Positions 1-64,000 of a stretch of 64,000 bases of DNA are shown here, in pieces. A program made the translations under genes and the position numbers. Position 1 is the first letter of the stretch, and the number at the start of each line of letters is the position of its first letter. The stretch lies in the NCBI GenBank assembly GCA_016185205.1, contig JACPOA010000047.1, positions 1 through 64,000 of the forward strand. The letters are read 5' to 3'. The DNA is from Hyphomicrobiales bacterium. Lineage in GTDB: Bacteria; Pseudomonadota; Alphaproteobacteria; Rhizobiales; Xanthobacteraceae. Below the pieces are notes generated by a model. That model saw only the letters and a list, made by a program, of their open reading frames with translations, was not told the DNA's origin and did no database searches.

Positions 1-149
1 AGGTTCTGCAGAAACAGATCGAAGGCGCGCTGCTCGGCCTCGCGCAGCACGACCTGCGTCCGGTACAGCTCCAGGCGCTTGGCCTCGCCGATATCGTCGT
101 TCAAGCCCGAGCCCGCCGGCACCGAGGCCCGGTCCTTAATTATCGCCAT
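1..149 (-). CDS. TPP-dependent dehydrogenase E1 alpha-like protein, N-terminal fragment
   Basis: Only the first 49 codons lie in the window; the gene runs off the left edge. It starts at an ATG (CAT at 147-149) preceded by GAGG about seven bases upstream. The stretch LYRTQVVLREAEQRAFDLF resembles the first helix of thiamine-diphosphate-dependent E1 alpha subunits (pyruvate, acetoin or branched-chain 2-oxoacid dehydrogenases), where an LYR..V..R..E..AFDLF pattern precedes the cofactor-binding core. The diagnostic GDG...N thiamine motif is outside the window, so the family call is an inference from about 30 residues. No neighbour on the right is co-directional within 120 bases except the EamA transporter behind it. 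Confidence 0.5.
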   Translation of the reverse strand, partial: MAIIKDRASVPAGSGLNDDIGEAKRLELYRTQVVLREAEQRAFDLFLQN

Positions 150-269
150 GAATCATCCTCGAAGGGGTCGAAATCCGCCTAAAGCCGGCGGAACTTAGCC
201 CCGATGAATGCGGCGCTGCAACACTCTATTCCGAATGGTTGTCATCCCGGGACGGGACCAACGACGCGT

Positions 270-1193
270 TCATTCGATGATCGCCTCGCTGGTGGTGGCC
301 TTGCCCACGCGCCGCTCCCGGTGCAGCAGGTAGAGGCCGGAGGCAATCACCATGGCCGCCCCGGCCATGGTCCAGCCGGTGGGCACATGGTCGAACACCA
401 GGTAGCCCAGGATCACCACCCAGATGAGCTGCGTGTAGACGAAGGGCGAGAGCACCGAGGCGGGCGCCAGCCGGTGGCCGGCGATCAGGAAGAAATGCCC
501 GAGGCTGCCGAGCACGCCGGTGGCCATCATCAATAACGCGATCGCCCAATTCGACGGCGCCTGCCAGACGAAGGGGATGACCGGCAGCATGACCAGCGCG
601 CCGATGCAGTTCGCATAGAACAGCGAGGTCTGGTTGGAATCGACACGCGACACGATGCGCGTGATCACCGCATAGAAACCGTAGCAGATGGTCGCCGCCA
701 GCGAGATCAGGGCGGCCGGATGCATGCCGCCGAAGCCCGGCCGCGCGATCAGCAGCACGCCGCCGAAACCGAAGCCGATCGCGCACCAGCGCCGCCAGCC
801 GATCCATTCGCCCAGCAGCGGACCGGATGCGATGGCGACGATGAACGGAAAGGTGAAGATGATCGACAGCGCCTCGTCGAGCTGCAGCCAGCGCAGCGCC
901 AGGAAATTCAGCGCACTCGAGGCGACCAGCAGGACCGAGCGCGCGATCTGCAGCTTGGGGCTCCTGGTGCGCAGCAAATCCGTGTGCGTCAACGGATTGG
1001 AGACGATCAGCGTCAGCACCAAGGCGCTGGTGTAACGCGCCCAGGTGATCTGCATGGCGTCCATCTGGGTGTTGAGATATTTCGCGGTGGTGTCGAGCAC
1101 GGCGAACAGCGCCACCGCCCCGCACATCAGGGCGATGCCGATGAGGCGCTGGCGGCGTTGGTGGGCGATATCGCTCGTTTTCGTATTCGGCAT
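270..1193 (-). CDS. EamA/DMT-family transporter (10 TM)
   Basis: A 307-residue integral inner-membrane protein of the drug/metabolite transporter superfamily. Two EamA-type halves of about five hydrophobic helices each are visible, the first beginning after a basic start (HQRRQRLIGIALM) and the second around residue 160. This family exports amino acids, nucleotides or other metabolites; the substrate cannot be read here. The start at 1193 (MPNTKTSD) is preferred over the upstream in-frame ATG at 1325, which would add 44 non-hydrophobic residues and overlap the divergent neighbour. The gene is divergent from the TauE-like permease, so both are probably transcribed from the 1194-1314 gap. Confidence 0.85.
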   Translation of the reverse strand: MPNTKTSDIAHQRRQRLIGIALMCGAVALFAVLDTTAKYLNTQMDAMQITWARYTSALVLTLIVSNPLTHTDLLRTRSPKLQIARSVLLVASSALNFLALRWLQLDEALSIIFTFPFIVAIASGPLLGEWIGWRRWCAIGFGFGGVLLIARPGFGGMHPAALISLAATICYGFYAVITRIVSRVDSNQTSLFYANCIGALVMLPVIPFVWQAPSNWAIALLMMATGVLGSLGHFFLIAGHRLAPASVLSPFVYTQLIWVVILGYLVFDHVPTGWTMAGAAMVIASGLYLLHRERRVGKATTSEAIIE

Positions 1194-1314
1194 GTCGGGT
1201 GAATTGAATGGACCGGGCTTGCTGGTATAGTGCGGATCGCAGGGGAATAGCAGCCTCCCCTCCAGATGGCAGCCATCCATCCAAGCGCTGGTCACTTCGC
1301 GTTGGGAGCGACCC

Positions 1315-2046
1315 ATGGATGGCATGGTTCTCGGGCTTTACCTCTTCGCTACATTCATCGGCGGACTGGTCAGCGGCTTGGCCGGCTTTGCGCTCGGGCT
1401 GGTGGTGTCCGGCATCTGGCTGCACATCATCACGCCGCTGCAGGCCGCCATATTGATGGCCGGCTACGGCATTTTCACGCAAGGCTATGGCATCTGGAAA
1501 CTGCGGCAGGCGCTGAGCTGGCGCAAAGCCGCGCCCTACATCCTTGGCAGCGCACTCGGCGTGCCGGTCGGAACGACACTGCTGACCGTCATCAATCCGG
1601 CCCATCTGCGCACCGTTGTCGGGTTCCTGTTGGTGATCTACAGCGTCTACGGGCTGGTGAAGCCGACCATCAAGCCGATGCAGTCCGGGACGCCCGTCAA
1701 CATCGGCGTTGGATTTCTCAACGGACTGCTCGGCGGGCTGACCGGCCTTGCCGGCGTCGTGGTCGCGGTCTGGTGCCAGTTGCAAGGCTGGCCGAAGGAC
1801 TTGCAACGCACGATCATTCAGCCGGCGCTGTTCGCCGCGCTCACCATGAGCACGATCGCGCTGATCGTGGCCGGCGCCGCCACAGCGGAAACCGCCAAAT
1901 TGTTCGTGCTTGGCCTGCCGGTGCTGCTGGCCGGCACCTGGACCGGCTTCAGGCTGTACGGACGACTCAACGACGCGGCATTTCGCAAAGTAATCCTGGT
2001 ACTCCTGTTGATCTCCGGCGTGGCATTGATTGTGCCGATGCGATGA
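1315..2046 (+). CDS. TauE/SafE-family anion permease
   Basis: A 243-residue membrane protein with about eight hydrophobic segments and the two-half TauE/SafE arrangement, including the G-rich repeats GGLVSGLAGFALGLVVSG near the N terminus and FLNGLLGGLTGLAGVVVAVW around residue 140. Members move sulfite, sulfoacetate or other organosulfonates and small anions across the inner membrane. GGGAG lies six bases before the ATG at 1315; an ATG three codons later is also possible. The stop overlaps the start of a 64-codon gene by four bases, and chrA follows, so the three are likely one transcript. Confidence 0.85.
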   Translation: MDGMVLGLYLFATFIGGLVSGLAGFALGLVVSGIWLHIITPLQAAILMAGYGIFTQGYGIWKLRQALSWRKAAPYILGSALGVPVGTTLLTVINPAHLRTVVGFLLVIYSVYGLVKPTIKPMQSGTPVNIGVGFLNGLLGGLTGLAGVVVAVWCQLQGWPKDLQRTIIQPALFAALTMSTIALIVAGAATAETAKLFVLGLPVLLAGTWTGFRLYGRLNDAAFRKVILVLLLISGVALIVPMR

Positions 2047-2237
2047 CTGACACCGCGCGGCCCGACCTAGCGCCCGAGGCGGCCGGCCTGCATGCGGTTT
2101 CGCTTGGCCTGTCGCAGCTGGCCGGCGACGACGATCATGGACTGCTCGAACGCGGTTTCGTGGTCTACGATGCCTTGTTCGCTTGGCTGCGATTCGCCGC
2201 CGAGGAGCGGCACAACTGGCCAGCAAAGATGGCGTGA
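2043..2237 (+). CDS. Hypothetical 64-aa protein between tauE-like gene and chrA
   Basis: A 64-codon frame beginning MTDTARPDLAPEAAGLHA and ending WPAKMA. Its ATG overlaps the TGA of the TauE-like gene in an ATGA junction, and its own TGA lies four bases before the chrA start, which is the spacing expected of a translationally coupled gene. The product is acidic, soluble, without signal peptide or membrane segment, and carries an aromatic-rich stretch (YDALFAWLRFAAEE). I recognise no domain. Position argues that it is real; a chance frame cannot be excluded. Confidence 0.6.
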   Translation: MTDTARPDLAPEAAGLHAVSLGLSQLAGDDDHGLLERGFVVYDALFAWLRFAAEERHNWPAKMA

Positions 2238-2241
2238 GAGC

Positions 2242-3564
2242 ATGACAACGGTTCAAAGCGGCGCCCACCCCAGCTTCGGCGAAGCCTTCAAGGTCTGGCT
2301 GACGATCGGCTGCGTCAATTTCGGTGGGCCGGCGGCGCAGATCGCCATGATGCACCGCATCGTGGTCGACGAAAAAAAATGGGTCGACGAAGCGCGTTTC
2401 CTGCACGCGCTCAATTTCTGCATGCTGCTGCCGGGCCCGGAAGCGCAGCAACTCGCCACTTATATCGGATGGCTGTTGCATGGCGTGCGCGGTGGCCTGG
2501 CCGCCGGCATCCTGTTCGTGCTGCCCGGCGCCTTCGTGATGCTGGGCCTGAGCATGCTTTATGCGCTCGGGCGCGGCATGTCGGCGGTCGATGGTGCGCT
2601 GTTCGGCATCAAGGCCGCCGTGCTGGTGATCGTGGTCGAGGCGCTGATCCGCATCGGTAAGCGCGCGCTCAAGACCAACCTGCTGCTTGGCCTGGCGGCG
2701 GCGGCCTTCATCGGTATCTTCTTCTTCGCACTGCCCTTTCCATTGATCGTAGTGACGGCGGCGGCGGTCGGCTATCTGGTGGCGCGGTCCCATCCGCAAC
2801 GCATGGGCCTGCCGGCAAAGGCGCCCGAAACCGTCAAGCCCGCGGCCGGGCGTTGGCGGCAGGCAACGATTGCAACGCTGGTCGGTCTGTTGACGTGGTG
2901 GGCCCCCGTTGCGCTCGTCGTACTCACGCTCGGATCCGATCACATCCTAGTGTCCATCGGTTTATTTTTTTCCAAGCTCGCCGTCGTCACCTTTGGCGGT
3001 GCCTATGCGGTGCTTGCGTATATGGCGCAGCAGGTGGTGGAGACGAACGGCTGGCTCACCGCACCGGAAATGGTGGACGCGCTCGGCTTGGCCGAAACCA
3101 CGCCGGGGCCTCTCATTCTGGTGACGCAGTTCGTTGGTTTTCTGGCGGCATTCCGCGATGCCGCTCCGTTCTCGGCCATCACCGCCGGGATTCTCGGGGC
3201 GGCGATGACGACTTGGGTCACCTTTGTACCGTCCATGCTGTGGATCTTTGCGGGCGCGCCGTTCATCGAGCAACTGCAGAACAGCCGCCGGCTTTCGGGC
3301 GCGTTGGCCGCGATTACCGGAGCCGTGGTCGGCGTCATTCTCAATCTGTCGGTCTGGTTCGCGCTGCATGTGCTGTTCGGCAAAGTGACCGAAATGCACG
3401 CCGGTCCGCTGCGCTGGTATGCCTTTGATCCGCTCGCGCTCGACATCCGCGCCGTCGTGCTAGCGGCCATCGCGGGCACCCTCGCCTTCGGTCTGCATCG
3501 CGGCTTGATCGAGGTGGTGCTGACGATGGCGGCGCTCGGCGCAATAATGCAGTACGTATTCTAG
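2242..3564 (+). CDS. chrA: Chromate transporter ChrA, two-domain long form
   Basis: A 440-residue membrane protein with two chromate-transport (CHR) domains in tandem, the usual length for the long form. The N-terminal domain shows FKVWLTIGCVNFGGPAAQIA and the glycine/proline-rich LLPGPEAQQLATYIGW; the second repeats the pattern with VTFGGAYAVLAYMAQQ and LAETTPGPLILVTQFVGF. ChrA exports chromate, probably by proton antiport, and some members may carry other oxyanions. The pairing with a TauE/SafE permease suggests a joint role in sulfur-type oxyanion handling. Its TAG stop shares a CTAG with the stop of the convergent permease gene. Confidence 0.92.
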   Translation: MTTVQSGAHPSFGEAFKVWLTIGCVNFGGPAAQIAMMHRIVVDEKKWVDEARFLHALNFCMLLPGPEAQQLATYIGWLLHGVRGGLAAGILFVLPGAFVMLGLSMLYALGRGMSAVDGALFGIKAAVLVIVVEALIRIGKRALKTNLLLGLAAAAFIGIFFFALPFPLIVVTAAAVGYLVARSHPQRMGLPAKAPETVKPAAGRWRQATIATLVGLLTWWAPVALVVLTLGSDHILVSIGLFFSKLAVVTFGGAYAVLAYMAQQVVETNGWLTAPEMVDALGLAETTPGPLILVTQFVGFLAAFRDAAPFSAITAGILGAAMTTWVTFVPSMLWIFAGAPFIEQLQNSRRLSGALAAITGAVVGVILNLSVWFALHVLFGKVTEMHAGPLRWYAFDPLALDIRAVVLAAIAGTLAFGLHRGLIEVVLTMAALGAIMQYVF

Positions 3565-4343
3565 CTTTCGCGTCTTATCGCGCTCTCGTGCCAGCGGCGC
3601 AGTGCCAGATGCGACAACGCCGACAGCGCGAAGAAGATGGCAACGCCGGCCAGCGACAGCAGCAGCAGCGCCGCGAACATGCGCGGGATGTTGAGGCGGT
3701 AGCCGGATTCGGCGATGCGATAGGCGAGCCCCGAGCCGGCGCCGGCGGAGCCGGCGGCGATCTCGGCCACCACCGCGCCGATCAGCGACAGCCCGCCGGC
3801 AATACGCAGGCCGGCCAGCATCTGCGGCAGCGCCGACGGCAATTTCAAATTCCACAGCACCTGCCAGCGCGAGGCATTGTACAGCTCGAACAGCGCGATC
3901 AGATTGTGATCGACCGAGTTGAGGCCGAGCGTGGTGTTGGCGAGCACCGGGAAGAACGCCACGATCCAGGCGCAGGCCAGTACCGCCAGAGGCTGTGGCA
4001 GGTAGATCAGCAGCAGCGGCGCGACGGCGACGATCGGCGTCACCTGCAGGATGACGGCGTAAGGATAGAGCGAGTATTCGACCGGCCGCCATTGGTTGAA
4101 GGCGATCGCCAGCACGATGCCGCCGACCGCCGCCAGCAGGAAGCCCTCGAAGGTGATGGTGAGCGTCACCAGCAGCGACTGCCAGAGCAGATCGCCGTCG
4201 GCGATCAAGGTGGCCAGCACCAGCCCGGGACCCGGCAACACATAGGGCGGAATAGCGAAGGCGCGCACGGTGCCGTCCCAGGCCAGCACGACAAGTGCGA
4301 GCACCAGGATTGGCAGACCGATGCGGAGCGCGCGTTCGTTCAT
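3561..4343 (-). CDS. ABC transporter permease, NitT/TauT type
   Basis: A 260-residue inner-membrane permease of the BPD_transp_1 family with about six helices. The cytoplasmic EAA loop that docks on the ATPase is visible near residues 155-185 (NASRWQVLWNLKLPSALP). It is the last gene of a three-gene unit transcribed leftwards: binding protein, ATPase, permease, joined by four-base ATGA overlaps, so the subunits are almost certainly made together as one importer. Its stop codon overlaps that of chrA on the other strand. Confidence 0.9.
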   Translation of the reverse strand: MNERALRIGLPILVLALVVLAWDGTVRAFAIPPYVLPGPGLVLATLIADGDLLWQSLLVTLTITFEGFLLAAVGGIVLAIAFNQWRPVEYSLYPYAVILQVTPIVAVAPLLLIYLPQPLAVLACAWIVAFFPVLANTTLGLNSVDHNLIALFELYNASRWQVLWNLKLPSALPQMLAGLRIAGGLSLIGAVVAEIAAGSAGAGSGLAYRIAESGYRLNIPRMFAALLLLSLAGVAIFFALSALSHLALRRWHESAIRRES

Positions 4344-5101
4344 GCCGCCGCTCCCGCCATCGCTTGCCCAAGCGCCTCCGCCACCTGCCGGCAGAAGCCG
4401 GCATAGTCCGCCGAAGTGCGGAAACGCTCGTCGCGCGGATAAGGCGCGCCGATCGGAATTTCAGCGAACACCCGCCCCGGACGCGGCGTCATCACCATGA
4501 TGCGCTGCGACAGAAAGACCGACTCGAACACCGAATGGGTGACGAAGATCACCGTGCGGCGCAGTTCCTGCCAAACGCCGAGCAGATCGTTATTGAGCCT
4601 GAAACGGGTGATCTCATCGAGCGCGGCGAACGGCTCGTCCATCAGCAGCAGTTCCGGCTCGGTGACCAACGCGCGCGCGATCGAGGCGCGCATGCGCATG
4701 CCGCCGGACAATTCGCGTGGGAACGCCTGCGCAAATTCGGTCAGCCCGACGCGCTCGAGCGCGCGGGTTACCGCGGCGCGCGATTGCGCTTCATCGGTGT
4801 GGCTAAGCTTAAGCGGCAGCCGCACATTGGCGGCCACATCGGCCCAGGGCATCAAGGTCGGGTCCTGGAACACGAAGCCGATCTTGCCTGCGCCCGGCCA
4901 TTCGACCGTGCCAGCGGACGCCGCGCTCAATCCGGCGACAATGCGCAGCGCCGTCGACTTGCCGCAGCCGGACGGTCCGAGCAGCGAGACAAACTCGCCG
5001 GCGCGCACGTCGAGGTTAAAGCGGTCGAGCGCGACCGTGCCGCTCGCGAACGTCTTGACGACGTTGCGCAGCGAAACGATGGTCTGGCTTGACGGAGTCA
5101 T
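4340..5101 (-). CDS. ABC transporter ATPase, NitT/TauT type
   Basis: A 253-residue nucleotide-binding subunit. The Walker [10 protein letters not shown] sits near residue 45, the Q-loop FVFQDPTLMPW near 80, the signature LSGGMRMRASIARAL near 130 and Walker [14 protein letters not shown] just after, followed by the switch histidine in FVTHSVFES. It powers import through the adjacent permease. Both its ends overlap neighbouring genes by four bases. Relatives energise uptake of nitrate, taurine, alkanesulfonates or pyrimidine precursors of thiamine. Confidence 0.93.
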   Translation of the reverse strand: MTPSSQTIVSLRNVVKTFASGTVALDRFNLDVRAGEFVSLLGPSGCGKSTALRIVAGLSAASAGTVEWPGAGKIGFVFQDPTLMPWADVAANVRLPLKLSHTDEAQSRAAVTRALERVGLTEFAQAFPRELSGGMRMRASIARALVTEPELLLMDEPFAALDEITRFRLNNDLLGVWQELRRTVIFVTHSVFESVFLSQRIMVMTPRPGRVFAEIPIGAPYPRDERFRTSADYAGFCRQVAEALGQAMAGAAA

Positions 5102-6111
5102 TTGGGCCGCAACTCGACGCCGACGCCCTTGTTGACGAATTGCAGCGTATAGGCGCGCTTGTAGTCGGTGCCGGGTTTGACCACGCCGGCGCGCACCATC
5201 TTGTCGAAAAAGCTTTTCATGTGCGCGTCGCTCATGGCGCCGATGCCGAGCTTCACAGCATCGCCTGAATCGACAATGCCATGGTCCTTCATCCTGGCGA
5301 TGGAATAGGCCAGCAGCGCGTCGGTCATTTCCGGATTCTGCTTCTTGATCAGCGCGTTGCCGGGCCGGCTGTCGCCGTAGAGATAGTGATACCAGCCGAT
5401 GGCCGAGGCATCGACGAAACGCTGCACCAGATCGGGCCGCCTCGCAACCAGATCGCGCCGCGTCTCGATCAAGGTCGAATAGGCGTCGAAGCCATAGTCA
5501 GCGAGCAGGAACACCTTCGGCTTGAAACGCGCTTGCGTCTCGATCGCGAACGGCTCGGAGGTGACATAGCCCTGCATCGCCGAATTCTTATCGGCGAGGA
5601 ACGGTTGCGCATTGAAGGTGTAGGGCTTCACCTTCGCTTCATCGAAGCCGTAGTCGGCCTTCAGCCACTGGAAATACGTGGTCATGCCTTCCTTGGAGAC
5701 GAACAGCGTGCGCGTCTTCAGGTCCTCGAACTTCGCCACGTCCGGATGGGCGACGAAGACCTGCGGGTCCTTCTGGAAGCTCGCCGCCACCGCCACGGTC
5801 GGGATGTTGTGCTCGACCGCGTCGAAGCTCTGCAGCGTGTTGGCGCTCATGAAGAAGTCGAGCTTGCCGACCGGCAGCAGGATGCGGTTGTTCACGTTCG
5901 GACCGCCCGGCACAATGCTGACGTCGAGGCCGTATTTGGCGTAGGTGCCGTCGGCGAGCGCCTGGTAGAAGCCGCCGTGCTCGGCCTCCGCCACCCAATT
6001 GGTGCCGAAGCGGACCTTGTCGAGCGCCTGACCCTGGGCGGCTACCGGCGACAGGTCCAGTGCCCCGGCGATGGCCGCGGCAGCGACCGCAATGAATTTG
6101 GCGAATTGCAT
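5098..6111 (-). CDS. ABC substrate-binding protein, NMT1/THI5-like
   Basis: A 337-residue exported protein. The first 25 or so residues form a signal peptide (MQFAKFIAVAAAAIAGAL, cleavage expected near VAAQG). The mature part follows the NMT1/THI5 fold: VRFGTNWVAEAEHGGFYQA at the start and a GGPNVNNRILLPVGKLDFFM ligand-cleft segment. Family members bind pyrimidine precursors of thiamine, riboflavin or sulfonates; the E-HGGFYQA pattern is shared with the pyrimidine-type branch, so a thiamine-precursor ligand is possible but unproven. No thiamine-related gene or TPP riboswitch is adjacent. The ATG at 6111 is chosen because the signal peptide starts there; an ATG six codons upstream is the alternative. 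Confidence 0.85.
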   Translation of the reverse strand: MQFAKFIAVAAAAIAGALDLSPVAAQGQALDKVRFGTNWVAEAEHGGFYQALADGTYAKYGLDVSIVPGGPNVNNRILLPVGKLDFFMSANTLQSFDAVEHNIPTVAVAASFQKDPQVFVAHPDVAKFEDLKTRTLFVSKEGMTTYFQWLKADYGFDEAKVKPYTFNAQPFLADKNSAMQGYVTSEPFAIETQARFKPKVFLLADYGFDAYSTLIETRRDLVARRPDLVQRFVDASAIGWYHYLYGDSRPGNALIKKQNPEMTDALLAYSIARMKDHGIVDSGDAVKLGIGAMSDAHMKSFFDKMVRAGVVKPGTDYKRAYTLQFVNKGVGVELRPK

Positions 6112-6188
6112 TCTGACCCCATCGCCCACGGCAGCAGCAAAGCCCGTTCTTTCCAGCTAGACTATGGCAATTGCAACGGGGGGCAAAG

Positions 6189-6761
6189 ATGGACACGGAT
6201 ATCAAGACCGAAAGCTCGGACAAGCGGCTCAGCAATCTCGTCGCCGTCACCGTCGTCATCCTGTCGGTGTTCATGGCGGTGACCAAGATCAAGGACGACA
6301 ACATCAATCAGGCCATGCAGAAGGCCAAGGCGGAATCCGTGGACGCCTGGTCGGAATATCAGGCCGCGCGCGTCAAGCTGCATGTTGACGAGAACGGACT
6401 GGCGCAGCTTCGCCTGCTGGAAACCGCCGGCAACTTCGACCGCGCGCTGGCCGCCAAACAGGCGGCCGAGTACGAGGCCGACATCAAGAAATACGAGGGG
6501 CGCTCGAAAGAGACCCGCGCCAAGGCCGAAGGCCTGGAGAAGGAATACAACCGGCTCAACTTCCGCGACGACCAGTTCGACATGTCGGACGCGTTTTCGT
6601 CGATCGCCATCGCGGTGGCCGCGGTCGCGTCCTTGGTCGACAGTTTCTGGCTGCTCTATGTGGCCTGGGGCTCCGGCGCCCTCGGCATGAGCTTCGGAAT
6701 TGCCGGCTTTCTCGGGTTCAATTTCCGGCCCGAATGGCTGGCGCAACTGCTGGGGACCTGA
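6189..6761 (+). CDS. DUF4337-family membrane protein
   Basis: A 190-residue protein matching the DUF4337 layout: one N-terminal helix (LSNLVAVTVVILSVFMAV), a long charged coiled-coil-like stretch of about 100 residues (DNINQAMQKAKAESVDAWSE onward), and two C-terminal hydrophobic segments with FSSIAIAVAAVASLVDSFWL. The first ATG with a GGGG upstream is at 6189; an in-frame start six codons earlier lies inside the leader. Function of the family is unknown. It is divergent from the ABC binding-protein gene, 77 bases apart, and is probably monocistronic. Confidence 0.8.
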   Translation: MDTDIKTESSDKRLSNLVAVTVVILSVFMAVTKIKDDNINQAMQKAKAESVDAWSEYQAARVKLHVDENGLAQLRLLETAGNFDRALAAKQAAEYEADIKKYEGRSKETRAKAEGLEKEYNRLNFRDDQFDMSDAFSSIAIAVAAVASLVDSFWLLYVAWGSGALGMSFGIAGFLGFNFRPEWLAQLLGT

Positions 6762-6865
6762 CCCCGGAATCCGGCCGCGGAGGCTTTGAACCTTTTCGGA
6801 GGCGGGCGCGACCTATGGTTACGCGGCCATGACGGCCGCCCCAGTTCAACCGGATGGAGCCCGCC

Positions 6866-7144
6866 ATGACCAAGTCCAAATCTAGGATCAAGATCGCCGC
6901 CGCAGCCCTTGCAGCGCTTACTCTTGCCACGACCTTCACCGCTTTCGGCAGCGAAGCCCAGGCCCGCCCGCGTTTCGGCACCGGCCTCGGCATCGGCCTG
7001 GCCGCCGGCGCGCTGATCGGCATCGCCGCGGCGTCCAACTCGTCTTACTACGCGCCCGGCTATCGCGAATGCCGCTATGTCGACCGGCTCGACCGCTGGG
7101 GCAATGTGTACACCGTCAAGGTCTGCGACGTGGTCCCCTACTGA
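6866..7144 (+). CDS. Small exported protein, 92 aa
   Basis: A short secreted protein. Residues 1-33 form a signal peptide with a basic start (MTKSKSRIKIAAAALAAL) and a cleavage site near SEAQA. The mature part has a glycine/alanine-rich hydrophobic stretch (GLGIGLAAGALIGIAAAS) and a tyrosine- and cysteine-containing tail, YRECRYVDRLDRWGNVYTV, of a kind common in small periplasmic or surface proteins of Hyphomicrobiales. The two cysteines could form a disulfide. GGAG sits eight bases before the chosen ATG. Function is unknown. A strong hairpin follows the stop. Confidence 0.75.
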   Translation: MTKSKSRIKIAAAALAALTLATTFTAFGSEAQARPRFGTGLGIGLAAGALIGIAAASNSSYYAPGYRECRYVDRLDRWGNVYTVKVCDVVPY

Positions 7145-7203
7145 TCGCCAATCAACCAAGCTCCGATCGGCGCCACCCCCGTCCATCCAGCGCCGATCCG
7201 AAA

Positions 7204-7242
7204 GACCCGCCCGGCATGTCCCCGTCCGGGCGGGTCACTTTA
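7204..7242 (+). terminator. Rho-independent-type terminator after the 92-aa exported protein
   Basis: An 11-bp perfect stem, GACCCGCCCGG at 7204-7214 pairing with CCGGGCGGGTC at 7226-7236, with an 11-base loop, followed by ACTTTACTT. The T-run is weak. Confidence 0.6.
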
Positions 7243-7322
7243 CTTCTGACATCCGACGTTCAATATAGACTGGTATTTGCTGGGATCGGGCGCGCGGTCC
7301 GTCCACTGCCGGAAGTCATGAA

Positions 7323-8159
7323 GTGCGTTGCAGGTTCAGTGTTCCTCGGCCTCAACCGCTTGCGCTGTCACTTTTCCTACTCACGCTTCCCGCCTCCGCC
7401 GAGGAGAAGGACCCGCGCACCGCGGCAAGCGTGCAGGACAATTCATTCCTGATCGAGGAAGCCTACAACCATGAGGCTGGCGTCGTTCAGCACATCGTCA
7501 CCCTTCGGCGCCAGAACCGTGACTGGTTTTTCAATTTCACGCAGGAATGGCCGATCGGCGGCCAGACCCACCAGTTTTCCTACGGCTTGCCCTATTCCTG
7601 GATTCGCAACGATTCGGAGCAACGCGTGCGCGGGTTGGGCGACGTGCAGCTCAATTACCGTTTTCAGGCCTTGATGGAGAGCGATAGCGTGCCCGCATTT
7701 GCGCCGCGCCTGAGCTGGATTTTGCCGACCGGCGACAAGGAAAAAGGCACCGGGGTTGGGTCGCACGGCGTCCAGGTGAGTCTGCCGGTCAGCAAGATCG
7801 TCAGCGACCGCGTCACCGTGCACGGAAATGCCGGCGTCACGTCCTATTTCAACGTCGATGGACAGCGCCCAACCAGTTACAACCTCGGAGGAAGCGTCAT
7901 CTATGCGGTCAACCGCGATTTCAACCTCATGTTGGAGTCGCTGGGTGAATGGACCGAAACTGTCAACGAACTGCGAGAAATCGAACGCGAATTTCGCTAC
8001 ACCGTGTCTCCTGGATTTCGCCAAGCATTCAATTTGGACGCCGGTCAGCTTGTCGTCGGAGTGGCCGCACCGGTCGGCTTGGTGAATGGCAAAAGGCCGG
8101 ATTACGGCCTGTTTCTCTATTTATCGTTCGAGCACAATTTTCTGCCAAAAAAGAAGTAG
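7323..8159 (+). CDS. Probable outer-membrane beta-barrel protein
   Basis: A 278-residue exported protein read from a GTG start; the signal peptide (LALSLFLLTLPASA) ends near residue 25. The mature part alternates polar and aromatic residues in strand-like segments (NRDWFFNFTQEWPIGG, QTHQFSYGLPYSWI, DVQLNYRFQAL), typical of the small MetA-pathway-of-phenol-degradation-like barrels annotated as transporters. It ends in a strand closing with a basic tail (LSFEHNFLPKKK). An ATG at 7318 is out of frame, so the GTG is the only start that keeps the signal peptide. Function unknown. The next 212 bases encode a second barrel-like C terminus in another frame. Confidence 0.65.
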   Translation: MRCRFSVPRPQPLALSLFLLTLPASAEEKDPRTAASVQDNSFLIEEAYNHEAGVVQHIVTLRRQNRDWFFNFTQEWPIGGQTHQFSYGLPYSWIRNDSEQRVRGLGDVQLNYRFQALMESDSVPAFAPRLSWILPTGDKEKGTGVGSHGVQVSLPVSKIVSDRVTVHGNAGVTSYFNVDGQRPTSYNLGGSVIYAVNRDFNLMLESLGEWTETVNELREIEREFRYTVSPGFRQAFNLDAGQLVVGVAAPVGLVNGKRPDYGLFLYLSFEHNFLPKKK

Positions 8160-8371
8160 TGAATCGGACGTGGCATCAGGTTTTCGCCGGCCGCCTGCCC
8201 TCGGTCGAAGACGGCGAACCGCCGGCACCCAATGCAATTCGTGAACCGAGAACCCAGATCGGATTGCGCTTCACGCCGCACGACAATGTCGACCTCGACT
8301 TGATCTGCGGTCACAATATCACCGGTGAGAATGCCCATTGGATCACGATCGGGCTTAACGTCCGGTTTTGA
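8159..8371 (+). pseudogene. C-terminal fragment of a second barrel-type protein
   Basis: Directly after the stop of the preceding barrel gene, a different frame carries about 70 residues whose end reads TPHDNVDLDLICGHNITGEN and AHWITIGLNVRF. A terminal aromatic after an amphipathic strand is the classical C-terminal signature of outer-membrane barrels. There is no signal peptide, no convincing start (a GTG overlaps the TAG of the previous gene) and the piece is too short to be a barrel. It is either the decayed remnant of a tandem paralogue, or the true end of the upstream gene displaced by a frameshift. Confidence 0.45.
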
Positions 8372-8373
8372 CG

Positions 8374-9408
8374 CTAGCGCACAAGCTCGGCGCGCACGAT
8401 CTTGGCCCCCGCGACCATGGCACACATCTTTCCGTAGGCCACCTCGCGCGGCAGATATTTCAGACCGCAATCGGGCGCGACGACAATGCGCTCCGCCGGC
8501 ACGTGCGGCAGCGCGCGGCGGATGCGCGCGGCGACGGTCTCCGACGTCTCGATGGCCATGTCGGACAGATCGAGGGTGCCGAGAATGATGGTCTTGTGGG
8601 CAAGTTTTTCCAGCACCGCGCAGTCGAGCTTGGATTGCGCGGTCTCGATCGACACCTGCTGGACCGGTGAAGAAGCCAGCTCGGGCAGGAACGAATAGCC
8701 CTCCGGGCGCACATGGATGATGGCGGCATAGCCGAAACAGATGTGGATCGCCGTCGTGCCCTTTACGCCGTCGAGCGCGGCGTTGAGCCCCTTGAGGCCG
8801 AACTGGCGCGCCTTGTCCGGCCGCGCCTGCATATAGGGCTCGTCGATCTGCACCACGTCGGCGCCGGCCGCGAACAGGTCCTTGATCTCGGCGTTCACCG
8901 CCGCGGCGTAGTCGAGGATCATTTCCTGCTCGTCCTTATAGAAATCGTTCTGCGCCTGCTGCGACATCGTGAACGGACCGGGCACCGTGATCTTGATCAT
9001 GCGGTCGGTATTGGCGCGCAGGAACTCGAGGTCCCGCACCTCGACCGGATGTTTGCGACGCACCTTGCCGGTCACGCGCGGCACCGGGTTGGGGTGACCC
9101 GAACGGTCGAGCGCCGTTCCCGGGTTGTCGATGTCGACGCCCTCGAGCGCGGTGGCGAAGCGGTTGGAATAACTCTCGCGTCGCATCTCGCCGTCGGTGA
9201 CGATGTCGAGGCCGGCGCGTTCCTGGTCGCGGATGGCGATGAGCGTGGCGTCGTCCTGTGCCTGGTCGAGAAATTCCGGCGCGACTCGCCACAGGTCCTT
9301 GGCGCGCACGCGCGGCGGAAAGCGGCCGGCGAGCTTCTTGCGGTCGATTAGCCATTCCGGTTGCGCGTAAGAGCCGACCAGCGAGGTCGGCAGCAGGGGC
9401 AGCGGCAT
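8374..9408 (-). CDS. MetE C-terminal-domain-like methyltransferase family protein
   Basis: A 344-residue cytosolic TIM-barrel protein resembling the catalytic half of cobalamin-independent methionine synthase. All zinc-ligand positions of that fold are present: His and Cys in AIHICFGY, Glu in VSIETAQSKLD and Cys in VAPDCGLKY. The N-terminal half of true MetE is missing, as in the archaeal and EaCoMT-like branches, so a thiol is probably activated for methyl or alkyl transfer but the substrates are unknown. The start LPTSLVGSYAQPEWL is typical of the branch. It stands alone, convergent with the barrel genes. A second, distant relative lies at 16.5 kb. Confidence 0.82.
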   Translation of the reverse strand: MPLPLLPTSLVGSYAQPEWLIDRKKLAGRFPPRVRAKDLWRVAPEFLDQAQDDATLIAIRDQERAGLDIVTDGEMRRESYSNRFATALEGVDIDNPGTALDRSGHPNPVPRVTGKVRRKHPVEVRDLEFLRANTDRMIKITVPGPFTMSQQAQNDFYKDEQEMILDYAAAVNAEIKDLFAAGADVVQIDEPYMQARPDKARQFGLKGLNAALDGVKGTTAIHICFGYAAIIHVRPEGYSFLPELASSPVQQVSIETAQSKLDCAVLEKLAHKTIILGTLDLSDMAIETSETVAARIRRALPHVPAERIVVAPDCGLKYLPREVAYGKMCAMVAGAKIVRAELVR

Positions 9409-9446
9409 CCAGTCCTCCCCGACAAGGCACGCCTTATGGCGCGCTT

Positions 9447-12419
9447 TTATACGCCGGCGAGACTATCAGACTTCCCTTTGCCCGCCGCAACGCTCATCTC
9501 CAGCACCCGCGCGACATGCAGCGCGTCGCGGTCGGCGCCATCGTGGATCTGATGCCGGCAGGAGGTGCCGTCGGCCACGATCAGCGCGCCGTCGGGCGCC
9601 TTGCGCACCGCCGGCAGCAGCGACAATTCGCCCATCTTGAGCGAGACGTCGATGGTCGAGGCCGCGTAACCGAACGCGCCCGCCATGCCGCAGCAGCTCG
9701 ATTCCACCGTCTGCACGGTGAGTTCCGGGATCAGCCTGAGCACGCTCTCGACCGCGCCCATGGCGTCGAACGACTTCTGGTGGCAGTGGCCGTGCAGCAG
9801 CGCCTTGTTCGGCAGCGGCCCGAGCGGCAGATTGAGCCGGCCCTCCTTCTGCTCGCGGGCGAGGAATTCCTCCAGCAGCAGCGCCTGCACCGACAGCACC
9901 TGCGCCGCTTCGCTCCTGAGCAGCGCCGGCAATTCGTCGCGGAAGGTGAGCAGGCAGCTCGGCTCCAGTCCGATAATAGGAACGCCGCGCGCGGCGTAGG
10001 GCGCGAGTGCATCAAGCGCGCGCTGCATTTCGCGCCGCGCCTGCTCGACCTGGCCGACCGCCAGGAAGGTGCGGCCGCAGCAGAGCGGCCGCGCATCGTC
10101 ATCGTCCGGCAGCGCGGCGTGCACGCGATAGCCGCCGGCCACCAGCACGCGCCGCGCGGCCTCGAGGTTCTCGCGCTCGAAATATCGGTTGAAGGTGTCG
10201 GCGAACAGCACAACATCGCGCATCGACTCGCTTGACGTCGCGGCGTAGCGCCAATCGGAGCGATCCTGATAGATATCCGCGCGCCATTTCGGCAGACTGC
10301 GGCGCGCCGAGAATCCGGCGATCAGCTCGGACGCCCGCCGCAGCAGCGGGCTGGCGTCGCGCAGGTTGAACAGATGCGGCCAGCGCGCGGCCAGCGGCGC
10401 ATAGCGCGGCAGCCAGCCGACCAGCCGGTCATGCAGGCTTATGCCGCGTTTGCTGGCGCGCGCGGCCAGCGTCTCGATCTTCATGCGCGCCATGTCGACG
10501 CCGGTCGGGCATTCGCTCCGGCAGGCCTTACAGGAGACGCAGAGCGCCAGCGTTTCCGCCATCTCGTCGGAGGCGAGCGCGTCGGGGCCGAGCTGGCCGG
10601 TGATCGCGAGCCGCAGCGTATTGGCGCGGCCGCGCGTAACGTCGCGCTCGTCGCGGGTGACGCGATAGCTCGGGCACATCACGCCGCCGCTAAGTTTGCG
10701 GCAGGCGCCGTTGTTGTTGCACATCTCGACCGCGCCCTGGAACCCGCCGCCCGCGCCGGTATAGGCCGACCAGTCGAGATGGGTTGCGATCTCCTCGGCG
10801 TGATAGCCGGGCGCGTAGCGCAGCAGGCTGCGGTCATCGAATTTCGGCGGCCGCACCACCTTGCCGGGATTGTACAGGCCGTTCGGATCGAAGCGGTCCT
10901 TCACCTGTTCGAAGGCGCGCGCCAGCCTAGAGCCGAACATCGGCTCGTTGAATTCCGAGCGCACCAGCCCGTCGCCATGCTCGCCGGAATGCGAGCCCTT
11001 GTATTCGCGCACCATGGCGAACGCCTCCTCGGCGATCGCGCGCATGGCATGCACATCTTTCTCCTGCCGCAGATTGAGCACCGGGCGCACATGCAGGCAG
11101 CCGGAGCCGGCATGCGCGTACCAGGTGCCGCGCGTGCCATGCTTCTCGAAGATCTGCGTCAGCCGCGTGGTGTAGTCGGCGAGATGCTCGAGCGGCACCG
11201 CGCAATCCTCGACGAAGGAGACCGGTTTGCCCTGCTCCTTCATCGACATCATGATGTTGAGGCCGGAGGTGCGCAGATCGGTGATCGCCGCCTGCAACTC
11301 GGAACCGAGCACCTCGACCACGCCGCCCCATTTGCCGCCGCTGTTGTCCCAGTTAAAGCCGAGGTCGCCGATCAGCTCCTTGAGCCGGCGCAGCCGCCGC
11401 AGGTTCTCTTCGTGATCGTCCTCGCCGAACTCGACCAGCAGGATGGCGGCAGGCGTTCCGCGCACGAACTTCTCCAGCGTCGGGCGGAACATGGCGATCT
11501 CGCCAGCCAGATCGATCATGGTGCGGTCGATCAGCTCGACCGCGATCGGCAACAGGTGCACGATCGACTGGGCGGCATTCATCGCCTCGTAGAAGCTGCC
11601 AAAATGCACCGCGCCGACCGCGCGGCGGCCGAGCAGCGGCGACAGTTTCAGTTCGATGCGGGTGGTGAAGCCGAGCGTACCTTCCGAGCCGACCAGTACA
11701 TGTGCGAGATTGATGTCGTTCTTGCCAAGATACTGACCTTGCACCAGCGCGTCGAGATTGTAGCCGCCGACGCGGCGCTGTACCTTGGGGAAGCGCGCGG
11801 CGATCTCGTCGGCCTCGCGCGCGCCGATCGCCAGCATATCCTTGGCGAGCGGCCGCAGCGGCGCCGGCACGTCGGCAAGATTGCCGCCCAGCGGTCCGAA
11901 ATGCGCCAGCGTGCCGTCCGCCAGCAGCGCCTCGATCGCGATCACGTTGTCGCGCATGGTGCCGTAGCGCAAGCTTCGGCCGCCGCAGGAATTGTTGCCG
12001 GCCATGCCGCCGATGGTGGCGCGCGAGGCGGTGGAAATGTCCACCGGGAACCACAGACCGTGCGGCTTGAGCTGACGGTTGAGCTCGTCGAGCACGATGC
12101 CGGGCTCGACCGTGCAGCGCGCCCGCTTGACGTCGAGATCGAGCACGCGGGTCAAATACTTCGAGCAGTCCACCACCAGCGACGGACCGACCGCCTGGCC
12201 GGACTGCGAGGTGCCGCCGCCGCGCGCCAGCACGGTGGCGCCCTCGGCGCGGGCGAGGGCGATCGCCCGTTCGGCCTCCTCGACCGTACGGGGGGCGACG
12301 ACGCCGACCGGCATGATCTGGTAATGCGAGGCGTCGGTCGCATAGCGGCCGCGGGTAAAGCGGTCGAACGCCACGTCCCCGCTCAACTCGGCTTTCAACC
12401 GCCGTTCCAGACCGGGCAT
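9447..12419 (-). CDS. FAD-linked 2-hydroxyacid oxidase fused to Fe-S/CCG subunit
   Basis: A 990-residue fusion. Residues 1-500 are an FAD-binding PCMH-type oxidase (GRYATDASHYQIMPVGVV, ARGGGTSQSGQAVG, HVLVGSEGTLGF), close to GlcD/D-lactate/D-2-hydroxyglutarate dehydrogenases. Then come two 4Fe-4S motifs (CNNNGACRK with a following CP, and CVSCKACRSECPTG) and two CCG domains (CCGRTFLAVG; LHGHCHQKSF and SSCCGMAGAFGY) as in GlcF/GlpC. Such fusions oxidise a D-2-hydroxyacid and pass electrons to the quinone pool. The ATG at 12419 is taken; a GTG at 12431 with AAAAGGA eight bases upstream is at least as good. It is divergent from the glyoxylate aminotransferase gene, which suggests glycolate as substrate. 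Confidence 0.88.
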   Translation of the reverse strand: MPGLERRLKAELSGDVAFDRFTRGRYATDASHYQIMPVGVVAPRTVEEAERAIALARAEGATVLARGGGTSQSGQAVGPSLVVDCSKYLTRVLDLDVKRARCTVEPGIVLDELNRQLKPHGLWFPVDISTASRATIGGMAGNNSCGGRSLRYGTMRDNVIAIEALLADGTLAHFGPLGGNLADVPAPLRPLAKDMLAIGAREADEIAARFPKVQRRVGGYNLDALVQGQYLGKNDINLAHVLVGSEGTLGFTTRIELKLSPLLGRRAVGAVHFGSFYEAMNAAQSIVHLLPIAVELIDRTMIDLAGEIAMFRPTLEKFVRGTPAAILLVEFGEDDHEENLRRLRRLKELIGDLGFNWDNSGGKWGGVVEVLGSELQAAITDLRTSGLNIMMSMKEQGKPVSFVEDCAVPLEHLADYTTRLTQIFEKHGTRGTWYAHAGSGCLHVRPVLNLRQEKDVHAMRAIAEEAFAMVREYKGSHSGEHGDGLVRSEFNEPMFGSRLARAFEQVKDRFDPNGLYNPGKVVRPPKFDDRSLLRYAPGYHAEEIATHLDWSAYTGAGGGFQGAVEMCNNNGACRKLSGGVMCPSYRVTRDERDVTRGRANTLRLAITGQLGPDALASDEMAETLALCVSCKACRSECPTGVDMARMKIETLAARASKRGISLHDRLVGWLPRYAPLAARWPHLFNLRDASPLLRRASELIAGFSARRSLPKWRADIYQDRSDWRYAATSSESMRDVVLFADTFNRYFERENLEAARRVLVAGGYRVHAALPDDDDARPLCCGRTFLAVGQVEQARREMQRALDALAPYAARGVPIIGLEPSCLLTFRDELPALLRSEAAQVLSVQALLLEEFLAREQKEGRLNLPLGPLPNKALLHGHCHQKSFDAMGAVESVLRLIPELTVQTVESSCCGMAGAFGYAASTIDVSLKMGELSLLPAVRKAPDGALIVADGTSCRHQIHDGADRDALHVARVLEMSVAAGKGKSDSLAGV

Positions 12420-12617
12420 CACGACGGCCACGGCACCAGTCCTTTTCGCGCCCAATTCTGCCTATGCAGGAAGGGCTTGTTGGCTCTGCGGAAAACCGCT
12501 TGACCGCAATGTTGCATTCATAGTTCAACGCCACAAGCGCCGTGCCCTGGCCGGGCCGCGCCGGTGGTTGAATCCACGACAATCCTGCAAAAAGCCGCGG
12601 TTTAGGAGCGAATGCCC

Positions 12618-13826
12618 ATGGCTAAGAATTCATCGCGTCCGGTCGGGCGACATTTTCTGCATATTCCGGGGCCGACCCCCCTGCCCGATCGCGTGTTGCG
12701 GGCGATGGATACTCCCATCATCGACCACCGCGGCCCGGAATTCGCCCGGCTGGCCAAGAAGTGCCTGGAGGGCATCAAGACCATCTTCAAGACCACCAAT
12801 CCGGTGATCATCTACACCGCCACCGGAACCGGCGCCTGGGAAGCCGCTTTGGTCAACACCATGTCGCCCGGCGACAAGGTGCTGATGGTGGAGACCGGCC
12901 AGTTCGCCACGCTGTGGAAGAAGATGGCCGAGCGCATCGGCTTGAAGCCCGAATTCATCACGACCGACTGGCGCCAGGGCACCGACCCGAAGGCGATCGA
13001 AGCCCGGCTGCGCGAGGACAAGGGCAAGGAGATCAAGGCGGTCTGCATCCTGCACAACGAGACCTCGACCGGCGCGCTCAGCCCGGTCGCCGAGGTCCGC
13101 AAGGCGATCGACGCCGCCGGCCATCCGGCGCTGCTGATGGTCGACACCATCTCCTCGCTCGCCTCCACCGACTACCGGCATGACGAATGGGGCGTCGACG
13201 TCTCCGTCGGCGGCGCGCAGAAGGGCCTCATGATGCCGCCCGGCATGTCGTTCAACGCGATCAGCGACAAGGCGATCGCCGCCAACAAGACCGCCAAGAT
13301 GCCGAAGTCGTTCTTCGCCTGGGACGACATGCTCAACATGAACAAGGTCGGCTTCTTCCCCTACACGCCCGGCACGCAGATGCTGCACGGTCTCGCGACC
13401 GGCATCGAGATGCTGCACGAGGAAGGGCTCGACAACGTGTTCGCCCGCCACAACCGGCTGGCGGAAGCCACCCGCCGCGCGGTGAAAGCCTGGGGACTGG
13501 AAAACCTCAACAAGAACGCCGCCCAGGTTTCGCCGACCATCACCGCGGTAATGGTGCCGGACGGTCACGACGCTGATCAGTTCCGCGCGCTGGCGCTGGA
13601 CGCCTTCAACATCTCCTACGGCGCCAGCTTCGGCGCCTATGCCGGCAAGTATTTCCGCATCGGCCATCTCGGCGACATCAACGGCGGCATGCTGATCGGC
13701 GGGCTCGGCATTACCGAGATGGCGCTGTCGCTCGCCGGCATTCCGCACAAGAAAGGCGGCGTGCAGGCGGCGATGGATTATCTCACCGCCGCGCACGGCA
13801 GCGCCGCCAAACAGGCGGCGGAGTAA
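12618..13826 (+). CDS. Serine-glyoxylate/alanine-glyoxylate-type aminotransferase
   Basis: A 402-residue PLP-dependent class V aminotransferase. The substrate-side entry FLHIPGPTPLPDRVLRAM opens the protein, the cofactor loop TATGTGAWEAALVN follows near residue 75, and the Schiff-base lysine is in SVGGAQKGLMMPPG (Lys202). It transfers an amino group from serine or alanine to glyoxylate, giving glycine, as in the serine cycle or glyoxylate detoxification. AGGAG at 12604-12608 is nine bases from the ATG at 12618, better placed than for the ATG at 12612. Divergence from a GlcD/GlcF-type oxidase suggests one pathway: glycolate to glyoxylate to glycine. Confidence 0.9.
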   Translation: MAKNSSRPVGRHFLHIPGPTPLPDRVLRAMDTPIIDHRGPEFARLAKKCLEGIKTIFKTTNPVIIYTATGTGAWEAALVNTMSPGDKVLMVETGQFATLWKKMAERIGLKPEFITTDWRQGTDPKAIEARLREDKGKEIKAVCILHNETSTGALSPVAEVRKAIDAAGHPALLMVDTISSLASTDYRHDEWGVDVSVGGAQKGLMMPPGMSFNAISDKAIAANKTAKMPKSFFAWDDMLNMNKVGFFPYTPGTQMLHGLATGIEMLHEEGLDNVFARHNRLAEATRRAVKAWGLENLNKNAAQVSPTITAVMVPDGHDADQFRALALDAFNISYGASFGAYAGKYFRIGHLGDINGGMLIGGLGITEMALSLAGIPHKKGGVQAAMDYLTAAHGSAAKQAAE

Positions 13827-13837
13827 GTTTTGATGCT

Positions 13838-13936
13838 GTCATGCCCCGCGAAAGCGGGGCATCCAGTACTCGCCGGCACATTGAATTAAATTGAGCGGCT
13901 GCGATTACTGGATCGCCCGCCTTCGCGGGCGATGAC
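13838..13936. repeat. REP-like inverted pair
   Basis: Two short palindromes face each other: GTCATGCCCCGCGAAAGCGG at 13838 (stem ATGCCCCGC/GCGGGGCAT) flanked by ATCCAGTA, and TACTGGATCGCCCGCCTTCG from 13906 (stem ATCGCCCGC/GCGGGCGAT) followed by GATGAC. The outer GTCAT...ATCCAGTA and TACTGGAT...ATGAC arms are inverted copies. They lie between the convergent aminotransferase and hydrolase genes and may also act as a bidirectional transcription end. Confidence 0.75.
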
Positions 13937-13944
13937 GCGTTGCG

Positions 13945-14760
13945 TTACACCACACCAGCTTTCTCGTTCGCAAACACCCGCGCGACAAACTCCGAAATCG
14001 CCTTCAGCGTCGGCTCGCTCGCCTCGCGCTGCGGCGAATGCTTGGCGCCCGGCAGCAGCGCGACCTCGACCGGGCAGTAGCACTCCCGTTGCGCCACCGC
14101 GATCTGCTTGACCGTGCCGTATTGATCGTCCTCGCCCTGCACGATCAGCATCGGCACGCGGATATAGGCGAGAAACTCGGTGATATCCCATTGGCGGAAA
14201 TCGGGATCGAGCCAGGCGCCGTTCCAGCCCTGGAACGCGTTGTCGACGTCGGCATGCCAGCGCGCCAGCTTTGCGCGCAGGTCGGCGGTGGCGTAGGCCT
14301 TGCGCGCTTCTTCGATTGACGCGATGCCGGCATCCTCGGTGAAGAAATGCGGCGCGATCAGCACCAGCCCGCCGACGCGATGGTCCTGATGGCTGCCGGC
14401 ATAGATCGCGGCTATCGAGGCCCCGTCGCTGTGGCCGACCAATAGCCCGCGCTGAAATCCGATGGCGTCGAGCAGGCGCGGCAGCGTCGCGCGCGCCTCG
14501 TCGTGCATGTAGGAGAGCGGGCGCGGCAACGCGACCGGCGAGGATTTACCGTAGCCGGCGCGCGAATAAACGAACACGCCGCAGCCTGCCGCCTGCTGCA
14601 ATTTATCGGGAAAATCGCCCCACAGGCCGACGCAACCGAGGCCTTCATGCAGCAGCACCAGAGTCGGCGCGGCGTCGGGGCGCGGGCCGAGCATGCGGTA
14701 TTCGAGATTTTGGGAGCCGATAGAGAGAAAGCCGGAGTCGTCTAATTGCATCTTCGTCAT
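13945..14760 (-). CDS. Alpha/beta hydrolase
   Basis: A 271-residue cytosolic alpha/beta-hydrolase. The nucleophile elbow GHSDG (GxSxG) is near residue 95, the acid is in VQGEDDQYGT and the catalytic histidine in PGAKHSPQRE close to the C terminus. The oxyanion segment LLHEGLGCVG is also present. Substrate unknown; the fold covers esterases, C-C bond hydrolases and thioesterases. The start lies inside a REP-like palindrome: the ATG at 14760 is part of it, ATG 14751 (MQLDD) lies just outside, and the longer frame to 14781 would translate the repeat and is rejected. Confidence 0.8.
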   Translation of the reverse strand: MTKMQLDDSGFLSIGSQNLEYRMLGPRPDAAPTLVLLHEGLGCVGLWGDFPDKLQQAAGCGVFVYSRAGYGKSSPVALPRPLSYMHDEARATLPRLLDAIGFQRGLLVGHSDGASIAAIYAGSHQDHRVGGLVLIAPHFFTEDAGIASIEEARKAYATADLRAKLARWHADVDNAFQGWNGAWLDPDFRQWDITEFLAYIRVPMLIVQGEDDQYGTVKQIAVAQRECYCPVEVALLPGAKHSPQREASEPTLKAISEFVARVFANEKAGVV

Positions 14761-14843
14761 GCCCGGCCTTGTGCCGGGCATCCACGCCTTGCTTGCTTTG
14801 AAAAGTTAAAGACGTGGATGGCCGGGACAAGCCCGGCCATGAC
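14757..14843. repeat. REP-like inverted pair overlapping hydrolase start
   Basis: Palindrome ATGCCCGGC/GCCGGGCAT at 14759-14781 with trailing CCACG, and its inverted partner CGTGGATGGCCGGGACAAGC at 14812 with stem GGCCGGG/CCCGGCC ending GACAAGC. The two arms flank about 30 bases of A/T-richer spacer. The left palindrome contains the probable start codon of the hydrolase. Confidence 0.7.
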
Positions 14844-14873
14844 AAGCAAAAAACTTCGCTGCGACGACAACAA

Positions 14874-16472
14874 CTATTGCCCCTCCGTCCGTAGCTTAAA
14901 CCGCTGAATCTTCCCGGTCGCCGTCTTCGGCAGCTCGTTGCGGAATTCGATCCAGCGCGGATATTTGAACGGCGCCAGCTTCGCCTTGCAATGCTCCTGC
15001 AGCGCGCGCATCAGCGCGTCGCTGGCCTTGTCGGGCGCCTTGAGCACGACGAAGGCTTTCGGCTTGATCAGTTTCTGCTCGTCGTTCCAGCCGACCACCG
15101 CCGCCTCCAGCACGTCGGGATGCGAGGACAGCGCCGCCTCCACCTCGAACGGCGAGACATACATGCCCGACACTTTCAGCATGTCGTCGGCCCGCCCGCA
15201 GCAGATGTAATAGCCGTCGGCGTCCTCGATATATTTGTCGCCGCAGCGGGTCCACTCGCCGCGGAACGTATCGCGCGACTTCTCGCGGTTGTTCCAGTAC
15301 ATCAGCGCTGCTGTAGGCCCGCGCACGTAAAGCTCGCCCATTTCGCCCTGTTCGACCTGCTGGCCGTCCTCGCCCATGAGCTTGATCTCGTAGCCGGGCA
15401 CGCCCTTGCCAGTGGTGCCGTATTTGTTGGCGCCCGGCCGGTTGGTCAGAAAAATGTGCAGCATTTCCGTGGTGCCAAGACCGTCGGAGATTTCCACGCC
15501 GTACCGTTTGAAGAAGGTCTTCGCCACCTCTTCCGGCAAGGCTTCGCCGGCGGACTGGCAGCGACGGAGTTTCAGCTCCGATTTGTTCGGGGCGTTCGGA
15601 CTGTTGAGGAATGCCGCGTAGAAGGTCGGCACCCCGAAGAACACAGTGATTGGATGCTTGCGCAGCAATGCCGCGACACTGTCCGGCGTCGGCCGCTCGG
15701 GATTGAGAACGGTCGTGGCGCCGACGCTGAGCGGGAAAGTCATGGCATTGCCGAGGCCATAGGCGAAGAACAGCTTGGCGACCGAATGGACCACGTCGGT
15801 GTCCTTCAAGCCCGCCACCGGCGTGCCGTACAGATCGGCGGTCAGCTTGAGGCTGGCATGCACATGCACGGCGCCCTTCGGCTTGCCGGTGGAGCCCGAG
15901 GTGTAGAGCCAGAACGCCATGTCGTCGCAGGTGGTCGGCGCGGTGTAATCCTCCGGATCGTCCGCGCCGATGACGTCCTCGAACAGCCGGTAACCGTGCG
16001 GATTGTCGCCGGAGACGATGACGTGCTCGAGGTCGGGGCTTTGCTTGATGATCGTCGCGAATTTCGGAAACAGCGCCTCCGACACCACCAGGCATTTCGC
16101 CCGGCTGTCGGCCAGCATGAAGCGGTAGTCATCCTCGGTCAGCAGCGTGTTGACCGGCACCGCGATGATGCCGGCCTTCAGGCAGCCGAGAAAGGCGGTC
16201 GGCCAGTCGATGGTATCGGTAAGCGCCAGCAGCACGCGCTCTTCGCGCCGGATGCCGAGGCCGCGCAGCGCGGCGCCGAAGCGCGCCACCCGGTCGGCGA
16301 GCTGGCCGTAGGTCCAGCTACCGCGCGCGTCGATATAAGCCGGCTTATTGGCGCGGCCGGCGTCGAGATTGCGTTGCAGGACATCGGCAGCGAAATTGTA
16401 GTCGCGTGGGACTGCGCCCACCGCGTCACCCGCGCCTGCCGCGTCTGCCGCGCGCGTTTCGGCCATCGTCAT
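14874..16472 (-). CDS. Benzoate-CoA ligase family AMP-dependent synthetase
   Basis: A 532-residue adenylate-forming ligase. The P-loop WLYTSGSTGKPKGAVHVH is near residue 185, the A5-type motif GLGTTEMLHIFLTNRPG near 330, the hinge DMLKVSGMYVSPFEVE near 425 and the catalytic lysine in LPKTATGKIQR at the end. The TTEMLHIFL and MYVSPFEVE variants are typical of the benzoate/4-hydroxybenzoate-CoA ligase branch. It would activate an aromatic or similar acid to its CoA thioester with ATP. The start at 16472 has GGGGAG eight bases upstream. No other benzoyl-CoA pathway gene is beside it. Confidence 0.87.
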   Translation of the reverse strand: MTMAETRAADAAGAGDAVGAVPRDYNFAADVLQRNLDAGRANKPAYIDARGSWTYGQLADRVARFGAALRGLGIRREERVLLALTDTIDWPTAFLGCLKAGIIAVPVNTLLTEDDYRFMLADSRAKCLVVSEALFPKFATIIKQSPDLEHVIVSGDNPHGYRLFEDVIGADDPEDYTAPTTCDDMAFWLYTSGSTGKPKGAVHVHASLKLTADLYGTPVAGLKDTDVVHSVAKLFFAYGLGNAMTFPLSVGATTVLNPERPTPDSVAALLRKHPITVFFGVPTFYAAFLNSPNAPNKSELKLRRCQSAGEALPEEVAKTFFKRYGVEISDGLGTTEMLHIFLTNRPGANKYGTTGKGVPGYEIKLMGEDGQQVEQGEMGELYVRGPTAALMYWNNREKSRDTFRGEWTRCGDKYIEDADGYYICCGRADDMLKVSGMYVSPFEVEAALSSHPDVLEAAVVGWNDEQKLIKPKAFVVLKAPDKASDALMRALQEHCKAKLAPFKYPRWIEFRNELPKTATGKIQRFKLRTEGQ

Positions 16473-16550
16473 TGTGTTTTCTCCCCGGACAGGACCTATT
16501 ATGCAGACTGACGCGAAAGGCCGCAATGCGGCCAAAAAGGAGTGGCGCGC

Positions 16551-17714
16551 ATGATCTTCAGCCGGGACCGCATTCTGACCACCCATGTCGGCAGTTTGCC
16601 GCGCAACGAGAAACTGTCCGACCTGCTGGTGCGCCAGGAAGCCGGCGAAAAGTTCGACGCCAAGGAGATGGCCACCGAGATGGATAAGGCCGTGCGCCAT
16701 GCGGTCGACAAGCAGGCCTCGGCCGGCATCGACATCGGCAATGATGGCGAGCAGCAGCGCGTCGGCTTCCAGACCTATGTGCCGCAGCGCATGTCCGGCT
16801 TCGGCGGCGTGTCGAAGCGCCGACGCGGCCGCGAATTCGAGGAATTCCCCGAACTGGTGGCGAGCCTGATGCGGCGCTTCCCGCATGTCAGCAAGCAGCA
16901 GAACGCGCCGGAGTGCCAGAAGGAGTTGAAATATCTCGACATCAAGCCGCTCGAAAGCGAGATCGCGCGTTTCAAGAAAATTGCCGAAGGCAAGTTCGCC
17001 GAGCAGTTCATGACGGCGCCCTCGCCCGGCATCATTTCGACCACCATGCTCAACGCGCATTACGATTCGCACGACGCCTATCTCGATGCGCTGGCGCGCG
17101 AGATGCGCAATGAATATCTGGCGATCCACAGAGCCGGTCTGCTTTTGCAGATCGACGCGCCCGATCTCGCCATGGACCGCACCATGATGTACCGCGACCT
17201 GTCGGACGGCGATTTCGTCAAGCGCGTCGAGCGTCATGTGGCGGCGATCAATGCCGGCATCGAGGGCATCCCGCGCGAGCGCGTACGGCTGCACATTTGT
17301 TACGGCAATTGGGAAGGCCCGCATATCCATGACGTGCCGCTCGCAACGATTTTGCCGATGCTGTACCATGCCGAGGTCGGCGCGCTGTCGATCGAATTCT
17401 CCAATCCGCGCCACGCCCACGAATACGACGCGCTGAAGAAACACCCGCTGCCCAAGGATATGCTGCTGATCCCCGGCGTGGTGGAGACCACCAGCAATTT
17501 CGTCGAGCACCCCGAGGTCGTGGCGCGCCGCATCGAGGAAGCCGTGCGCACGGTCGGCGAGCGCGAGCGGGTGATCGCCTCGACCGACTGCGGCTTCGGC
17601 ACCTTCACCAACCGGGAGTGGGTGATCGAGCCGGCGGTGTGGCTCAAACTGCGCTCGATCCGCCAGGGCGCCGACATTGCATCGAGCAGGCTGTGGGGCA
17701 AGAAGGTGGCGTGA
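16551..17714 (+). CDS. MetE C-terminal-domain-like methyltransferase family protein (second)
   Basis: A 387-residue relative of the catalytic domain of cobalamin-independent methionine synthase, beginning RILTTHVGSLPRNEKL. The zinc-ligand set is intact: LHICYGNWEG (His, Cys), SIEFSNPRHAHEY (Glu) and ASTDCGFGTF (Cys). It lacks the N-terminal MetE half and is only distantly like the copy at 8.4 kb. The substrate is unknown; a thiol- or methyl-transfer reaction is expected from the fold. AAGGAG at 16537-16542 fixes the ATG at 16551. It is divergent from the CoA ligase and followed 162 bases later by the M24 gene. Confidence 0.85.
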   Translation: MIFSRDRILTTHVGSLPRNEKLSDLLVRQEAGEKFDAKEMATEMDKAVRHAVDKQASAGIDIGNDGEQQRVGFQTYVPQRMSGFGGVSKRRRGREFEEFPELVASLMRRFPHVSKQQNAPECQKELKYLDIKPLESEIARFKKIAEGKFAEQFMTAPSPGIISTTMLNAHYDSHDAYLDALAREMRNEYLAIHRAGLLLQIDAPDLAMDRTMMYRDLSDGDFVKRVERHVAAINAGIEGIPRERVRLHICYGNWEGPHIHDVPLATILPMLYHAEVGALSIEFSNPRHAHEYDALKKHPLPKDMLLIPGVVETTSNFVEHPEVVARRIEEAVRTVGERERVIASTDCGFGTFTNREWVIEPAVWLKLRSIRQGADIASSRLWGKKVA

Positions 17715-17784
17715 CGGTATCCCAGGGGGTCGACCTGCCTGATTATAATCACAATCGAGGCATGCCGGAGGCGCCGGGCGGTGC

Positions 17785-17814
17785 GCTGAAATTGCCGCGC
17801 GATAGGCCTATAAT
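17785..17814 (+). promoter_or_regulatory. Possible promoter upstream of the M24 gene
   Basis: A perfect TATAAT at 17809-17814 stands out in GC-rich surroundings, 63 bases before the M24 start; the -35 region (CTGAAA, 17 bases upstream) is poor. A palindrome GATTATAATC at 17741-17750 lies further upstream. If used, it would separate the M24 gene from the MetE-like gene. Confidence 0.35.
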
Positions 17815-17876
17815 GCGAAACTTGAGACGGCTATAAGGCCGCCCAGCGATTTCAAGATCACGAGCAGGAGACGACC

Positions 17877-19178
17877 ATGGACGAGAGAACGCGCGAGCCG
17901 CGCAAGATTACCGCCGAGGACATCAACCCGCGCTACAACTGGGGGCGCCATCTGCCGGTGCTCGGCACCATGGGTGTCGATTTCGAGGAGCGCGTCGATT
18001 ACCGCCGCATGCACCGCTACCGGCTCGGGCGGGCGCAGGCGGCACTGGAGGCCTCCGACCTCGGCGCGCTGCTGCTGTTCGACGACAACAACATCCGTTA
18101 CGTCACCTCGACCAAGATCGGCGAATGGGCACGCGACAAGCTGTCACGCTGGGCGCTGCTGACCCGCGGCGGCGATCCGATCCTGTGGGACTTCGGCTCG
18201 GCGGCGGTGCATCACCGGCTCTATTCGCCCTGGCTCAAGCCGGAAAACTGCAAGGCCGGTCTGGTCGGCTTGCGCGGCACCGTCGATCCCGCCTTCGGCC
18301 TGATGAAACACCATGCCGAGGAGATGGCCTCGATCCTGAAGGCCGCCGGCGTCGCCAAGATGCCGATCGGCGTCGACATCATCGAGCCGCCGATGATGTT
18401 CGAGCTCGAAAAAGCCGGACTGAAGATCAAGGACGGCCAGCAAGTCATGCTGAGCGCGCGCGAGGTCAAGTCGGCCGACGAGATCGCGCTTTTGAACCGC
18501 GCCGCCGCCATGGTCGACGGCGCCTACGACCTGGTCAACGAAATTTTGCGCCCGGGCATTCGCGAGAACGACATCGTCGCCGAGGTCAACAAGTTCCTTT
18601 ACACGCACGGCTCCGACGACGTGGAGGCGGTCAACGCCATTTCCGGCGAGCGCTGCAGCCCGCATCCGCACAACTTCACCGACCGCATGATCCGCCCCGG
18701 CGATCAGGCCTTCTTCGATATCCTGCAAAGCTTCATGGGCTATCGCACCTGCTACTACCGCACCTTCAATGTCGGCCGCGCCACGCCGGCGCAGCACGAT
18801 TGCTACAAGAAGGCGCGGCAATGGCTCGACGACGCCATCGACCGCATCAAGCCCGGCGCCAGCACCGCGCATATCTGTGAAGTGTTTCCGAAGGCGGATG
18901 AGTTCGGCTTCCCCGACGAAATGACGGCCTTCGGCTTGCAGTTTGCGCACGGCCTTGGCCTCAACCTGCACGAACGGCCGATCATCTCGCGTGTGGTCTC
19001 GATGGACCACCCGACCGAGATCAAGGAAGGCATGGTGTTCGCGATCGAGACCTATTGCCCGGCCACCGACGGCTTCTCCGCCGCGCGCATCGAGGAAGAG
19101 GTCGTGGTCACCGACAAGGGCTGCCGCCTGATCTCGCTGTTCCCGGCCGAGGAACTGCCGATCGCGCATCGGTATTAG
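17877..19178 (+). CDS. M24 (aminopeptidase P/creatinase) family protein with altered metal site
   Basis: A 433-residue pita-bread-fold protein with an N-terminal creatinase-like domain (FDDNNIRYVTSTKIGEW near residue 70) and a catalytic domain from about 190. Of the five metal ligands of aminopeptidase P, four align: Asp281 (AFFDI), His358 (FAHGLGLNLHE), Glu391 (VFAIE) and Glu406 (ARIEEEV). The second Asp, normally 11 residues after the first, is Cys292 (YRTCYYRTF). The family includes prolidases, creatinase, ectoine hydrolase and DMSP lyase DddP, so this need not be a peptidase. AGGAG precedes the ATG. Its upstream neighbour is the MetE-like gene. Confidence 0.82.
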   Translation: MDERTREPRKITAEDINPRYNWGRHLPVLGTMGVDFEERVDYRRMHRYRLGRAQAALEASDLGALLLFDDNNIRYVTSTKIGEWARDKLSRWALLTRGGDPILWDFGSAAVHHRLYSPWLKPENCKAGLVGLRGTVDPAFGLMKHHAEEMASILKAAGVAKMPIGVDIIEPPMMFELEKAGLKIKDGQQVMLSAREVKSADEIALLNRAAAMVDGAYDLVNEILRPGIRENDIVAEVNKFLYTHGSDDVEAVNAISGERCSPHPHNFTDRMIRPGDQAFFDILQSFMGYRTCYYRTFNVGRATPAQHDCYKKARQWLDDAIDRIKPGASTAHICEVFPKADEFGFPDEMTAFGLQFAHGLGLNLHERPIISRVVSMDHPTEIKEGMVFAIETYCPATDGFSAARIEEEVVVTDKGCRLISLFPAEELPIAHRY

Positions 19179-19188
19179 TCAAAATTCC

Positions 19189-19212
19189 GGGGCGCGCATA
19201 TGTGCGCGCCCC
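19189..19212. terminator. Perfect 24-bp palindrome, hairpin between M24 and small membrane gene
   Basis: GGGGCGCGCATA at 19189-19200 is followed directly by its reverse complement TGTGCGCGCCCC with the central TATG forming the loop; ten G:C-rich pairs. There is no T-run. It starts ten bases after the M24 stop and ends one base before an ATG, so it may end the upstream transcript or mask initiation of the next gene. Confidence 0.5.
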
Positions 19213-19213
19213 G

Positions 19214-19450
19214 ATGCCTTTCATGGCCCCCTACGTTCGCCCCTACATCTCGCCCAAGGAGCGCGCGGAGAACCGCGCGCGCTGGATTCGCATCGGATAT
19301 TGGACCGCGGTGACGATTCCGGCCGCCATCGCGTTGATGATGTTCGGCTACAGCGACCAGGCGCCAGCCTGGCTGCGCGAGATCACGGTCAAACTGGATG
19401 CGTTATTCGGCTTTCCGGTGCTGGGGCTGATCAAGGCGATCGCGGCATGA
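19214..19450 (+). CDS. Small membrane protein, 78 aa
   Basis: A 78-residue protein with a basic N-terminal region (SPKERAENRARWIRIGYW), one clear membrane helix (TAVTIPAAIALMMFGY) and an amphipathic C-terminal part that may dip into the membrane. The first ATG is at 19214, immediately after a 24-bp hairpin; an ATG at 19223 (MAPYVRP) is an alternative. Its TGA overlaps the start of the DUF983 gene by four bases, so the pair is translationally coupled. Function unknown. Confidence 0.6.
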   Translation: MPFMAPYVRPYISPKERAENRARWIRIGYWTAVTIPAAIALMMFGYSDQAPAWLREITVKLDALFGFPVLGLIKAIAA

Positions 19451-19836
19451 GCGCCGGGCAGGCGCTGTGGCGCGGCTTGCGCGGGCGCTGTCCGGCCTGC
19501 GGCGAGGGCCGCATGTTCCGCGCTTTCCTGAAGGTCGCCGACCAATGTCCACGCTGCGGCGAGGAGCTGCATCATCACCGCGCCGACGATTTCCCGGCCT
19601 ATCTGGTGATCATCATCACCGGCCATATCCTGGTGCCGATCGTGCTGGCGGTGGAAACGCATATCGCGCCGGCCATCTGGATCAGCATGACGCTGTGGCC
19701 GGCGGTCGCGCTGGCGATGACGCTTGGCCTGCTGCAGCCGGTGAAGGGCGCCGTGGTCGCCATCCAATGGTACGGCGGCATGCACGGCTTCGAAGCAGCG
19801 AAAAAGGCGCGGGCGCAGGCCGCCCACGGCGGCTAG
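19447..19836 (+). CDS. DUF983 family zinc-ribbon membrane protein
   Basis: A 129-residue DUF983 protein. Two CPxC knuckles, GRCPACGEGRMF and DQCPRCGEEL, make a likely zinc ribbon at residues 14-38, followed by HHHRADDFPAYLVIIITGHI and two membrane helices. Length and layout are those of the family. Its role is not established. It is coupled to the preceding 78-aa gene by an ATGA overlap; in other alphaproteobacteria DUF983 genes often lie near envelope or cytochrome oxidase genes, which are not seen here. Confidence 0.85.
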   Translation: MSAGQALWRGLRGRCPACGEGRMFRAFLKVADQCPRCGEELHHHRADDFPAYLVIIITGHILVPIVLAVETHIAPAIWISMTLWPAVALAMTLGLLQPVKGAVVAIQWYGGMHGFEAAKKARAQAAHGG

Positions 19837-19900
19837 CCAAACCTGGAACCAAAATCGCCGCCGTCACTTAACATCCCGACATCTCAGGGAGGCGATACCC

Positions 19901-20062
19901 ATGGCTGACGGCAACAGTGGCGGCGTTGGTGTACTCGGCGTTCTGGTCGGCGCGCTCATAGTGATCGTCGTGGGCGGCGGCATCCTGTTCGCCACCGGCA
20001 CGATCGGTTCAAAATCGTCGACCGTGAAGGTCGAATTGCCGAAGATTTCGACGACCAAGTAA
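19901..20062 (+). CDS. Single-span membrane peptide, 53 aa
   Basis: A short gene: ATG at 19901, TAA at 20060, preceded by a strong AGGGAGG at 19886-19892. The product starts MADGNSGGVGVLGVLVGALI, has one glycine-rich hydrophobic helix to about residue 32, and a lysine-rich tail (KVELPKISTTK). It is probably an inner-membrane micropeptide with its tail on one side. No family recognised. It is convergent with the SPFH gene, four bases away, which is tight packing for unrelated genes. Confidence 0.65.
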   Translation: MADGNSGGVGVLGVLVGALIVIVVGGGILFATGTIGSKSSTVKVELPKISTTK

Positions 20063-20066
20063 CGCC

Positions 20067-20915
20067 TCAGCTTTTCCCGCCCACCGCGCTCGGCTGCATG
20101 AACGCCGCCGGCAGCGCCACGCTCATGGAATCCACCATCGAGGTCGGCATCAGGATGGTGGCGCCGCGCTCCTTGGTGGTCTCATAAATGATATTCATCG
20201 CGCGCAGATGCAGCGCCGCCGGCTCGCCGGCATAGGTCTTGGCCGCCTCCACGAATTTCGCGGCGATCGCGGCCTCGGCACTCCCTAAGATCACGCGTGC
20301 TTCCTTCTCGCGCTCGGCCTGTGCCTGCCGCGACATGGCATCCTGCAGGCCGACCGGAATGGCGACGTCCCTGATCTCGACCGAATTGACCGAGATGCCC
20401 CAGTCGGCGGTCTTGCGGGCGATCTCGCTGCGCAGCACCTCGTCGGCCGCCTTGCGCTCGGCCAGCAGCGCCGACAGATGCGAGGCCCCGATCATTTCGC
20501 GCAAGCTGGTCTGCGCCACCCGGTCGATGGCTTCGCGATAATTGGTGATGTTGAGCGCGGCGCACTGGGCGTCGTGTACGTGCCAGAAGATCACGGCGTC
20601 GACATTGACCGGCACGGTGTCGCGGGTGAGCGCCTGCTCGGCGTTGAACTGCGTGGTCTGGATGCGCTCGTCGATCACGGCGGTGATGGCATCGATGATC
20701 GGGATGATCAGGAACAGCCCCGGCCCCTTCACGCTCGACAGCTTGCCGGCGCGCAGGATGACGAAGCGCTCCCAGTTGTTGGCCATCTTGAGCGAGAACA
20801 GCGTGAGCACGGCGAGAACGCCGAACACGATGCCGGGCAGGAAAGATCCGGACACGAACAGCAGCGCGCCGATGACGGCGAAGATGACGGTGACGAGCAG
20901 CGTGATGGGATTCAT
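20067..20915 (-). CDS. SPFH/Band 7 (slipin, stomatin-like) protein
   Basis: A 282-residue membrane-anchored SPFH protein. Two adjacent N-terminal hydrophobic stretches (ITLLVTVIFAVIGALLFV and FLPGIVFGVLAVLTLF) form a hairpin anchor; the Band 7 domain follows from ERFVILRAGK through GPGLFLIIPIID, QTTQFNAEQALTRDTVPVNV and an ARKTADWGISVNSVEIRDV segment, and a helical REKEARVILGSAEAAIA region closes it. Slipins oligomerise at the membrane and often work with an NfeD protease partner; no NfeD is adjacent. The chosen ATG at 20915 excludes an upstream frame that reads through a palindromic repeat. Confidence 0.9.
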   Translation of the reverse strand: MNPITLLVTVIFAVIGALLFVSGSFLPGIVFGVLAVLTLFSLKMANNWERFVILRAGKLSSVKGPGLFLIIPIIDAITAVIDERIQTTQFNAEQALTRDTVPVNVDAVIFWHVHDAQCAALNITNYREAIDRVAQTSLREMIGASHLSALLAERKAADEVLRSEIARKTADWGISVNSVEIRDVAIPVGLQDAMSRQAQAEREKEARVILGSAEAAIAAKFVEAAKTYAGEPAALHLRAMNIIYETTKERGATILMPTSMVDSMSVALPAAFMQPSAVGGKS

Positions 20916-20939
20916 GAGCGAGGCCTCCGTGTCTCTCAC

Positions 20940-21096
20940 GGCCTCATCATGAGGAGCCTGCGAAGCAGGCGTCTCGAAGGATGGGGCCGCCCTCGTCCTT
21001 CGAGACGCGCCACGCAAGTCGGCTATAGCCGACTTGCGCACTCATGTGCCGATGTCGGGTAACCCCGACATCGGTGGGCGCTCCTCAGATGAGGCC
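20940..21096. repeat. Composite palindromic element, copy A
   Basis: About 157 bases with 8-bp terminal inverted repeats (GGCCTCAT at 20940, ATGAGGCC at 21089). Inside are CTGCGAAGCAG, an arm pair GTCTCGAAGG...CCTTCGAGAC, and a module of two strong hairpins: CGCAAGTCGGCTATAGCC (perfect 26-base palindrome at 21013-21038) and CCGATGTCGGG/CCCGACATCGG at 21049-21074. A second copy lies at 22096-22258. It sits between SPFH and GST genes. Confidence 0.8.
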
Positions 21097-21104
21097 GGAT
21101 CATA

Positions 21105-21869
21105 CTATGCCCATGCTGCGATCTTGTCCTTCAAATGCGGGAAGCGCTCGCTCAGCAGCGAGCCGGGATAATAAGTCGGCTTGAACGCCGGATGGGCGCG
21201 GATATTGTCGAACCAAGCGACCACGCGCGGCAGGTCCTGCCAGCCCGGGATGCCGAGATCGTCTATGCGCACCAGCGCCGGCATCACCGCCACGTCGGCG
21301 AGCGTCATGGCTTTGCCTTGCAGCCAGGGGCCGCCGCTCGCCGTGATTTCGGCGTCCATGCGCTCATAGGCGCGGCGCAGGCGGGCGAGCGCGGCGTCCA
21401 TTTCCGCCTTGGGAAATCCGGTCTGCCCCATGGTCATCATGAATTCGCGCCGCAGCGGCTTACTCTCGGCCATCGCCACGAAGGCCGCGCGGCTCATCTT
21501 CTGGAAGCTCGGCAGGAAGGCGAGATTGAAGGTCGGCACCCGCACCGCGGCGGCCGGCATCTCGTCGATGAAATGCATGAGCGCGCGCATGCGGGCGCGG
21601 GCGACCGGGTCCTCCGGGGTGAAGCTGTCTTGCGGCGCGACCTCGTCGAGGTATTCGGTGATGACGGTGGAATCGGTGACGATGGCGCCGTCATGGTCGA
21701 GCGTGGGCACCACCCCATTCGGATTGAGCTTGAGGTAATCGGGCTTGAGCTGGTCGCCTTCCAGCAGATTGAGCTTGATCTCGTTGAAGGCGAGCCCCTT
21801 GGCGTTGAGCACGAAGCGCACGCGCTGGCTGCAGGTCGACTGCGGCGCGTTGTAAAGCGTGAAGGCCAT
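21105..21869 (-). CDS. Glutathione S-transferase family protein
   Basis: A 254-residue cytosolic GST. The thioredoxin-like N-terminal domain shows the catalytic region NAPQSTCSQRVRF (Ser11/Cys14), the glutathione-binding cis-proline loop NPNGVVPTL and the DSTVITEYLDE motif; the all-helical C-terminal domain carries the N-capping-type KAMTLADVAVMPALVRID. It is somewhat longer than the usual 200-220 residues because of an insertion around residues 95-150. Sequence style recalls the LigE/LigF-like and other proteobacterial branches; substrate unknown. GGAG lies eight bases before the ATG. It is flanked by the two composite repeats and divergent from the small-RNA candidate. Confidence 0.88.
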   Translation of the reverse strand: MAFTLYNAPQSTCSQRVRFVLNAKGLAFNEIKLNLLEGDQLKPDYLKLNPNGVVPTLDHDGAIVTDSTVITEYLDEVAPQDSFTPEDPVARARMRALMHFIDEMPAAAVRVPTFNLAFLPSFQKMSRAAFVAMAESKPLRREFMMTMGQTGFPKAEMDAALARLRRAYERMDAEITASGGPWLQGKAMTLADVAVMPALVRIDDLGIPGWQDLPRVVAWFDNIRAHPAFKPTYYPGSLLSERFPHLKDKIAAWA

Positions 21870-21954
21870 GAACGGCTCCGGTTTCGATCGTTTTGGCTCA
21901 GATTGCAGGATGATGCGTCAGTGATCCAAAATGATCCACGGTATATTTATGGGC

Positions 21955-22090
21955 ATTTTACTTGTGGGCGGCGCGCGCGACGGCTTCACTGAGATCGTGC
22001 GCAGCCGCCGTTTTCCTCCCTTTAGGCTTAGACGGTGGCGTGAATCCTCCACCTTATGCACACAGGGCCCCGCAAGGGGCCCTTTTTTTA
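21955..22090 (+). ncRNA. Candidate anti-Shine-Dalgarno small RNA
   Basis: A 394-base gene-free gap holds an RNA-like unit. A stem GCCGCCGT (22004-22011) pairs with ACGGTGGC (22032-22039, one G-U) and presents TTTCCTCCCTTTAGG in its loop; a single-stranded stretch with a second CCTCC (22046-22050) follows; then comes an intrinsic terminator. Two exposed CCUCC motifs plus a terminal hairpin is the layout of alphaproteobacterial anti-SD sRNAs such as the suhB/mmgR class. The 5' end is a guess based on TATATT at 21942-21947; the RNA could be shorter. No convincing protein frame competes. Confidence 0.5.
22064..22090 (+). terminator. Strong intrinsic terminator
   Basis: AGGGCCCC at 22064-22071, loop GCAA, GGGGCCCT at 22076-22083, then six more T. 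An eight-pair perfect stem with a tetraloop and T-run, by far the clearest Rho-independent terminator in the window, and it serves no protein-coding gene. Confidence 0.85.
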
Positions 22091-22095
22091 TTGTG

Positions 22096-22258
22096 CGGCC
22101 TCATGGTGAGGAGCCGTGCGCAGCACGGCGTCTCGAACACGCAAGTCGGCTTTAGCCGACTTGCGCATCAAACTTGCCGATGTCGGGTAAACCCGACATC
22201 GGTGGGCCGCCCCATCCTTCGAGACGCATCGCTTCGCGATGCTCCTCAGGATGAGGCG
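22096..22258. repeat. Composite palindromic element, copy B
   Basis: Second copy of the element at 20940. The outer arms (GGCCTCATGGTGAGGAGC and GCTCCTCAGGATGAGGC) and both inner hairpins (CGCAAGTCGGC TTTA GCCGACTTGCG at 22140-22165; CCGATGTCGGG/CCCGACATCGG) are retained, but the double-hairpin module lies between the two GTCTCGAA/TTCGAGAC arms, whereas in copy A it lies outside them. Confidence 0.8.
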
Positions 22259-22263
22259 GACAG

Positions 22264-23217
22264 CTACTCCAACCCGGTCCCGACGTTCTTGTTTTCCGGC
22301 TCAAGCTTCATACCGGCGGCAAGCGCCATGGTCTCCGCCAGCGCGGCGAAATCCTTGGCCAGATATTCTTGCGGGTTTTTCTGCAGCATGGCCGCGCCGA
22401 AATGCGACTGCAGCACCTCGCGCGTCGCCGCGGTCACCGGCATCGGCACGTCCCACTCGCGGGCGAGCTCGAGCCCGAGATCCAGGTCCTTGCGCAGCAG
22501 CTCCGGCGTGAAGGTGGTGGTCCAGTCGAGATTGACCAGCGCCGGCGTCTTGTACTTGGTGAACATCGAGCCCATGACGCCGTTGTTCATGAAGGCGAGG
22601 AAGGCGTGGCGCGGCACGCCCATCTTGTTGGCGAGCAGCGTGATCTCGATCAGGTTCTCAATCACCACGCCGAGCATAACGTTGTGCGCGATCTTGCAGA
22701 TGCGCGCGAGCTCGCCGTCGCCCACATAGGACACGCCCTGCGGCGCGAACACCTCGATCAGCGGCATGGCGATCTTGGCGTCGGCTTCCGGTCCCGAGAC
22801 CACCGACGACAGCTTGCCGGCCTTGATCACCTTGGCATTGCCGGACACCGGGGCGGCGATGAAGCTCACGCCCTTCTCGGTCAGCCGCGTGCGGATGGCG
22901 GCGGATTCCTCGACAGAAATCGACGAGCAGTCGACCAGCATCTTCGGCTTGTTGGCGCCCGAGAGCAGGCCGTCCTTGCCGAACACGACCTGCTCGACAT
23001 CCTTGCCGGTCGACACGATCGCGAACACCACGTCGCAACCGGCGAGCTCGACCGGCTTGTCGACAATCTTGCCCCCCTTGGCGGCCAGCGGCTCGGCCTT
23101 GGCGCGGGTGCGGTTCCAGATCGTCACGTCGTGGCCGGCCTTGAGCAGGCGCTCCGCCATCGGCGTGCCCATGCGGCCGACCCCGATCCAGCCGATCTTT
23201 TGTGCAGTCTTCGACAT
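22264..23217 (-). CDS. NAD(P)-dependent 3-hydroxyisobutyrate dehydrogenase family protein
   Basis: A 317-residue beta-hydroxyacid dehydrogenase. The Rossmann motif IGWIGVGRMGTPMAERLLKAG opens the protein, the substrate-binding signature appears as FIAAPVSGNAKVIKAGKL, and the catalytic lysine is in ARICKIAHNVMLG. The family oxidises 3-hydroxyisobutyrate, tartronate semialdehyde or related hydroxyacids, or reduces succinic or glyoxylic semialdehydes. GGGAG nine bases before the ATG at 23217 decides the start; the frame extends two codons further to a TTG. It is divergent from the ABC operon, and may act on its substrate. Confidence 0.87.
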   Translation of the reverse strand: MSKTAQKIGWIGVGRMGTPMAERLLKAGHDVTIWNRTRAKAEPLAAKGGKIVDKPVELAGCDVVFAIVSTGKDVEQVVFGKDGLLSGANKPKMLVDCSSISVEESAAIRTRLTEKGVSFIAAPVSGNAKVIKAGKLSSVVSGPEADAKIAMPLIEVFAPQGVSYVGDGELARICKIAHNVMLGVVIENLIEITLLANKMGVPRHAFLAFMNNGVMGSMFTKYKTPALVNLDWTTTFTPELLRKDLDLGLELAREWDVPMPVTAATREVLQSHFGAAMLQKNPQEYLAKDFAALAETMALAAGMKLEPENKNVGTGLE

Positions 23218-23430
23218 CGCCAAACTCTCCCGTTGAAATTGTGCCGCGAACCCTGGCGGGCTTGGCGGGGCTTTAGCCGTTCTGCCGCGAAATCGCCAGT
23301 GGCGTACCGCTGGGTGGGTATGCCGCGACGCCGATGCTTGTGGCGGCCGTTCAAAGCGTTATCCTGCCGCCGCCACAGGTCAAAAGACCCCGGTTAAGGG
23401 GCCTGACTTCCGGAGGAGCGCTAAGCCCCA

Positions 23431-24252
23431 ATGCAGGATGCGGCCAGCACCATTGCCGCGACAACGGCGCCCGAGGGCGGCACCGAACGCTGGCGGCTGG
23501 TCGCGCGCAATGTTTTTCCGTTCGCGGTGGTGGGCACGATCTGGGAGATCGTCGCCTGGATGGGCATATTCCCGCACCGGCTGTTTCCAACGCTGGAGGA
23601 AGTGGCGCTCTCGTTTTACCAACTCACCGTCGCCGGCATCCTGCCGCACCACGCCATCCAGACCGTGATCCGCCTGCTCACCGGCTTTGCGCTGGCGGCC
23701 GCCATCGGCGTGACCGTCGGCGTGCTGATGGGGCGCTCGCGCCGCGCCGAGGACATCTTCCTGCCGCTGGTGTCGATCGGCGCGCCGATCCCCGGGCTCG
23801 CCTATGCGCCGCTGTTCCTGCTCTGGTTCGGGCTCGGCAATGTCTCGGCGGTGCTGCTGGTCGGCTTCGTGGCCGCCTTCCCGATCATCTTCAACAGCTG
23901 GACCGGCGTGAAGGCGGTGAAGGAAATCTGGCTGCGCTCGGCGCAATCCATGGGCGCCGACGACCGCCGCATGTTCCGCCACGTCATCCTGCCGGGCGCG
24001 CTGCCCTACATCCTCACCGGACTGCGGCTCGGCCTGGCGCAGGCCTGGCGCGTGCTGGTGGCGATCGAGATGCTGGCCGCCGTGCCCTGGGGGCTGGGCT
24101 GGATGATCTTCGGGGCGCGCGAATTCCTCAACACCGACGTCATGATGGCCGGCATCGCGGTGATCGGCATCATCGGGCTGACGCTGGAGAAACTCGTGTT
24201 CCAGCGCATCGAGAATTACACCGTGGTGCGCTGGGGCATGGTCACCGCATGA
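23431..24252 (+). CDS. ABC transporter permease 1, NitT/TauT type
   Basis: A 273-residue inner-membrane permease, first gene of a six-gene unit. After a hydrophilic N-terminal tail of about 25 residues come six helices; the EAA loop is SAQSMGADDRRMFRHVILPG near residues 170-195. It pairs with a second, different permease encoded directly downstream with a four-base overlap, so the importer would have a heterodimeric membrane channel. The Shine-Dalgarno-like GGAGGAG lies about 13 bases before the ATG, a long spacing. Confidence 0.9.
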   Translation: MQDAASTIAATTAPEGGTERWRLVARNVFPFAVVGTIWEIVAWMGIFPHRLFPTLEEVALSFYQLTVAGILPHHAIQTVIRLLTGFALAAAIGVTVGVLMGRSRRAEDIFLPLVSIGAPIPGLAYAPLFLLWFGLGNVSAVLLVGFVAAFPIIFNSWTGVKAVKEIWLRSAQSMGADDRRMFRHVILPGALPYILTGLRLGLAQAWRVLVAIEMLAAVPWGLGWMIFGAREFLNTDVMMAGIAVIGIIGLTLEKLVFQRIENYTVVRWGMVTA

Positions 24253-25040
24253 CCGACAACGGACAAAACGCCCGCTCGCTCATCCGCGCCGCCATCACGC
24301 TGGCGGCCGCTGCTGCCGTGTACGAGGCGCTGGCGCGCAGCGGCTATTTCGCGCCGGCGCTGCTGCCGAAACTGTCGATCGTCGTCCAAACACTGATCGC
24401 GACGCTCGCCGACGGCAGCATGATCCAGCACGCCGCCTATACTCTGTACCGGGTGATGTTCGGCTTCGGCCTGGCGATCGCGGTCGGTATCCCGCTCGGC
24501 ATCCTGATGGCGCGCTTCACCGCGGTCGAGAACTTCTTCCTGCCGCTGGTGAGCGCGCTGATGCCGATCCCCTCCTTCGCGCTGGTGCCGCTGTTCATGC
24601 TGTGGTTCGGCATCGGCAATCTCACCACCGTGCTGATCGTGTTCTACGCCGCCACCTTCCCGATGCTGTTCAATACCTGGTCGGGCGTGCGCTCGGTCAA
24701 TCCGATCTGGCTGCGCGCGGCCGGCTGCATGGGCGCCGACGAGCATAGCCTGTTCTGGAAGGTGATCATTCCCGGCGCCTCGCCCTTCATCATCACCGGC
24801 ATGCGGCAGTCGTTCCTGCGCGCCTGGATCGCGGTGGTCGGCGCCGAGATGATCGCGGCCTCCGACTGGGGGCTCGGCTGGGTGATCTTCGACGCCAAGG
24901 AATTTCTCAACACCGACACCATGCTGGCCGCGCTCGTGGTCATCGGCGCCATCGGCTATCTGTTCGAGCGCCTGGTGTTCGGCTCGCTCGAGCGCGCCAC
25001 CGTGCTGCGCTGGGGCATGATGCGTTCGGCGAAGGGATAA
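24249..25040 (+). CDS. ABC transporter permease 2, NitT/TauT type
   Basis: A 263-residue permease with six helices and EAA loop AAGCMGADEHSLFWKVIIPG. It is a paralogue of permease 1: both share the P-x-FL-PLVS, P-IP--A--PLF-LWFG-GN and GLGW-IF-A-EFLNTD segments at matching positions, so the pair probably arose by tandem duplication. Its ATG overlaps the upstream TGA. Two permeases of this type with a single ATPase are less usual than a homodimer. Confidence 0.9.
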   Translation: MTDNGQNARSLIRAAITLAAAAAVYEALARSGYFAPALLPKLSIVVQTLIATLADGSMIQHAAYTLYRVMFGFGLAIAVGIPLGILMARFTAVENFFLPLVSALMPIPSFALVPLFMLWFGIGNLTTVLIVFYAATFPMLFNTWSGVRSVNPIWLRAAGCMGADEHSLFWKVIIPGASPFIITGMRQSFLRAWIAVVGAEMIAASDWGLGWVIFDAKEFLNTDTMLAALVVIGAIGYLFERLVFGSLERATVLRWGMMRSAKG

Positions 25041-25048
25041 AAAGCGTA

Positions 25049-25873
25049 ATGAGTGAAAGTGTAATGAGTGATGGTACGAGCGGTCCGGTTCTCTGGCGCG
25101 TCGACGAGCGCGGCGTGGCGCGCGTCACGCTCAACCGGCCGGAGGTCTATAACGCCTATAACGGCGAGCTGATCGCCGCGCTGCTGGCGACCTATGACGC
25201 GCTCGCGACCAAAAATCCGCGCGCGGTGGTGATCACCGGCCAGGGCAAGAATTTCCAGGCCGGCGCCGACGTCGGCTGGCTCAATTCAGTCAGGCAATCC
25301 TCGCCCGCAGAAAATTTGCGCGCCTCGCGCATGACGGCGGAAGCGGTGCAGCGGCTCAATCTGCTGCCGGTGCCGACCGTGGCGCTGGTGCAGGGCGCCT
25401 GCTTCGGCGGCGGCACCGGCATCGTCGCCGCCTGCGACATCGCGATCGCCGCCGACAACGCCACGTTCTCGATCGCCGAGGTGCGCGTCGGCGTGGCCGG
25501 CACCATCATCATTCCGCAGCTCAACGACGCCATCGGGCTGCGCCAGGTGCGGCGCTACGCGCTCACCGGCGAACGCTTCGACGCCAAGGAAGCCCACCGC
25601 ATCGGGCTGGTGCACGAGGTGGTGCCGCTCGCCGAGCTGGCCGCCGCCGGCGAACGCATCGTCGGCCACCTGCTGGCGAGCGGACCGGAGGCGGTGGCGC
25701 AGACCAAGATCTGCGCCATGCGCTCGGCCTGGAGCCATCTCGACGATGCCGCCTTCAGCGCGCTGATCGAAAGCCACTCCGCCAGACGGCAGTCGGCCGA
25801 GGCGGCGGAAGGCCTGGGCGCATTCCTGGAAAAACGTCCGCCGCGCTGGGCGCCGGCGAAGGTAAAAGGCTAG
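25049..25873 (+). CDS. Enoyl-CoA hydratase/isomerase family protein
   Basis: A 274-residue crotonase-fold protein inside an ABC transporter operon. The oxyanion-hole segments are VVITGQGKNFQAGADVGWL and GACFGGGTGIVAACDIAIA; the second catalytic glutamate is kept in FSIAEVRVGV, while the position of the first (Glu144 of rat hydratase, in GGGxE) is Gly. Loss of one glutamate occurs in several crotonases with isomerase, hydrolase or methylglutaconyl-CoA-hydratase-like roles. The start has an internal echo, ATGAGTGAAAGTGTAATGAGTG, giving two possible ATGs at 25049 and 25064. It implies a CoA-thioester fate for the imported compound. Confidence 0.86.
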   Translation: MSESVMSDGTSGPVLWRVDERGVARVTLNRPEVYNAYNGELIAALLATYDALATKNPRAVVITGQGKNFQAGADVGWLNSVRQSSPAENLRASRMTAEAVQRLNLLPVPTVALVQGACFGGGTGIVAACDIAIAADNATFSIAEVRVGVAGTIIIPQLNDAIGLRQVRRYALTGERFDAKEAHRIGLVHEVVPLAELAAAGERIVGHLLASGPEAVAQTKICAMRSAWSHLDDAAFSALIESHSARRQSAEAAEGLGAFLEKRPPRWAPAKVKG

Positions 25874-25876
25874 CGC

Positions 25877-26650
25877 ATGGTCCCCATCGAAATTCGCGAC
25901 GTGACGCTCGTCTACGACACGCCCGGCGGCAAGGTGCCCGGCGTCAAGAACGTCAATTTCAACATCGGCGCTTCCGAATTCGTCTGCATCGTCGGCCCGT
26001 CCGGCTGCGGCAAGTCGACGCTGCTCAACATCATCGCCGGCTTCCTGACGCCGGTCGCGGGCGAGATCCGCATTGGCGGCAAGCCGGTCACCGGTCACGG
26101 CATGGACCGCGGCGTGGTGTTCCAAGATTTCGCCCAGCTGTTTCCCTGGCGCACCGCGCTCGGCAACGTCACCTTCGGGCTGGAAATGAAGGGCGTTGCC
26201 AAGGACGAGCGCGAGAAGATCGCGCGCGAGCAATTGCGACTGGTCAAGCTGGAGAAGTTCACCGGCTCCTATCCGCACCATCTGTCCGGCGGCATGCAGC
26301 AGCGGGTCGCCATAGCCCGCGCGCTGGCGTACAATCCGGCCGTGCTGCTGATGGACGAGCCGTTCGCGGCGCTCGACGCGCTGACGCGCGACGACATGCA
26401 GCGGCTGCTCGCCGATGTGTGGCGGGCCACCCGCAAGACGGTGATCTATGTGACGCACAACGTGGCCGAGGCGGTGTACCTGGCCGATCGCGTGGTGGTG
26501 ATGAGCCCGCATCCCGGCACCGTCAAAGCCGAAATCAAGATCGAGCTTCCGCGCCCGCGCGATCCGCTGAGCGTGGAATTCCTCGAATGCCAGAAGGAAT
26601 TGCTGGGACATCTCGGCCACGATGCGAACGCCAACGAACCGGTGAATTGA
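25877..26650 (+). CDS. ABC transporter ATPase, NitT/TauT type
   Basis: A 257-residue nucleotide-binding subunit with Walker [10 protein letters not shown] near residue 40, Q-loop [13 protein letters not shown], signature [15 protein letters not shown], Walker [13 protein letters not shown] and switch histidine in [13 protein letters not shown]. It starts three bases after the crotonase stop and serves the two permeases upstream and the binding protein downstream, making one operon with an enzyme gene in the middle. Confidence 0.93.
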
Positions 26651-26679
26651 ACGGCCAAACTCTAAAGGGAGGACGAGCG

Positions 26680-27669
26680 ATGACCGAACTGCATAAGGGA
26701 ATTTCGCGCCGCCATGTGCTGGCGGGAACGGGCGCCGGCGCGCTTGTCGTCGGACTGGGCGTCAAGCCCGCCGCGGCGCTGGAAACGGTACGGCAGGGCT
26801 ACCAGACCAACATGTGGGGCATGCCGACCTATTACCTGCTGCGCTCCGGCCTGTTGGAGAAGCACGGCGTCAAGTTCGAGGAATTTGCGGTGCCGTCCGG
26901 CAATCTCACCATGCAGCAGATGGTGGCGCGCCAGGTCGACATGGGCACCTATGCCGGACCTTCCTTTGCCATCGGTCACGACAAAGGCGGCCTGCTCGCC
27001 ATCGCCATGATCGAATATGTCGGCAAGACCGCGCGCGTGATGGCGCGCAAGGACCTCGGGCTCACCAAGGTCGAGCAGTTAAAGGGCCTCAAGGTCGCCA
27101 ACCAGACCGGCTCGTCGACCGGCAACATCTTCGTCGACCAGATCGCCACCAAGGCCGGCTTGAAGAAGGGCGACTACCAGGAAATCCGCATGAACGTGAA
27201 CGACATGGTGGCCGCCATGGCCGCCAAGACCGTGGACGCCATGGTCAATGTCGAGCCTTACAACGCGATTGCCGAAGCCGATGGCCTCGCCAACTCGATC
27301 TCGGACTTCTACGACTTCGACAAACTGCCGGTGTTCATGGCGGCGACGCCGGAATTCGTCGAGAAGAGCCCGCAGACCGTGGTGGCCTATCTCAAGGCCT
27401 GGCTGGAAGTGGCCAAGGACTTCAAGGAGCAGCCGAAGAAGGTCGCCGATACGATCTATTCGTTCTACACCTCGAAGGGCTACAAGATGGCGCCGGAGAC
27501 CTTCGCCAAGGCGCTGGCGCGCGTGGAGGTGCAGCCCGGCTGGCCGGCCGACCTTGTGCCCTACATGACGCACCACTCGGAAATTCTGGTGCAGGAAAAG
27601 AAGATCAAGGCGGTACCGGACTGGAAAAAGGCGCTGCGCACGGAATTCCTCAAGCAGGCCGGGGCCTGA
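26680..27669 (+). CDS. ABC substrate-binding protein with Tat-type signal
   Basis: A 329-residue exported NMT1/SsuA-like binding protein. The N terminus carries a twin-arginine pattern (ISRRHVLAGTGAGALVVGLG) and a cleavage site near PAAA; export folded by Tat is likely. The mature part begins VRQGYQTNMWGMPTYYLL and has the cleft segments VPSGNLTMQQMVARQVDMGT and NQTGSSTGNIFVDQIATKAG of periplasmic solute receptors. AAAGGGAGG before the ATG is strong, as expected for a receptor needed in excess. The ligand is unknown, presumably an organic acid or sulfonate. Confidence 0.88.
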   Translation: MTELHKGISRRHVLAGTGAGALVVGLGVKPAAALETVRQGYQTNMWGMPTYYLLRSGLLEKHGVKFEEFAVPSGNLTMQQMVARQVDMGTYAGPSFAIGHDKGGLLAIAMIEYVGKTARVMARKDLGLTKVEQLKGLKVANQTGSSTGNIFVDQIATKAGLKKGDYQEIRMNVNDMVAAMAAKTVDAMVNVEPYNAIAEADGLANSISDFYDFDKLPVFMAATPEFVEKSPQTVVAYLKAWLEVAKDFKEQPKKVADTIYSFYTSKGYKMAPETFAKALARVEVQPGWPADLVPYMTHHSEILVQEKKIKAVPDWKKALRTEFLKQAGA

Positions 27670-27691
27670 TCTCGATCGACTAGCAAACCTG

Positions 27692-27716
27692 GGCCGGCGC
27701 ATCCGCGCCGGCCTTT
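27692..27716 (+). terminator. Hairpin after the binding-protein gene
   Basis: GGCCGGCGC at 27692-27700 pairs perfectly with GCGCCGGCC at 27705-27713 over an ATCC loop, followed by TTT. It could trim or attenuate the transcript before the LVIVD-repeat gene 31 bases on. Confidence 0.6.
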
Positions 27717-27747
27717 CCACAAGCCCCTGAAAGTTACGGAGAATTGA

Positions 27748-28989
27748 ATGTCCGCCGCCAACAACCCGCTCAACAAGAGCGGCGAGCCCACCACCTGGAA
27801 TTTCAAGCTGCTCGCCCAGAACGATCTCGGCGGCTTCGGCGGCATGGGCGAAGGCATGGCGGTGCAGCTCGCCAAGGACGGCCGCCGCATCATCTGGCTG
27901 GCGCATGAAAGCGCGCCGAAGAATTTCACCGGTGTCGACGTCACCGACCCGCGAAACCCGAAAATGATCGTGCAGACCGACCTGCCCTTCGCCCATATGC
28001 GCTCGAACTCGCTGGAAATGAGCGGCGACATCCTGGCGGTGGCCTACCAGACGCAGAAGGTCGGACAGCAGAAGGCTGGGCTCGAGCTGTTCGACTGTTC
28101 GGTGCCGGAAAAGCCGCGCTCGATCTCGTTCTTCGACTGCTCGGGTGCGACCTCGCGCGGCGTGCACCAGTTGTGGTTCTGCGACGGCGAATACGTGCAC
28201 ATGGCGTCGGGTGCGCCCGACTTCCAGCCGAGCCACCCGCTCGACGACCAGTTCTACCGCTGCATCGACGTGCGCAATCCGACCAAGCCTGTGGAGGTCG
28301 GCCGCTGGTGGATGCCGGGCACGATGAAAGGCGACGCTGCCGCCCCGCCGCCGCGCCATGCGCTCGACAAGGGCTATCGCGCGCACAACACCAACGTCTA
28401 CAAGCAGCGGCCGGACCGCATGTATCTCTGCTACATCGACGGCGGCATGTTCGTGATGGACATCGCCGATAAGTCGAAGCCGAAGGCGATCTCGCACTGG
28501 ACCAACTCGCCGCCCTATACCGGCTTTATGCACACCGCGCTGCCGCTGTTCGACCGCGGCCTACTGATCGTCACCGACGAGTCGACCGAGAACAACGCCA
28601 AGGACTGGCCCAAGCTGGTGTGGATCCTCGACCTGCGCGACGAGAAGAACCCGGTGTCGATCGCCACCTGCCCGATGCCGCCACTCGATGCCTACAAAGA
28701 CCGCGGCGGCCGCTTCGGCGCGCATAATCTGCATGAGAACCCGCCGGTGCCGACCGCCTGGCAGTCGGACCAGATACTGCTCGGCACCTTCTTCAACGGC
28801 GGCCTGCGCGCCTACGACATTTCCAACGCCTATCAGCCGAAGGAAATCGCCGCCTTCGTGCCGCCGGCGCCGAAGGGCACGCCGACCGGCGCGGTGCAGC
28901 TCAACGACGTGTTCGTGGACGAGCGCGGCATCGTCTACACCATGGATCGCTTCAGCGGCGGACTGTACACGCTGGAGATGGAGTTTTAG
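27748..28989 (+). CDS. LVIVD-repeat beta-propeller-like protein
   Basis: A 413-residue protein with repeated short units of the LVIVD type, each a strand ending in a (V/I)(D/Y)(V/I)-(P/S)-P step: FTGVDVTDPRNPKMIVQTD, CIDVRNPTKPVEVGRWW, FVMDIADKSKPKAISHW, ILDLRDEKNPVSIATC and AYDISNAYQPKEIAAF. Such repeats build a propeller. No signal peptide is seen, so it is probably cytosolic. Conserved histidines (ATSRGVHQLWF, KGYRAHNTNV, GRFGAHNLHE) lie where a propeller might bind metal or ligand. Function unknown; it follows the ABC operon and may be an enzyme for its substrate. Confidence 0.75.
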   Translation: MSAANNPLNKSGEPTTWNFKLLAQNDLGGFGGMGEGMAVQLAKDGRRIIWLAHESAPKNFTGVDVTDPRNPKMIVQTDLPFAHMRSNSLEMSGDILAVAYQTQKVGQQKAGLELFDCSVPEKPRSISFFDCSGATSRGVHQLWFCDGEYVHMASGAPDFQPSHPLDDQFYRCIDVRNPTKPVEVGRWWMPGTMKGDAAAPPPRHALDKGYRAHNTNVYKQRPDRMYLCYIDGGMFVMDIADKSKPKAISHWTNSPPYTGFMHTALPLFDRGLLIVTDESTENNAKDWPKLVWILDLRDEKNPVSIATCPMPPLDAYKDRGGRFGAHNLHENPPVPTAWQSDQILLGTFFNGGLRAYDISNAYQPKEIAAFVPPAPKGTPTGAVQLNDVFVDERGIVYTMDRFSGGLYTLEMEF

Positions 28990-28992
28990 GCG

Positions 28993-29565
28993 CTATCCGA
29001 CGAGACGCCCGAGTACTTTGCACAGCGGCTTTTCATTGCCGCCGAAGCTCTTGATGATCGCGTCGAGGATTTCCTGCGGAGTGAGCCGCTCCAACCGGAG
29101 CGGATGGCCGGCGCGCTCGGCGAGCAGCGTCAGGAAGGATAGCTGCGTACGTCCATTGCCTTCCCGGAAGGGATGGATGGCGTTCAACTCCGCCAGAAAA
29201 TGCGCCGCGTTTTGGGCAAATCCGTTTGCATCCATTCCGTGGAAATGGTGTTGCCCGGCTAATTCGGTGAACAATCGGCACATTGCGTGCTCGATATGCT
29301 CGGGATAGCAGAATGCATTTGCACCCTTGGCAATGCGGATGGTGCGAATACGGCCCGCCCATGAATAGGCATCCTGAAAGAGATGTCGGTGGATGGCTTT
29401 GTAATGCGCGTAGCTAAGCCGTCCCGCAGGCAGCGGCTCGGCAGCGCGCTGTGCCGTTATTTCCGCCTCGAACGCTTGCAATTCGGCCTGCGTACGAAGG
29501 CCAAGACGATTCTTGAGAACGGTGGTGCCCGGATAGCAGTACGGGTCCTGTCCGGCCTCGTACAT
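28993..29565 (-). CDS. Fic/DOC family protein
   Basis: A 190-residue Fic-domain protein. The active-site loop HPFREGNGRTQ (His131-Gln141) matches HxFx(D/E)GNGRxxR, except that the final Arg is Leu142. An N-terminal beta-flap region and the YKAIHRHLFQDAYSWAGRIR segment are typical of class I (VbhT/BepA-like) toxins, which AMPylate targets such as DNA gyrase. The gene lies nine bases downstream of a small gene that looks like its antitoxin, forming a toxin-antitoxin operon on the minus strand. It meets the LVIVD gene tail to tail. Confidence 0.88.
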   Translation of the reverse strand: MYEAGQDPYCYPGTTVLKNRLGLRTQAELQAFEAEITAQRAAEPLPAGRLSYAHYKAIHRHLFQDAYSWAGRIRTIRIAKGANAFCYPEHIEHAMCRLFTELAGQHHFHGMDANGFAQNAAHFLAELNAIHPFREGNGRTQLSFLTLLAERAGHPLRLERLTPQEILDAIIKSFGGNEKPLCKVLGRLVG

Positions 29566-29574
29566 GCGCCGAAA

Positions 29575-29781
29575 TCAGCCCTTACTGTGCGCGCGAACAA
29601 TGGAGCGGCGCCGTTCCTCGGCAGAGGCGCCGCGAAGATCGAATTCGTTCGCTCGCCTGCGCATGGCAGGCGTCAATTCGATGCCTTCGACCGCGCTGAT
29701 CTTGGCAAATCGCTTGCGACCAAGCGTCATTCCGCCTGTAGCCGAGCGGCGCGAGCGCAAAGGGGAATCGGACTTTTTCAT
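29575..29781 (-). CDS. Probable antitoxin of the Fic pair (VbhA-like)
   Basis: A 68-residue basic protein (MKKSDSPLRSRRSATGG...) directly upstream of fic. It contains KISAVEGIELTPAMRRRANE and a C-terminal ASAEERRRSIVRAHSKG helix. The SAVEG stretch resembles the (S/T)xxxE(G/N) inhibitory motif of Fic antitoxins but is one residue shorter between Ser and Glu, so the match is imperfect. Size, charge, order (antitoxin first) and nine-base spacing support the role. The ATG at 29781 is preferred to the TTG at 29787; no good ribosome site is visible. Confidence 0.65.
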   Translation of the reverse strand: MKKSDSPLRSRRSATGGMTLGRKRFAKISAVEGIELTPAMRRRANEFDLRGASAEERRRSIVRAHSKG

Positions 29782-29861
29782 AAGCAAAGACTATCACAAT
29801 TTCACTCGGTTGGCACCGTTTTGGTCCGGCTTCCCAACGCCAATTTCAGTATAGTGCCGCC

Positions 29862-30875
29862 ATGAACGAACTCTTCCCCTCCCCGGCGGCCGGGCGCTTC
29901 GGGCGCCGGCTCAAGCGCGAGCGCGGCCATCGCGTGCCGGTGACGGTGGTGACCGGCTTCCTCGGTGCCGGCAAGACCACGCTGCTCAAGCGCTTTCTGG
30001 CGACGCCGGAGGGGCAAGGCACCGCCGTCGTGGTCAACGAATTCGGCGCCACCGGCATCGACGATGCCCTCATCCGTTCCAGCGCCGACGAGACCGTGCT
30101 GCTCGGCAATGGCTGCCTGTGCTGCATCACGCGCAGCGATCTGCAACAAGCGCTGCGCCGCATGGTGGTCGAGCGCGAGCGCGGCGAGATCCCCGACTTC
30201 CGCCGCGTCGTGATCGAGACCAGTGGCCTCGCCGATCCGTCACCGATCCTGCAGACCTTCGCCACCGACCGCGCGCTCGGCGAGGTATTCCATGTCGAGG
30301 TGGTGCTGACCGTGGTCGACGCCGAAACCGGGCTCAACACGCTCGCCTGGTCGTCGGAGGCGCGCAAGCAGGTGATCCTGGCCGACCGGCTAGCGATCAG
30401 CAAGACCGACATCGCCGGCGAAGGCGCGGCCGACGCGTTGTCCGCGCAACTGCGCGCGCTCAATCCGGGCGCCGATATCGACGAGGCGGTGAACGGCGAA
30501 CTCGCTCCCAGCCGGCTGATCGAGCCGGCAACCGACGTGCGCAACGCCTTCGTGGCCGAGAGCGCGCACAGCGACGGCATCGGCAGCTTCGTGCTGACCG
30601 ACGACAGGCCGATGCCGTGGCCGGTATTCGCGAAAGCCATGGACACGCTGATGCAGCTGCGCGGGCCCGACCTGCTGCGCGTGAAGGGCTTCCTCGACGT
30701 CGAGGGCTGCAAGGGGCCGGCGGTGGTGCAGTTCGTGCAGCACCTGGCGCATCCGCCGGTCGAGCTGGAGACGTGGCCGGATAATAACCGGCAAAGCCGC
30801 GTGGTGTTCATCACCCGCAATATTTCGGAAGCCCAGGTGCGCGGGCTCATCAAGGCGGTCAGGGCGCTGGTTTAG
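29862..30875 (+). CDS. CobW/G3E-family GTPase
   Basis: A 337-residue G3E GTPase. The P-loop GFLGAGKTT is at residues 32-40, the CxCC metal motif GCLCC at Cys85, Cys87 and Cys88, Walker B in FRRVVIETSGLADPSP, and the guanine-specificity region in DRLAISKTDIAG, where the usual NKxD reads SKTD. The CobW C-terminal domain begins around residue 220. Family members deliver metals (zinc, cobalt, nickel, manganese) to client proteins. No metalloenzyme gene is next to it; the closest are the molybdenum hydroxylase genes 3.4 kb away. It is divergent from the fic module and convergent with the ABC permease. Confidence 0.88.
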   Translation: MNELFPSPAAGRFGRRLKRERGHRVPVTVVTGFLGAGKTTLLKRFLATPEGQGTAVVVNEFGATGIDDALIRSSADETVLLGNGCLCCITRSDLQQALRRMVVERERGEIPDFRRVVIETSGLADPSPILQTFATDRALGEVFHVEVVLTVVDAETGLNTLAWSSEARKQVILADRLAISKTDIAGEGAADALSAQLRALNPGADIDEAVNGELAPSRLIEPATDVRNAFVAESAHSDGIGSFVLTDDRPMPWPVFAKAMDTLMQLRGPDLLRVKGFLDVEGCKGPAVVQFVQHLAHPPVELETWPDNNRQSRVVFITRNISEAQVRGLIKAVRALV

Positions 30876-30879
30876 GCGG

Positions 30880-31716
30880 CTACTCCCGCTCCCGTCCCGC
30901 GATCTCGGCCTGCCAGGGCGCCACGGTGCGCTCGACGAAGCCGATCAGGCTATTCAAGCCGACCGCCATCAGCATCAGGATGATGATCGGCACGAACATG
31001 GTGGCGGTGTCGAAATTATTGGCGGAGTTGATGATCACCGCGCCCAGCCCGGAAATGGTGGTGAAGAATTCCGCGATCACCATCGCCACCACCGCGCGGC
31101 CGACGGCGAGCCGCACGCCGGCCATGATGTAGGGCAGCGTCGCCGGCAGCACGATGCGGCGCAGGATCACCAGATCGGGCGCCACGAACGACTTGCCGAC
31201 CTCGATCAGCGTCTTGGGCACCGCCACCACGCCGAGCCAAGTGTTGATGCAGATCGGGAACAGCGCCATCAGGAAGACCACCGCCACCTTCACGGTGAAG
31301 CCGAGGCCCAGCCACAGGATCAGCAGCGGCACTAGAGCTACCAGCGGCATGGCGTAGCCGGCGGTGACATAGATGCCGAGCGCCGCCTCCGCCGTACGGA
31401 AGCCGCCGATCAGCAGGCCTAGCGGCACGCCGATCACGATCGCCAGGCCATAGCCGAGCAGGAACGGCCTTAAGGAGTCGTACAGCGCCGACCACAATTG
31501 CCCGCTCACCAGCAGGTCCCAGAACGCCACCGCGATCGCGCTCGGATAGGAGCCGAACACCGGATTGATCTGGCGGCCGAAGATTTCCCAGAAGATCAAC
31601 ATGCCGGTGATCGAGGCGAAGGTGATCAGCCAGCGCGGTAGCGCCCGCCGCTCGGCCGGCTCGGCCTCGGGCAGCGCGGCGGTTTTGCTCTGTTTGTCGG
31701 CGATGTCGACCATCAT
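30880..31716 (-). CDS. ABC transporter permease, NitT/TauT type
   Basis: A 278-residue permease with a charged N-terminal tail and six helices; the EAA loop is VGKSFVAPDLVILRRIVLPA near residues 180-200. Third gene of a leftward unit (binding protein, ATPase, permease). It is separated from the ATPase by an 82-base gap filled with a long palindrome rather than overlapping it, unlike the other ABC units here. MMVD offers two adjacent ATGs. Confidence 0.9.
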   Translation of the reverse strand: MMVDIADKQSKTAALPEAEPAERRALPRWLITFASITGMLIFWEIFGRQINPVFGSYPSAIAVAFWDLLVSGQLWSALYDSLRPFLLGYGLAIVIGVPLGLLIGGFRTAEAALGIYVTAGYAMPLVALVPLLILWLGLGFTVKVAVVFLMALFPICINTWLGVVAVPKTLIEVGKSFVAPDLVILRRIVLPATLPYIMAGVRLAVGRAVVAMVIAEFFTTISGLGAVIINSANNFDTATMFVPIIILMLMAVGLNSLIGFVERTVAPWQAEIAGRERE

Positions 31717-31727
31717 ATTTTTTCCTG

Positions 31728-31799
31728 GCGCATGATTTTATCCGAAACCCGGTTCCCATCCCCGATCAAGTCTGGGACATGCTTTTCGGAATCATGCGC
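31728..31799. repeat. 72-bp palindromic repeat between ATPase and permease genes
   Basis: Terminal arms GCGCATGATTTTATCCGAAA at 31728 and TTTTCGGAATCATGCGC at 31783-31799 are inverted, enclosing ACCCGGTTCCCATCC and GGGACATGC. This is the familiar interspersed element of Bradyrhizobium/Rhodopseudomonas-type genomes. Lying within an operon, its hairpin could reduce permease expression or shield the upstream message. Confidence 0.75.
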
Positions 31800-32578
31800 T
31801 AATGCACCGTCACTTCGTCGTGCAGTGCGCGCCAGACCTTGTAGCGGGTGTCGTTGAATTCCGGCAGGCCGCGCACGATGCTCAGATCCGGGCGCGGGCG
31901 GGCGAGCGGCACCGTCATGATGTCGGCCACGCGGCCGTCCTTCATCACGATGATGCGGTCGGCGATCAGCACCGCCTCGTCGAGATCGTGGGTGACGAAC
32001 AGGATCGTCTTCTTGGTGCGGGCGTGGATATCCAGCAGCTCCGCCTGCAGCGACTCGCGCGTCTGCGCGTCGAGCGCACCGAACGGCTCGTCCATCAGCA
32101 GCACGGAAGGATCGATGGCGAGCGCTCGGGCGATGCCGCCGCGCTGCTTCATGCCGCCGGAAAGCTGATGCGGGCGGCGGTTCTTCGAATCGGTGAGACC
32201 GACCAGCTCGAGATATTTTTCCGCCGTCGCGCGCAACGGCTGCCCGCGCATGCCCTTCATCTCCAGGCCGAACATGACGTTCTGCATGGCGGTGAACCAG
32301 GGCAGCAGCTCGGCGTGCTGGAACACCATGCCGCGATCATGGCCGCAGCCGTTGATCTCGCGGCCGTCGACGGTGACGCGGCCGGAGCTCGACGGATCAA
32401 GCCCCATGGCGACGCGCAGCGCCGTGGTCTTGCCGCAGCCGGATGGCCCGATCAGCGCCACGATCTCGCCGTCGCTCACCGTGAAGCTGACGCGGTCGAG
32501 CGCCTGCACGTGATGCAGCTCGCCGTCCACGCGCAGTGAAAAGCGCTTGGACACGTCGTGGAAACTTACCTCACCCAT
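31799..32578 (-). CDS. ABC transporter ATPase, NitT/TauT type
   Basis: A 259-residue ATPase with Walker A GPSGCGKTT near residue 43, Q-loop GMVFQHAELLPW, signature LSGGMKQRGGIARAL (Gly-Gly in place of the usual Val/Arg-Ala before IARAL), Walker [13 protein letters not shown] and switch histidine in FVTHDLDEAVLIAD. It lies 21 bases after the binding-protein stop. Its last codons touch the 72-bp palindrome. Confidence 0.92.
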   Translation of the reverse strand: MGEVSFHDVSKRFSLRVDGELHHVQALDRVSFTVSDGEIVALIGPSGCGKTTALRVAMGLDPSSSGRVTVDGREINGCGHDRGMVFQHAELLPWFTAMQNVMFGLEMKGMRGQPLRATAEKYLELVGLTDSKNRRPHQLSGGMKQRGGIARALAIDPSVLLMDEPFGALDAQTRESLQAELLDIHARTKKTILFVTHDLDEAVLIADRIIVMKDGRVADIMTVPLARPRPDLSIVRGLPEFNDTRYKVWRALHDEVTVH

Positions 32579-32599
32579 TCAAAACACTCCGAACTAAAT

Positions 32600-33589
32600 T
32601 CACGGCCCCACCAGCTTGAGCGCCCTTGCGCGATACTCCGGCGCGCTGACGGCGAGCAGATCGAGCGGCTTGGCGAGCTTGCCGGCCTTTGCCATCTGCT
32701 CCTGGATCCACTGAATCTTCTCCGCCGGGATCGGCAGCGTCGGATCGACCGCCTTATGCTTGACCGCGTCGTCATACACGAAAGCCGGGCGCGGATCGTC
32801 GGGCTTGGCGTGGATGAGCTCGCGCGTCAGTGCGATGGTTTCGTCGCGGTGCGAGAGCGCGAAACGCAGCGCGTTCATCTCGGCGGCCAGGAACTTGATC
32901 GCGTCGTCGCCGCGTTCCGCCAGCTTCTTGGCGCTGGAGACGATGCACACGCGCAGGAAGTTCGGCACCGCGTCGCGGCCGGCGACCAGCAGATGGATAT
33001 TCTTGGGCGCAATCGGCTCATATTCGTTCGACACCACAGCGGCCTCGACCACGCCGCCGGCGAGCGCCTGATAGCGCTCGCGGTCGCCGCCGACCGCCGC
33101 CAGCTTCACGTCCTTGTCGGAGATGCCGTATTTCGCCAGCGCCTCGATCGCCAGCATGTTGGGCATCGAATTGGGCGCCGACACCGCGATTTGCTTGCCC
33201 TTGAGGTCCTCGACCTTCTTGATCGCGTCGGTGGTGTAGATGCCGTGCGGCACCACGATCCAATGGCAGCCGAGGATTTTCGCATCGCCGCCCTTGGCGT
33301 TGGCGGCGAACACGCCCTGCGGCCCACCCTCGAAACTGTCGAGTTCGCCGGCGATCATCGCCTTGAGCGCGAGCTGGTCGTCCTTGAATTGCGAGATTTT
33401 CAGCGTGAGGCCCTGCTTGGCGGCGAAGTCGCGCGACGACACCATCAGCAGGATGCCGGCGTCGGCCTTGGCGTTGATCAGGCCGTGATGCCAAACTTTC
33501 TCTTGCGCTGCAGCAGAGCCGGCCAGCGCGCTAAATGCAGCGGCAACGATGGCGCCGAGTGCAGTGCACTTAAGCGTCGCGATCGGCAT
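32600..33589 (-). CDS. ABC substrate-binding protein, NMT1/SsuA-like
   Basis: A 329-residue exported solute receptor, promoter-proximal gene of the third ABC unit. The signal peptide (CTALGAIVAAAFSALAGS, cleavage near SAAAQ) is clear. The mature part has KISQFKDDQLALKAMIAGEL and VSAPNSMPNMLAIEALAKYG ligand-cleft segments. Ligand unknown; the gene is divergent, across 201 bases, from a two-subunit molybdenum hydroxylase, so the importer may supply that enzyme or a later step. Confidence 0.87.
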   Translation of the reverse strand: MPIATLKCTALGAIVAAAFSALAGSAAAQEKVWHHGLINAKADAGILLMVSSRDFAAKQGLTLKISQFKDDQLALKAMIAGELDSFEGGPQGVFAANAKGGDAKILGCHWIVVPHGIYTTDAIKKVEDLKGKQIAVSAPNSMPNMLAIEALAKYGISDKDVKLAAVGGDRERYQALAGGVVEAAVVSNEYEPIAPKNIHLLVAGRDAVPNFLRVCIVSSAKKLAERGDDAIKFLAAEMNALRFALSHRDETIALTRELIHAKPDDPRPAFVYDDAVKHKAVDPTLPIPAEKIQWIQEQMAKAGKLAKPLDLLAVSAPEYRARALKLVGP

Positions 33590-33724
33590 GGTGCGGTTCC
33601 TCCTCCGTCTTCCGTCTTCGCGCCTTATGGCGTCTATTCCCGCGATTATAACATCATTTTTACGCGCGGGGCCGTTCCCAATCACACTTTGCGGGACTAG
33701 CCTTCGGCCCGCAAGCGTCGGCAA

Positions 33725-33756
33725 GACGCGCGCGCGGGAAGTTCCCGCGCCGCGTC
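33725..33756. promoter_or_regulatory. Inverted repeat in the divergent ABC/molybdenum-hydroxylase gap
   Basis: GCGCGGGAA at 33732-33740 and TTCCCGCGC at 33742-33750 are inverted copies around one base, extended by GACGCG at 33725 and CGCGTC at 33751. The 32-base structure lies 35 bases before the small-subunit ATG, where it could be an operator or a 5'-leader hairpin. Confidence 0.4.
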
Positions 33757-33790
33757 GTCTATGCGTGCCGATCCCAGGGAGTTTCACGCC

Positions 33791-34258
33791 ATGAGCCAGA
33801 AGTTCACTCTCACCGTCAACGGCCAGGCCCATACGATCGAGGCCGATCCCGATATGCCGTTGCTCTATGCCTTGCGCGACGATATCGGCCTCAACAATCC
33901 CAAGTTCGGCTGCGGGCTGGCGCAATGCGGCGCTTGCACCGTACATCTCGACGGCCAGCCGACGCGCTCCTGCGCGACACCGCTGTCGGCGGTGGGCAAG
34001 GCCAAGATCACGACGCTGGCCGGCCTCGGCACGCCGGAAAAACCGCATCCGCTGCAGACCGCCTATATCGAGGAGCAGGTGCCGCAATGCGGCTACTGCA
34101 TCAACGGCTGGATCATGACCGCCGCCGCTTTCCTTTCGGACAAGAAAAAGCCGAGCGAAGCCGAGATCAAGGACGCGCTGTCCGGCGTGAAGTGCCGCTG
34201 CGGCACGCACATCAGCATTCTCAAGGCGGTCAAGCGCGCCGCCACGATGATGGGTTGA
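33791..34258 (+). CDS. Molybdenum hydroxylase small subunit, 2x[2Fe-2S]
   Basis: A 155-residue electron-transfer subunit of the isoquinoline 1-oxidoreductase/aldehyde dehydrogenase type. The plant-type cluster is bound by CGLAQCGACTV and a Cys in TRSCATPL; the second cluster by CGYC and CRCGTH. It starts at the ATG at 33791 with AGGGAG upstream and is followed 11 bases later by the large subunit. There is no FAD subunit, so electrons must leave directly from the iron-sulfur clusters to a carrier, as in two-subunit periplasmic aldehyde oxidoreductases. It has no export signal and would be carried out on the Tat-targeted partner. Confidence 0.9.
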   Translation: MSQKFTLTVNGQAHTIEADPDMPLLYALRDDIGLNNPKFGCGLAQCGACTVHLDGQPTRSCATPLSAVGKAKITTLAGLGTPEKPHPLQTAYIEEQVPQCGYCINGWIMTAAAFLSDKKKPSEAEIKDALSGVKCRCGTHISILKAVKRAATMMG

Positions 34259-34269
34259 GGGAGAGCGCC

Positions 34270-36555
34270 ATGACAAAATTTGAAAAGACTTCGTCCTTCT
34301 CGCGCCGCTCGCTGCTGCTCGGCGGTGGCGCGCTGGTCGTCTCGATCGGCGCCGCCATCTCGCTGGAAACCGTACTCTCCATTGGGCAGGCTTACGCGCA
34401 AGGCGCCAAGCCGCCGCTCACGCCCGATCAGTTGTCGTCCTATATCGCGGTCAATGCCGACGGCAGCGTGTCGGCCTATTTCGGCAAGATGGACATGGGC
34501 CACGGCCTGCATGTCGCCATCGGCCAGATGGTGGCGGAAGAACTCGACGTGCCGTTCAAGGCCGTTAAGGTCATCATGGGCGACACCGCCACCTCGGTGA
34601 ACCAGGGCGGCGCCTCCGGCTCCACCGGCATCCAGTTCGGCGGCAAGCAGATGCGCATGGCGGCAGCGGAAGCGCGCCGCGTGCTGGTCGAAATGGCGGC
34701 AGGCTTACTGTCCGTGCCCGCCGACAAGCTCACCGTCAATGACGGCATGGTGAGCGCGACCGAGGACAAATCGAAACGCATATCCTACGCGCAGATGATC
34801 GGCGGCAAATATTTCAACGTCCAGCTCGACTGGAACAAGCAATACGGCAACCCGCTCTACGCGCCTGGCAAGGCGCAGCCGAAGAATCCCAAGGACCACA
34901 AGATCGTCGGTCAGCCGATCAAGCGCGAGGACGTGGCGCCCAAGGTGTTCTGCCAGGAGGATTACTGCACCGACGTGAAAGTGCCGGGCATGGTGCACGG
35001 CCGCATGATCCGTCCCGACGTCGCCGGCAGCGTGCCGGTGAAGGTGGATGAGGCCTCGATCAAGGATATCCCGGGCGCCAGAGTGGTCTGGGACAAGGGC
35101 TTCCTCGGCGTGGTCGCCGACAAGGAGTGGGGCGCCATCCAGGCGGCCGCCAAGCTGAAAGTGGAATGGTCGCAGGCACAGCCGCCGTTCCCGGAACAGG
35201 CAACGCTCTACGATCACATTCGTAAAGCGACGGCGCGCAAGAGCCAGGTCGATAAGGAGAACGGCAACGTCGACGAGGCGTTCAAGTCGGCGGCCAAGGT
35301 GATCGAGGCCGAATACGAATGGCCGTTCCAGTCGCATGCCAGCATGGGTCCAGCCTGCGCACTGGTCGAGATCAAGGACGGCAATGTCACCTGCTGGAGC
35401 GGCACGCAGAAATCCCACTTCGTGCAGCAAGGCCTTGCCGCCACGCTTGGCATGCCGCTCGACAAGGTGCGCGTCATCTTCAAGACCAGCCCCGGCTCTT
35501 ATGGCCGCAACGACGCCGATGACTGCGCCATGGATGCCGGCGTGCTGGCCAAGGCGGTCGGCAAGCCGGTGCGCCTGCAATACACGCGCGAGGAGGGTAC
35601 CGGCTGGGACCCGAAAGGCCCGGCCTCGATCCACAAGGCGCGCGCAGGCGTAGATGCTTCCGGCAAGGTCGTGGCTTACGAGTTCATCAGCAAGGGCTTC
35701 TCGCGGGTGGACGTCGGCACTAATGGCAGCAAGCCGCTCGATACGCTGGCCGGCCATACCCAGGGCGTGGCGTTGAAATCCGGCGACGGCTTCGGCGTGC
35801 CGGCGGAATCCTACGCCTTCGACCATAAGCGCATGGGCTGGGAGACCATCCCGCCGCTGCTCGACCGTTCCTCGCCGCTGCGCAGCGCGCATCTGCGCGA
35901 TCCGGTTGGACCGCAGATCCACTTCGCCAGTGAGAGCTTCATCGACGAGGTGGCGGCGGCAGTGAATGCCGATCCGATCGAGTTCCGCCTGCGTCACATC
36001 AAGGAGCCGCGCGACGTCGCCGTCATCAAGGCGGCGGCCGAGAAGGCCAAGTGGGACACGCGGCCCTCGCCGCGCAAGGACCAGACCGGCGCCAAGGTGT
36101 CCGGCCGCGGCATCGCCTATTCGCAACGCAACGGCACCCGTGTCGCCATCGTGGCGGAAGTCGATATCGACCGTGCCAGCGGCAAGATCTTCGCGCGCAA
36201 GTTCACGGTGGCGCACGATTGCGGGCAGATCATCAATCCCGACGGGCTGGTGAAATGTATCGAGGGCAACATCGTGCAGGGCATCAGCCGCACGCTGTGG
36301 GAGGAAGTGACCTTCGACCGCAAATCGGTCACCAGCGTGGACTGGATCAGCTATCCGATCCTCGACATCACCGAGACGCCGGCCGAGGTCAACGTGGTGC
36401 TGATCAATCACCCCGAGCTGCCGCCGACCGGCGCCGGCGAACCGTCGATCCGCCCGGTGGCGGCCGCGATCGCCAACGCCATCTTCGACGCCACCGGCGT
36501 GCGCATCCGCCGGGTGCCATTCTCGCCCGACCGGGTGAAGGCAGCGCTGAGCTGA
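34270..36555 (+). CDS. Molybdenum hydroxylase large subunit, Tat-exported (IorB-like)
   Basis: A 761-residue molybdopterin subunit. A twin-arginine signal (FSRRSLLLGGGALVVSIG) fills the first 45 residues, so the folded enzyme acts in the periplasm. The body is IorB-like with two moco domains: GKMDMGHGLHVAIGQMVAEE, GTQKSHFVQQGLAATLGM and, where CO dehydrogenases carry their active-site loop, SPGSYGRNDADD. The catalytic glutamate is in PPTGAGEPSIRP near the C terminus. Family enzymes hydroxylate aldehydes or N-heterocycles. The pair with the 2Fe-2S subunit is typical; no cytochrome c partner is encoded beside it. Confidence 0.9.
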   Translation: MTKFEKTSSFSRRSLLLGGGALVVSIGAAISLETVLSIGQAYAQGAKPPLTPDQLSSYIAVNADGSVSAYFGKMDMGHGLHVAIGQMVAEELDVPFKAVKVIMGDTATSVNQGGASGSTGIQFGGKQMRMAAAEARRVLVEMAAGLLSVPADKLTVNDGMVSATEDKSKRISYAQMIGGKYFNVQLDWNKQYGNPLYAPGKAQPKNPKDHKIVGQPIKREDVAPKVFCQEDYCTDVKVPGMVHGRMIRPDVAGSVPVKVDEASIKDIPGARVVWDKGFLGVVADKEWGAIQAAAKLKVEWSQAQPPFPEQATLYDHIRKATARKSQVDKENGNVDEAFKSAAKVIEAEYEWPFQSHASMGPACALVEIKDGNVTCWSGTQKSHFVQQGLAATLGMPLDKVRVIFKTSPGSYGRNDADDCAMDAGVLAKAVGKPVRLQYTREEGTGWDPKGPASIHKARAGVDASGKVVAYEFISKGFSRVDVGTNGSKPLDTLAGHTQGVALKSGDGFGVPAESYAFDHKRMGWETIPPLLDRSSPLRSAHLRDPVGPQIHFASESFIDEVAAAVNADPIEFRLRHIKEPRDVAVIKAAAEKAKWDTRPSPRKDQTGAKVSGRGIAYSQRNGTRVAIVAEVDIDRASGKIFARKFTVAHDCGQIINPDGLVKCIEGNIVQGISRTLWEEVTFDRKSVTSVDWISYPILDITETPAEVNVVLINHPELPPTGAGEPSIRPVAAAIANAIFDATGVRIRRVPFSPDRVKAALS

Positions 36556-36559
36556 AAGA

Positions 36560-36693
36560 ACTACCCGCTCGTCCCCGCGACCCGTCTCCGCAAAGTTGCT
36601 TCGACGGGCCGATGCATGAGCCCGCCGAAGCGTAAGCGAAGGCGGGAAGCGGGGGCGGGCGTCGCCATTTCGCGCCGACGCGGAATGACGTAA
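36560..36693. repeat. REP-like palindromes between large subunit and CoA-transferase
   Basis: The gap holds a hairpin CCCGCCGAAG...GCGAAGGCGGG at about 36631-36652 and GC-rich REP-like arms (CCGCGACCC near 36575; CGCGGAATGACG at the end). It separates the molybdenum hydroxylase genes from the CoA-transferase genes, which point the same way. Confidence 0.5.
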
Positions 36694-36702
36694 AACCTTT
36701 CC

Positions 36703-37521
36703 ATGTCCGCTCCCCTGCAATCCCTCGACGACGCGCTCACGCTTATCACCGACGGCTGCCTGCTGGTGGTGCCGCGCGAGGTGTCGGGCGTGCCGATGGC
36801 GGCCACGCGCGCGCTGATCCGCCGCGGCGTCAAGCGCCTGCATCTGGTGGCGCTGCCAACCTCGAGCCTGCAGGCCGATCTGCTGATCGGCGCCGGCTGT
36901 GTCGAGACGCTTGAAACATCGGCTGTCAGCCTGGGCGAGTTCGGACCGGCGCCGCGTTTCACCGCTGCAATCACGTCGGGCGCAATCAAGATGAAGGACG
37001 CCACCTGCCCGGCCTTGCACGCCGCTTTGCAGGCGGCCGAGAAGGGCGTGCCGTTCATGCCGCTGCGCGGGCTGATCGGATCGGACGTGCTGGCCTATCG
37101 CGACGACTGGAAGGTGATCGACAGCCCGTTCGGCAATTCCGATCCGATCGTTTTGCTGCCGGCGATCAGGCCGGACGTGGCGCTGATCCATGCGCCGATG
37201 GCCGACCGCTTCGGCAATATCTGGATCGGGCGCCAGCGCGAACTCGCCACCATGGCGCATGCCGCCGTGCGCGCCGTCGCGACCGTGGAGAAGATCCACG
37301 ACGGCAATCTGCTCGACGATCCGGTACTCGCCGCCGGCACGCTGCCCGGCTTCTATGTCGAGAGCATCGCGGTCGCCGAGCGCGGCGCCTGGCCGCTCGG
37401 GCTGCCCGACCACTATGGCGTCGACGCCGAGCACCTCGCCGAATATGCGCGCATGGCGGCGACGGCGGAGGGGTTTGCCGAGTATCTCGAACGGTATGTG
37501 TATGAACGCCGCGCCGCGTGA
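36703..37521 (+). CDS. CoA-transferase subunit A (glutaconate/3-oxoacid type)
   Basis: A 272-residue CoA-transferase family I alpha subunit. It shows VVPREVSGVPMAATRALIRRG at the start, a glycine-rich CoA loop FMPLRGLIGSDVL, the LPAIRPDVALIHAPMADRFG core and a C-terminal GLPDHYGVD. Together with the downstream beta subunit it would move CoA between two carboxylic acids, activating the substrate of a catabolic route. The start ATG at 36703 lies in a repeat-rich gap with no clear ribosome site. It overlaps the next gene by 20 bases. Confidence 0.85.
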   Translation: MSAPLQSLDDALTLITDGCLLVVPREVSGVPMAATRALIRRGVKRLHLVALPTSSLQADLLIGAGCVETLETSAVSLGEFGPAPRFTAAITSGAIKMKDATCPALHAALQAAEKGVPFMPLRGLIGSDVLAYRDDWKVIDSPFGNSDPIVLLPAIRPDVALIHAPMADRFGNIWIGRQRELATMAHAAVRAVATVEKIHDGNLLDDPVLAAGTLPGFYVESIAVAERGAWPLGLPDHYGVDAEHLAEYARMAATAEGFAEYLERYVYERRAA

Positions 37522-38290
37522 ATTCCGCTCCGAAGAACTGCTCGCCGACGTGATCGCGCGGCTGATCGGCGACGTCCGGCACGTCGCCGTCGGCAACGCC
37601 TCGCCGATCCCGGCCACCGCCGCGCTGCTGGCGCGCGAGCGCGGGCACGGCCGCCCCTACGTATCGCTGCTGCAGAGCCGCAAGCACAATTTCTTCACCG
37701 ACGGCGCGCGCGAATTGTTCGACTGCGCCGGCCAGGGCCGCATCGACGTTTTCTTCCTGTCGGGCGGACAGATCGACGGCCAAGGCAACGTCAATCTGGT
37801 TTCGACCGGCGACTACGCGCATCCCAAGGTGCGCTTTCCCGGCTCATTCGGCTCGGCCTATCTCTATTACGTGGTGCCGAAAGTGATCCTGTTCCGGGTC
37901 GAGCATTCGCGCCGCACGCTGGTGCCCCAGGTCGACTTCATCAGCGCGCCGGGCACAAGCTCGCCAGAAGTCTATCGCCCGGGCGGGCCGATCGCGCTGG
38001 TCACCAACCGCTGCCTGTTTAGTTTCGCCGCCGGCCGTTTCACCTTGGCCAGCGTGCATCCCGGCCATACGGTCGCCGAGGTGATCGAGCACACCGGCTT
38101 CGAGTTCGAGCGGCCAGAGACGGTGCCGGAAACGCCGGCGCCCTCCCCGAAGACGCTCAAGCTGCTGCGCGAGACGGTGGCGCCGCAGCTCGCCGAGGTC
38201 TATCCGCAGTTCGCGGCGCAGGTATTCGGGATCTCCGTTCCCTCCCCTGAAAGGGGGAGGGTCAGGGTGGGGGTCGCTTGGCGGTATTGA
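37502..38290 (+). CDS. CoA-transferase subunit B (glutaconate/3-oxoacid type)
   Basis: A 262-residue beta subunit of family I CoA-transferases, beginning within the 3' end of subunit A. It has the VAVGNASPIPATAALLARE opening, FFLSGGQIDGQGNVNLVSTG and YRPGGPIALVTNRCLFSF segments. The Glu of the classical SENG active-site motif is not obvious; the equivalent VGNAS stretch lacks it, as in several glutaconate-type beta subunits where the catalytic Glu is in the other chain. The last 18 or so residues (SVPSPERGRVRVGVAWRY) are encoded by an intergenic palindrome, so the original end was probably near residue 244. Confidence 0.83.
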   Translation: MNAAPREFRSEELLADVIARLIGDVRHVAVGNASPIPATAALLARERGHGRPYVSLLQSRKHNFFTDGARELFDCAGQGRIDVFFLSGGQIDGQGNVNLVSTGDYAHPKVRFPGSFGSAYLYYVVPKVILFRVEHSRRTLVPQVDFISAPGTSSPEVYRPGGPIALVTNRCLFSFAAGRFTLASVHPGHTVAEVIEHTGFEFERPETVPETPAPSPKTLKLLRETVAPQLAEVYPQFAAQVFGISVPSPERGRVRVGVAWRY

Positions 38291-38345
38291 TTTGACCCCC
38301 ACCCGGCGAGCGTCCCTCGCCGACCTCCCCCTTTCAGGGGGAGGT
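38240..38345. repeat. Inverted repeat forming the 3' end of the CoA-transferase gene
   Basis: CCCTCCCCTGAAAGGGGGAG at 38240 followed by GGTCAGGGTGGGGGTC is mirrored by GACCCCCACCC at 38294 and GACCTCCCCCTTTCAGGGGG at 38322. Each arm is itself a small hairpin. The left arm and spacer are translated as the C terminus of the CoA-transferase beta subunit. Confidence 0.75.
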
Positions 38346-38419
38346 ATGAGCGGCTAGTGTGCCGCCCGCGCGGCCGCCCGGCCGCTGAAAATCAGCATTA
38401 GAGCCAAGGAATACGTCCG

Positions 38420-39514
38420 GTGAAACGAGTTGAAGTCGCGGTGATTGGGGTTGGCTGGGTCGGCGGCACGCGCGCGGAAACGCTGGCGCGCACGGCGCTG
38501 GTCGACAAATTGCACCTGTGCGAGATCCGGCCCGACCGGCTGGCCGAGGTGAAGGCGCTCTACAAGCCGGCGACGACGACGCTCGATTACAACGACATCA
38601 TCAACAACCCGAACATCTCGGTGGTCTATATCTCGACCACGCCGGAAACCAACCATTATCCGATCTGCCGCGACTGCCTGAAATCCGGCAAGAACGTGAT
38701 GCTGGAAAAGCCGATCTCGCTCGAATTGTGGGAAGCCGACGAACTGATCCAGCTCGCCAAGCGCGGCGGCCTGAAATTCACCATCGGCTATTCGCAGCGC
38801 TTCAATCCGAAAATCGCCTACGCCAAGAAGAAGATCACCGACGGCACGCTCGGCAATGTGGTCTCGGTGCTGGTCAGCCGCAACCTGTCGCGCAGCCTGG
38901 GCAAGAAGATCGCCGGCCGCGTGCGGCTGTCGCCGGTGGTGATGGAGTCGACGCACGACCTCGACTTCGTGTTCTGGCTGCTGGAGCCGGCCAAGCCCGT
39001 GCGCGTTTATTCGCAAGGCGCCTACGGCTATATGAAGCCGGTGAACGGCTCGCATGACGTGATGTTCACCACCGTCACCATGGACAACGGCGTGGTGGTG
39101 ATGATCGGCGGCGGCTGGAATTTCCCGCCGAGCTATCCGAACTACTGCTCGACCTGGATCGAGATCACCGGCACCGAAGGCGCGCTGGTGCTCGACGACA
39201 CCCAGCGCGACAACTGGCTCAACACCATGAGCAGCGGCCAGGTGTTTCCGATGTCGACCATGCCGGGCGAGCAGGTCGGCGAAGTGTTCGCCGGCGGCAT
39301 GGGGCCGGAGACCATCCACTTCCTGGAAGCCTGCATCCGCGATACGCCCGTCATGGTGACGCCGGAGAGCGCGCGCCGGGTGATGGAAACCTACAGCGCC
39401 GCCGACCTGTCGGCCTACCGCAACGAGCCGGTCGACCTGCCGCTCACCAACGAGACGATTTCTGGAATCGCGGAGTTCAAGGAAAAGAACCGGTCGGGAG
39501 CCAATCCACAATGA
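38420..39514 (+). CDS. Gfo/Idh/MocA family oxidoreductase (first of pair)
   Basis: A 364-residue NAD(P)-dependent dehydrogenase read from a GTG with AAGGA nine bases upstream. The Rossmann motif VEVAVIGVGWVGGTRAETLA opens the protein, the typical nicotinamide-side EKPISLELWEAD follows near residue 95, and the substrate domain carries VMESTHDLDFVFWLLE with the expected His. Family enzymes oxidise sugars, inositols and hydroxyacids. It is coupled by a four-base overlap to a paralogue. Substrate unknown. Confidence 0.88.
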   Translation: MKRVEVAVIGVGWVGGTRAETLARTALVDKLHLCEIRPDRLAEVKALYKPATTTLDYNDIINNPNISVVYISTTPETNHYPICRDCLKSGKNVMLEKPISLELWEADELIQLAKRGGLKFTIGYSQRFNPKIAYAKKKITDGTLGNVVSVLVSRNLSRSLGKKIAGRVRLSPVVMESTHDLDFVFWLLEPAKPVRVYSQGAYGYMKPVNGSHDVMFTTVTMDNGVVVMIGGGWNFPPSYPNYCSTWIEITGTEGALVLDDTQRDNWLNTMSSGQVFPMSTMPGEQVGEVFAGGMGPETIHFLEACIRDTPVMVTPESARRVMETYSAADLSAYRNEPVDLPLTNETISGIAEFKEKNRSGANPQ

Positions 39515-40626
39515 AAAAAAATGCCAAGGGCATCGGCCTCGCCATCATCGGCGGCGGCCGCGTCGGCCTGTTCCGCGGCGAGGTGGCGGCACGTCACCCG
39601 TCGGTCGAGTGGATCGGGCTGGCTGAGAAAAATCCGAACCGCGCCGGCGAAGTCGGCTCGAAAATAAGTGCCGATTTCGTCACGCAGAGCCACGTCGAAC
39701 TGCTCAAGCGGCCGGAAGTGACTTGCGCCATCATCGCCACCGACGAGCACCTGCACGTCGATCCGATCATGGTGGCGCTCGAGCGCGGCATTCCGCTGCT
39801 GATCGAGAAGCCGCTCGCCACCCGCCTCGATGAATCGGCGCGCGTGCTGAAGGCAATCCAGGAAGCCAAGGTCGACGCCGTGGTCGGCTACACCCAGCGC
39901 TTCCGCCGCCGCTGGCTGGGGGCCAAGGAGAAATGCCGCACCGGTGCGCTCGGCGACGTCACGCTGGTCACCTCGCGCGCCTTCATGAACCGGCTGGTGG
40001 CGATCGACAACTACAAGCGCACCGACGATCCCTCGACCATCTCGCCGATGGTGATCTCCGGCACGCACGCGCTCGACATCTGCATGTGGTGCCTGGAGGG
40101 CAAGACGCCGGTCGAGGTCTACGCCCGCTCGATCGACAAGGTGCTCGGCCCGCTCTACAAGGGCATCGACGCCACCGCCGGCATGATCATGTTCAGCGAC
40201 GGCACCGTCTATCACCTCAATATTTCCTGGGCGCTGCCGGTCAACTGGCCGGCCGCGGTCTATTCGCTCGAAGTCGGCATCGTCGGCACCACCGGCGTGC
40301 TCACCATCGACGACACCCACCGCGACATCGTGCTGGCGGTCGCCAAGCCGCAGTCAGAGGGTTACAACCCCGATACCTCGCGGCTGGTCGATTTCATGGG
40401 CAGCTATCCGCCCGGCGACATGGCGCTCGGCGAATTGCGCGGACCGATGGCGTTGGAGACCGATAGCTGGCTCAACCGCGTCGCGCTCGGCCTGCCGACC
40501 GCGGCGGCGACGGTGGAAGAGGCGCACCGCGATCTGATGCTGACCAAGGCCTTGGATTTGTCGGCCAAGCGCAAGCAGCCGGTGAAACTGCCGCTCGATC
40601 CGGATGCGTTGAAAGAGGTGGCGTAA
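39511..40626 (+). CDS. Gfo/Idh/MocA family oxidoreductase (second of pair)
   Basis: A 371-residue paralogue of the preceding dehydrogenase. The motifs are IGLAIIGGGRVGLFRGEVAA for NAD(P), LLIEKPLATRLDESARVL with the catalytic lysine, YTQRFRRRWLGAKEK, and SGTHALDICMWCLEG with the substrate-domain histidine. The two proteins share the YSQRFN/YTQRFR and DDTxRD (here DDTHRDIVL) blocks, pointing to duplication followed by divergence. A dimer of unlike dehydrogenases, or two successive steps on one sugar-like substrate, is possible. Confidence 0.88.
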   Translation: MKKNAKGIGLAIIGGGRVGLFRGEVAARHPSVEWIGLAEKNPNRAGEVGSKISADFVTQSHVELLKRPEVTCAIIATDEHLHVDPIMVALERGIPLLIEKPLATRLDESARVLKAIQEAKVDAVVGYTQRFRRRWLGAKEKCRTGALGDVTLVTSRAFMNRLVAIDNYKRTDDPSTISPMVISGTHALDICMWCLEGKTPVEVYARSIDKVLGPLYKGIDATAGMIMFSDGTVYHLNISWALPVNWPAAVYSLEVGIVGTTGVLTIDDTHRDIVLAVAKPQSEGYNPDTSRLVDFMGSYPPGDMALGELRGPMALETDSWLNRVALGLPTAAATVEEAHRDLMLTKALDLSAKRKQPVKLPLDPDALKEVA

Positions 40627-40639
40627 GGCTGACGCCGCC

Positions 40640-42232
40640 TCAGTGGAGCGCTGAGGATTCCAGACTGCCGGCGGGCCGACGCACGCGGTAAAGATCGAAC
40701 GCGTCTCCGTCGTAGACGAGCTCCAGGTGTTTTTTGGCGGGGTTCAGCGACTTCGGCGTCGTGAACAGGATGTAGACATAGTCGTAGTGGCGCGGCCAAA
40801 GATTCCAGAAATATTTGACGCCGGCAGGGACGCTATCGGCGACCTGCAGGACATAGGGCAGCGCCGGCGGCAGCCGATCCTCGGTTTCGACGAATTCCCT
40901 GAATTTCTTTTGCGCGTGCAGGATCTGCTTGCCATTGACGGTGAAGACGGTCGTCACCAGCGCCGAGCGTTCGATGGTGGCCAGCGAGGCGGCGTGAACC
41001 AGGTTGAAGTCGCTGATTTCCTTGCACGACGACCGGTCGTCCTGAACCACGAGAACACGGGCGCCGCGTTCGATCGCCTTGATCGATTGTAGAAACTCCT
41101 GCGTGCCGCGGTCGAGATGGTTCCAGACGGTTTGCACCTCGATGACCCGCGTCACGAGCAACAAGGCGACCAGCGCCAGCAAGCCGTAACGGGCGAAACG
41201 CCGCTGCAGATCGATCTCGACGCAGGCAATGAGCATGAAAGCGAGCGCAATCGGCAACCGCTGATCGGCGAGATAGGCGCCGAATAATGCGCGCGGCATG
41301 GCAAGATAGACGACCGCCCCGACGGCAAGAATGACCCAGCCAACCGGATGGAAGCGCAGCGCGCCACGCCACCGCGCATAGGCCGCTGCGATGCCGGCGA
41401 TGCCGATCAGCACGACGGCGACGACCGGATAATAGACATTGATGACCGTCAGCAGCCCGTCGAGCTTGCCATCCAGCTCCCAATAGGCCGGGGCGCCCGC
41501 CACATGCCACGTCGGACCCGCGATCAGGAGCACGGCGATGGGAATGAACGGGAGCCCTGTTGCCAGGAAATCGGCGAGCCGCCGCGGCATGGGCTCGGCG
41601 CGGTGCGACCAGAGCCGATGCGATTCGATCGCAAGCAGACCGAGCCCGTAGACTCCCGCCGTGAATAAATGACAAATGAACAGTGCCAGCGCGAAAAGGG
41701 TCGACGCTGCCAAGCGCCAAGGCCAAGGGCGCTCGCGCAACGCCAGCCAGACCGCGAGTGCCCACAACGCTAGACCCACGCCGAATACGTAATTCATCAC
41801 GCCGACCAGCAGCACGCCGTTATAAAGCAGCGGCAGAGCGATCAGCGGCAGCGCCGACCAGCGGCCGGTCAGCACGCGATTGAACGCGAGCGTGCCGGAG
41901 CCGATCAGGACGAACGCCAGGATCGTGAAGATCTGTCCGGCGAGATAAACGTCCATGAACCGGTGCAGCATCGGAACGACAAGGTCGATGATCAAATTGG
42001 GGATGATCTGCCATTCGACCGTATAGAAGCGGGCAAGATTGGGATCCGAACCGATCGCGTCGATGACATGCGCGCGTGCCAGGTGATTGGCGTAGTCGGC
42101 GAGCGGCGGCAACGGATGCGTCGCAATCGGTATCGAAGCCGCCGCCATCAGCACCACGAACAGAACAGCGATGGTCGATGGACGGAAATCGCCCGCCCGC
42201 CCAAAGCGGTGGCGGGATCGTATGCCTTGCAT
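40640..42232 (-). CDS. Large multi-span membrane protein, GT-C-like topology
   Basis: A 530-residue protein with about eleven hydrophobic helices in the first 400 residues and a soluble C-terminal domain of about 150. After helix 1 (STIAVLFVVLMAAASIPIA) the first loop reads PPLADYANHLARAHV, with an acidic residue where GT-C glycosyltransferases bind metal and lipid-phosphate donor. That and the topology suggest a polyprenyl-phosphate-dependent sugar or acyl transferase, but no family is certain. It stands alone, convergent with the Gfo/Idh pair; the ATG at 42232 avoids eight non-homologous codons upstream. Confidence 0.7.
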   Translation of the reverse strand: MQGIRSRHRFGRAGDFRPSTIAVLFVVLMAAASIPIATHPLPPLADYANHLARAHVIDAIGSDPNLARFYTVEWQIIPNLIIDLVVPMLHRFMDVYLAGQIFTILAFVLIGSGTLAFNRVLTGRWSALPLIALPLLYNGVLLVGVMNYVFGVGLALWALAVWLALRERPWPWRLAASTLFALALFICHLFTAGVYGLGLLAIESHRLWSHRAEPMPRRLADFLATGLPFIPIAVLLIAGPTWHVAGAPAYWELDGKLDGLLTVINVYYPVVAVVLIGIAGIAAAYARWRGALRFHPVGWVILAVGAVVYLAMPRALFGAYLADQRLPIALAFMLIACVEIDLQRRFARYGLLALVALLLVTRVIEVQTVWNHLDRGTQEFLQSIKAIERGARVLVVQDDRSSCKEISDFNLVHAASLATIERSALVTTVFTVNGKQILHAQKKFREFVETEDRLPPALPYVLQVADSVPAGVKYFWNLWPRHYDYVYILFTTPKSLNPAKKHLELVYDGDAFDLYRVRRPAGSLESSALH

Positions 42233-42380
42233 GCGATGCCCCCCGGCTGCTCGCAAATATCGGCAAGGAAGTTAGCAGGCGGCGATTGTCCAGCAAAGTC
42301 GGCGAGGCAACCATTAGTTGCGGTATGCCTCGCACCTGTTCGCAGCTGCGAGGCGGTCGCGCTTCGCGGCGACGCCTAAC

Positions 42381-42460
42381 CTAACACGCCGCCACGCCCG
42401 CGCAGTTGCCGTTGGCGTCGGCCAGGGCGAACAGGTTTTCCACGATAGACTGTTGATGTT
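42381..42460 (-). pseudogene. Possible 3' remnant of a small gene
   Basis: A frame ending at a TAG (42381-42383) reads QQSIVENLFALADANGNCAG followed by VAAC, plausible protein sequence with normal codon use. No start codon is found before the sequence runs into a REP-like half-site (GTACTCGCTTTCGCGGGGAC, 42482-42501). It may be the surviving end of a gene truncated by that repeat. Low certainty. Confidence 0.25.
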
Positions 42461-42513
42461 TCTTGGTCGGCGGGATTATGGGTACTCGCTTTCGCGGGGA
42501 CGACAGAAGAAGT

Positions 42514-43587
42514 TTAACGCTCGCGCAGCGGCTTGATCGCCAGTTCGCCGGCGAGCTTGTCGAGCTGCACCAGCAATTCCACCGGCAGCGCCAGGCCGTT
42601 GGCCAGCCGATCGGCGCGGCGCTTGGCGCGCGCATCGCCCGGCAGCCGCACGACGTCGCCGCCGGGCAGCGGTTGTGAATCGCGCAGACTGCGCGCGTGG
42701 CGATCGACCTCGGCCTTGAAGTGTTCGATCTTCTGAAACTTGCTGGGGTCGAGCGCCAGTACGAACTGCCCGGTATTGGTGACCTTGCCGGGCTCCAGGT
42801 TGAAGTCGACGCAGTCGCGGCCGAACAGCGCGCCGTTGAGCGTGCCGCCGAGCAGGCCCAGCATCAGCGCTAGCCCGGCGCCCTTGTAGCCCGCCATCGG
42901 CAGCAGCAGCGCCTCGGCGCTCTTGTGCGGATCGGTGATGGCGGCGCCGGTTTTCGGGTCGACCATCCAGTCCGGCTGCAACGGGCGGTTCTGCAGGCGG
43001 TGGTTCTTGATGGTGCCGTAGGACACGATCGAGGTGGCGATGTCGAGCACCAGCGGCGGCTCCTCGCCGGCCGGGATCGCGATCGCCAGCGGATTGGTGC
43101 CTAGCAGCGGCTCGGCACCACCGGCGAGCGGCATGTGATTGGCATTGGCCACCGCCGAATAGATGCCGATCATGTCAGCCTTCAGCGGCAGCGCGGCATA
43201 GACGCCGGCAGCCCCCGCGTGACCCGACATGAAGCAGCCGACCCAGGCGACGCCGCACTCGCGCGCCAGCTCGATGGCGGTCTCGGCCGTGCGCGCCACC
43301 ACCAGGTGGCCCATGCCGTTGTCGCCGTCGACCAGCGCGGTCGCCGGCGCGGTGCGGTTGACCTTGATGTTCGGCTTGGCGTTGGTCGAGCCGAGCTTCA
43401 GCCGGTTGACGTATTGCGGCAGGCGGAACACGCCATGCGCATCGGCGCCGGTGAGGTCGGCCTCCACCATCAGCTCGGCGATCTTGCCCGCATCGGCCGC
43501 CGGCACGCCGGACTTGATCATGGCATCAACGATCAGCGCTTTGACGGCGGCGATCGGGATGCGGCCGGCTTTGCTGTCGGCCATCAT
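42514..43587 (-). CDS. Ldh family oxidoreductase (malate/L-lactate/ureidoglycolate type)
   Basis: A 357-residue NAD(P)-dependent dehydrogenase of the Ldh_2 family, unrelated to Rossmann lactate dehydrogenases. The substrate loop ADAHGVFRLPQYVNRL is near residue 50, the catalytic histidine region GVAWVGCFMSGHAGAAGVYA near 115, and the cofactor part PLLGTNPLAIAIPAGEEPPL followed by MAGYKGAGLALML. Members act on L-malate, sulfolactate, ureidoglycolate or delta1-pyrroline-2-carboxylate. Its start overlaps the amidohydrolase stop by four bases, so the two are one operon and probably act in sequence. Confidence 0.88.
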   Translation of the reverse strand: MMADSKAGRIPIAAVKALIVDAMIKSGVPAADAGKIAELMVEADLTGADAHGVFRLPQYVNRLKLGSTNAKPNIKVNRTAPATALVDGDNGMGHLVVARTAETAIELARECGVAWVGCFMSGHAGAAGVYAALPLKADMIGIYSAVANANHMPLAGGAEPLLGTNPLAIAIPAGEEPPLVLDIATSIVSYGTIKNHRLQNRPLQPDWMVDPKTGAAITDPHKSAEALLLPMAGYKGAGLALMLGLLGGTLNGALFGRDCVDFNLEPGKVTNTGQFVLALDPSKFQKIEHFKAEVDRHARSLRDSQPLPGGDVVRLPGDARAKRRADRLANGLALPVELLVQLDKLAGELAIKPLRER

Positions 43588-44585
43588 GACGGCTTGCCTG
43601 ACAACAGTGTTTCGGCGCGGCCCCCGAGGATGCTGGCTTTGTCGGCATCGGAAATCTGCAAGCCGCGGACATGACTCACGCAGTCCGGCATGCCCATGTC
43701 GTAGGGATAGTCGCTGCCGAGCAGCACGTGACCAGGACCGGCCTGCTTGATGAGGAACTCCAGCACCGGTGCGGAATGCAGGATGGTGTCGTAGAAGAAG
43801 CGGCCGGCGATGTTTTTCGGCTGCTGGGCTAAATTCTTCTTCGGCTCCGGCCGCACCGCCCAGCCGTGCTCCCAGCGTGCCGCCTGATAGGGCGTGAAGC
43901 CGCCGCCATGCGCCAGCATGACCTTCAATTTCGGATAGCGTTCGAGCACGCCGCCGAACACCAGGCTGGCCGCCGCGATGGTGGTGTCGAGCGGATTGCC
44001 GATCAGGTTAGCGAGATAATAGGACTTCAGGCGGTCGGCGCCGGCCACGTTGTTGGGGTGGATGAATATGAAGGCGCCGAGCTCTTCTGCGGTCGCCCAT
44101 AGCGGCTCGAAGCTCGCATCGTCCAGGTTCATGCCCTTGACGTTGGAGGCAAACATCGCGCCGCGTAAGTTCAGCTTGGTCATGGCGCGCCGCAGCTCGT
44201 CGGCGGCAGCCGCCGGCTGCGCCAGCGGCAGCGTGGCGATGCCCCAGAAGCGGTCGGGATGGACGGCGATGTGTTTCGCCATCTGGTCGTTCTGGATCGC
44301 GGCGAGCGTGGCCGACAGCGCGGGGTCGAGATTGTACAGATAGGTCTGCGGCGTGGCCGACAGCACGTGCACGTCGACGCCCGCCGCATCCATGTCGCGC
44401 AGGCGGCGCGCGATGTCGAAGCCGCCGGTCGGGAACGGCCGGTAGACGGTGCCCATGACGTCGAATGCGGCGGCCTCACCGTCGGCCGGCGTGATCGTCA
44501 CCTTGGCGCCCGCTTTGCTCAGCAGCGCGGCGGTTTCCTGGGTCAGGATATGGGTGTGGGTGTCGATGGTCCGCAGCTTGGTCAT
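43584..44585 (-). CDS. ACMSD-like amidohydrolase/decarboxylase
   Basis: A 333-residue metal-dependent TIM-barrel protein of the amidohydrolase_2 group. Metal-binding positions are visible in order: IDTHTHI near the start, FIFIHPNN near residue 175, LAHGGGFTPY near 228 and LLGSDYPYDMG near 290. Enzymes of this group decarboxylate aminocarboxymuconate semialdehyde or hydroxybenzoates without redox cofactor, or hydrolyse lactones. AGGGACGAA precedes the ATG at 44585. It leads the operon with the Ldh-family gene and is divergent from a molybdenum-hydroxylase gene. Confidence 0.87.
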   Translation of the reverse strand: MTKLRTIDTHTHILTQETAALLSKAGAKVTITPADGEAAAFDVMGTVYRPFPTGGFDIARRLRDMDAAGVDVHVLSATPQTYLYNLDPALSATLAAIQNDQMAKHIAVHPDRFWGIATLPLAQPAAAADELRRAMTKLNLRGAMFASNVKGMNLDDASFEPLWATAEELGAFIFIHPNNVAGADRLKSYYLANLIGNPLDTTIAAASLVFGGVLERYPKLKVMLAHGGGFTPYQAARWEHGWAVRPEPKKNLAQQPKNIAGRFFYDTILHSAPVLEFLIKQAGPGHVLLGSDYPYDMGMPDCVSHVRGLQISDADKASILGGRAETLLSGKPS

Positions 44586-44725
44586 TTCGTCCCTTAAATT
44601 CTTATTGCCGCCCGCGAAGTGCAGCGCCTGAGTGCCGCAGCCTTGCAGCGGACGCAAGCCCCTGTCCCGCCCCGATAGTTCCGCTATAAATGAGGTCCCA
44701 CAGGCCACATTCTTCGGACCATCCC

Positions 44726-47047
44726 ATGACCGCGACCAGCCCCGCCCGCAGCAAACACGAACCGCGCGTCGAGGACGACGCCCTGGTGCGCGGCCAAGGC
44801 CGCTTCATGGACGACCCCCGGCTGCCGAACCAGGCCTATGCCGCCTTCGTGCGCTCGCCGCACGCCCATGCCCGCGTGCTGAAGGTCGATGCCGAGGCCG
44901 CGCGCAAGGCCAAAAAGGTGCTGGCCGTGCTCACCGCCGCGGACATGAAAGCCGCCGGCGTCGGCAGCGTGTCGCGCCATCCGCCGGTGCCCGGGCGCGG
45001 CGGCGCCAAGATGATCATGCCGTTCCGCCCCTCGCTCGCCGGCGACAAGGTGATGCATGGCGGCGACCCGGTGGCGATGGTGGTGGCGGAGACCGCGGCG
45101 GCAGCGCTCGACGCCGTCGACCTGGTGCTGGTCGACTACGAGGAATTGCCGGCGGTGGTCGACCTGGAAACGGCGATGAACGGCAAGACGCAGCTTTATC
45201 CGGAAGCGCCCGGCAATCTCTGCGTCGACTGGCCGGGCCCGGTGGCCGATGAGCAGAACGCCAAGGACGTGGCCGATATCATCGCCAAGGCGCCGCATGT
45301 CGCGCGCGTGAGCGTCACCAACCAACGCATGGTGGTGGCCTCGATGGAAACACGCGGCGCCACCGGCGTCTACGATCCCAAGAGCGAGAGCTACACGCTC
45401 TACGCCTGCTCGCAGGGCGCCGATTCATTGCGCGGCCAGGGCGCCGCCATCATGGGCGTGCCGAACGAGAAGCTGCGCGTGATCACCGAGGACGTCGGCG
45501 GCGCCTTCGGCATGAAGACGCCGGTCTATCCGGAATACCCGGCGCTGCTGGTGGCGGCCAAGAAGCTCGGCCGCCCGGTGCACTGGATGTCGTCGCGTTC
45601 GGAGGCCTTCGTCACCGACACGCAGGCGCGCGACACGCTGACGCAAGTCGAGCTCGCGCTCGACGACAAGGGCAAATTCCTGGCGCTGCGCATGCGCCAT
45701 TTGTGCAACCAGGGCGCCTATGTGAGCACCGCCGGCGTCGGCATCAACACCAATAATTTCGCGCGCTGCCTGCCCGGCATGTACCGGATTCCGAAAGTCG
45801 ACGCCTCGGTCGCCTGCTACTTCAGCAACACCATCCCGATCGGGCCCTATCGCGGCGCCGGACGGCCGGAAGCCAATTACGCGCTCGAGCGTGTAGTGGA
45901 GGAAGCCGCCCGCATCACCGGCATCGACCGCGTGCGGCTGCGCAAGAAGAACCTGATCCCGCCCTCGGCCATGCCGTTCAAGACTCCGATCAACACCTAC
46001 GACAGCGGCGATTTCCCGGCCATCGTCGACAAGGCGCTCACGCTCGCCGACTTCGCCAATTTCAACAAGCGAAAGCGCTTGTCGGCCAAGCGTAAGAAGC
46101 TGCGCGGCATCGGCGTGTCCTGCATGCTGGAGCATTCCGGCGCGCTACCGATGGAAACGGCGGCGATCGAGTTTCCCGGCGACGACCGGCTGATCCTCGG
46201 CTGCAACGTGCAGTCGACCGGCCAGGGCCACGCTACGGTGTTCCCCCGCCTGCTCGCGCAGCATCTCGGCATCGATGCCACCAAGATCCAGCACAAGCAC
46301 GGCGACACCGCGCAGGGCCTCACCGGCTTTGCCTCGGTCGGCTCGCGCTCGGCCATGTGCGCCGGCAATGTCATCATCCATGTCGCCGATCTGATGCTGA
46401 CGAAGGGCAAGAAAGTCGCCTCCACCGCGCTGGAGGCTTCCGAGTCGGACATTCAGTATCGCAATGGCAGCTTCGTGGTGGTCGGAACCGACCGCAAGAT
46501 TTCGCTGTTCGAGACCGCCAAGCGCGCCAAGGAGTTCGGCGAGAACCTCGACACCAAGGACAAGCTCGATACGCCGCTGACCTTCCCCAACGGCTGCCAC
46601 ATCGCCGAGGTCGAGATCGACCCCGACACCGGCCGTGTCGATCTCGTCACTTACACGGCGGTGGACGACTGCGGCAACATGCTCGATTCGATGATCGTGG
46701 AAGGCCAGGTGCAAGGCTCCATCGCCAACGGGCTCGGCCAGGCGCTGACGGAAAACGCAGTCTATGATCCGACCAGCGGACAACTGGTGACCGGCTCGTT
46801 CATGGATTACGGCATGCCGCGCGCCCACGACATGCCAGTCGAGCTGCGCGAGGCGGTGCATTCGGTCCCGGCCAAGAGCAACGCGCTCGGCGTCAAGGGC
46901 ACCGGCGAGGCCGGCACCACGGCGGCAATCGCCGCGGTGATGAACGCGATTTCGGATGCGATCCCGAACGGCGCCGCCGATCACATGGAAATGCCGGCAA
47001 CGCCCGCCAAGGTGTGGGCCGCGTGCCGGAAGGCGATGGCGAAGTAG
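44726..47047 (+). CDS. Molybdenum hydroxylase large subunit, form II CoxL-like (orphan)
   Basis: A 773-residue xanthine-dehydrogenase-family molybdopterin subunit starting HEPRVEDDALVRGQGRFMDD. It has the ITEDVGGAFGMKTPVYPEYP moco segment, the active-site loop GPYRGAGRPEANYALER and the catalytic glutamate in VKGTGEAGTTAAIA. YRGAGR is the form II pattern; true CO dehydrogenases have AYxCSFR, so CO oxidation is unlikely. It is cytosolic, and no FAD or 2Fe-2S subunit gene is adjacent, so it must borrow them from elsewhere. It is followed one base later by the convergent livF. Confidence 0.88.
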   Translation: MTATSPARSKHEPRVEDDALVRGQGRFMDDPRLPNQAYAAFVRSPHAHARVLKVDAEAARKAKKVLAVLTAADMKAAGVGSVSRHPPVPGRGGAKMIMPFRPSLAGDKVMHGGDPVAMVVAETAAAALDAVDLVLVDYEELPAVVDLETAMNGKTQLYPEAPGNLCVDWPGPVADEQNAKDVADIIAKAPHVARVSVTNQRMVVASMETRGATGVYDPKSESYTLYACSQGADSLRGQGAAIMGVPNEKLRVITEDVGGAFGMKTPVYPEYPALLVAAKKLGRPVHWMSSRSEAFVTDTQARDTLTQVELALDDKGKFLALRMRHLCNQGAYVSTAGVGINTNNFARCLPGMYRIPKVDASVACYFSNTIPIGPYRGAGRPEANYALERVVEEAARITGIDRVRLRKKNLIPPSAMPFKTPINTYDSGDFPAIVDKALTLADFANFNKRKRLSAKRKKLRGIGVSCMLEHSGALPMETAAIEFPGDDRLILGCNVQSTGQGHATVFPRLLAQHLGIDATKIQHKHGDTAQGLTGFASVGSRSAMCAGNVIIHVADLMLTKGKKVASTALEASESDIQYRNGSFVVVGTDRKISLFETAKRAKEFGENLDTKDKLDTPLTFPNGCHIAEVEIDPDTGRVDLVTYTAVDDCGNMLDSMIVEGQVQGSIANGLGQALTENAVYDPTSGQLVTGSFMDYGMPRAHDMPVELREAVHSVPAKSNALGVKGTGEAGTTAAIAAVMNAISDAIPNGAADHMEMPATPAKVWAACRKAMAK

Positions 47048-47048
47048 G

Positions 47049-47756
47049 CTAAATCCCCAGATAGCGGTGCTGCACATCCGGCGCGGCGGCGAGTTCGCGC
47101 GACAGCCCGCTCCACACCACGCGCCCGCGCTCGATCAGGAAATGGCGGTCGGCGACGCGGGTGAGCACGCCGACATTCTTGTCGATCACCAGGATGGCGA
47201 GGCCAAGCTCCTTCAGGCGGACAAGGCAGCGCCAGATCTCGGTGCGGATCAGCGGCGCCAGGCCTTCCGTCGCCTCGTCCAGGATGAGCAGGCGCGGATT
47301 GGTCATCAAGGCGCGGCCGACCGCCAGCATCTGCTGCTCGCCGCCCGACAGCTGATTGCCCATGCTGGTGGCGCGCTCGAAGAGCCGCGGGAACAGCTCG
47401 TAGACTTTCTCAAGCGTCCAGGTGCCGCCCTCGCGCTCCGCCGACGTCGCCACCAGATTTTCGCGCACGCTCAGATTGGGGAATATCTGGCGGCCTTCCG
47501 GCACCAGCCCGACGCCGAGCTTGGCGATCTTGTAGGACGGCAGGCCGCGGATCTCCTTGCCCATGAATTGAATGCGTCCGCCGCGCGCCGGCGTCAGCCC
47601 CATGATCGAGCGCACGGTGGTGGTCTTGCCCATGCCGTTGCGCCCCATCAGCGTCACCATCTCGCCGGGCAAGATGCGCAGCGATACGCCAAACAGCACC
47701 TGGCTAAGGCCGTAGCAGGTCTCGACCTCGGCGACCTCGAGGATGGCGTCAGACAT
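47049..47756 (-). CDS. livF: Branched-chain amino acid-type ABC ATPase LivF
   Basis: A 235-residue ATPase of the HAAT family, last gene of the liv operon. Walker A GRNGMGKTT near residue 40, signature LSGGEQQMLAVGRALM and Walker B LLILDEATEGLAP are present. The LivF-type Walker B (DEATEGLAPL) and the C-terminal PDVQHRYLGI confirm the assignment. With LivG it powers import through LivHM. It overlaps livG by eight bases. Confidence 0.92.
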   Translation of the reverse strand: MSDAILEVAEVETCYGLSQVLFGVSLRILPGEMVTLMGRNGMGKTTTVRSIMGLTPARGGRIQFMGKEIRGLPSYKIAKLGVGLVPEGRQIFPNLSVRENLVATSAEREGGTWTLEKVYELFPRLFERATSMGNQLSGGEQQMLAVGRALMTNPRLLILDEATEGLAPLIRTEIWRCLVRLKELGLAILVIDKNVGVLTRVADRHFLIERGRVVWSGLSRELAAAPDVQHRYLGI

Positions 47757-48522
47757 GGCCCGCCTCCTGCTCGCCGAGATAGGCCTCGCGCACTTGCGCG
47801 TTGGCGCGGATGTCCTCGGGCACGCCGGTCGCCACCACGCGTCCGTAGACCAGCACCGTGATACGGTCGGCGAGCGCGAACACCGCCTCCATGTCGTGTT
47901 CGACCAGCAGGATCGTGAGATCGCGCTTCAAGGCGCGCAGCATCTCGACCATGCGGGCGGATTCCTCGGGCCCCAGCCCCGCCATCGGCTCGTCGAGCAG
48001 CAGCATGCACGGCTGGCCGGCGAGCGCCATGGCCAGCTCGAGTTGGCGATGCTCGCCATGGCTGAGCAAGGATGCCGGCTGGTCGGCGCGCGCGCCCAGG
48101 CCGACCCGTGCAAGCAAGGCCCGCGCCGGCTCGCGCAATTGCGGCTCGCTCCTGGCATCGCGCCAAAAGCGGAACGAATGCCCGGCATGCGCCTGTACCG
48201 CCAGCGCGACATTGTCGAGCACGCTGAGATCGAGAAACAGCGACGTGATCTGGAACGAACGCGCCAGCCCGAGCGCGCTGCGGCGGTACATCGGCAGCTG
48301 GGTGATGTCTTGGCCGGCGAACACGATGTGGCCGGAATCGGGCGCAAGCTGCCCGCTGAGCTGGGCGATCAGCGTGGTCTTGCCGGCGCCGTTGGGTCCG
48401 ATCACCGCATGCAGCTCGCCGGCCTCGACGTTGAGCACGAGATCGTCGGTGGCGACGATGCCCTCGAAACGCTTGGCCAGGTGGCTGACCTGCAGCATTG
48501 GATTATTCTTGGGCTCGCTCAT
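47749..48522 (-). CDS. livG: Branched-chain amino acid-type ABC ATPase LivG
   Basis: A 257-residue ATPase with Walker A GPNGAGKTT, the LivG-type signature LLSHGEHRQLELAMALA, Walker B MLLLDEPMAGLGPEES and HDMEAVFALADRI. The signature SHGEHRQLE is the degenerate form seen in LivG rather than LSGGQ. The start at 48522 lies inside the livM 3' end by four bases; an upstream in-frame extension is out-of-frame livM sequence and is rejected. Confidence 0.92.
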   Translation of the reverse strand: MSEPKNNPMLQVSHLAKRFEGIVATDDLVLNVEAGELHAVIGPNGAGKTTLIAQLSGQLAPDSGHIVFAGQDITQLPMYRRSALGLARSFQITSLFLDLSVLDNVALAVQAHAGHSFRFWRDARSEPQLREPARALLARVGLGARADQPASLLSHGEHRQLELAMALAGQPCMLLLDEPMAGLGPEESARMVEMLRALKRDLTILLVEHDMEAVFALADRITVLVYGRVVATGVPEDIRANAQVREAYLGEQEAGHV

Positions 48523-49523
48523 GCCCGCTCCTTTGCGCGCACCTTGGCGAGCAGGCCCATGATTCCGCCGCGCGCGAACAGCACGACGAGGAGCAGCAAC
48601 GGGCCCATGATAATCTGCCAATATTCCGAGGCGCGGGCCGCCGCCTCGCCAAAGAACGGCGTGCCGAGCAATTTGATGACAAACGGCAGCGCCTCTTCCA
48701 GCACCAGCAGCGCCACGGCGCCGAACAACGGGCCCACCGCCGAGGCCATGCCGCCGAGCACGACCATGATGATGAGGTCGCCCGAGCGGGTCCAATACAA
48801 GATTCCGGGGCTGACGAAGTCGGTGTGATTGGCAAGCAGCGCGCCCGCCAGACCGCACAGCGTGCCGGCGATGACGAAGCACACCAGTTTATAGCGATAG
48901 GTCGGGAAGCCGATGGCGCGCATGCGCATGTCGTTCGAGCGCGAGCCCTGGATGACCATGCCGAAGCGCGAATTCACCAGCCGCCAGACCAGATAGATCG
49001 AGCCATAGAGCAGCGCCAGACAAACATAATAGAACTGCACCTTGTTCGACAGATCGAGCGGTGCCACGAATTGGCTGCGCTTGTAGATGGTGAGCCCGTC
49101 GTCGCCGCCGTAACGCGCCAGTCCGGCGACGATGTAATAGGCCATCTGCGCAAACGCCAAGGTGATCATGATGAAGTAGACGCCGCGCGTGCGCAGCGAG
49201 AGCGCGCCGATCACCAGCGCGAACAGCGCGGAGGCTAAGAGCGCCACCGGCCATTGCACAAAGCCGGAGAAAATCCCCTCGTGCGCCAGCATGCCGACCG
49301 CGTAGCCGCCGATGCCGATATAGGCGGCATGGCCGAAGCTCATCATGCCGCCATAACCGAGGATCAAATTGAGGCTGACCGCCGCCAGCGCCAGGATGAT
49401 GATGCGGGTGAACAGCGTGAGCAGGAAGCGTTGGCCGGCAAGTTCGGCATAAAGCGGCAATAGCACCAGCGCCACCAGCAGCGCGACCGTCACGATGTTC
49501 CTGATGGTAAAGCCGCCGGTCAT
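48519..49523 (-). CDS. livM: Branched-chain amino acid-type ABC permease LivM
   Basis: A 334-residue permease with eight to ten helices; the conserved MMSFGHAAYIGIGGYAVGML near residue 60 and the cytoplasmic RSNDMRMRAIGFPTYRYKL near 205 define LivM. It forms the channel with LivH, to which it is joined by a four-base overlap. Liv systems of soil alphaproteobacteria often carry aromatic acids, urea or amides rather than leucine. Confidence 0.92.
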   Translation of the reverse strand: MTGGFTIRNIVTVALLVALVLLPLYAELAGQRFLLTLFTRIIILALAAVSLNLILGYGGMMSFGHAAYIGIGGYAVGMLAHEGIFSGFVQWPVALLASALFALVIGALSLRTRGVYFIMITLAFAQMAYYIVAGLARYGGDDGLTIYKRSQFVAPLDLSNKVQFYYVCLALLYGSIYLVWRLVNSRFGMVIQGSRSNDMRMRAIGFPTYRYKLVCFVIAGTLCGLAGALLANHTDFVSPGILYWTRSGDLIIMVVLGGMASAVGPLFGAVALLVLEEALPFVIKLLGTPFFGEAAARASEYWQIIMGPLLLLVVLFARGGIMGLLAKVRAKERA

Positions 49524-50437
49524 TTCTGGCCCGTAGAAAACAGGCCCTCGGGCTTGACCACCAGCACGATCGCCATCAGCAGATAGATCAGCATGGACGA
49601 CAGCGCCGGCGCCGCGGTCGAAGCCGCGTCCTTGCTCAGCATCAGGCGCAGCAGATCGGGAAAGAACGCGCGACCGAGCGTATCGACGAAACCGACGAAG
49701 ATCGCCGCCACCAGCGCGCCGCGGATCGAGCCGATGCCGCCGATCACGGTGATGACGAAGGCCAGAATGAGGATGTTCTCGCCCATGCCGATCTGCACGG
49801 TCAGGATCGGCGCCTGCATCAGCCCGGCCAGCCCGGCGAGCGCGGCGCCCAGCCCGAACACCAGCGTGTAGAGCAGCTTGATGTTGACGCCGAGCGCACC
49901 GACCATTTCGCGGTTCGAGGCGCCGGCGCGGATCAGCATGCCGATACGCGTGCGCATCACCAGTACGTAAAGGAAGCCCGCCACCACCATCGTGACGGCG
50001 ATGATGGCCAGCCGATAGGCGGAATAATTCACGCCCGGCAGTATTTGCACCGAGGTGTTGAGCCAGGACGGCAACGACAGGCTCAAGCCCTCGGGGCCCC
50101 AGATCACCCGCACCAGCTCATCGAAAAACAGGATGAGGCCGTAGGTGCCGAGCACGTGGTCGAGATGGTCGCGGCCGTACAGCCTGCGCATGGCGATCAC
50201 TTCCACCGCCATGCCGACGACGAGCGTGGCGGCCAGCGCTAGCACCGCGCCGAGCACGAAGTTTCCGGTCCAGACTGCGAAGGTGGCGGCGAAATAGGCG
50301 CCGATCATGTAGAGCGAGCCGTGCGCCAGATTGACCAGGTCCATGATGCCGAAGACGAGCGTCAGTCCCGCCGCCAGCAAAAACAGCAGCAAACCGAACT
50401 GCAATCCGTTCAGGCATTGCTCGATGAATAGCGTCAT
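49520..50437 (-). CDS. livH: Branched-chain amino acid-type ABC permease LivH
   Basis: A 305-residue permease with the LivH hallmarks: QFGLLLFLLAAGLTLVFGIM, DLVNLAHGSLYMIGAYFAAT near residue 35 and RAGASNREMVGALGVNIKLL in the cytoplasmic loop. The ATG at 50437 is chosen because the first helix begins directly after it; 14 codons upstream are hydrophilic and overlap the intercistronic hairpin region. Ribosome site weak, in keeping with lower production than LivJ. Confidence 0.92.
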   Translation of the reverse strand: MTLFIEQCLNGLQFGLLLFLLAAGLTLVFGIMDLVNLAHGSLYMIGAYFAATFAVWTGNFVLGAVLALAATLVVGMAVEVIAMRRLYGRDHLDHVLGTYGLILFFDELVRVIWGPEGLSLSLPSWLNTSVQILPGVNYSAYRLAIIAVTMVVAGFLYVLVMRTRIGMLIRAGASNREMVGALGVNIKLLYTLVFGLGAALAGLAGLMQAPILTVQIGMGENILILAFVITVIGGIGSIRGALVAAIFVGFVDTLGRAFFPDLLRLMLSKDAASTAAPALSSMLIYLLMAIVLVVKPEGLFSTGQK

Positions 50438-50479
50438 GACGCGCTGATCGTGGAAATTTTCGGTGCCCCCGATACGCAA

Positions 50480-50503
50480 GCGGCGGCAGCGCGGAGCCGC
50501 CGC
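50480..50503 (-). terminator. Hairpin between livJ and livH
   Basis: GCGGCGGC at 50480-50487 and GCCGCCGC at 50496-50503 form an eight-pair G:C stem over an eight-base loop in the livJ-livH gap, without T-run. Such hairpins commonly make receptor message more abundant than permease message. Confidence 0.5.
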
Positions 50504-50523
50504 CGCCGTGTCTTGCCCTTAAC

Positions 50524-51699
50524 TCACTTCATCGGGCACTTGTCGTGGAACATATCCTGGTTGTCTTCGACAATGGTGGCGACGGTTTTCAGCACGAAGT
50601 CGCCGCTGGCGTCCTTGACCGCCTCCTGCAGATAGAAGTTCTGGATCGGCATGTGATTGTTGCCGAACTTGAATTTGCCGCGCACCGACTTGAAGTCGGC
50701 CTTCTCCATCGCCTTGCGCAAGGCTTCCTTGTCGCTCAGGTTGCCCTTGGTGGCGACCACCGCCGAGTTGATGAGATTGACGGCATCGTACGACTGGGCG
50801 CCGTAGAACGACGGCCTGGAGCCGTTATATTTCTTGATGAAATCGGCCACGAACTTCTTGTTGGCGTCGTTGGGCAGATCGTTCACCCACTCCTGCGCGC
50901 CTGGCACGCCGAGCGCGAGTTCCTTCTGACGCGGCAGCGACAGTTCGTCGATGGTGTAAGCGGTGTAGAGCGGGATCGTCCCCTTCAGGCCGGCCTGGGC
51001 ATATTGATTGAGGAACTGCACACCGGCGGCACCCGGATAGAACACGAAGATCGAATCAGGATTGGCGGCCTTGGCTTTCGACAGCTCGGCGGAGAAGTCG
51101 AGCTGCGACGGCCAAGTGGTCAGCTCCTGGCCGACCACCTTGCCTTTGAAGGTGGAGGCGACACCCGCCAGCATGTCCTTGCCGGCGGCATAATTCGGGC
51201 CGATCAAGAACACCGACTTCACGCCCTTCTGGTTCATGTACAGACCCATCGCCTGCGGCGTCTGGTCGTTCTGCCATGAGGTCGAGAACACATAGGGCGA
51301 GCACAATTCGCCGGCGATCTGCGATGGGCCCGCGTTGGCGATAATCAGGAAGGTTTTCGAATCGACCACCGGCTTGAGCGAAGCCAGCAGCACGTTCGAC
51401 CAGATATAGCCGGAGATGAAGTCGACCTTGTCGAACTCGATCAGCTTCTCGGTCTTCTGCTTGCCGACGTCAGGCTTCTGCTGGTCGTCCTCGTAGATCA
51501 CCTCGACCGGCAGGCCACCCATTTTGCGGCCCAGATGGTCGAGCGCCAGCTCGAAGCTGTCACGCATATTGTTGCCGATCACCGCGGTCGGGCCACTGAA
51601 CGTGCTGACAAATCCGATCTTGATCGTCTTTTGCTGGGCCATGGCCGGCCCGGCTGCGAGCATCAGTGCGGTGCTCGCCACCAATAGAGTTTTACGCAT
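50524..51699 (-). CDS. Branched-chain amino acid-type ABC substrate-binding protein (LivJ-like)
   Basis: A 391-residue periplasmic receptor, promoter-proximal gene of the liv operon. The signal peptide MRKTLLVASTALMLAAGPAM is cleaved near AMAQ; the mature protein starts KTIKIGFVSTFSGPTAVIGN and has the type I fold with VEVIYEDDQQKPDVGKQKTE and a SVFLIGPNYAAGKDML hinge region. GGGAGGAAACAC before the ATG is a strong ribosome site. The ligand is not readable; this receptor branch in related bacteria often binds aromatic acids. Confidence 0.9.
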   Translation of the reverse strand: MRKTLLVASTALMLAAGPAMAQQKTIKIGFVSTFSGPTAVIGNNMRDSFELALDHLGRKMGGLPVEVIYEDDQQKPDVGKQKTEKLIEFDKVDFISGYIWSNVLLASLKPVVDSKTFLIIANAGPSQIAGELCSPYVFSTSWQNDQTPQAMGLYMNQKGVKSVFLIGPNYAAGKDMLAGVASTFKGKVVGQELTTWPSQLDFSAELSKAKAANPDSIFVFYPGAAGVQFLNQYAQAGLKGTIPLYTAYTIDELSLPRQKELALGVPGAQEWVNDLPNDANKKFVADFIKKYNGSRPSFYGAQSYDAVNLINSAVVATKGNLSDKEALRKAMEKADFKSVRGKFKFGNNHMPIQNFYLQEAVKDASGDFVLKTVATIVEDNQDMFHDKCPMK

Positions 51700-52037
51700 G
51701 TGTTTCCTCCCGGGGCCGTTATCGGCCCTCCCATAAGATGCACTAATGTACCGGCATTCGAGCCAAGAGGTCCACAGCAGGAAATATTATGCATATGGTA
51801 AAATGGCCGCAGAAAGAGGCGATTTGGCCATTCGTGGCGACTATTGACCCCCACCGGACGTGCCTTGCAGTCTATAGGCGGAACAAACCCAACGACTTGA
51901 CAAGAGACAAGGGCTTTGTCGAAGGCCCGGGAAAAGACCTACGACGCCATAGCGATCGGCGCCGGCCACCATAGGTTGCCCCTCGGCGGCTCGGCCGGCG
52001 CGACGCATCCGTAACAATAATAATTACGCCGGAATAA
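51700..52037. other. 338-base gap between livJ and the desaturase gene
   Basis: The right part of the livJ leader lies here. An A/T-rich patch (AATATTATGCATATGGTAAA near 51782) could hold a promoter. A short frame from 51789 has no ribosome site and atypical composition and is not called. Close to 52020-52045 the 14-base unit AATAATTACGCCGG is repeated in tandem, running into the desaturase stop. I see no RNA gene or hairpin terminator. Confidence 0.4.
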
Positions 52038-53087
52038 TTACGCCGGTTGCGCGGCGGCGAGCTGCCGCAGTTCGCGGAACGAAATCAGCTTGTTGCGGCT
52101 CTCGTCCCACAGCACCAGACGCACGCATTTGATGCTGTCCCACAGCGTCAGCCGGCTGATCGCGTCGAGCTCGGGATGCTCGCGCAGCACGCGCGGCAGG
52201 CGATAATACGGAATGCGGCTGCACAGATGATGCACGTGATGCATGCCGATATTGGCGGTGAACCAGCGCAGGATGCCGGGCAGCACATAATACGAACTGC
52301 CGTGCAGCGCGACCTCGTGCAGATCCCAGCTCGCGCTGTGCGCCCACATGGTGTGCTCGAACTGGTGCTGCACGTAGAACAGCCAGACACCCATGGTGGC
52401 CGCCAGCAGCATGATCGGCAGATGCACCAGCGTGAAGGCGCCGATGCCGATCAGCCAGATCAGTACGCCGGCGATGAGCGCGATCGCCGCATTGGTTCCC
52501 AGCGTGCTCAGCCACGGGGTCCAGCCGCTGCGCATGAGACCGACCGGCAGCCGGTGCTGCACGATGAAGAGATAGGCCGGCCCGAAGCCGAACATCACCG
52601 CCGGATGACGATAGAGCCGATATTTCAGGCGGCCCCAGCGCGACAGCGCCAGATATTCCTGCACCGTCAGCGTGTCGATATCGCCGATGCCGCGGCGCTC
52701 GAGATTGCCGGCGCTGGCATGATGGATGGCGTGCGTGCGCCGCCAGAAATCGTAGGGCGTGAGCGTGAGCACGCCGAGCGCGCGGCCGGTCCAGTCATTG
52801 GCCAGGCGATGACGGAAGAAGGCGCCATGCCCGCAATCGTGCTGGATCATGAACAGGCGCACCAGGAAGCCGGCGGCCGGCACCGCCAGCAGCAAAGTGA
52901 TCCACCAAAATCCGAACGAATAGGACAGCCACATCAGCGCCCACAAGGCTGCCAGCGGGCCGAAGGTGATGACGAGTTCGACGATGCTGCGCAACCGGCT
53001 GGGTTCGCGGAAACGCAGCAGCTTCTGGGTCCATGCGCGCGCTTCGCTGGTCCCGGCCGTATCGGCCGGGGCTTGTCCGTTGCTCAC
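52038..53087 (-). CDS. Membrane fatty acid desaturase
   Basis: A 349-residue di-iron membrane desaturase. The three histidine boxes are HDCGH at residues 83-87, HAIHH at 119-123 and HHVHH at 283-287, with hydrophobic pairs before the first and between the second and third. It introduces a double bond into an acyl chain of membrane lipid or acyl carrier, using oxygen. The IQHDCGHGAFF and NIGMHHVHHLCSRIP contexts fit the omega-6/Delta12-like bacterial branch. It stands alone, divergent from the DUF1932 gene. Confidence 0.92.
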   Translation of the reverse strand: MSNGQAPADTAGTSEARAWTQKLLRFREPSRLRSIVELVITFGPLAALWALMWLSYSFGFWWITLLLAVPAAGFLVRLFMIQHDCGHGAFFRHRLANDWTGRALGVLTLTPYDFWRRTHAIHHASAGNLERRGIGDIDTLTVQEYLALSRWGRLKYRLYRHPAVMFGFGPAYLFIVQHRLPVGLMRSGWTPWLSTLGTNAAIALIAGVLIWLIGIGAFTLVHLPIMLLAATMGVWLFYVQHQFEHTMWAHSASWDLHEVALHGSSYYVLPGILRWFTANIGMHHVHHLCSRIPYYRLPRVLREHPELDAISRLTLWDSIKCVRLVLWDESRNKLISFRELRQLAAAQPA

Positions 53088-53269
53088 GCTGATGTCCTTT
53101 ATGTCTATGGGTGCGGTTCAGGTCGACCAGCCGAAGGGCCGTCGCGCTCACGCACTTTCGTATGTCTTGGAAACGACTGCTTGGCAGACTAGCGCGGTTT
53201 TTTGATGTCCGCTAGCCGACATTGCTATCAAGGATGGCTGTCGGATAATGCGGCCATGGAGGGCCTGAT

Positions 53270-54109
53270 ATGACACCCATAGTCGCGATTATCGCCCCCG
53301 GCAACATGGGTTCCGCGGCGGCCAGGCGCCTGAACGAGCACAAGGTGACGGTGCTCACCTCGCTTGCTGGCCGCACTGAGGCCAGCGCCAAGCGCGCGCG
53401 CGAGGCCGGCATGAGTTCCGGCGACGATCGGACGCTGGCGGAGGCCGATTTCCTGCTCTCGATCGTGCCGCCGGGCGAGGCGCTGGCGCTGGCCAGGCGG
53501 CTGGCGGGCGTGCTCAGCGCCGCCAACAAGAAGCCAATTTATGTCGAATGCAATGCGGTCAACCCGCAGACCATGAACCACATTGCCGAAGTCATCGCCG
53601 CCACCGGCTGCCCGTTCGTCGGCGCTGCCATTATCGGCCCGCCGCCCAAGCCCGGCAGCAGCAACACCAAATTCTACGCCTCCGGGCCGGCCGCCGGCGC
53701 CTTCGCCAAGCTCAACGACTATGGGCTTGACGTGCGCGTGCTGGCGGGCGCGCTCACCGCCGCCTCGGCGCTGAAAATGTCCTATGCCGGCATCACCAAG
53801 GGCTTTACCGCGCTCGGCGCCGCCATGATGCTGACCGCCACGCGCGGCGGTTCGGCCGAGGCGTTGAAGGCCGAGCTGGCCGAAAGCCAGCCGGCGCTGC
53901 TCGGCTATCTGAACCGGCAGGTGCCGAGCATGTATGGCAAAGCCTATCGCTGGGTGGCCGAGTTGGAGGAAATTGCCGGTTTTGTCGGCGAGGCCCGTGA
54001 CGAGCATGCCATGCTCATCGCCGCGGCGCGCTTCTATGAGCGGATCGCGGAGGATGTCGACGGCGAGAAGAAGGAAGTCGACGAGCTGGATAAGTTTCTT
54101 ACGAAGTGA
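53270..54109 (+). CDS. NAD(P)-binding 6-phosphogluconate dehydrogenase-like protein, DUF1932
   Basis: A 279-residue dehydrogenase-like protein: Rossmann N-terminal domain (VAIIAPGNMGSAAARRLNEH, with Ala-Pro in place of the first GxG) and a helical DUF1932 C-terminal domain containing the putative catalytic lysine in ALKMSYAGITKGFTALG. Relatives belong to the beta-hydroxyacid dehydrogenase group; the substrate is not known. GGAGGG is nine bases before the ATG. It heads a rightward run with the paaG-, paaI- and nadX-like genes. Confidence 0.85.
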   Translation: MTPIVAIIAPGNMGSAAARRLNEHKVTVLTSLAGRTEASAKRAREAGMSSGDDRTLAEADFLLSIVPPGEALALARRLAGVLSAANKKPIYVECNAVNPQTMNHIAEVIAATGCPFVGAAIIGPPPKPGSSNTKFYASGPAAGAFAKLNDYGLDVRVLAGALTAASALKMSYAGITKGFTALGAAMMLTATRGGSAEALKAELAESQPALLGYLNRQVPSMYGKAYRWVAELEEIAGFVGEARDEHAMLIAAARFYERIAEDVDGEKKEVDELDKFLTK

Positions 54110-54145
54110 TTGTCATTCACGTCGCGGCGTTTCATGTTGTGCAAC

Positions 54146-54943
54146 ATGAGTGAGCAACCCATCCTCGTCGAAGCGCGCAAAGGCTATCGCGTCATCACGC
54201 TCAACCGGCCGGACCGGCTCAACGCCTTCAACAAGGCCATGCACGTCGCGCTGCGCGCCGCGCTCGACGACGCGCAGGCCGACGAGAGCTGCCGCGCGCT
54301 CATGATCACCGGCAGCGGGCGCGGTTTCTGCGCCGGGCAGGATCTCAGCGACCGCCTCGCCAAGCCGGGCGAAACCGTCGTGCTCGGCGCCACGCAGGAA
54401 GCCTATTACAACCCGCTGGTGCGCACATTGCGCAGCCTGCCGTTCCCGGTGGTCGCCGCCGTCAACGGCGTCGCCGCCGGCGCCGGCTGCAACCTCGCGC
54501 TCGCCTGCGACATCGTCATTGCCGGCCAGTCGGCGAAATTCGTGCAATCCTTCGCCCGCATCGGCCTGGTGCCGGATACCGGCGGCACCTGGATTTTGCC
54601 ACGCCTGGTGGGCGATGCCCGTGCGCGCGGGCTGGCGCTGCTGGCGCAAGACCTGGACGCGGACAAGGCCGCGAGTTGGGGCCTGATCTGGAAATGCGTG
54701 GAAGACGATGTGCTGATGTTCGAGGCCGGCCGGATTTGCGAGCATTTCGCCGCCTCGCCGACGCAGGGGCTGGCGCTGATCAAGCGCGCGCTCAACGCCT
54801 CGGCCGGCAACACGCTCGATGCCCAGCTCGATCTCGAGCGCGACCTGCAGCGCGCCGCCAGTCTGACTCCCGATTATGCCGAGGGCGTGCGCGCCTTCAT
54901 GGAAAAGCGCAAACCGAACTTCACCGGACGCAAAGGGTCTTGA
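54146..54943 (+). CDS. PaaG-like enoyl-CoA hydratase/isomerase
   Basis: A 265-residue crotonase close to PaaG of phenylacetate breakdown: RGFCAGQDLSDR and VNGVAAGAGCNLALACDIVI form the oxyanion hole, and FARIGLVPDTGGTWILPRLV replaces the usual catalytic glutamate by an Asp-containing isomerase-type motif (VPDTGGTW). PaaG isomerises ring-1,2-epoxyphenylacetyl-CoA to the oxepin. The rest of the paa ring-cleavage genes are not in the window. Starts at 54146; ATGs at 54110 and 54134 lack ribosome sites too. Followed by a paaI-like gene four bases on. Confidence 0.82.
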   Translation: MSEQPILVEARKGYRVITLNRPDRLNAFNKAMHVALRAALDDAQADESCRALMITGSGRGFCAGQDLSDRLAKPGETVVLGATQEAYYNPLVRTLRSLPFPVVAAVNGVAAGAGCNLALACDIVIAGQSAKFVQSFARIGLVPDTGGTWILPRLVGDARARGLALLAQDLDADKAASWGLIWKCVEDDVLMFEAGRICEHFAASPTQGLALIKRALNASAGNTLDAQLDLERDLQRAASLTPDYAEGVRAFMEKRKPNFTGRKGS

Positions 54944-54947
54944 AACG

Positions 54948-55379
54948 ATGGATGCCGCCACGCTCGCCCGCACCTGTGCCGACGCCATGTGGGCCGACGA
55001 CGCCACCAGCCGCGAACTCGGCCTGCAGCTCATATCGGTCGAGCCCGGCCACGCCGTGCTGGGCATGGCGGTGAGCGGGCCAATGGTCAACTGGCACGAC
55101 ACCTGCCACGGCGGCTTCATCTATCTCCTGGCCGACACCGCCTTCGGCTATGCCTGCAATTCGCGCAATCAGCGCATGGTGGCGCAGTATTGCAGCATCA
55201 GTTATCTCAACCCGGCGCAGCGCGGCGAGCGGCTCACCGCGCATGCGGTCGAGCGCCAGTTGCAAGGGCGCTCGGGAATCTATGACGTGGCGGTCACGCG
55301 CGAAGACGGAACCGCGATCGCCGAATTCCGCGGCCATGCCCGCGCCATCGCCGGCAGCATCGTAGCGGACGCCAAGTAG
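54948..55379 (+). CDS. paaI: PaaI-like hotdog-fold thioesterase
   Basis: A 143-residue hotdog thioesterase. The PaaI active-site pattern NWHDTCHGGFIYLLADTAFG (catalytic Asp near residue 64 in LADTAF, HGG before it) and the SISYLNPAQRGERLTA strand are clear. PaaI hydrolyses stalled hydroxyphenylacetyl-CoA intermediates and frees CoA. It starts four bases after the paaG-like stop, and the paaG-paaI adjacency matches phenylacetate operons. Confidence 0.85.
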   Translation: MDAATLARTCADAMWADDATSRELGLQLISVEPGHAVLGMAVSGPMVNWHDTCHGGFIYLLADTAFGYACNSRNQRMVAQYCSISYLNPAQRGERLTAHAVERQLQGRSGIYDVAVTREDGTAIAEFRGHARAIAGSIVADAK

Positions 55380-55388
55380 GAACATCGC

Positions 55389-56201
55389 GTGCCAAACAAA
55401 CCACCCTTGCGTGTCGGACTGGCCGGGCTCGGCGCGGTCGGGCTGGACGTGGCGCGGCGGCTGATCGCCGGCGTGCCGGGTCTCACGCTCACCGCCGTCG
55501 CGGTGCGCGACCTCGACAAAGCGCGCCGCGCGCTGCCGCAACTCGAAGGCATCGCTATGCGCAAGGCGACCGAACTCGCAAACGATTGCGACGTGGTGGT
55601 GGAGTGCCTGCCGCCCGCGCTGTTTCGCGAGGTCGCCATTTCCGCGATCGACAAGGGCCGGCTGTTCATGCCGCTGTCGGTCGCGCAATTGCTGGAGAAC
55701 GAGGATCTAATCGCGCGCGCGAAACAGGCCGGCGCGCGCATCCTGGTGCCGACCGGCGCGCTGATCGGGCTGGATGCCGTGCGCGCCGCCGCCGAAGGCA
55801 CCATCCACTCGATCCGCATGGTGACGCGCAAGCCGCCGGCCGGCCTCGAAGGCGCGCCCTATCTGCGCGCGCACAACATCTCAGTCGCCGGCTTGAAGGC
55901 GCCGCTGAAAGTGTTCGACGGCAGCGCGCGCGAGGGCGCCCGCGGATTTCCCACCAACGTCAATGTGGCGGCGGCGCTCAGCCTGGCCGGCATCGGGCCC
56001 GACCGCACGCAGCTGGAAATCTGGGCCGACCCGGGCGTCACACGCAACACTCACACCATCACGGTCGACGCCGACACCGCGCGCTTCACCATGACGATCG
56101 AGAACGTGCCGTCGGAAAATCCGCGCACCGGCAAAAGCGTGGCGCCGTCGACCATCGCCGCGCTGCGCGCATTGGTGTCGGAGCTGAAAGTGGGGAGTTA
56201 G
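55389..56201 (+). CDS. nadX: L-aspartate dehydrogenase (NadX-like)
   Basis: A 270-residue dehydrogenase read from a GTG with TAGGAA upstream. The N-terminal Rossmann motif VGLAGLGAVGLDVARRLIAG, the central RILVPTGALIGLDAVRAA and the aspartate-dehydrogenase block GVTRNTHTITVDADTA with its catalytic histidine identify the DUF108/NadX family. It makes iminoaspartate for NAD synthesis or converts aspartate and oxaloacetate. No nadA or nadC is adjacent, so a catabolic role beside the paa-type genes is equally possible. Stop overlaps the convergent amine oxidase gene. Confidence 0.85.
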   Translation: MPNKPPLRVGLAGLGAVGLDVARRLIAGVPGLTLTAVAVRDLDKARRALPQLEGIAMRKATELANDCDVVVECLPPALFREVAISAIDKGRLFMPLSVAQLLENEDLIARAKQAGARILVPTGALIGLDAVRAAAEGTIHSIRMVTRKPPAGLEGAPYLRAHNISVAGLKAPLKVFDGSAREGARGFPTNVNVAAALSLAGIGPDRTQLEIWADPGVTRNTHTITVDADTARFTMTIENVPSENPRTGKSVAPSTIAALRALVSELKVGS

Positions 56202-57445
56202 ACGCGCTTCTTCCTGCGCACCGCGAGGACCTGTTCGGCGGCCGCCACGCCCGTGTGGAAGCCGCCATGCGCGGTCGAGAAATCGTGGATCGAACAGGCT
56301 TCACCGGCAAAGAACAGCCGCTCGTCGACCGCCGCCGCCAATTTGGCGCGGCAGCCGGCCTTGCCCGGCAGCGCATATGAATAAGAGCCGCGCGCAAACG
56401 GATCGGCGCCCCAGCGATGCATAGGCAGCGGCTTCACGCGGCGGATGAAATCGCCGCCGAGCAGGCGCTTGAGCTCCGTCAGCGCGAAATCGAAGAACGC
56501 GCGCTCGCCGCCGGCTTCCAGCTCGGCTGCGAAACTGCCGCCGAAATAGGCCTCGATCTGCGGCCGCCCGAACGGGCGCAAGTGATAGGTGGCGGTGGCG
56601 CTGCGATCCTTGTGGCCGAACAGCCGGCTGTCCGGCTCGAACTCCTCAGGCTTTTCGAGCGACAGGAACAGCTTGTCGTTGAACCCGAGCGGCAGCCCGC
56701 GCGCGGCTTCGGTCTTTTCCGGCAGCGCCGGCGCGAACAGGAATTCCTTGTCGGCGATGAGCGCGCTCGGCAGCGTCACGATCGCCTGGTCGGCGGTGAT
56801 GGCGCCCTTGGCGGTTTCGATCTTCAAACGCCGCGCGTGATGGTCGATCTGCAACACCGGGCAGTCGAGCACGACCGGCAGGCCGTCGCCGTGAGCGGCA
56901 ATCGCCGCGCCATAGCCTTCGCGCACGCGCCAGTTCACGTTGGTGTCGGCGTAATTGTCGAAATCGCGCGCCGACACGCGCTCGAGGTCGGCGCCGGTGA
57001 TGTAACTGCCGACCGCGTCGATCAGCCTGTTCCAGCGGCAGCCCGGCTCGAGGAATGCGGCGGCCGGCAAATCGGAGGCGCCCTGCGCCGCCGCTTCCAT
57101 GCGCGCATAGAACGCGTGCTGCGCCTGGGTGAAGTCCTGCTGCTTGGCAAGCGGAAAGTCGTTCGGCAGCGCCGGCTTCTGCCAGGGCGGCGGAGTCTTG
57201 TCGATGGTGCGGCCTTGGCTCTTGGCGATCTTCACCCACGGATTGCGGTCGGCCGAATGCAGCCAGCCGCAGCCGAGATCGAGCGCGCAGCCGGAGCGGT
57301 CGGTGACGGTCCAGGCGCGGCCGCCCAGCCGCGGGCGCGCCTCGACCAGCAGGCATTCGACCGCGGCCTTGGCCAGCCGCCAGCCGGCGGCAATGCCGGC
57401 CGCGCCGCCGCCGATGATGACGACTTCGGTGTCGCTGTTGGCCAT
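56198..57445 (-). CDS. Flavin-containing amine oxidase family protein
   Basis: A 415-residue FAD enzyme. The dinucleotide fold EVVIIGGGAAGIAAGWRLAK is at the N terminus, followed by VEARPRLGGRAWT, and the C-terminal FAD-binding segment is RLFFAGEACSIHDFSTAHGG. This is the monoamine/polyamine oxidase architecture. The substrate amine is not predictable. No signal peptide, so the enzyme is cytosolic. It is monocistronic and convergent with nadX. Confidence 0.88.
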   Translation of the reverse strand: MANSDTEVVIIGGGAAGIAAGWRLAKAAVECLLVEARPRLGGRAWTVTDRSGCALDLGCGWLHSADRNPWVKIAKSQGRTIDKTPPPWQKPALPNDFPLAKQQDFTQAQHAFYARMEAAAQGASDLPAAAFLEPGCRWNRLIDAVGSYITGADLERVSARDFDNYADTNVNWRVREGYGAAIAAHGDGLPVVLDCPVLQIDHHARRLKIETAKGAITADQAIVTLPSALIADKEFLFAPALPEKTEAARGLPLGFNDKLFLSLEKPEEFEPDSRLFGHKDRSATATYHLRPFGRPQIEAYFGGSFAAELEAGGERAFFDFALTELKRLLGGDFIRRVKPLPMHRWGADPFARGSYSYALPGKAGCRAKLAAAVDERLFFAGEACSIHDFSTAHGGFHTGVAAAEQVLAVRRKKRV

Positions 57446-57517
57446 TGCGGAATTCTAACGCCGGTCGTGAGCCTCAAGCGGAAAACGAGCGAACCGCCGC
57501 CCACGGTCCCCTTGGCG

Positions 57518-57610
57518 CTATCGAGGACCGAAGAATTGCGACCCTACGATCACGGCCAGCCAGAGGGCCGCGTAAACGCCGAACGCGAGGAGCAATATTT
57601 CTATTCCCAT
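57518..57610 (-). CDS. Membrane micropeptide, 30 aa
   Basis: A 30-codon frame with a near-perfect ribosome site, GGAGGACGAG directly before the ATG (57608-57610), ending at TAG 57518-57520. The product is one hydrophobic helix, MGIEILLLAFGVYAALWLAV then IVGSQFFGPR, with a single acidic residue at position 4 and an arginine at the end, the pattern of single-span inner-membrane peptides. It is upstream of and co-directional with the amine oxidase gene, 72 bases from it. No family recognised; similar in size to the small subunits of membrane oxidases. Confidence 0.6.
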   Translation of the reverse strand: MGIEILLLAFGVYAALWLAVIVGSQFFGPR

Positions 57611-57782
57611 CTCGTCCTCCCCCAAAGGGCAGGGCGCGATCTTATCGCGATTGCCCGGCGGTTCCACCCTCGCCAGCCCCGCGCCCGGAATAAAGTTGCA
57701 AGTCGCCGGAACGATTACCGGTCCGCGCGCCGGCCGCCACTGTAGCCCTTTGGCGCGGTTTTAGCTCGCGAAATAGTCCTTC

Positions 57783-57808
57783 CTATATGTCCACTATCCG
57801 ACATATAG
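57783..57808. promoter_or_regulatory. Inverted repeat, candidate operator of the Crp/Fnr gene
   Basis: CTATATGTC at 57783-57791 and GACATATAG at 57800-57808 form a perfect 9-bp inverted repeat with an eight-base spacer. It lies 28-53 bases before the Crp/Fnr start, and in the divergent gap shared with the 30-aa peptide gene. It is not an exact FNR/FixK box (TTGAT-N4-ATCAA). Confidence 0.5.
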
Positions 57809-57835
57809 TGATGGTCCCGGTTCCAAGAGGAATGC

Positions 57836-58507
57836 ATGCTCTTGCGAACGGTCTCAGAGGGAAATTCGAAATCGCGGACTCGCGCACGAACGCGCCGGCC
57901 GGCAGCTTCGTCGTCGTCGCCTGCCAGTACCATCGATCTGATGGTCGTGCCGACAGCCTATGCCCGCAACGAAGAAATCTTCGGCGAGGGCGAGCCGGTC
58001 GACTATCTCTACAAGATCGAGTCCGGCTGCATCCGCGCCACCCGCACACACGATAACGGCCACCGGCAGCTGGTCGCGTTCTATCTCCCCGGCAATTTGT
58101 TCGGACTGGATGCGCACGACCTGCACACCATTTCCACCGAAGCGACCACGCCCAGCAAGGTGCGCGTCATCAAGCGGAAGGCGCTGATGGCGCGTGGTGG
58201 CGATATGGCGACGATCAAGCATCTGCTGGATCTGACGGCCGCGGAGCTGCGCCGCAGCCAGAACCATAATCTGCTGCTGCTCAAGGGCGCGCAGGAGCGC
58301 GTGGTCGGCTTCCTGCAGGAAATGGCGCAACGTGAACATCGTCAGGGCGAAATCGAGCTGCCCATGACCCGCCGCGATATCGCGGATTATCTCGGCCTCA
58401 CCATCGAGACGGTGTCGCGCACGCTCAAGCTTCTGGAAACAGAGGGGGCGATTTCATTGCCGTCCCGGTGGCGCGTTGTGCTGCACGATCCGGCGGCGCT
58501 CAATTGA
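57836..58507 (+). CDS. Crp/Fnr-family transcriptional regulator, FixK-like
   Basis: A 223-residue regulator. A cyclic-nucleotide-type domain spans about residues 45-130 (EEIFGEGEPVDYLYKIESGC, RQLVAFYLPGNLFGLD), a dimer helix follows, and the winged helix carries ELPMTRRDIADYLGLTIETV with SRTLKLLE, the FixK/FnrN recognition helix (E--SR). The N-terminal cysteines that hold the oxygen-sensing cluster of FNR are absent, so it is FixK-like rather than FNR-like. The first 35 residues are Arg/Ser-rich; the ATG at 57836 has AGAGG six bases upstream. It is the only transcription factor in the window. Confidence 0.88.
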   Translation: MLLRTVSEGNSKSRTRARTRRPAASSSSPASTIDLMVVPTAYARNEEIFGEGEPVDYLYKIESGCIRATRTHDNGHRQLVAFYLPGNLFGLDAHDLHTISTEATTPSKVRVIKRKALMARGGDMATIKHLLDLTAAELRRSQNHNLLLLKGAQERVVGFLQEMAQREHRQGEIELPMTRRDIADYLGLTIETVSRTLKLLETEGAISLPSRWRVVLHDPAALN

Positions 58508-58653
58508 ATTCATGACGCTCTGACGCCTTGCGTCCGCGGCGGCGGCACAGACGCCGTTTGACAATCCGCGCGCCGGGTTTATCGTTTGCACACATATAAT
58601 TTGGCTTTTCGCTAGGCTTGTCGTTAGCCTTGGGCCGCCAAAAGGTTTGTCGC

Positions 58654-59511
58654 ATGAAACCCGCCGCCTTTGTCCGCCACGTGCCGCGCACGCTCGACGA
58701 AGCGCTGAAGATTTTGGCGCAGGTCGCGCCGCAGGACGGCCGCGTGCTGGCCGGCGGGCAGAGCCTGGTGCCGATCATGGCGTTCCGGCTGGCCAAGCCG
58801 GCGCATCTGGTGGACATCAACGAGGTCGAGGGGCTCGACCGGATTTCGAACGACGGCAAGTTGCTCAGCATCGGCGCGCGCGTGCGCCACGCCGCGTTCC
58901 ACAAATCTGTGGTCGAAAATCCGCTTGGGCTACTGCTCACCGAGGTGGCGCGCCACATCGCGCATTATCCGATCCGCGTGCGCGGCACGTTCTGCGGCAG
59001 CCTGGCGCATGCCGATCCCGCCTCGGAATGGTGCCTGGTCGCGGCCACGCTCGACGCAACGATGGTCGCCAAGAACACACGCGGCGAGCGGCCGATCGCG
59101 GCGAAGGATTACTTCCAGGGCATCATGTCGACCGCGCTGGCCGAGGACGAATTGCTGGCCGAGGCGCGGCTGCCGCTGCTGGCGAGCGACGCCAAGTTCG
59201 GCTTCAACGAATTCAACCGCCGCGCCGGCGATTTCGCCATGGCGGCTTCACTCGTCTGCTATCGCTTGCAAGGCGGCAAGATCGTGGAGCCGCGCGTCGG
59301 CGTCGGCGGCGCTGAGCCCTGCCCGCGCCGCATTGCTGAGGCCGAAGCAGCGCTCAACGGCAAAGCGCCCGGAGATGCCGTCTTCCGCGCCGCTGCTGAG
59401 GCTGCCGCCTCCGCAGTCGAGCCGCTGGAGGATCATCAGACCACGGGCGAATACCGGCGCGACCTGGTGCGCGCCGTGGTGCGCCGCGCCTTAGAGCAGT
59501 CAATAACATGA
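58654..59511 (+). CDS. Molybdenum hydroxylase FAD subunit, CoxM-like
   Basis: A 285-residue FAD subunit of the CoxM family, first gene of the last operon. The flavin motif GGQSLVPIMAFRLAKPAHLV, with its AGGQS and a later TFCGSLAHADPASEWC (TxGG equivalent), is typical; the C-terminal CO_deh_flav_C domain begins around residue 175. It accepts electrons from the 2Fe-2S subunit and reduces quinone, NAD or oxygen. AAAGG precedes the ATG at 58654. Stop and next start overlap as ATGA. Confidence 0.9.
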   Translation: MKPAAFVRHVPRTLDEALKILAQVAPQDGRVLAGGQSLVPIMAFRLAKPAHLVDINEVEGLDRISNDGKLLSIGARVRHAAFHKSVVENPLGLLLTEVARHIAHYPIRVRGTFCGSLAHADPASEWCLVAATLDATMVAKNTRGERPIAAKDYFQGIMSTALAEDELLAEARLPLLASDAKFGFNEFNRRAGDFAMAASLVCYRLQGGKIVEPRVGVGGAEPCPRRIAEAEAALNGKAPGDAVFRAAAEAAASAVEPLEDHQTTGEYRRDLVRAVVRRALEQSIT

Positions 59512-61874
59512 CCGCGCACACCAAAGGCTCCGGGCTGAAATGGGTCGGCCGCGCCATCCGCCGGCTGGAAGACCCGGCGCTGGTGACCGGGCAAGGCCGC
59601 TTCACCGCCGATCTGCCGGCGATGCACTGGGTGCGCTTCGTGCGCAGCCCGAACGCGTCGGGAAAAATCGCGAAGATCGACGCTCCGAACGGCGCGACGG
59701 TGATCACCGCCGCCGATCTCAAGGGCGTGAAAAAAATCACGCCGATGCTGCACAAGTTCAATTACAAGCCGGTCGGCCAGCCGGTGCTGGCGGACGGCGT
59801 CGTGCGTTTTGTCGGCGAGCCGGTCGCGGTTGTCGTTGCCGCCAGCGAGGAAGCCGCCGAGGACATCGCCGATCTGGTCGAGGTGACAATTGACGAGACC
59901 ACGCCGATGATCGACGCGCGCGCGGCCCTGCAAAGCGGCGCGCCACAGGTGCACGCGGAAGCGCCCGGCAACGTCATCCTCGAAGGCAAGTTCAAGACGC
60001 CAGATTTCGACGCCACCTGGAAAGGTTCGTACAAAATCATCACGGTCGAGGCGCGCTCGCGCCGGCAGAACGCCACGCCGATGGAAGCGCGCGGCGGCCA
60101 TGCGGCCTATGACGCCTCTACCGGCCGCGTCACGCTCACCTGCACCACGCAGATGCCGCATCTGATGCGCACGGCGATCGCCGACGTGCTCGGCTTTGCG
60201 GAATCCGACCTGCGCGTGATCGCGCCCGATGTCGGCGGCGGCTTCGGGCAGAAGATGTCGCTCGCCGCCGAGTATGTCGTGCTGGTGTGGTTGGCGCGCA
60301 AACTGAAAAGCTCGGTGGCATGGACCGAGGACCGGCGCGAGAACCTGATCGCCGGCTTCCACGCCCGCGACCAATACATCACGCTCGCAGGCGCCTTCGA
60401 CAAAAACGCCAAGTTGCTGGCGCTCAAGACCGACATTGTCTCCAATATCGGCGCCTACTCGTGTTTCCCCACCACCTGCGGCGTCGAGCCGCTGATGGCG
60501 ATGGCGGAAATGCCGGGTCCCTATGACGTGCGGCACTACGAATGTCTGGCGCGCGGCGTCATCACCAATACCTGCACCATGGCGCCCTATCGCGGCGTGT
60601 CGCGGCCGGTGATCACCTTCACGTTAGAACGATTGATGGACAAGGCGGCGTCGGCGTTCGCCATCGACCCGATCGACATCCGCCGCCGCAACCTGATCGA
60701 CAAACTCCCCTACACCTCGGCGATGGGCCTGGTGTACGACGAGGCCACCTACAAGCAGACGCTGGAGATGGCGGTGAAGGCCATCGATGTGCCGGCCTTC
60801 CGCGCGCGGCAAAAGGCGGCACGCGCGCAGGGCCGTCATCTCGGCATCGGCTTTGCGACGTTTTCCGAGCGCACCGGCTATGGCAGTCCCGCCTTCGCCG
60901 CACGCGGCATGGAGATCACGCCCGGCTGGGAGACCGTCATCCTCACCGTCGATCCGTCCGGCTTCGTGGAAGCGCGCATCGGCTCCTCGCCGCACGGGCA
61001 AGGGCTGCGCACCACGCTGGCGCAGATCATCGCCGACGAGATCGGCGTCACGCCCGACGTGATCAAGGTCGTGCATGGCGACACCGATATTGCGCCGTAC
61101 GGCTGGGGCACTTTCGCCAGCCGCTCGCTGGTGATTTCCGGCGGCGCCTCGCTGATCGCGGCGCAGAAAGTGCGCGCCAAGCTGATCAAGATCGCCAGCC
61201 ACATGCTGGAAGCGGCGCCGCACGATATTATGCTGGAAAACGGCACCGCCAAGGTCGCCGGCACCGACCGCTTCGTCAGCATCGCGAAAATGGCACGCGA
61301 GGCTTACCACCAGACCCATCGCTTCAAGGGCGAGATCGAGCCGGGGCTGACCGAGACCGGCTCATACGATCCGCCCGGCACCTTTTCCAACGCCTGCCAT
61401 GTCGCCATTGTCGAAGTCGACGTGGAGACCGGCCGCGTCACGGTCGAGAAATTCCTGGTGGCGGAGGACGCCGGCCGCATCATCAATCCGATGATCGCCG
61501 ACGGCCAGGTGCATGGCGGCATCGCGCAGGGTATCGGCAACGCGCTGCTGGAGGAAATCATCTACGACGAGAGCGGCGGCATTCTCACCGCCAATCTCGC
61601 CGACTACATGCCGCCGACCGCGCGCGAGATCCCGCCGATCGAACTGCACCACATCGAGACGCCGAGCACCACGTCGATCACCAAGGCCAAGGGCCTGGGC
61701 GAAGGCGGCTGCATCGGCGCGCCGGCGGCGATCATCAACGCCATCAACGACGCGCTGTCGGAATATGGCGTGCAGATCGATGAGATGCCGGCGACGCCGC
61801 AGCGCATCCGCGCGGCGTTGCGAGCTTCTTCTTTACCCTCCCCCTTGTGGGGAGGGGAGAAAGGCACCGCATGA
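59508..61874 (+). CDS. Molybdenum hydroxylase large subunit, CoxL-like (first copy)
   Basis: A 788-residue molybdopterin subunit. Opening VGRAIRRLEDPALVTGQGRF, moco segment IAPDVGGGFGQKMSLAAEY, active-site loop MAPYRGVSRPVITF, and catalytic glutamate in AKGLGEGGCIGAP near the end. YRGVSR is neither form I CO dehydrogenase (AYxCSFR) nor standard form II (YRGAGR), so substrate is open. The last 14 residues (SSLPSPLWGGEKGTA) are encoded by a small palindrome, CCCTCCCC/GGGGAGGG at 61836-61857, an intergenic repeat now in frame. Overlaps both neighbours by four bases. Confidence 0.9.
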   Translation: MTAHTKGSGLKWVGRAIRRLEDPALVTGQGRFTADLPAMHWVRFVRSPNASGKIAKIDAPNGATVITAADLKGVKKITPMLHKFNYKPVGQPVLADGVVRFVGEPVAVVVAASEEAAEDIADLVEVTIDETTPMIDARAALQSGAPQVHAEAPGNVILEGKFKTPDFDATWKGSYKIITVEARSRRQNATPMEARGGHAAYDASTGRVTLTCTTQMPHLMRTAIADVLGFAESDLRVIAPDVGGGFGQKMSLAAEYVVLVWLARKLKSSVAWTEDRRENLIAGFHARDQYITLAGAFDKNAKLLALKTDIVSNIGAYSCFPTTCGVEPLMAMAEMPGPYDVRHYECLARGVITNTCTMAPYRGVSRPVITFTLERLMDKAASAFAIDPIDIRRRNLIDKLPYTSAMGLVYDEATYKQTLEMAVKAIDVPAFRARQKAARAQGRHLGIGFATFSERTGYGSPAFAARGMEITPGWETVILTVDPSGFVEARIGSSPHGQGLRTTLAQIIADEIGVTPDVIKVVHGDTDIAPYGWGTFASRSLVISGGASLIAAQKVRAKLIKIASHMLEAAPHDIMLENGTAKVAGTDRFVSIAKMAREAYHQTHRFKGEIEPGLTETGSYDPPGTFSNACHVAIVEVDVETGRVTVEKFLVAEDAGRIINPMIADGQVHGGIAQGIGNALLEEIIYDESGGILTANLADYMPPTAREIPPIELHHIETPSTTSITKAKGLGEGGCIGAPAAIINAINDALSEYGVQIDEMPATPQRIRAALRASSLPSPLWGGEKGTA

Positions 61875-62350
61875 CCGACAAGACCGACATCACATTGACG
61901 ATCAACGGCCGAGATCACGCCATCGCCGTCGAGCCGCGCCGCACTTTGGCCGACGCCATCCGCGAGGACTGCGGACAGACCGGCACCCATATCGGCTGCG
62001 AGCATGGCGTCTGCGGCGCCTGCACCGTGATCGTCGACGGCGAGCCGGTGCGCTCATGCCTGATGTTCGCCGTGCAGGCGGCGGGCAAACCGATCCGCAC
62101 CATCGAGGGCCTCGCCGATGGCGAGCGCCTGCATCCGATGCAGCAGGCCTTCATGGATCATCACGGCCTGCAATGCGGCTTCTGCACGCCGGGCTTCCTG
62201 ATGCTGGCGGTCGGCGTGCTCGAACGCGAACCCGACATCGGCGACGAGGCGCTGCTTGACGTGCTGTCGTCGAACCTGTGCCGCTGCACCGGCTACCAGA
62301 ACATCATCAAGGCCGTGCGCGCGGCGGCGAAAGAGATGCGCGGGAAATGA
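61871..62350 (+). CDS. Molybdenum hydroxylase 2Fe-2S subunit, CoxS-like
   Basis: A 159-residue iron-sulfur subunit. The first cluster is held by GCEHGVCGACTV and Cys in VRSCLMF, the second by GLQCGFCTPGF and NLCRCTGYQNI. It transfers electrons from the molybdenum centre to the FAD subunit. It sits between two different large-subunit genes with four-base overlaps on both sides and could serve either or both. Confidence 0.92.
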   Translation: MTDKTDITLTINGRDHAIAVEPRRTLADAIREDCGQTGTHIGCEHGVCGACTVIVDGEPVRSCLMFAVQAAGKPIRTIEGLADGERLHPMQQAFMDHHGLQCGFCTPGFLMLAVGVLEREPDIGDEALLDVLSSNLCRCTGYQNIIKAVRAAAKEMRGK

Positions 62351-64000
62351 CGGCCCCGGCGAAATTCGTCGGCCGCTCCGTCCCGCGTCTGGAAGACCGG
62401 CCGCTGCTGTTGGGGCAAGGCCGCTTCGCCGCCGACATTTCGTTTCCCGGACAATGGCACATGCGCGTGGTGCGCTCAGCCGTGGCGCATGGGAAAATAA
62501 CATCGATCGACGCCACAGCCGCGCTCAAGCTGCCGGGCGTGCACGCGGTGTGGACTCACGCCCACGTCGCTCATATTCCGCGCATCCCGTTCCGTCTCAC
62601 CCGCATCGAGGGGCTGATGCCCTACCAGCAGCCGGTGCTGGCCGAAGGCGTCGTGCGCTATGTCGGCGAGCCGGTGGCGGTGGTGTTCGCCATCGATCCT
62701 TACGTCGCCGAGGATGCCGCCGAGCTGGTCGAAGTCTCGATCGAACCGCTGCGAGCAACGCTGCTCGCGACCGAGCAACCGGGCGTGTTCGAGCATGAAC
62801 TCACCACCGAGGCGGGTGTGGTGCGCAAGGCCTATGGCGATGTCGAGGCCGCCTTCCGCGCCGCGCATGCCGTTGTCGCGCTTGAGCTTTCCGTCGGGCG
62901 ACATTCCGGCGTACCGCTCGAGACGCGCGGCGCGCTGGCACGCTACGACGAAAGCCGCGACATATTGGAGATGCACGGCGCCGCCAAAGTTCCCCACTGG
63001 AACCGCGATTCGCTTGCACAAATGCTTGGCCGCAAAAGAGAATCCGTCCAGCTGTTCGAGGGTCACGTCGGCGGCGGCTTCGGCATCCGCGGCGAACTGT
63101 ATCCGGAGGACGTGCTGGTCTGCGCCGCCGCGCTGAAATTCCGCAAACCGATCAAATGGATAGAAGATCGTCGTGAACACCTGATCGCGGCCAATCATTC
63201 GCGCGATCAGCATCACCGCGTGCGTGCGGCCATCGACGCGCAAGGCCAAATCCTTGCAATCGAAGACGAATTTTTCCACGACAACGGCGCCTACATGCGC
63301 ACGCATGCCGCCACCGTTCCCGATCTCGCCGCCGCCATGCTGCCGGGGCCCTATCGCGTGCCGGCCTATCGCGCCACCGGCCGCATCCGCCTCACCAACA
63401 AGACGCCCTGCGGCACCTATCGCGCGCCCGGCCGTTACGAATCCACCTTTGTTCGCGAGCGGTTACTGGACGCGATCGCCGCGAAAGTCGGCGTCGATAA
63501 AGTCGAAATCCGCCGCCGCAATCTGATCGCAAAAAGCGCGATGCCCTATACACTCGGGCTGGAAACGCTCGGCACCCACATCGTCTACGACTCCGGCGAC
63601 TACGCGCTATTGCTCAACAAGGCGCTTGCCGCCGCCGACTGGAAAAATCTGCAAGAGCAACTTCGTCAACGCCGCCATGCCGGCGAAAAGGTCGGCGCCG
63701 GCGTGGCGATGTTCGTTGAAAAAAGTGGGTTGGGGCCATTCGACACCGTGCGCATTGAGGTGACGCCCGCCGGCATTGTCGAAGTGATCACCGGCGTGGC
63801 CTCCATCGGTCAGGGCGTCGAGACGGTGATCGCGCAGATCTGCGCCGACGCGCTCGGCGTCGACTACGCAGGCATTCGCGTCATCCACGGCCAGACCGAC
63901 CGCATCGACAAGGGCATGGGCGCGTTTGCCTCGCGCGTCACCGTGATGTGCGGCGAAGCCACGCGGCTGGCGGCCGTCAAGCTGCGAGACAAGGCGCTGC
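62347..64000 (+). CDS. Molybdenum hydroxylase large subunit, CoxL-like (second copy), 5' part
   Basis: The first 551 codons of a second large subunit; the frame is open to the window edge. It begins PAKFVGRSVPRLEDRPLLLG and contains the moco segment FEGHVGGGFGIRGELYPEDV and the active-site loop CGTYRAPGRYESTFVRERLL. The loop YRAPGR differs from YRGVSR of the first copy, so the two probably do not share a substrate. The catalytic-glutamate region lies beyond 64000. It is fourth in the operon, coupled by ATGA to the 2Fe-2S subunit. Confidence 0.88.
   Translation, partial: MTAPAKFVGRSVPRLEDRPLLLGQGRFAADISFPGQWHMRVVRSAVAHGKITSIDATAALKLPGVHAVWTHAHVAHIPRIPFRLTRIEGLMPYQQPVLAEGVVRYVGEPVAVVFAIDPYVAEDAAELVEVSIEPLRATLLATEQPGVFEHELTTEAGVVRKAYGDVEAAFRAAHAVVALELSVGRHSGVPLETRGALARYDESRDILEMHGAAKVPHWNRDSLAQMLGRKRESVQLFEGHVGGGFGIRGELYPEDVLVCAAALKFRKPIKWIEDRREHLIAANHSRDQHHRVRAAIDAQGQILAIEDEFFHDNGAYMRTHAATVPDLAAAMLPGPYRVPAYRATGRIRLTNKTPCGTYRAPGRYESTFVRERLLDAIAAKVGVDKVEIRRRNLIAKSAMPYTLGLETLGTHIVYDSGDYALLLNKALAAADWKNLQEQLRQRRHAGEKVGAGVAMFVEKSGLGPFDTVRIEVTPAGIVEVITGVASIGQGVETVIAQICADALGVDYAGIRVIHGQTDRIDKGMGAFASRVTVMCGEATRLAAVKLRDKAL

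Follow-up and report, generated by a model that had tools for sequence, protein, structure and literature searches.

Comparison with related genomes indicated that positions 21997–22090 (plus strand) of the window, as we call the whole stretch of 64,000 nucleotides that was analyzed, are very likely a real RNA gene, whose product of 94 nt was delimited with a covariance model (R1) and its homologs. We consider it quite probable that this RNA is a genus-restricted, trans-acting anti-Shine-Dalgarno sRNA, driven by an activator and repressing its targets by masking their Shine-Dalgarno (SD) sequences. The features that point to this reading are a free-standing gene, a covarying hairpin followed by exposed and invariant anti-SD bases, an intrinsic terminator, and a conserved promoter-like region overlapped by a direct-repeat box.

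A free-standing RNA gene in an intergenic gap

The RNA gene lies in a gap bounded by two minus-strand genes which, from our own reading of their sequences, are GST-like (21105–21869) and 3-hydroxyisobutyrate-dehydrogenase-like (22264–23223). On the plus strand, the gap contains, in this order, the box, two promoter-like hexamers, the 94-nt RNA with its terminator, and a nested palindrome. Since the GST-like gene is divergent and the dehydrogenase-like gene convergent with respect to the RNA, this is neither a leader nor a 3′UTR; it has its own terminator and a conserved promoter region, as befits the free-standing gene of a trans-acting anti-SD sRNA, and is independent of the neighboring genes. 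At the 43 relative loci examined, which are about 3 kb or shorter and in some cases stop at contig ends, the GST gene is present in 24, at least one of the two neighbors in 34 and both in 21; the nine loci with neither include L093, a match of 31.0 bits that has neither the seed nor the box and was left out of the set of sequences compared below.

Mean pairwise identity is highest in the seed (1.00), followed by the box (0.86), the terminator (0.84) and the −10-like hexamer (0.79), compared with 0.40 for the spacer between the hexamers and 0.26 and 0.32 for the upstream and downstream flanks, respectively; because identity drops to background in both flanks, the conserved unit extends from the box to the T run. 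The 5′ end of the RNA is most likely at about 21997, judging from the promoter spacing and from where conservation begins, and not at 21955, where the preliminary description had placed it and which falls within the putative promoter.

The intrinsic terminator (22064–22090, plus strand) consists of an 8-bp stem with a GCAA loop (22064–22083), followed by the T run, and three of the eight pairs are changed on both sides among homologs. It had been singled out as the best terminator in the window, and indeed no other scanned site has a stem as rich in G+C that is directly followed by an uninterrupted T run; a 12-pair stem at 19214–19187 is longer, with a weak tail. Around the RNA we found two terminator-like sites versus a mean of 2.0 in shuffles; this count is no higher than expected and, therefore, the case for the gene rests on conservation.

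Directly 3′ of the terminator there is a nested inverted repeat of about 170 nt (22092–22260; DNA fold z −9.57), which is probably a dispersed palindromic element. The palindrome suggested to flank the RNA as a mobile element is real, but it is not part of the RNA gene: among relatives L009–L037, the exact 11-base arm, TCAGGATGAGG, occurs only in L011, near the RNA gene, and in L021, about 670 bases away from it. The arm is also found on the contig of L136, whose copy of the RNA is a divergent one.

Fold and covariation of the RNA

The 94-nt RNA has a predicted fold of −44.1 kcal/mol (z −5.08), equaled by none of 200 shuffled sequences, whereas the longer interval proposed earlier, in which promoter bases are mixed in, yields a z of −4.26. 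The hairpin of the preliminary description, with its stem at 22004–22011/22032–22039 and the loop sequence CCTCCC at 22015–22020, was confirmed, as was a second CCTCC at 22046–22050. This hairpin (P2, GCCGCCGU/ACGGUGGC) covaries, with seven of its eight pairs altered on both sides and still paired, and 97.1% of its cells are paired in an alignment of 30 sequences that includes the window copy. The members of this alignment mostly carry the GST gene (found, as above, at 24 of the 43 loci), so that the stem conservation anticipated for relatives sharing that gene was borne out.

In the same alignment, the complete named structure, of 21 pairs, is formed in 98.4% of the cells, versus 93.7% in shuffles and 37–59% when the structure was slid. 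Changes on both sides occur in 10 pairs and 28 cells, against a mean of 6.0 in shuffles, and none of 500 shuffles reaches 28; these shuffles ignore relatedness, while the slid control keeps it. RNAalifold independently predicts identical helices, plus one extra P2 pair. The short closing helix P1, formed by GUGCG (21997–22001) and UGCAC (22057–22061), is paired in 30/30 sequences with a single varying pair (GU to GC), and what speaks for it is mainly this invariance.

The comparison was extended to 43 sequences by adding to the 30 aligned ones 13 others, comprising divergent orthologs and second copies. These 13 sequences keep the layout, except that three of them (L090, L096, and L097) have no P1 3′ strand and do not keep this helix; in L088 and L092, P1 reads GUGCA/UGCAC.

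An invariant anti-SD seed and a variable loop motif

The second CCTCC is contained in GAATCCTCCAC (22042–22052), that is, GAAUCCUCCAC in the RNA, which we designate the seed. It is invariant in 30/30 aligned sequences and the full 11-mer is present in 40/43; nine of its bases, AUCCUCCAC, located 3′ of the P2 hairpin, mostly unpaired and complementary to SD sites, are identical in 43/43 sequences, the 13 further members among them having been selected among the matches to a model in which the seed is included. Its mean unpaired probability is 0.80, versus 0.40 for the whole RNA, and exceeds 0.7 in 28 of the 43 sequences. The seed reaches past the SD sequence on both sides, and the predicted duplex is of −18.1 kcal/mol with the full complement versus −11.2 kcal/mol with a generic SD. 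The seed is, then, conserved, accessible and SD-complementary, the combination to be expected of a trans-acting anti-SD sRNA. Together with the free-standing gene and the intrinsic terminator, these exposed bases favor the earlier suggestion of a trans-acting RNA, which it probably is.

In the window copy, the loop of P2 contains, at 22012–22021, an exact copy of the 10-mer core of the MmgR/SisA RNAs, UUUCCUCCCU, which occurs only twice in the whole genome, here and in the suhB/MmgR gene. The loop displays CUCCC or CCUCC in 30/43 sequences and neither in 13/43, and the exact 10-mer is found in 12/43. With a mean unpaired probability of 0.58 over the 30 sequences bearing it, the loop motif is less open than the seed.

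A direct-repeat box overlapping the putative promoter

The 19-bp direct-repeat box, TTTATGGGCATTTTACTTG (21946–21964, plus strand), has half sites 11 bp apart and overlaps the −35 region. The promoter-like hexamers (21962–21990, plus strand) are TTGTGG (21962–21967) and TTCACT (21985–21990), separated by 17 nt, and the second one is conserved, reading TTSAST in 35/43 sequences. A strict scan for the sigma-70 consensus did not list this pair at 21962–21990. TTCACT does not have the A at position 2 that is usual in a sigma-70 −10 box, a point against the reading proposed above.

Half sites with this distance of 11 bp that overlap the −35 region are frequent for activators of the OmpR class, and the box is probably an activator site, as predicted from its arrangement. 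Its exact pattern was found at 45 sites in 43 genomes, with 39 of them at loci of the RNA or of its second copies. The remaining six sites are not associated with the RNA and are outnumbered by the 15 obtained with a reversed-pattern control in the same 43 genomes; therefore, a regulator that is private, or that has very few other targets, is likely. Two of these six sites, L176 (genome G001) and L177 (G016), are from close relatives; there the box precedes a gene for a small predicted membrane protein, in a locus that is conserved between both.

Two known regulators were considered and discarded as a match for the box. CtrA-type sites have the form TTAA-N7-TTAA, to which the box shows only a loose fit. 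A ChvI site was considered since ChvGI drives an sRNA of Caulobacter; the ChvI motifs given in PMC9731502, TTGC-N3-GCAA and N-GCC-N8-GCC, do not fit.

Distribution and copy number

Using blastn with a fragment of 170 bases (E ≤ 1e-5), we found homologs in 30 of 42 relatives of the same genus and in none of 57 others, where the best match (E 4.2e-4) spans terminator bases alone. With model R1, a score of 41 bits or more is obtained in 39 of the 43 genomes of the genus (counting that of the window), with no match at that level in the other four (G008, G013, G017, and G026); among 248 genomes of the family, nothing outside the genus exceeds 34.8 bits. A second model comprising promoter plus RNA (R2) had matches at E ≤ 0.01 in 26 of the 296 genomes of the family that were searched, each of them within the genus, to which 30 of the 296 belong, and gave no match at this threshold in the 266 family genomes of other genera, although its strict filters lose weak matches. 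Training sequences match by construction and, therefore, the negative result outside the genus is the informative part. The exact box plus seed pattern matched one of 397 genomes of the order, the window's own, and blastn at E ≤ 1e-5 found nothing in plasmids or phages. In a collection of named genomes this pattern was present on 35 contigs, of which 14 are labeled as Pseudolabrys, 20 as other Rhizobiales/Hyphomicrobiales or Proteobacteria and one as Bacteroidetes; the latter (L120) is a contig from a metagenome-assembled genome (MAG) that was probably misbinned or mislabeled. These searches show that, in the genomes covered, the RNA is restricted to the genus that includes Pseudolabrys.

Four genomes contained a second copy. 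Those from G018 (L088, 161–254, plus strand), G005 (L091, 989–1077, minus strand), and G031 (L092, 1038–1125, plus strand) keep a form of the box and the seed, and differ in the stem sequence, while that from G041 (L101, 1069–1165, plus strand) is near the main type.

No family of Rfam 15 reaches its cut-off at the RNA locus, and a search of 12 relative loci retrieved nothing but a tRNA. The best weak matches (Mcr7, traJ_5, and Pseudomon-groES) were discarded, being far under their cut-offs and lying wholly or mainly on the neighboring palindrome. Elsewhere in the window, Rfam identifies a chrB-b RNA (RF03086; 1241–1291, plus strand, 49.9 bits) and a Rhizobiales-2 RNA (RF01723; 7141–7236, plus strand, 41.3 bits, barely above the cut-off of 40). 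In the open-licence literature we found no report of the RNA, of AUCCUCCAC or of any sRNA from Pseudolabrys. The locus adds a family of structured RNAs without a match in Rfam 15, and the genus is represented here mostly by environmental MAGs. Being limited to one lineage, with an invariant seed and only one promoter box, it would be a clean case for the origins of anti-SD sRNAs with control of their own, and it is also suited to asking how targets come to be held in common with the old MmgR family.

Proposed mode of action and candidate targets

We infer the following sequence of transcription, activation, target pairing and repression of translation. The promoter, with the direct-repeat box of 11-bp period lying across its −35 region, would initiate transcription near 21997; an activator, perhaps a response regulator of the OmpR type, would bind this box and switch on the RNA, and the transcript would end at the intrinsic terminator. 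The RNA would then fold into P1, the covarying hairpin P2 and the terminator, presenting GAAUCCUCCAC in single-stranded form, with the loop of P2 adding a further CUCCC in the majority of members. The exposed bases would pair with the SD regions of target mRNAs, blocking binding of the 30S subunit, possibly with the help of Hfq, which assists related sRNAs. By analogy, repression most likely operates through masking of the SD, because the well-studied RNAs closest to this one act where translation begins: NfeR1 is described at the translation start of ntrB (PMC10746234) and SisA upstream of the start codon (PMC12559287).

The full 11-nt seed complement precedes an ATG at five sites in the 43 genomes; three of these are the antisense strand of the RNA itself, and no conserved target of full length was found. 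The complement of nine nucleotides occurs at 58 sites in 25 genomes, of which 55 were used: one lying on the antisense strand of the RNA and a duplicate that overlapped another site were dropped, and the site G010:C29 was omitted in error. Judging from their starts, several of the longer frames at these sites resemble exported transporter-binding and outer-membrane proteins. Among distinct reading frames of at least 80 codons, the only ones scored, signal-peptide-like proteins were deduced for 17 of 29 genes with GTGGAGGAT before the ATG (16 of 28 without one member of the near-duplicate pair L240/L264, which was kept in the count), versus 13 of 32 among control genes that share the SD but have flanks mismatched to the seed, for which 60 of 110 sites (112 minus two overlapping duplicates) were drawn randomly. 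The difference is not significant (p = 0.13) and, therefore, we claim no target.

The RNA might instead be a two-seed regulator with a private switch, which we regard as rather unlikely. It would unite the old MmgR core, carried by the loop of P2, and the new invariant seed, so that one signal would override part of the MmgR regulon and act at the same time on a second set of mRNAs; one dedicated activator controlling little else is proposed here because the box is almost unique per genome. If this were true, the sibling copies, which have the same kind of box and seed and other stems, would constitute a small private RNA regulon.

Alternative explanations

It is distinctly unlikely that the RNA is a divergent paralog of the alpha-r8 RNAs (suhB/MmgR/SisA), even though their parts are in the same order and the window copy has their exact core in the P2 loop. 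Membership in suhB/mmgR, raised in the preliminary description, was not supported: the RNA is below the gathering cut-off of the corresponding model RF00519 (41 bits), and this model is absent from the matches listed for the RNA at E ≤ 10, a list that hides one lower-scoring clan match. The genome has its true suhB/MmgR gene at a separate locus (contig C64; L141, 1474–1550, minus strand), which scores 74.6 bits and is beside the only FGase match of the genome, and R1 in turn gives no match at E ≤ 10 in the suhB locus. Additionally, the core of our RNA sits in a loop instead of separating the hairpin from the terminator, and only the minority of homologs noted above have the 10-mer in its exact form.

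We give still less weight to a decoy or sponge, whose CCUCC would titrate G-rich RNA, or ribosome–mRNA contacts in general, instead of acting on particular mRNAs. Such a role would agree with the failure of the seed-site searches to reveal a conserved target, and a sponge RNA from Caulobacter is described as pairing with alpha-r8 RNAs (PMC12559287); however, the invariance of AUCCUCCAC in all 43 sequences runs past CCUCC in both directions, which generic titration does not need.

Finally, a functional minus strand, on which GGUGGAGGAUUC would be the SD for a small protein, is hardly credible: the strand reads AAGGTGGAGGATTC, with an ATG directly after it in three homologs, but a start codon of any kind appears within the next 13 nt in only 6/43 sequences, it is the plus strand that has the T run as well as the spacing of TTTACTTG and TTSAST, and length differences are not multiples of three.

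Comparison with known anti-SD sRNAs

We thus retain the reading of a genus-restricted anti-SD sRNA, which can be set against four known groups. The CcsR/CuckooRNAs of Rhodobacter are stress-controlled sRNAs with CCUCC-type loops, processed as tandem copies from an mRNA; the RNA described here has a loop of this type, but is a single free-standing gene. AbcR1/AbcR2 (alpha-r15, RF02345) are trans-acting anti-SD sRNAs, and some of the seed sites found here precede genes resembling transporter-binding proteins, although the excess of signal-peptide-like proteins is not significant (p = 0.13); with their model, the RNA obtains 16.2 bits (E 0.8) versus a cut-off of 40.

NfeR1 (alpha-r14, RF02344) is likewise an anti-SD sRNA of Rhizobiales with its anti-SD bases in unpaired parts. 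Its family is defined in PMC10746234 by three hairpins, each with CCUCCUCCC, whereas our RNA has one hairpin plus the terminator and does not contain CCUCCUCCC. Its score is 12.7 bits against a cut-off of 58.8, and membership in alpha-r14, whose model the preliminary description had named for a check, is not supported.

The closest likeness is to alpha-r8 (suhB/MmgR/SisA-D, RF00519), which share with this RNA a short intergenic gene, a hairpin, a single-stranded CCUCC-type core, a terminator and the sequence UUUCCUCCCU. As described in PMC12559287, the alpha-r8 core is single-stranded, 3′ of a weak hairpin and before the terminator, and linkage to FGase is seen in most species with a single copy. 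In contrast, the window RNA holds UUUCCUCCCU in the P2 loop and has GAAUCCUCCAC between hairpin and terminator; it is found in a single genus, with its seed AUCCUCCAC, the extra helix P1 and a box of its own, and is not beside FGase. We regard it as a new family within a kind of sRNA that is already known, and it looks like an RNA that would act in the manner of alpha-r8.
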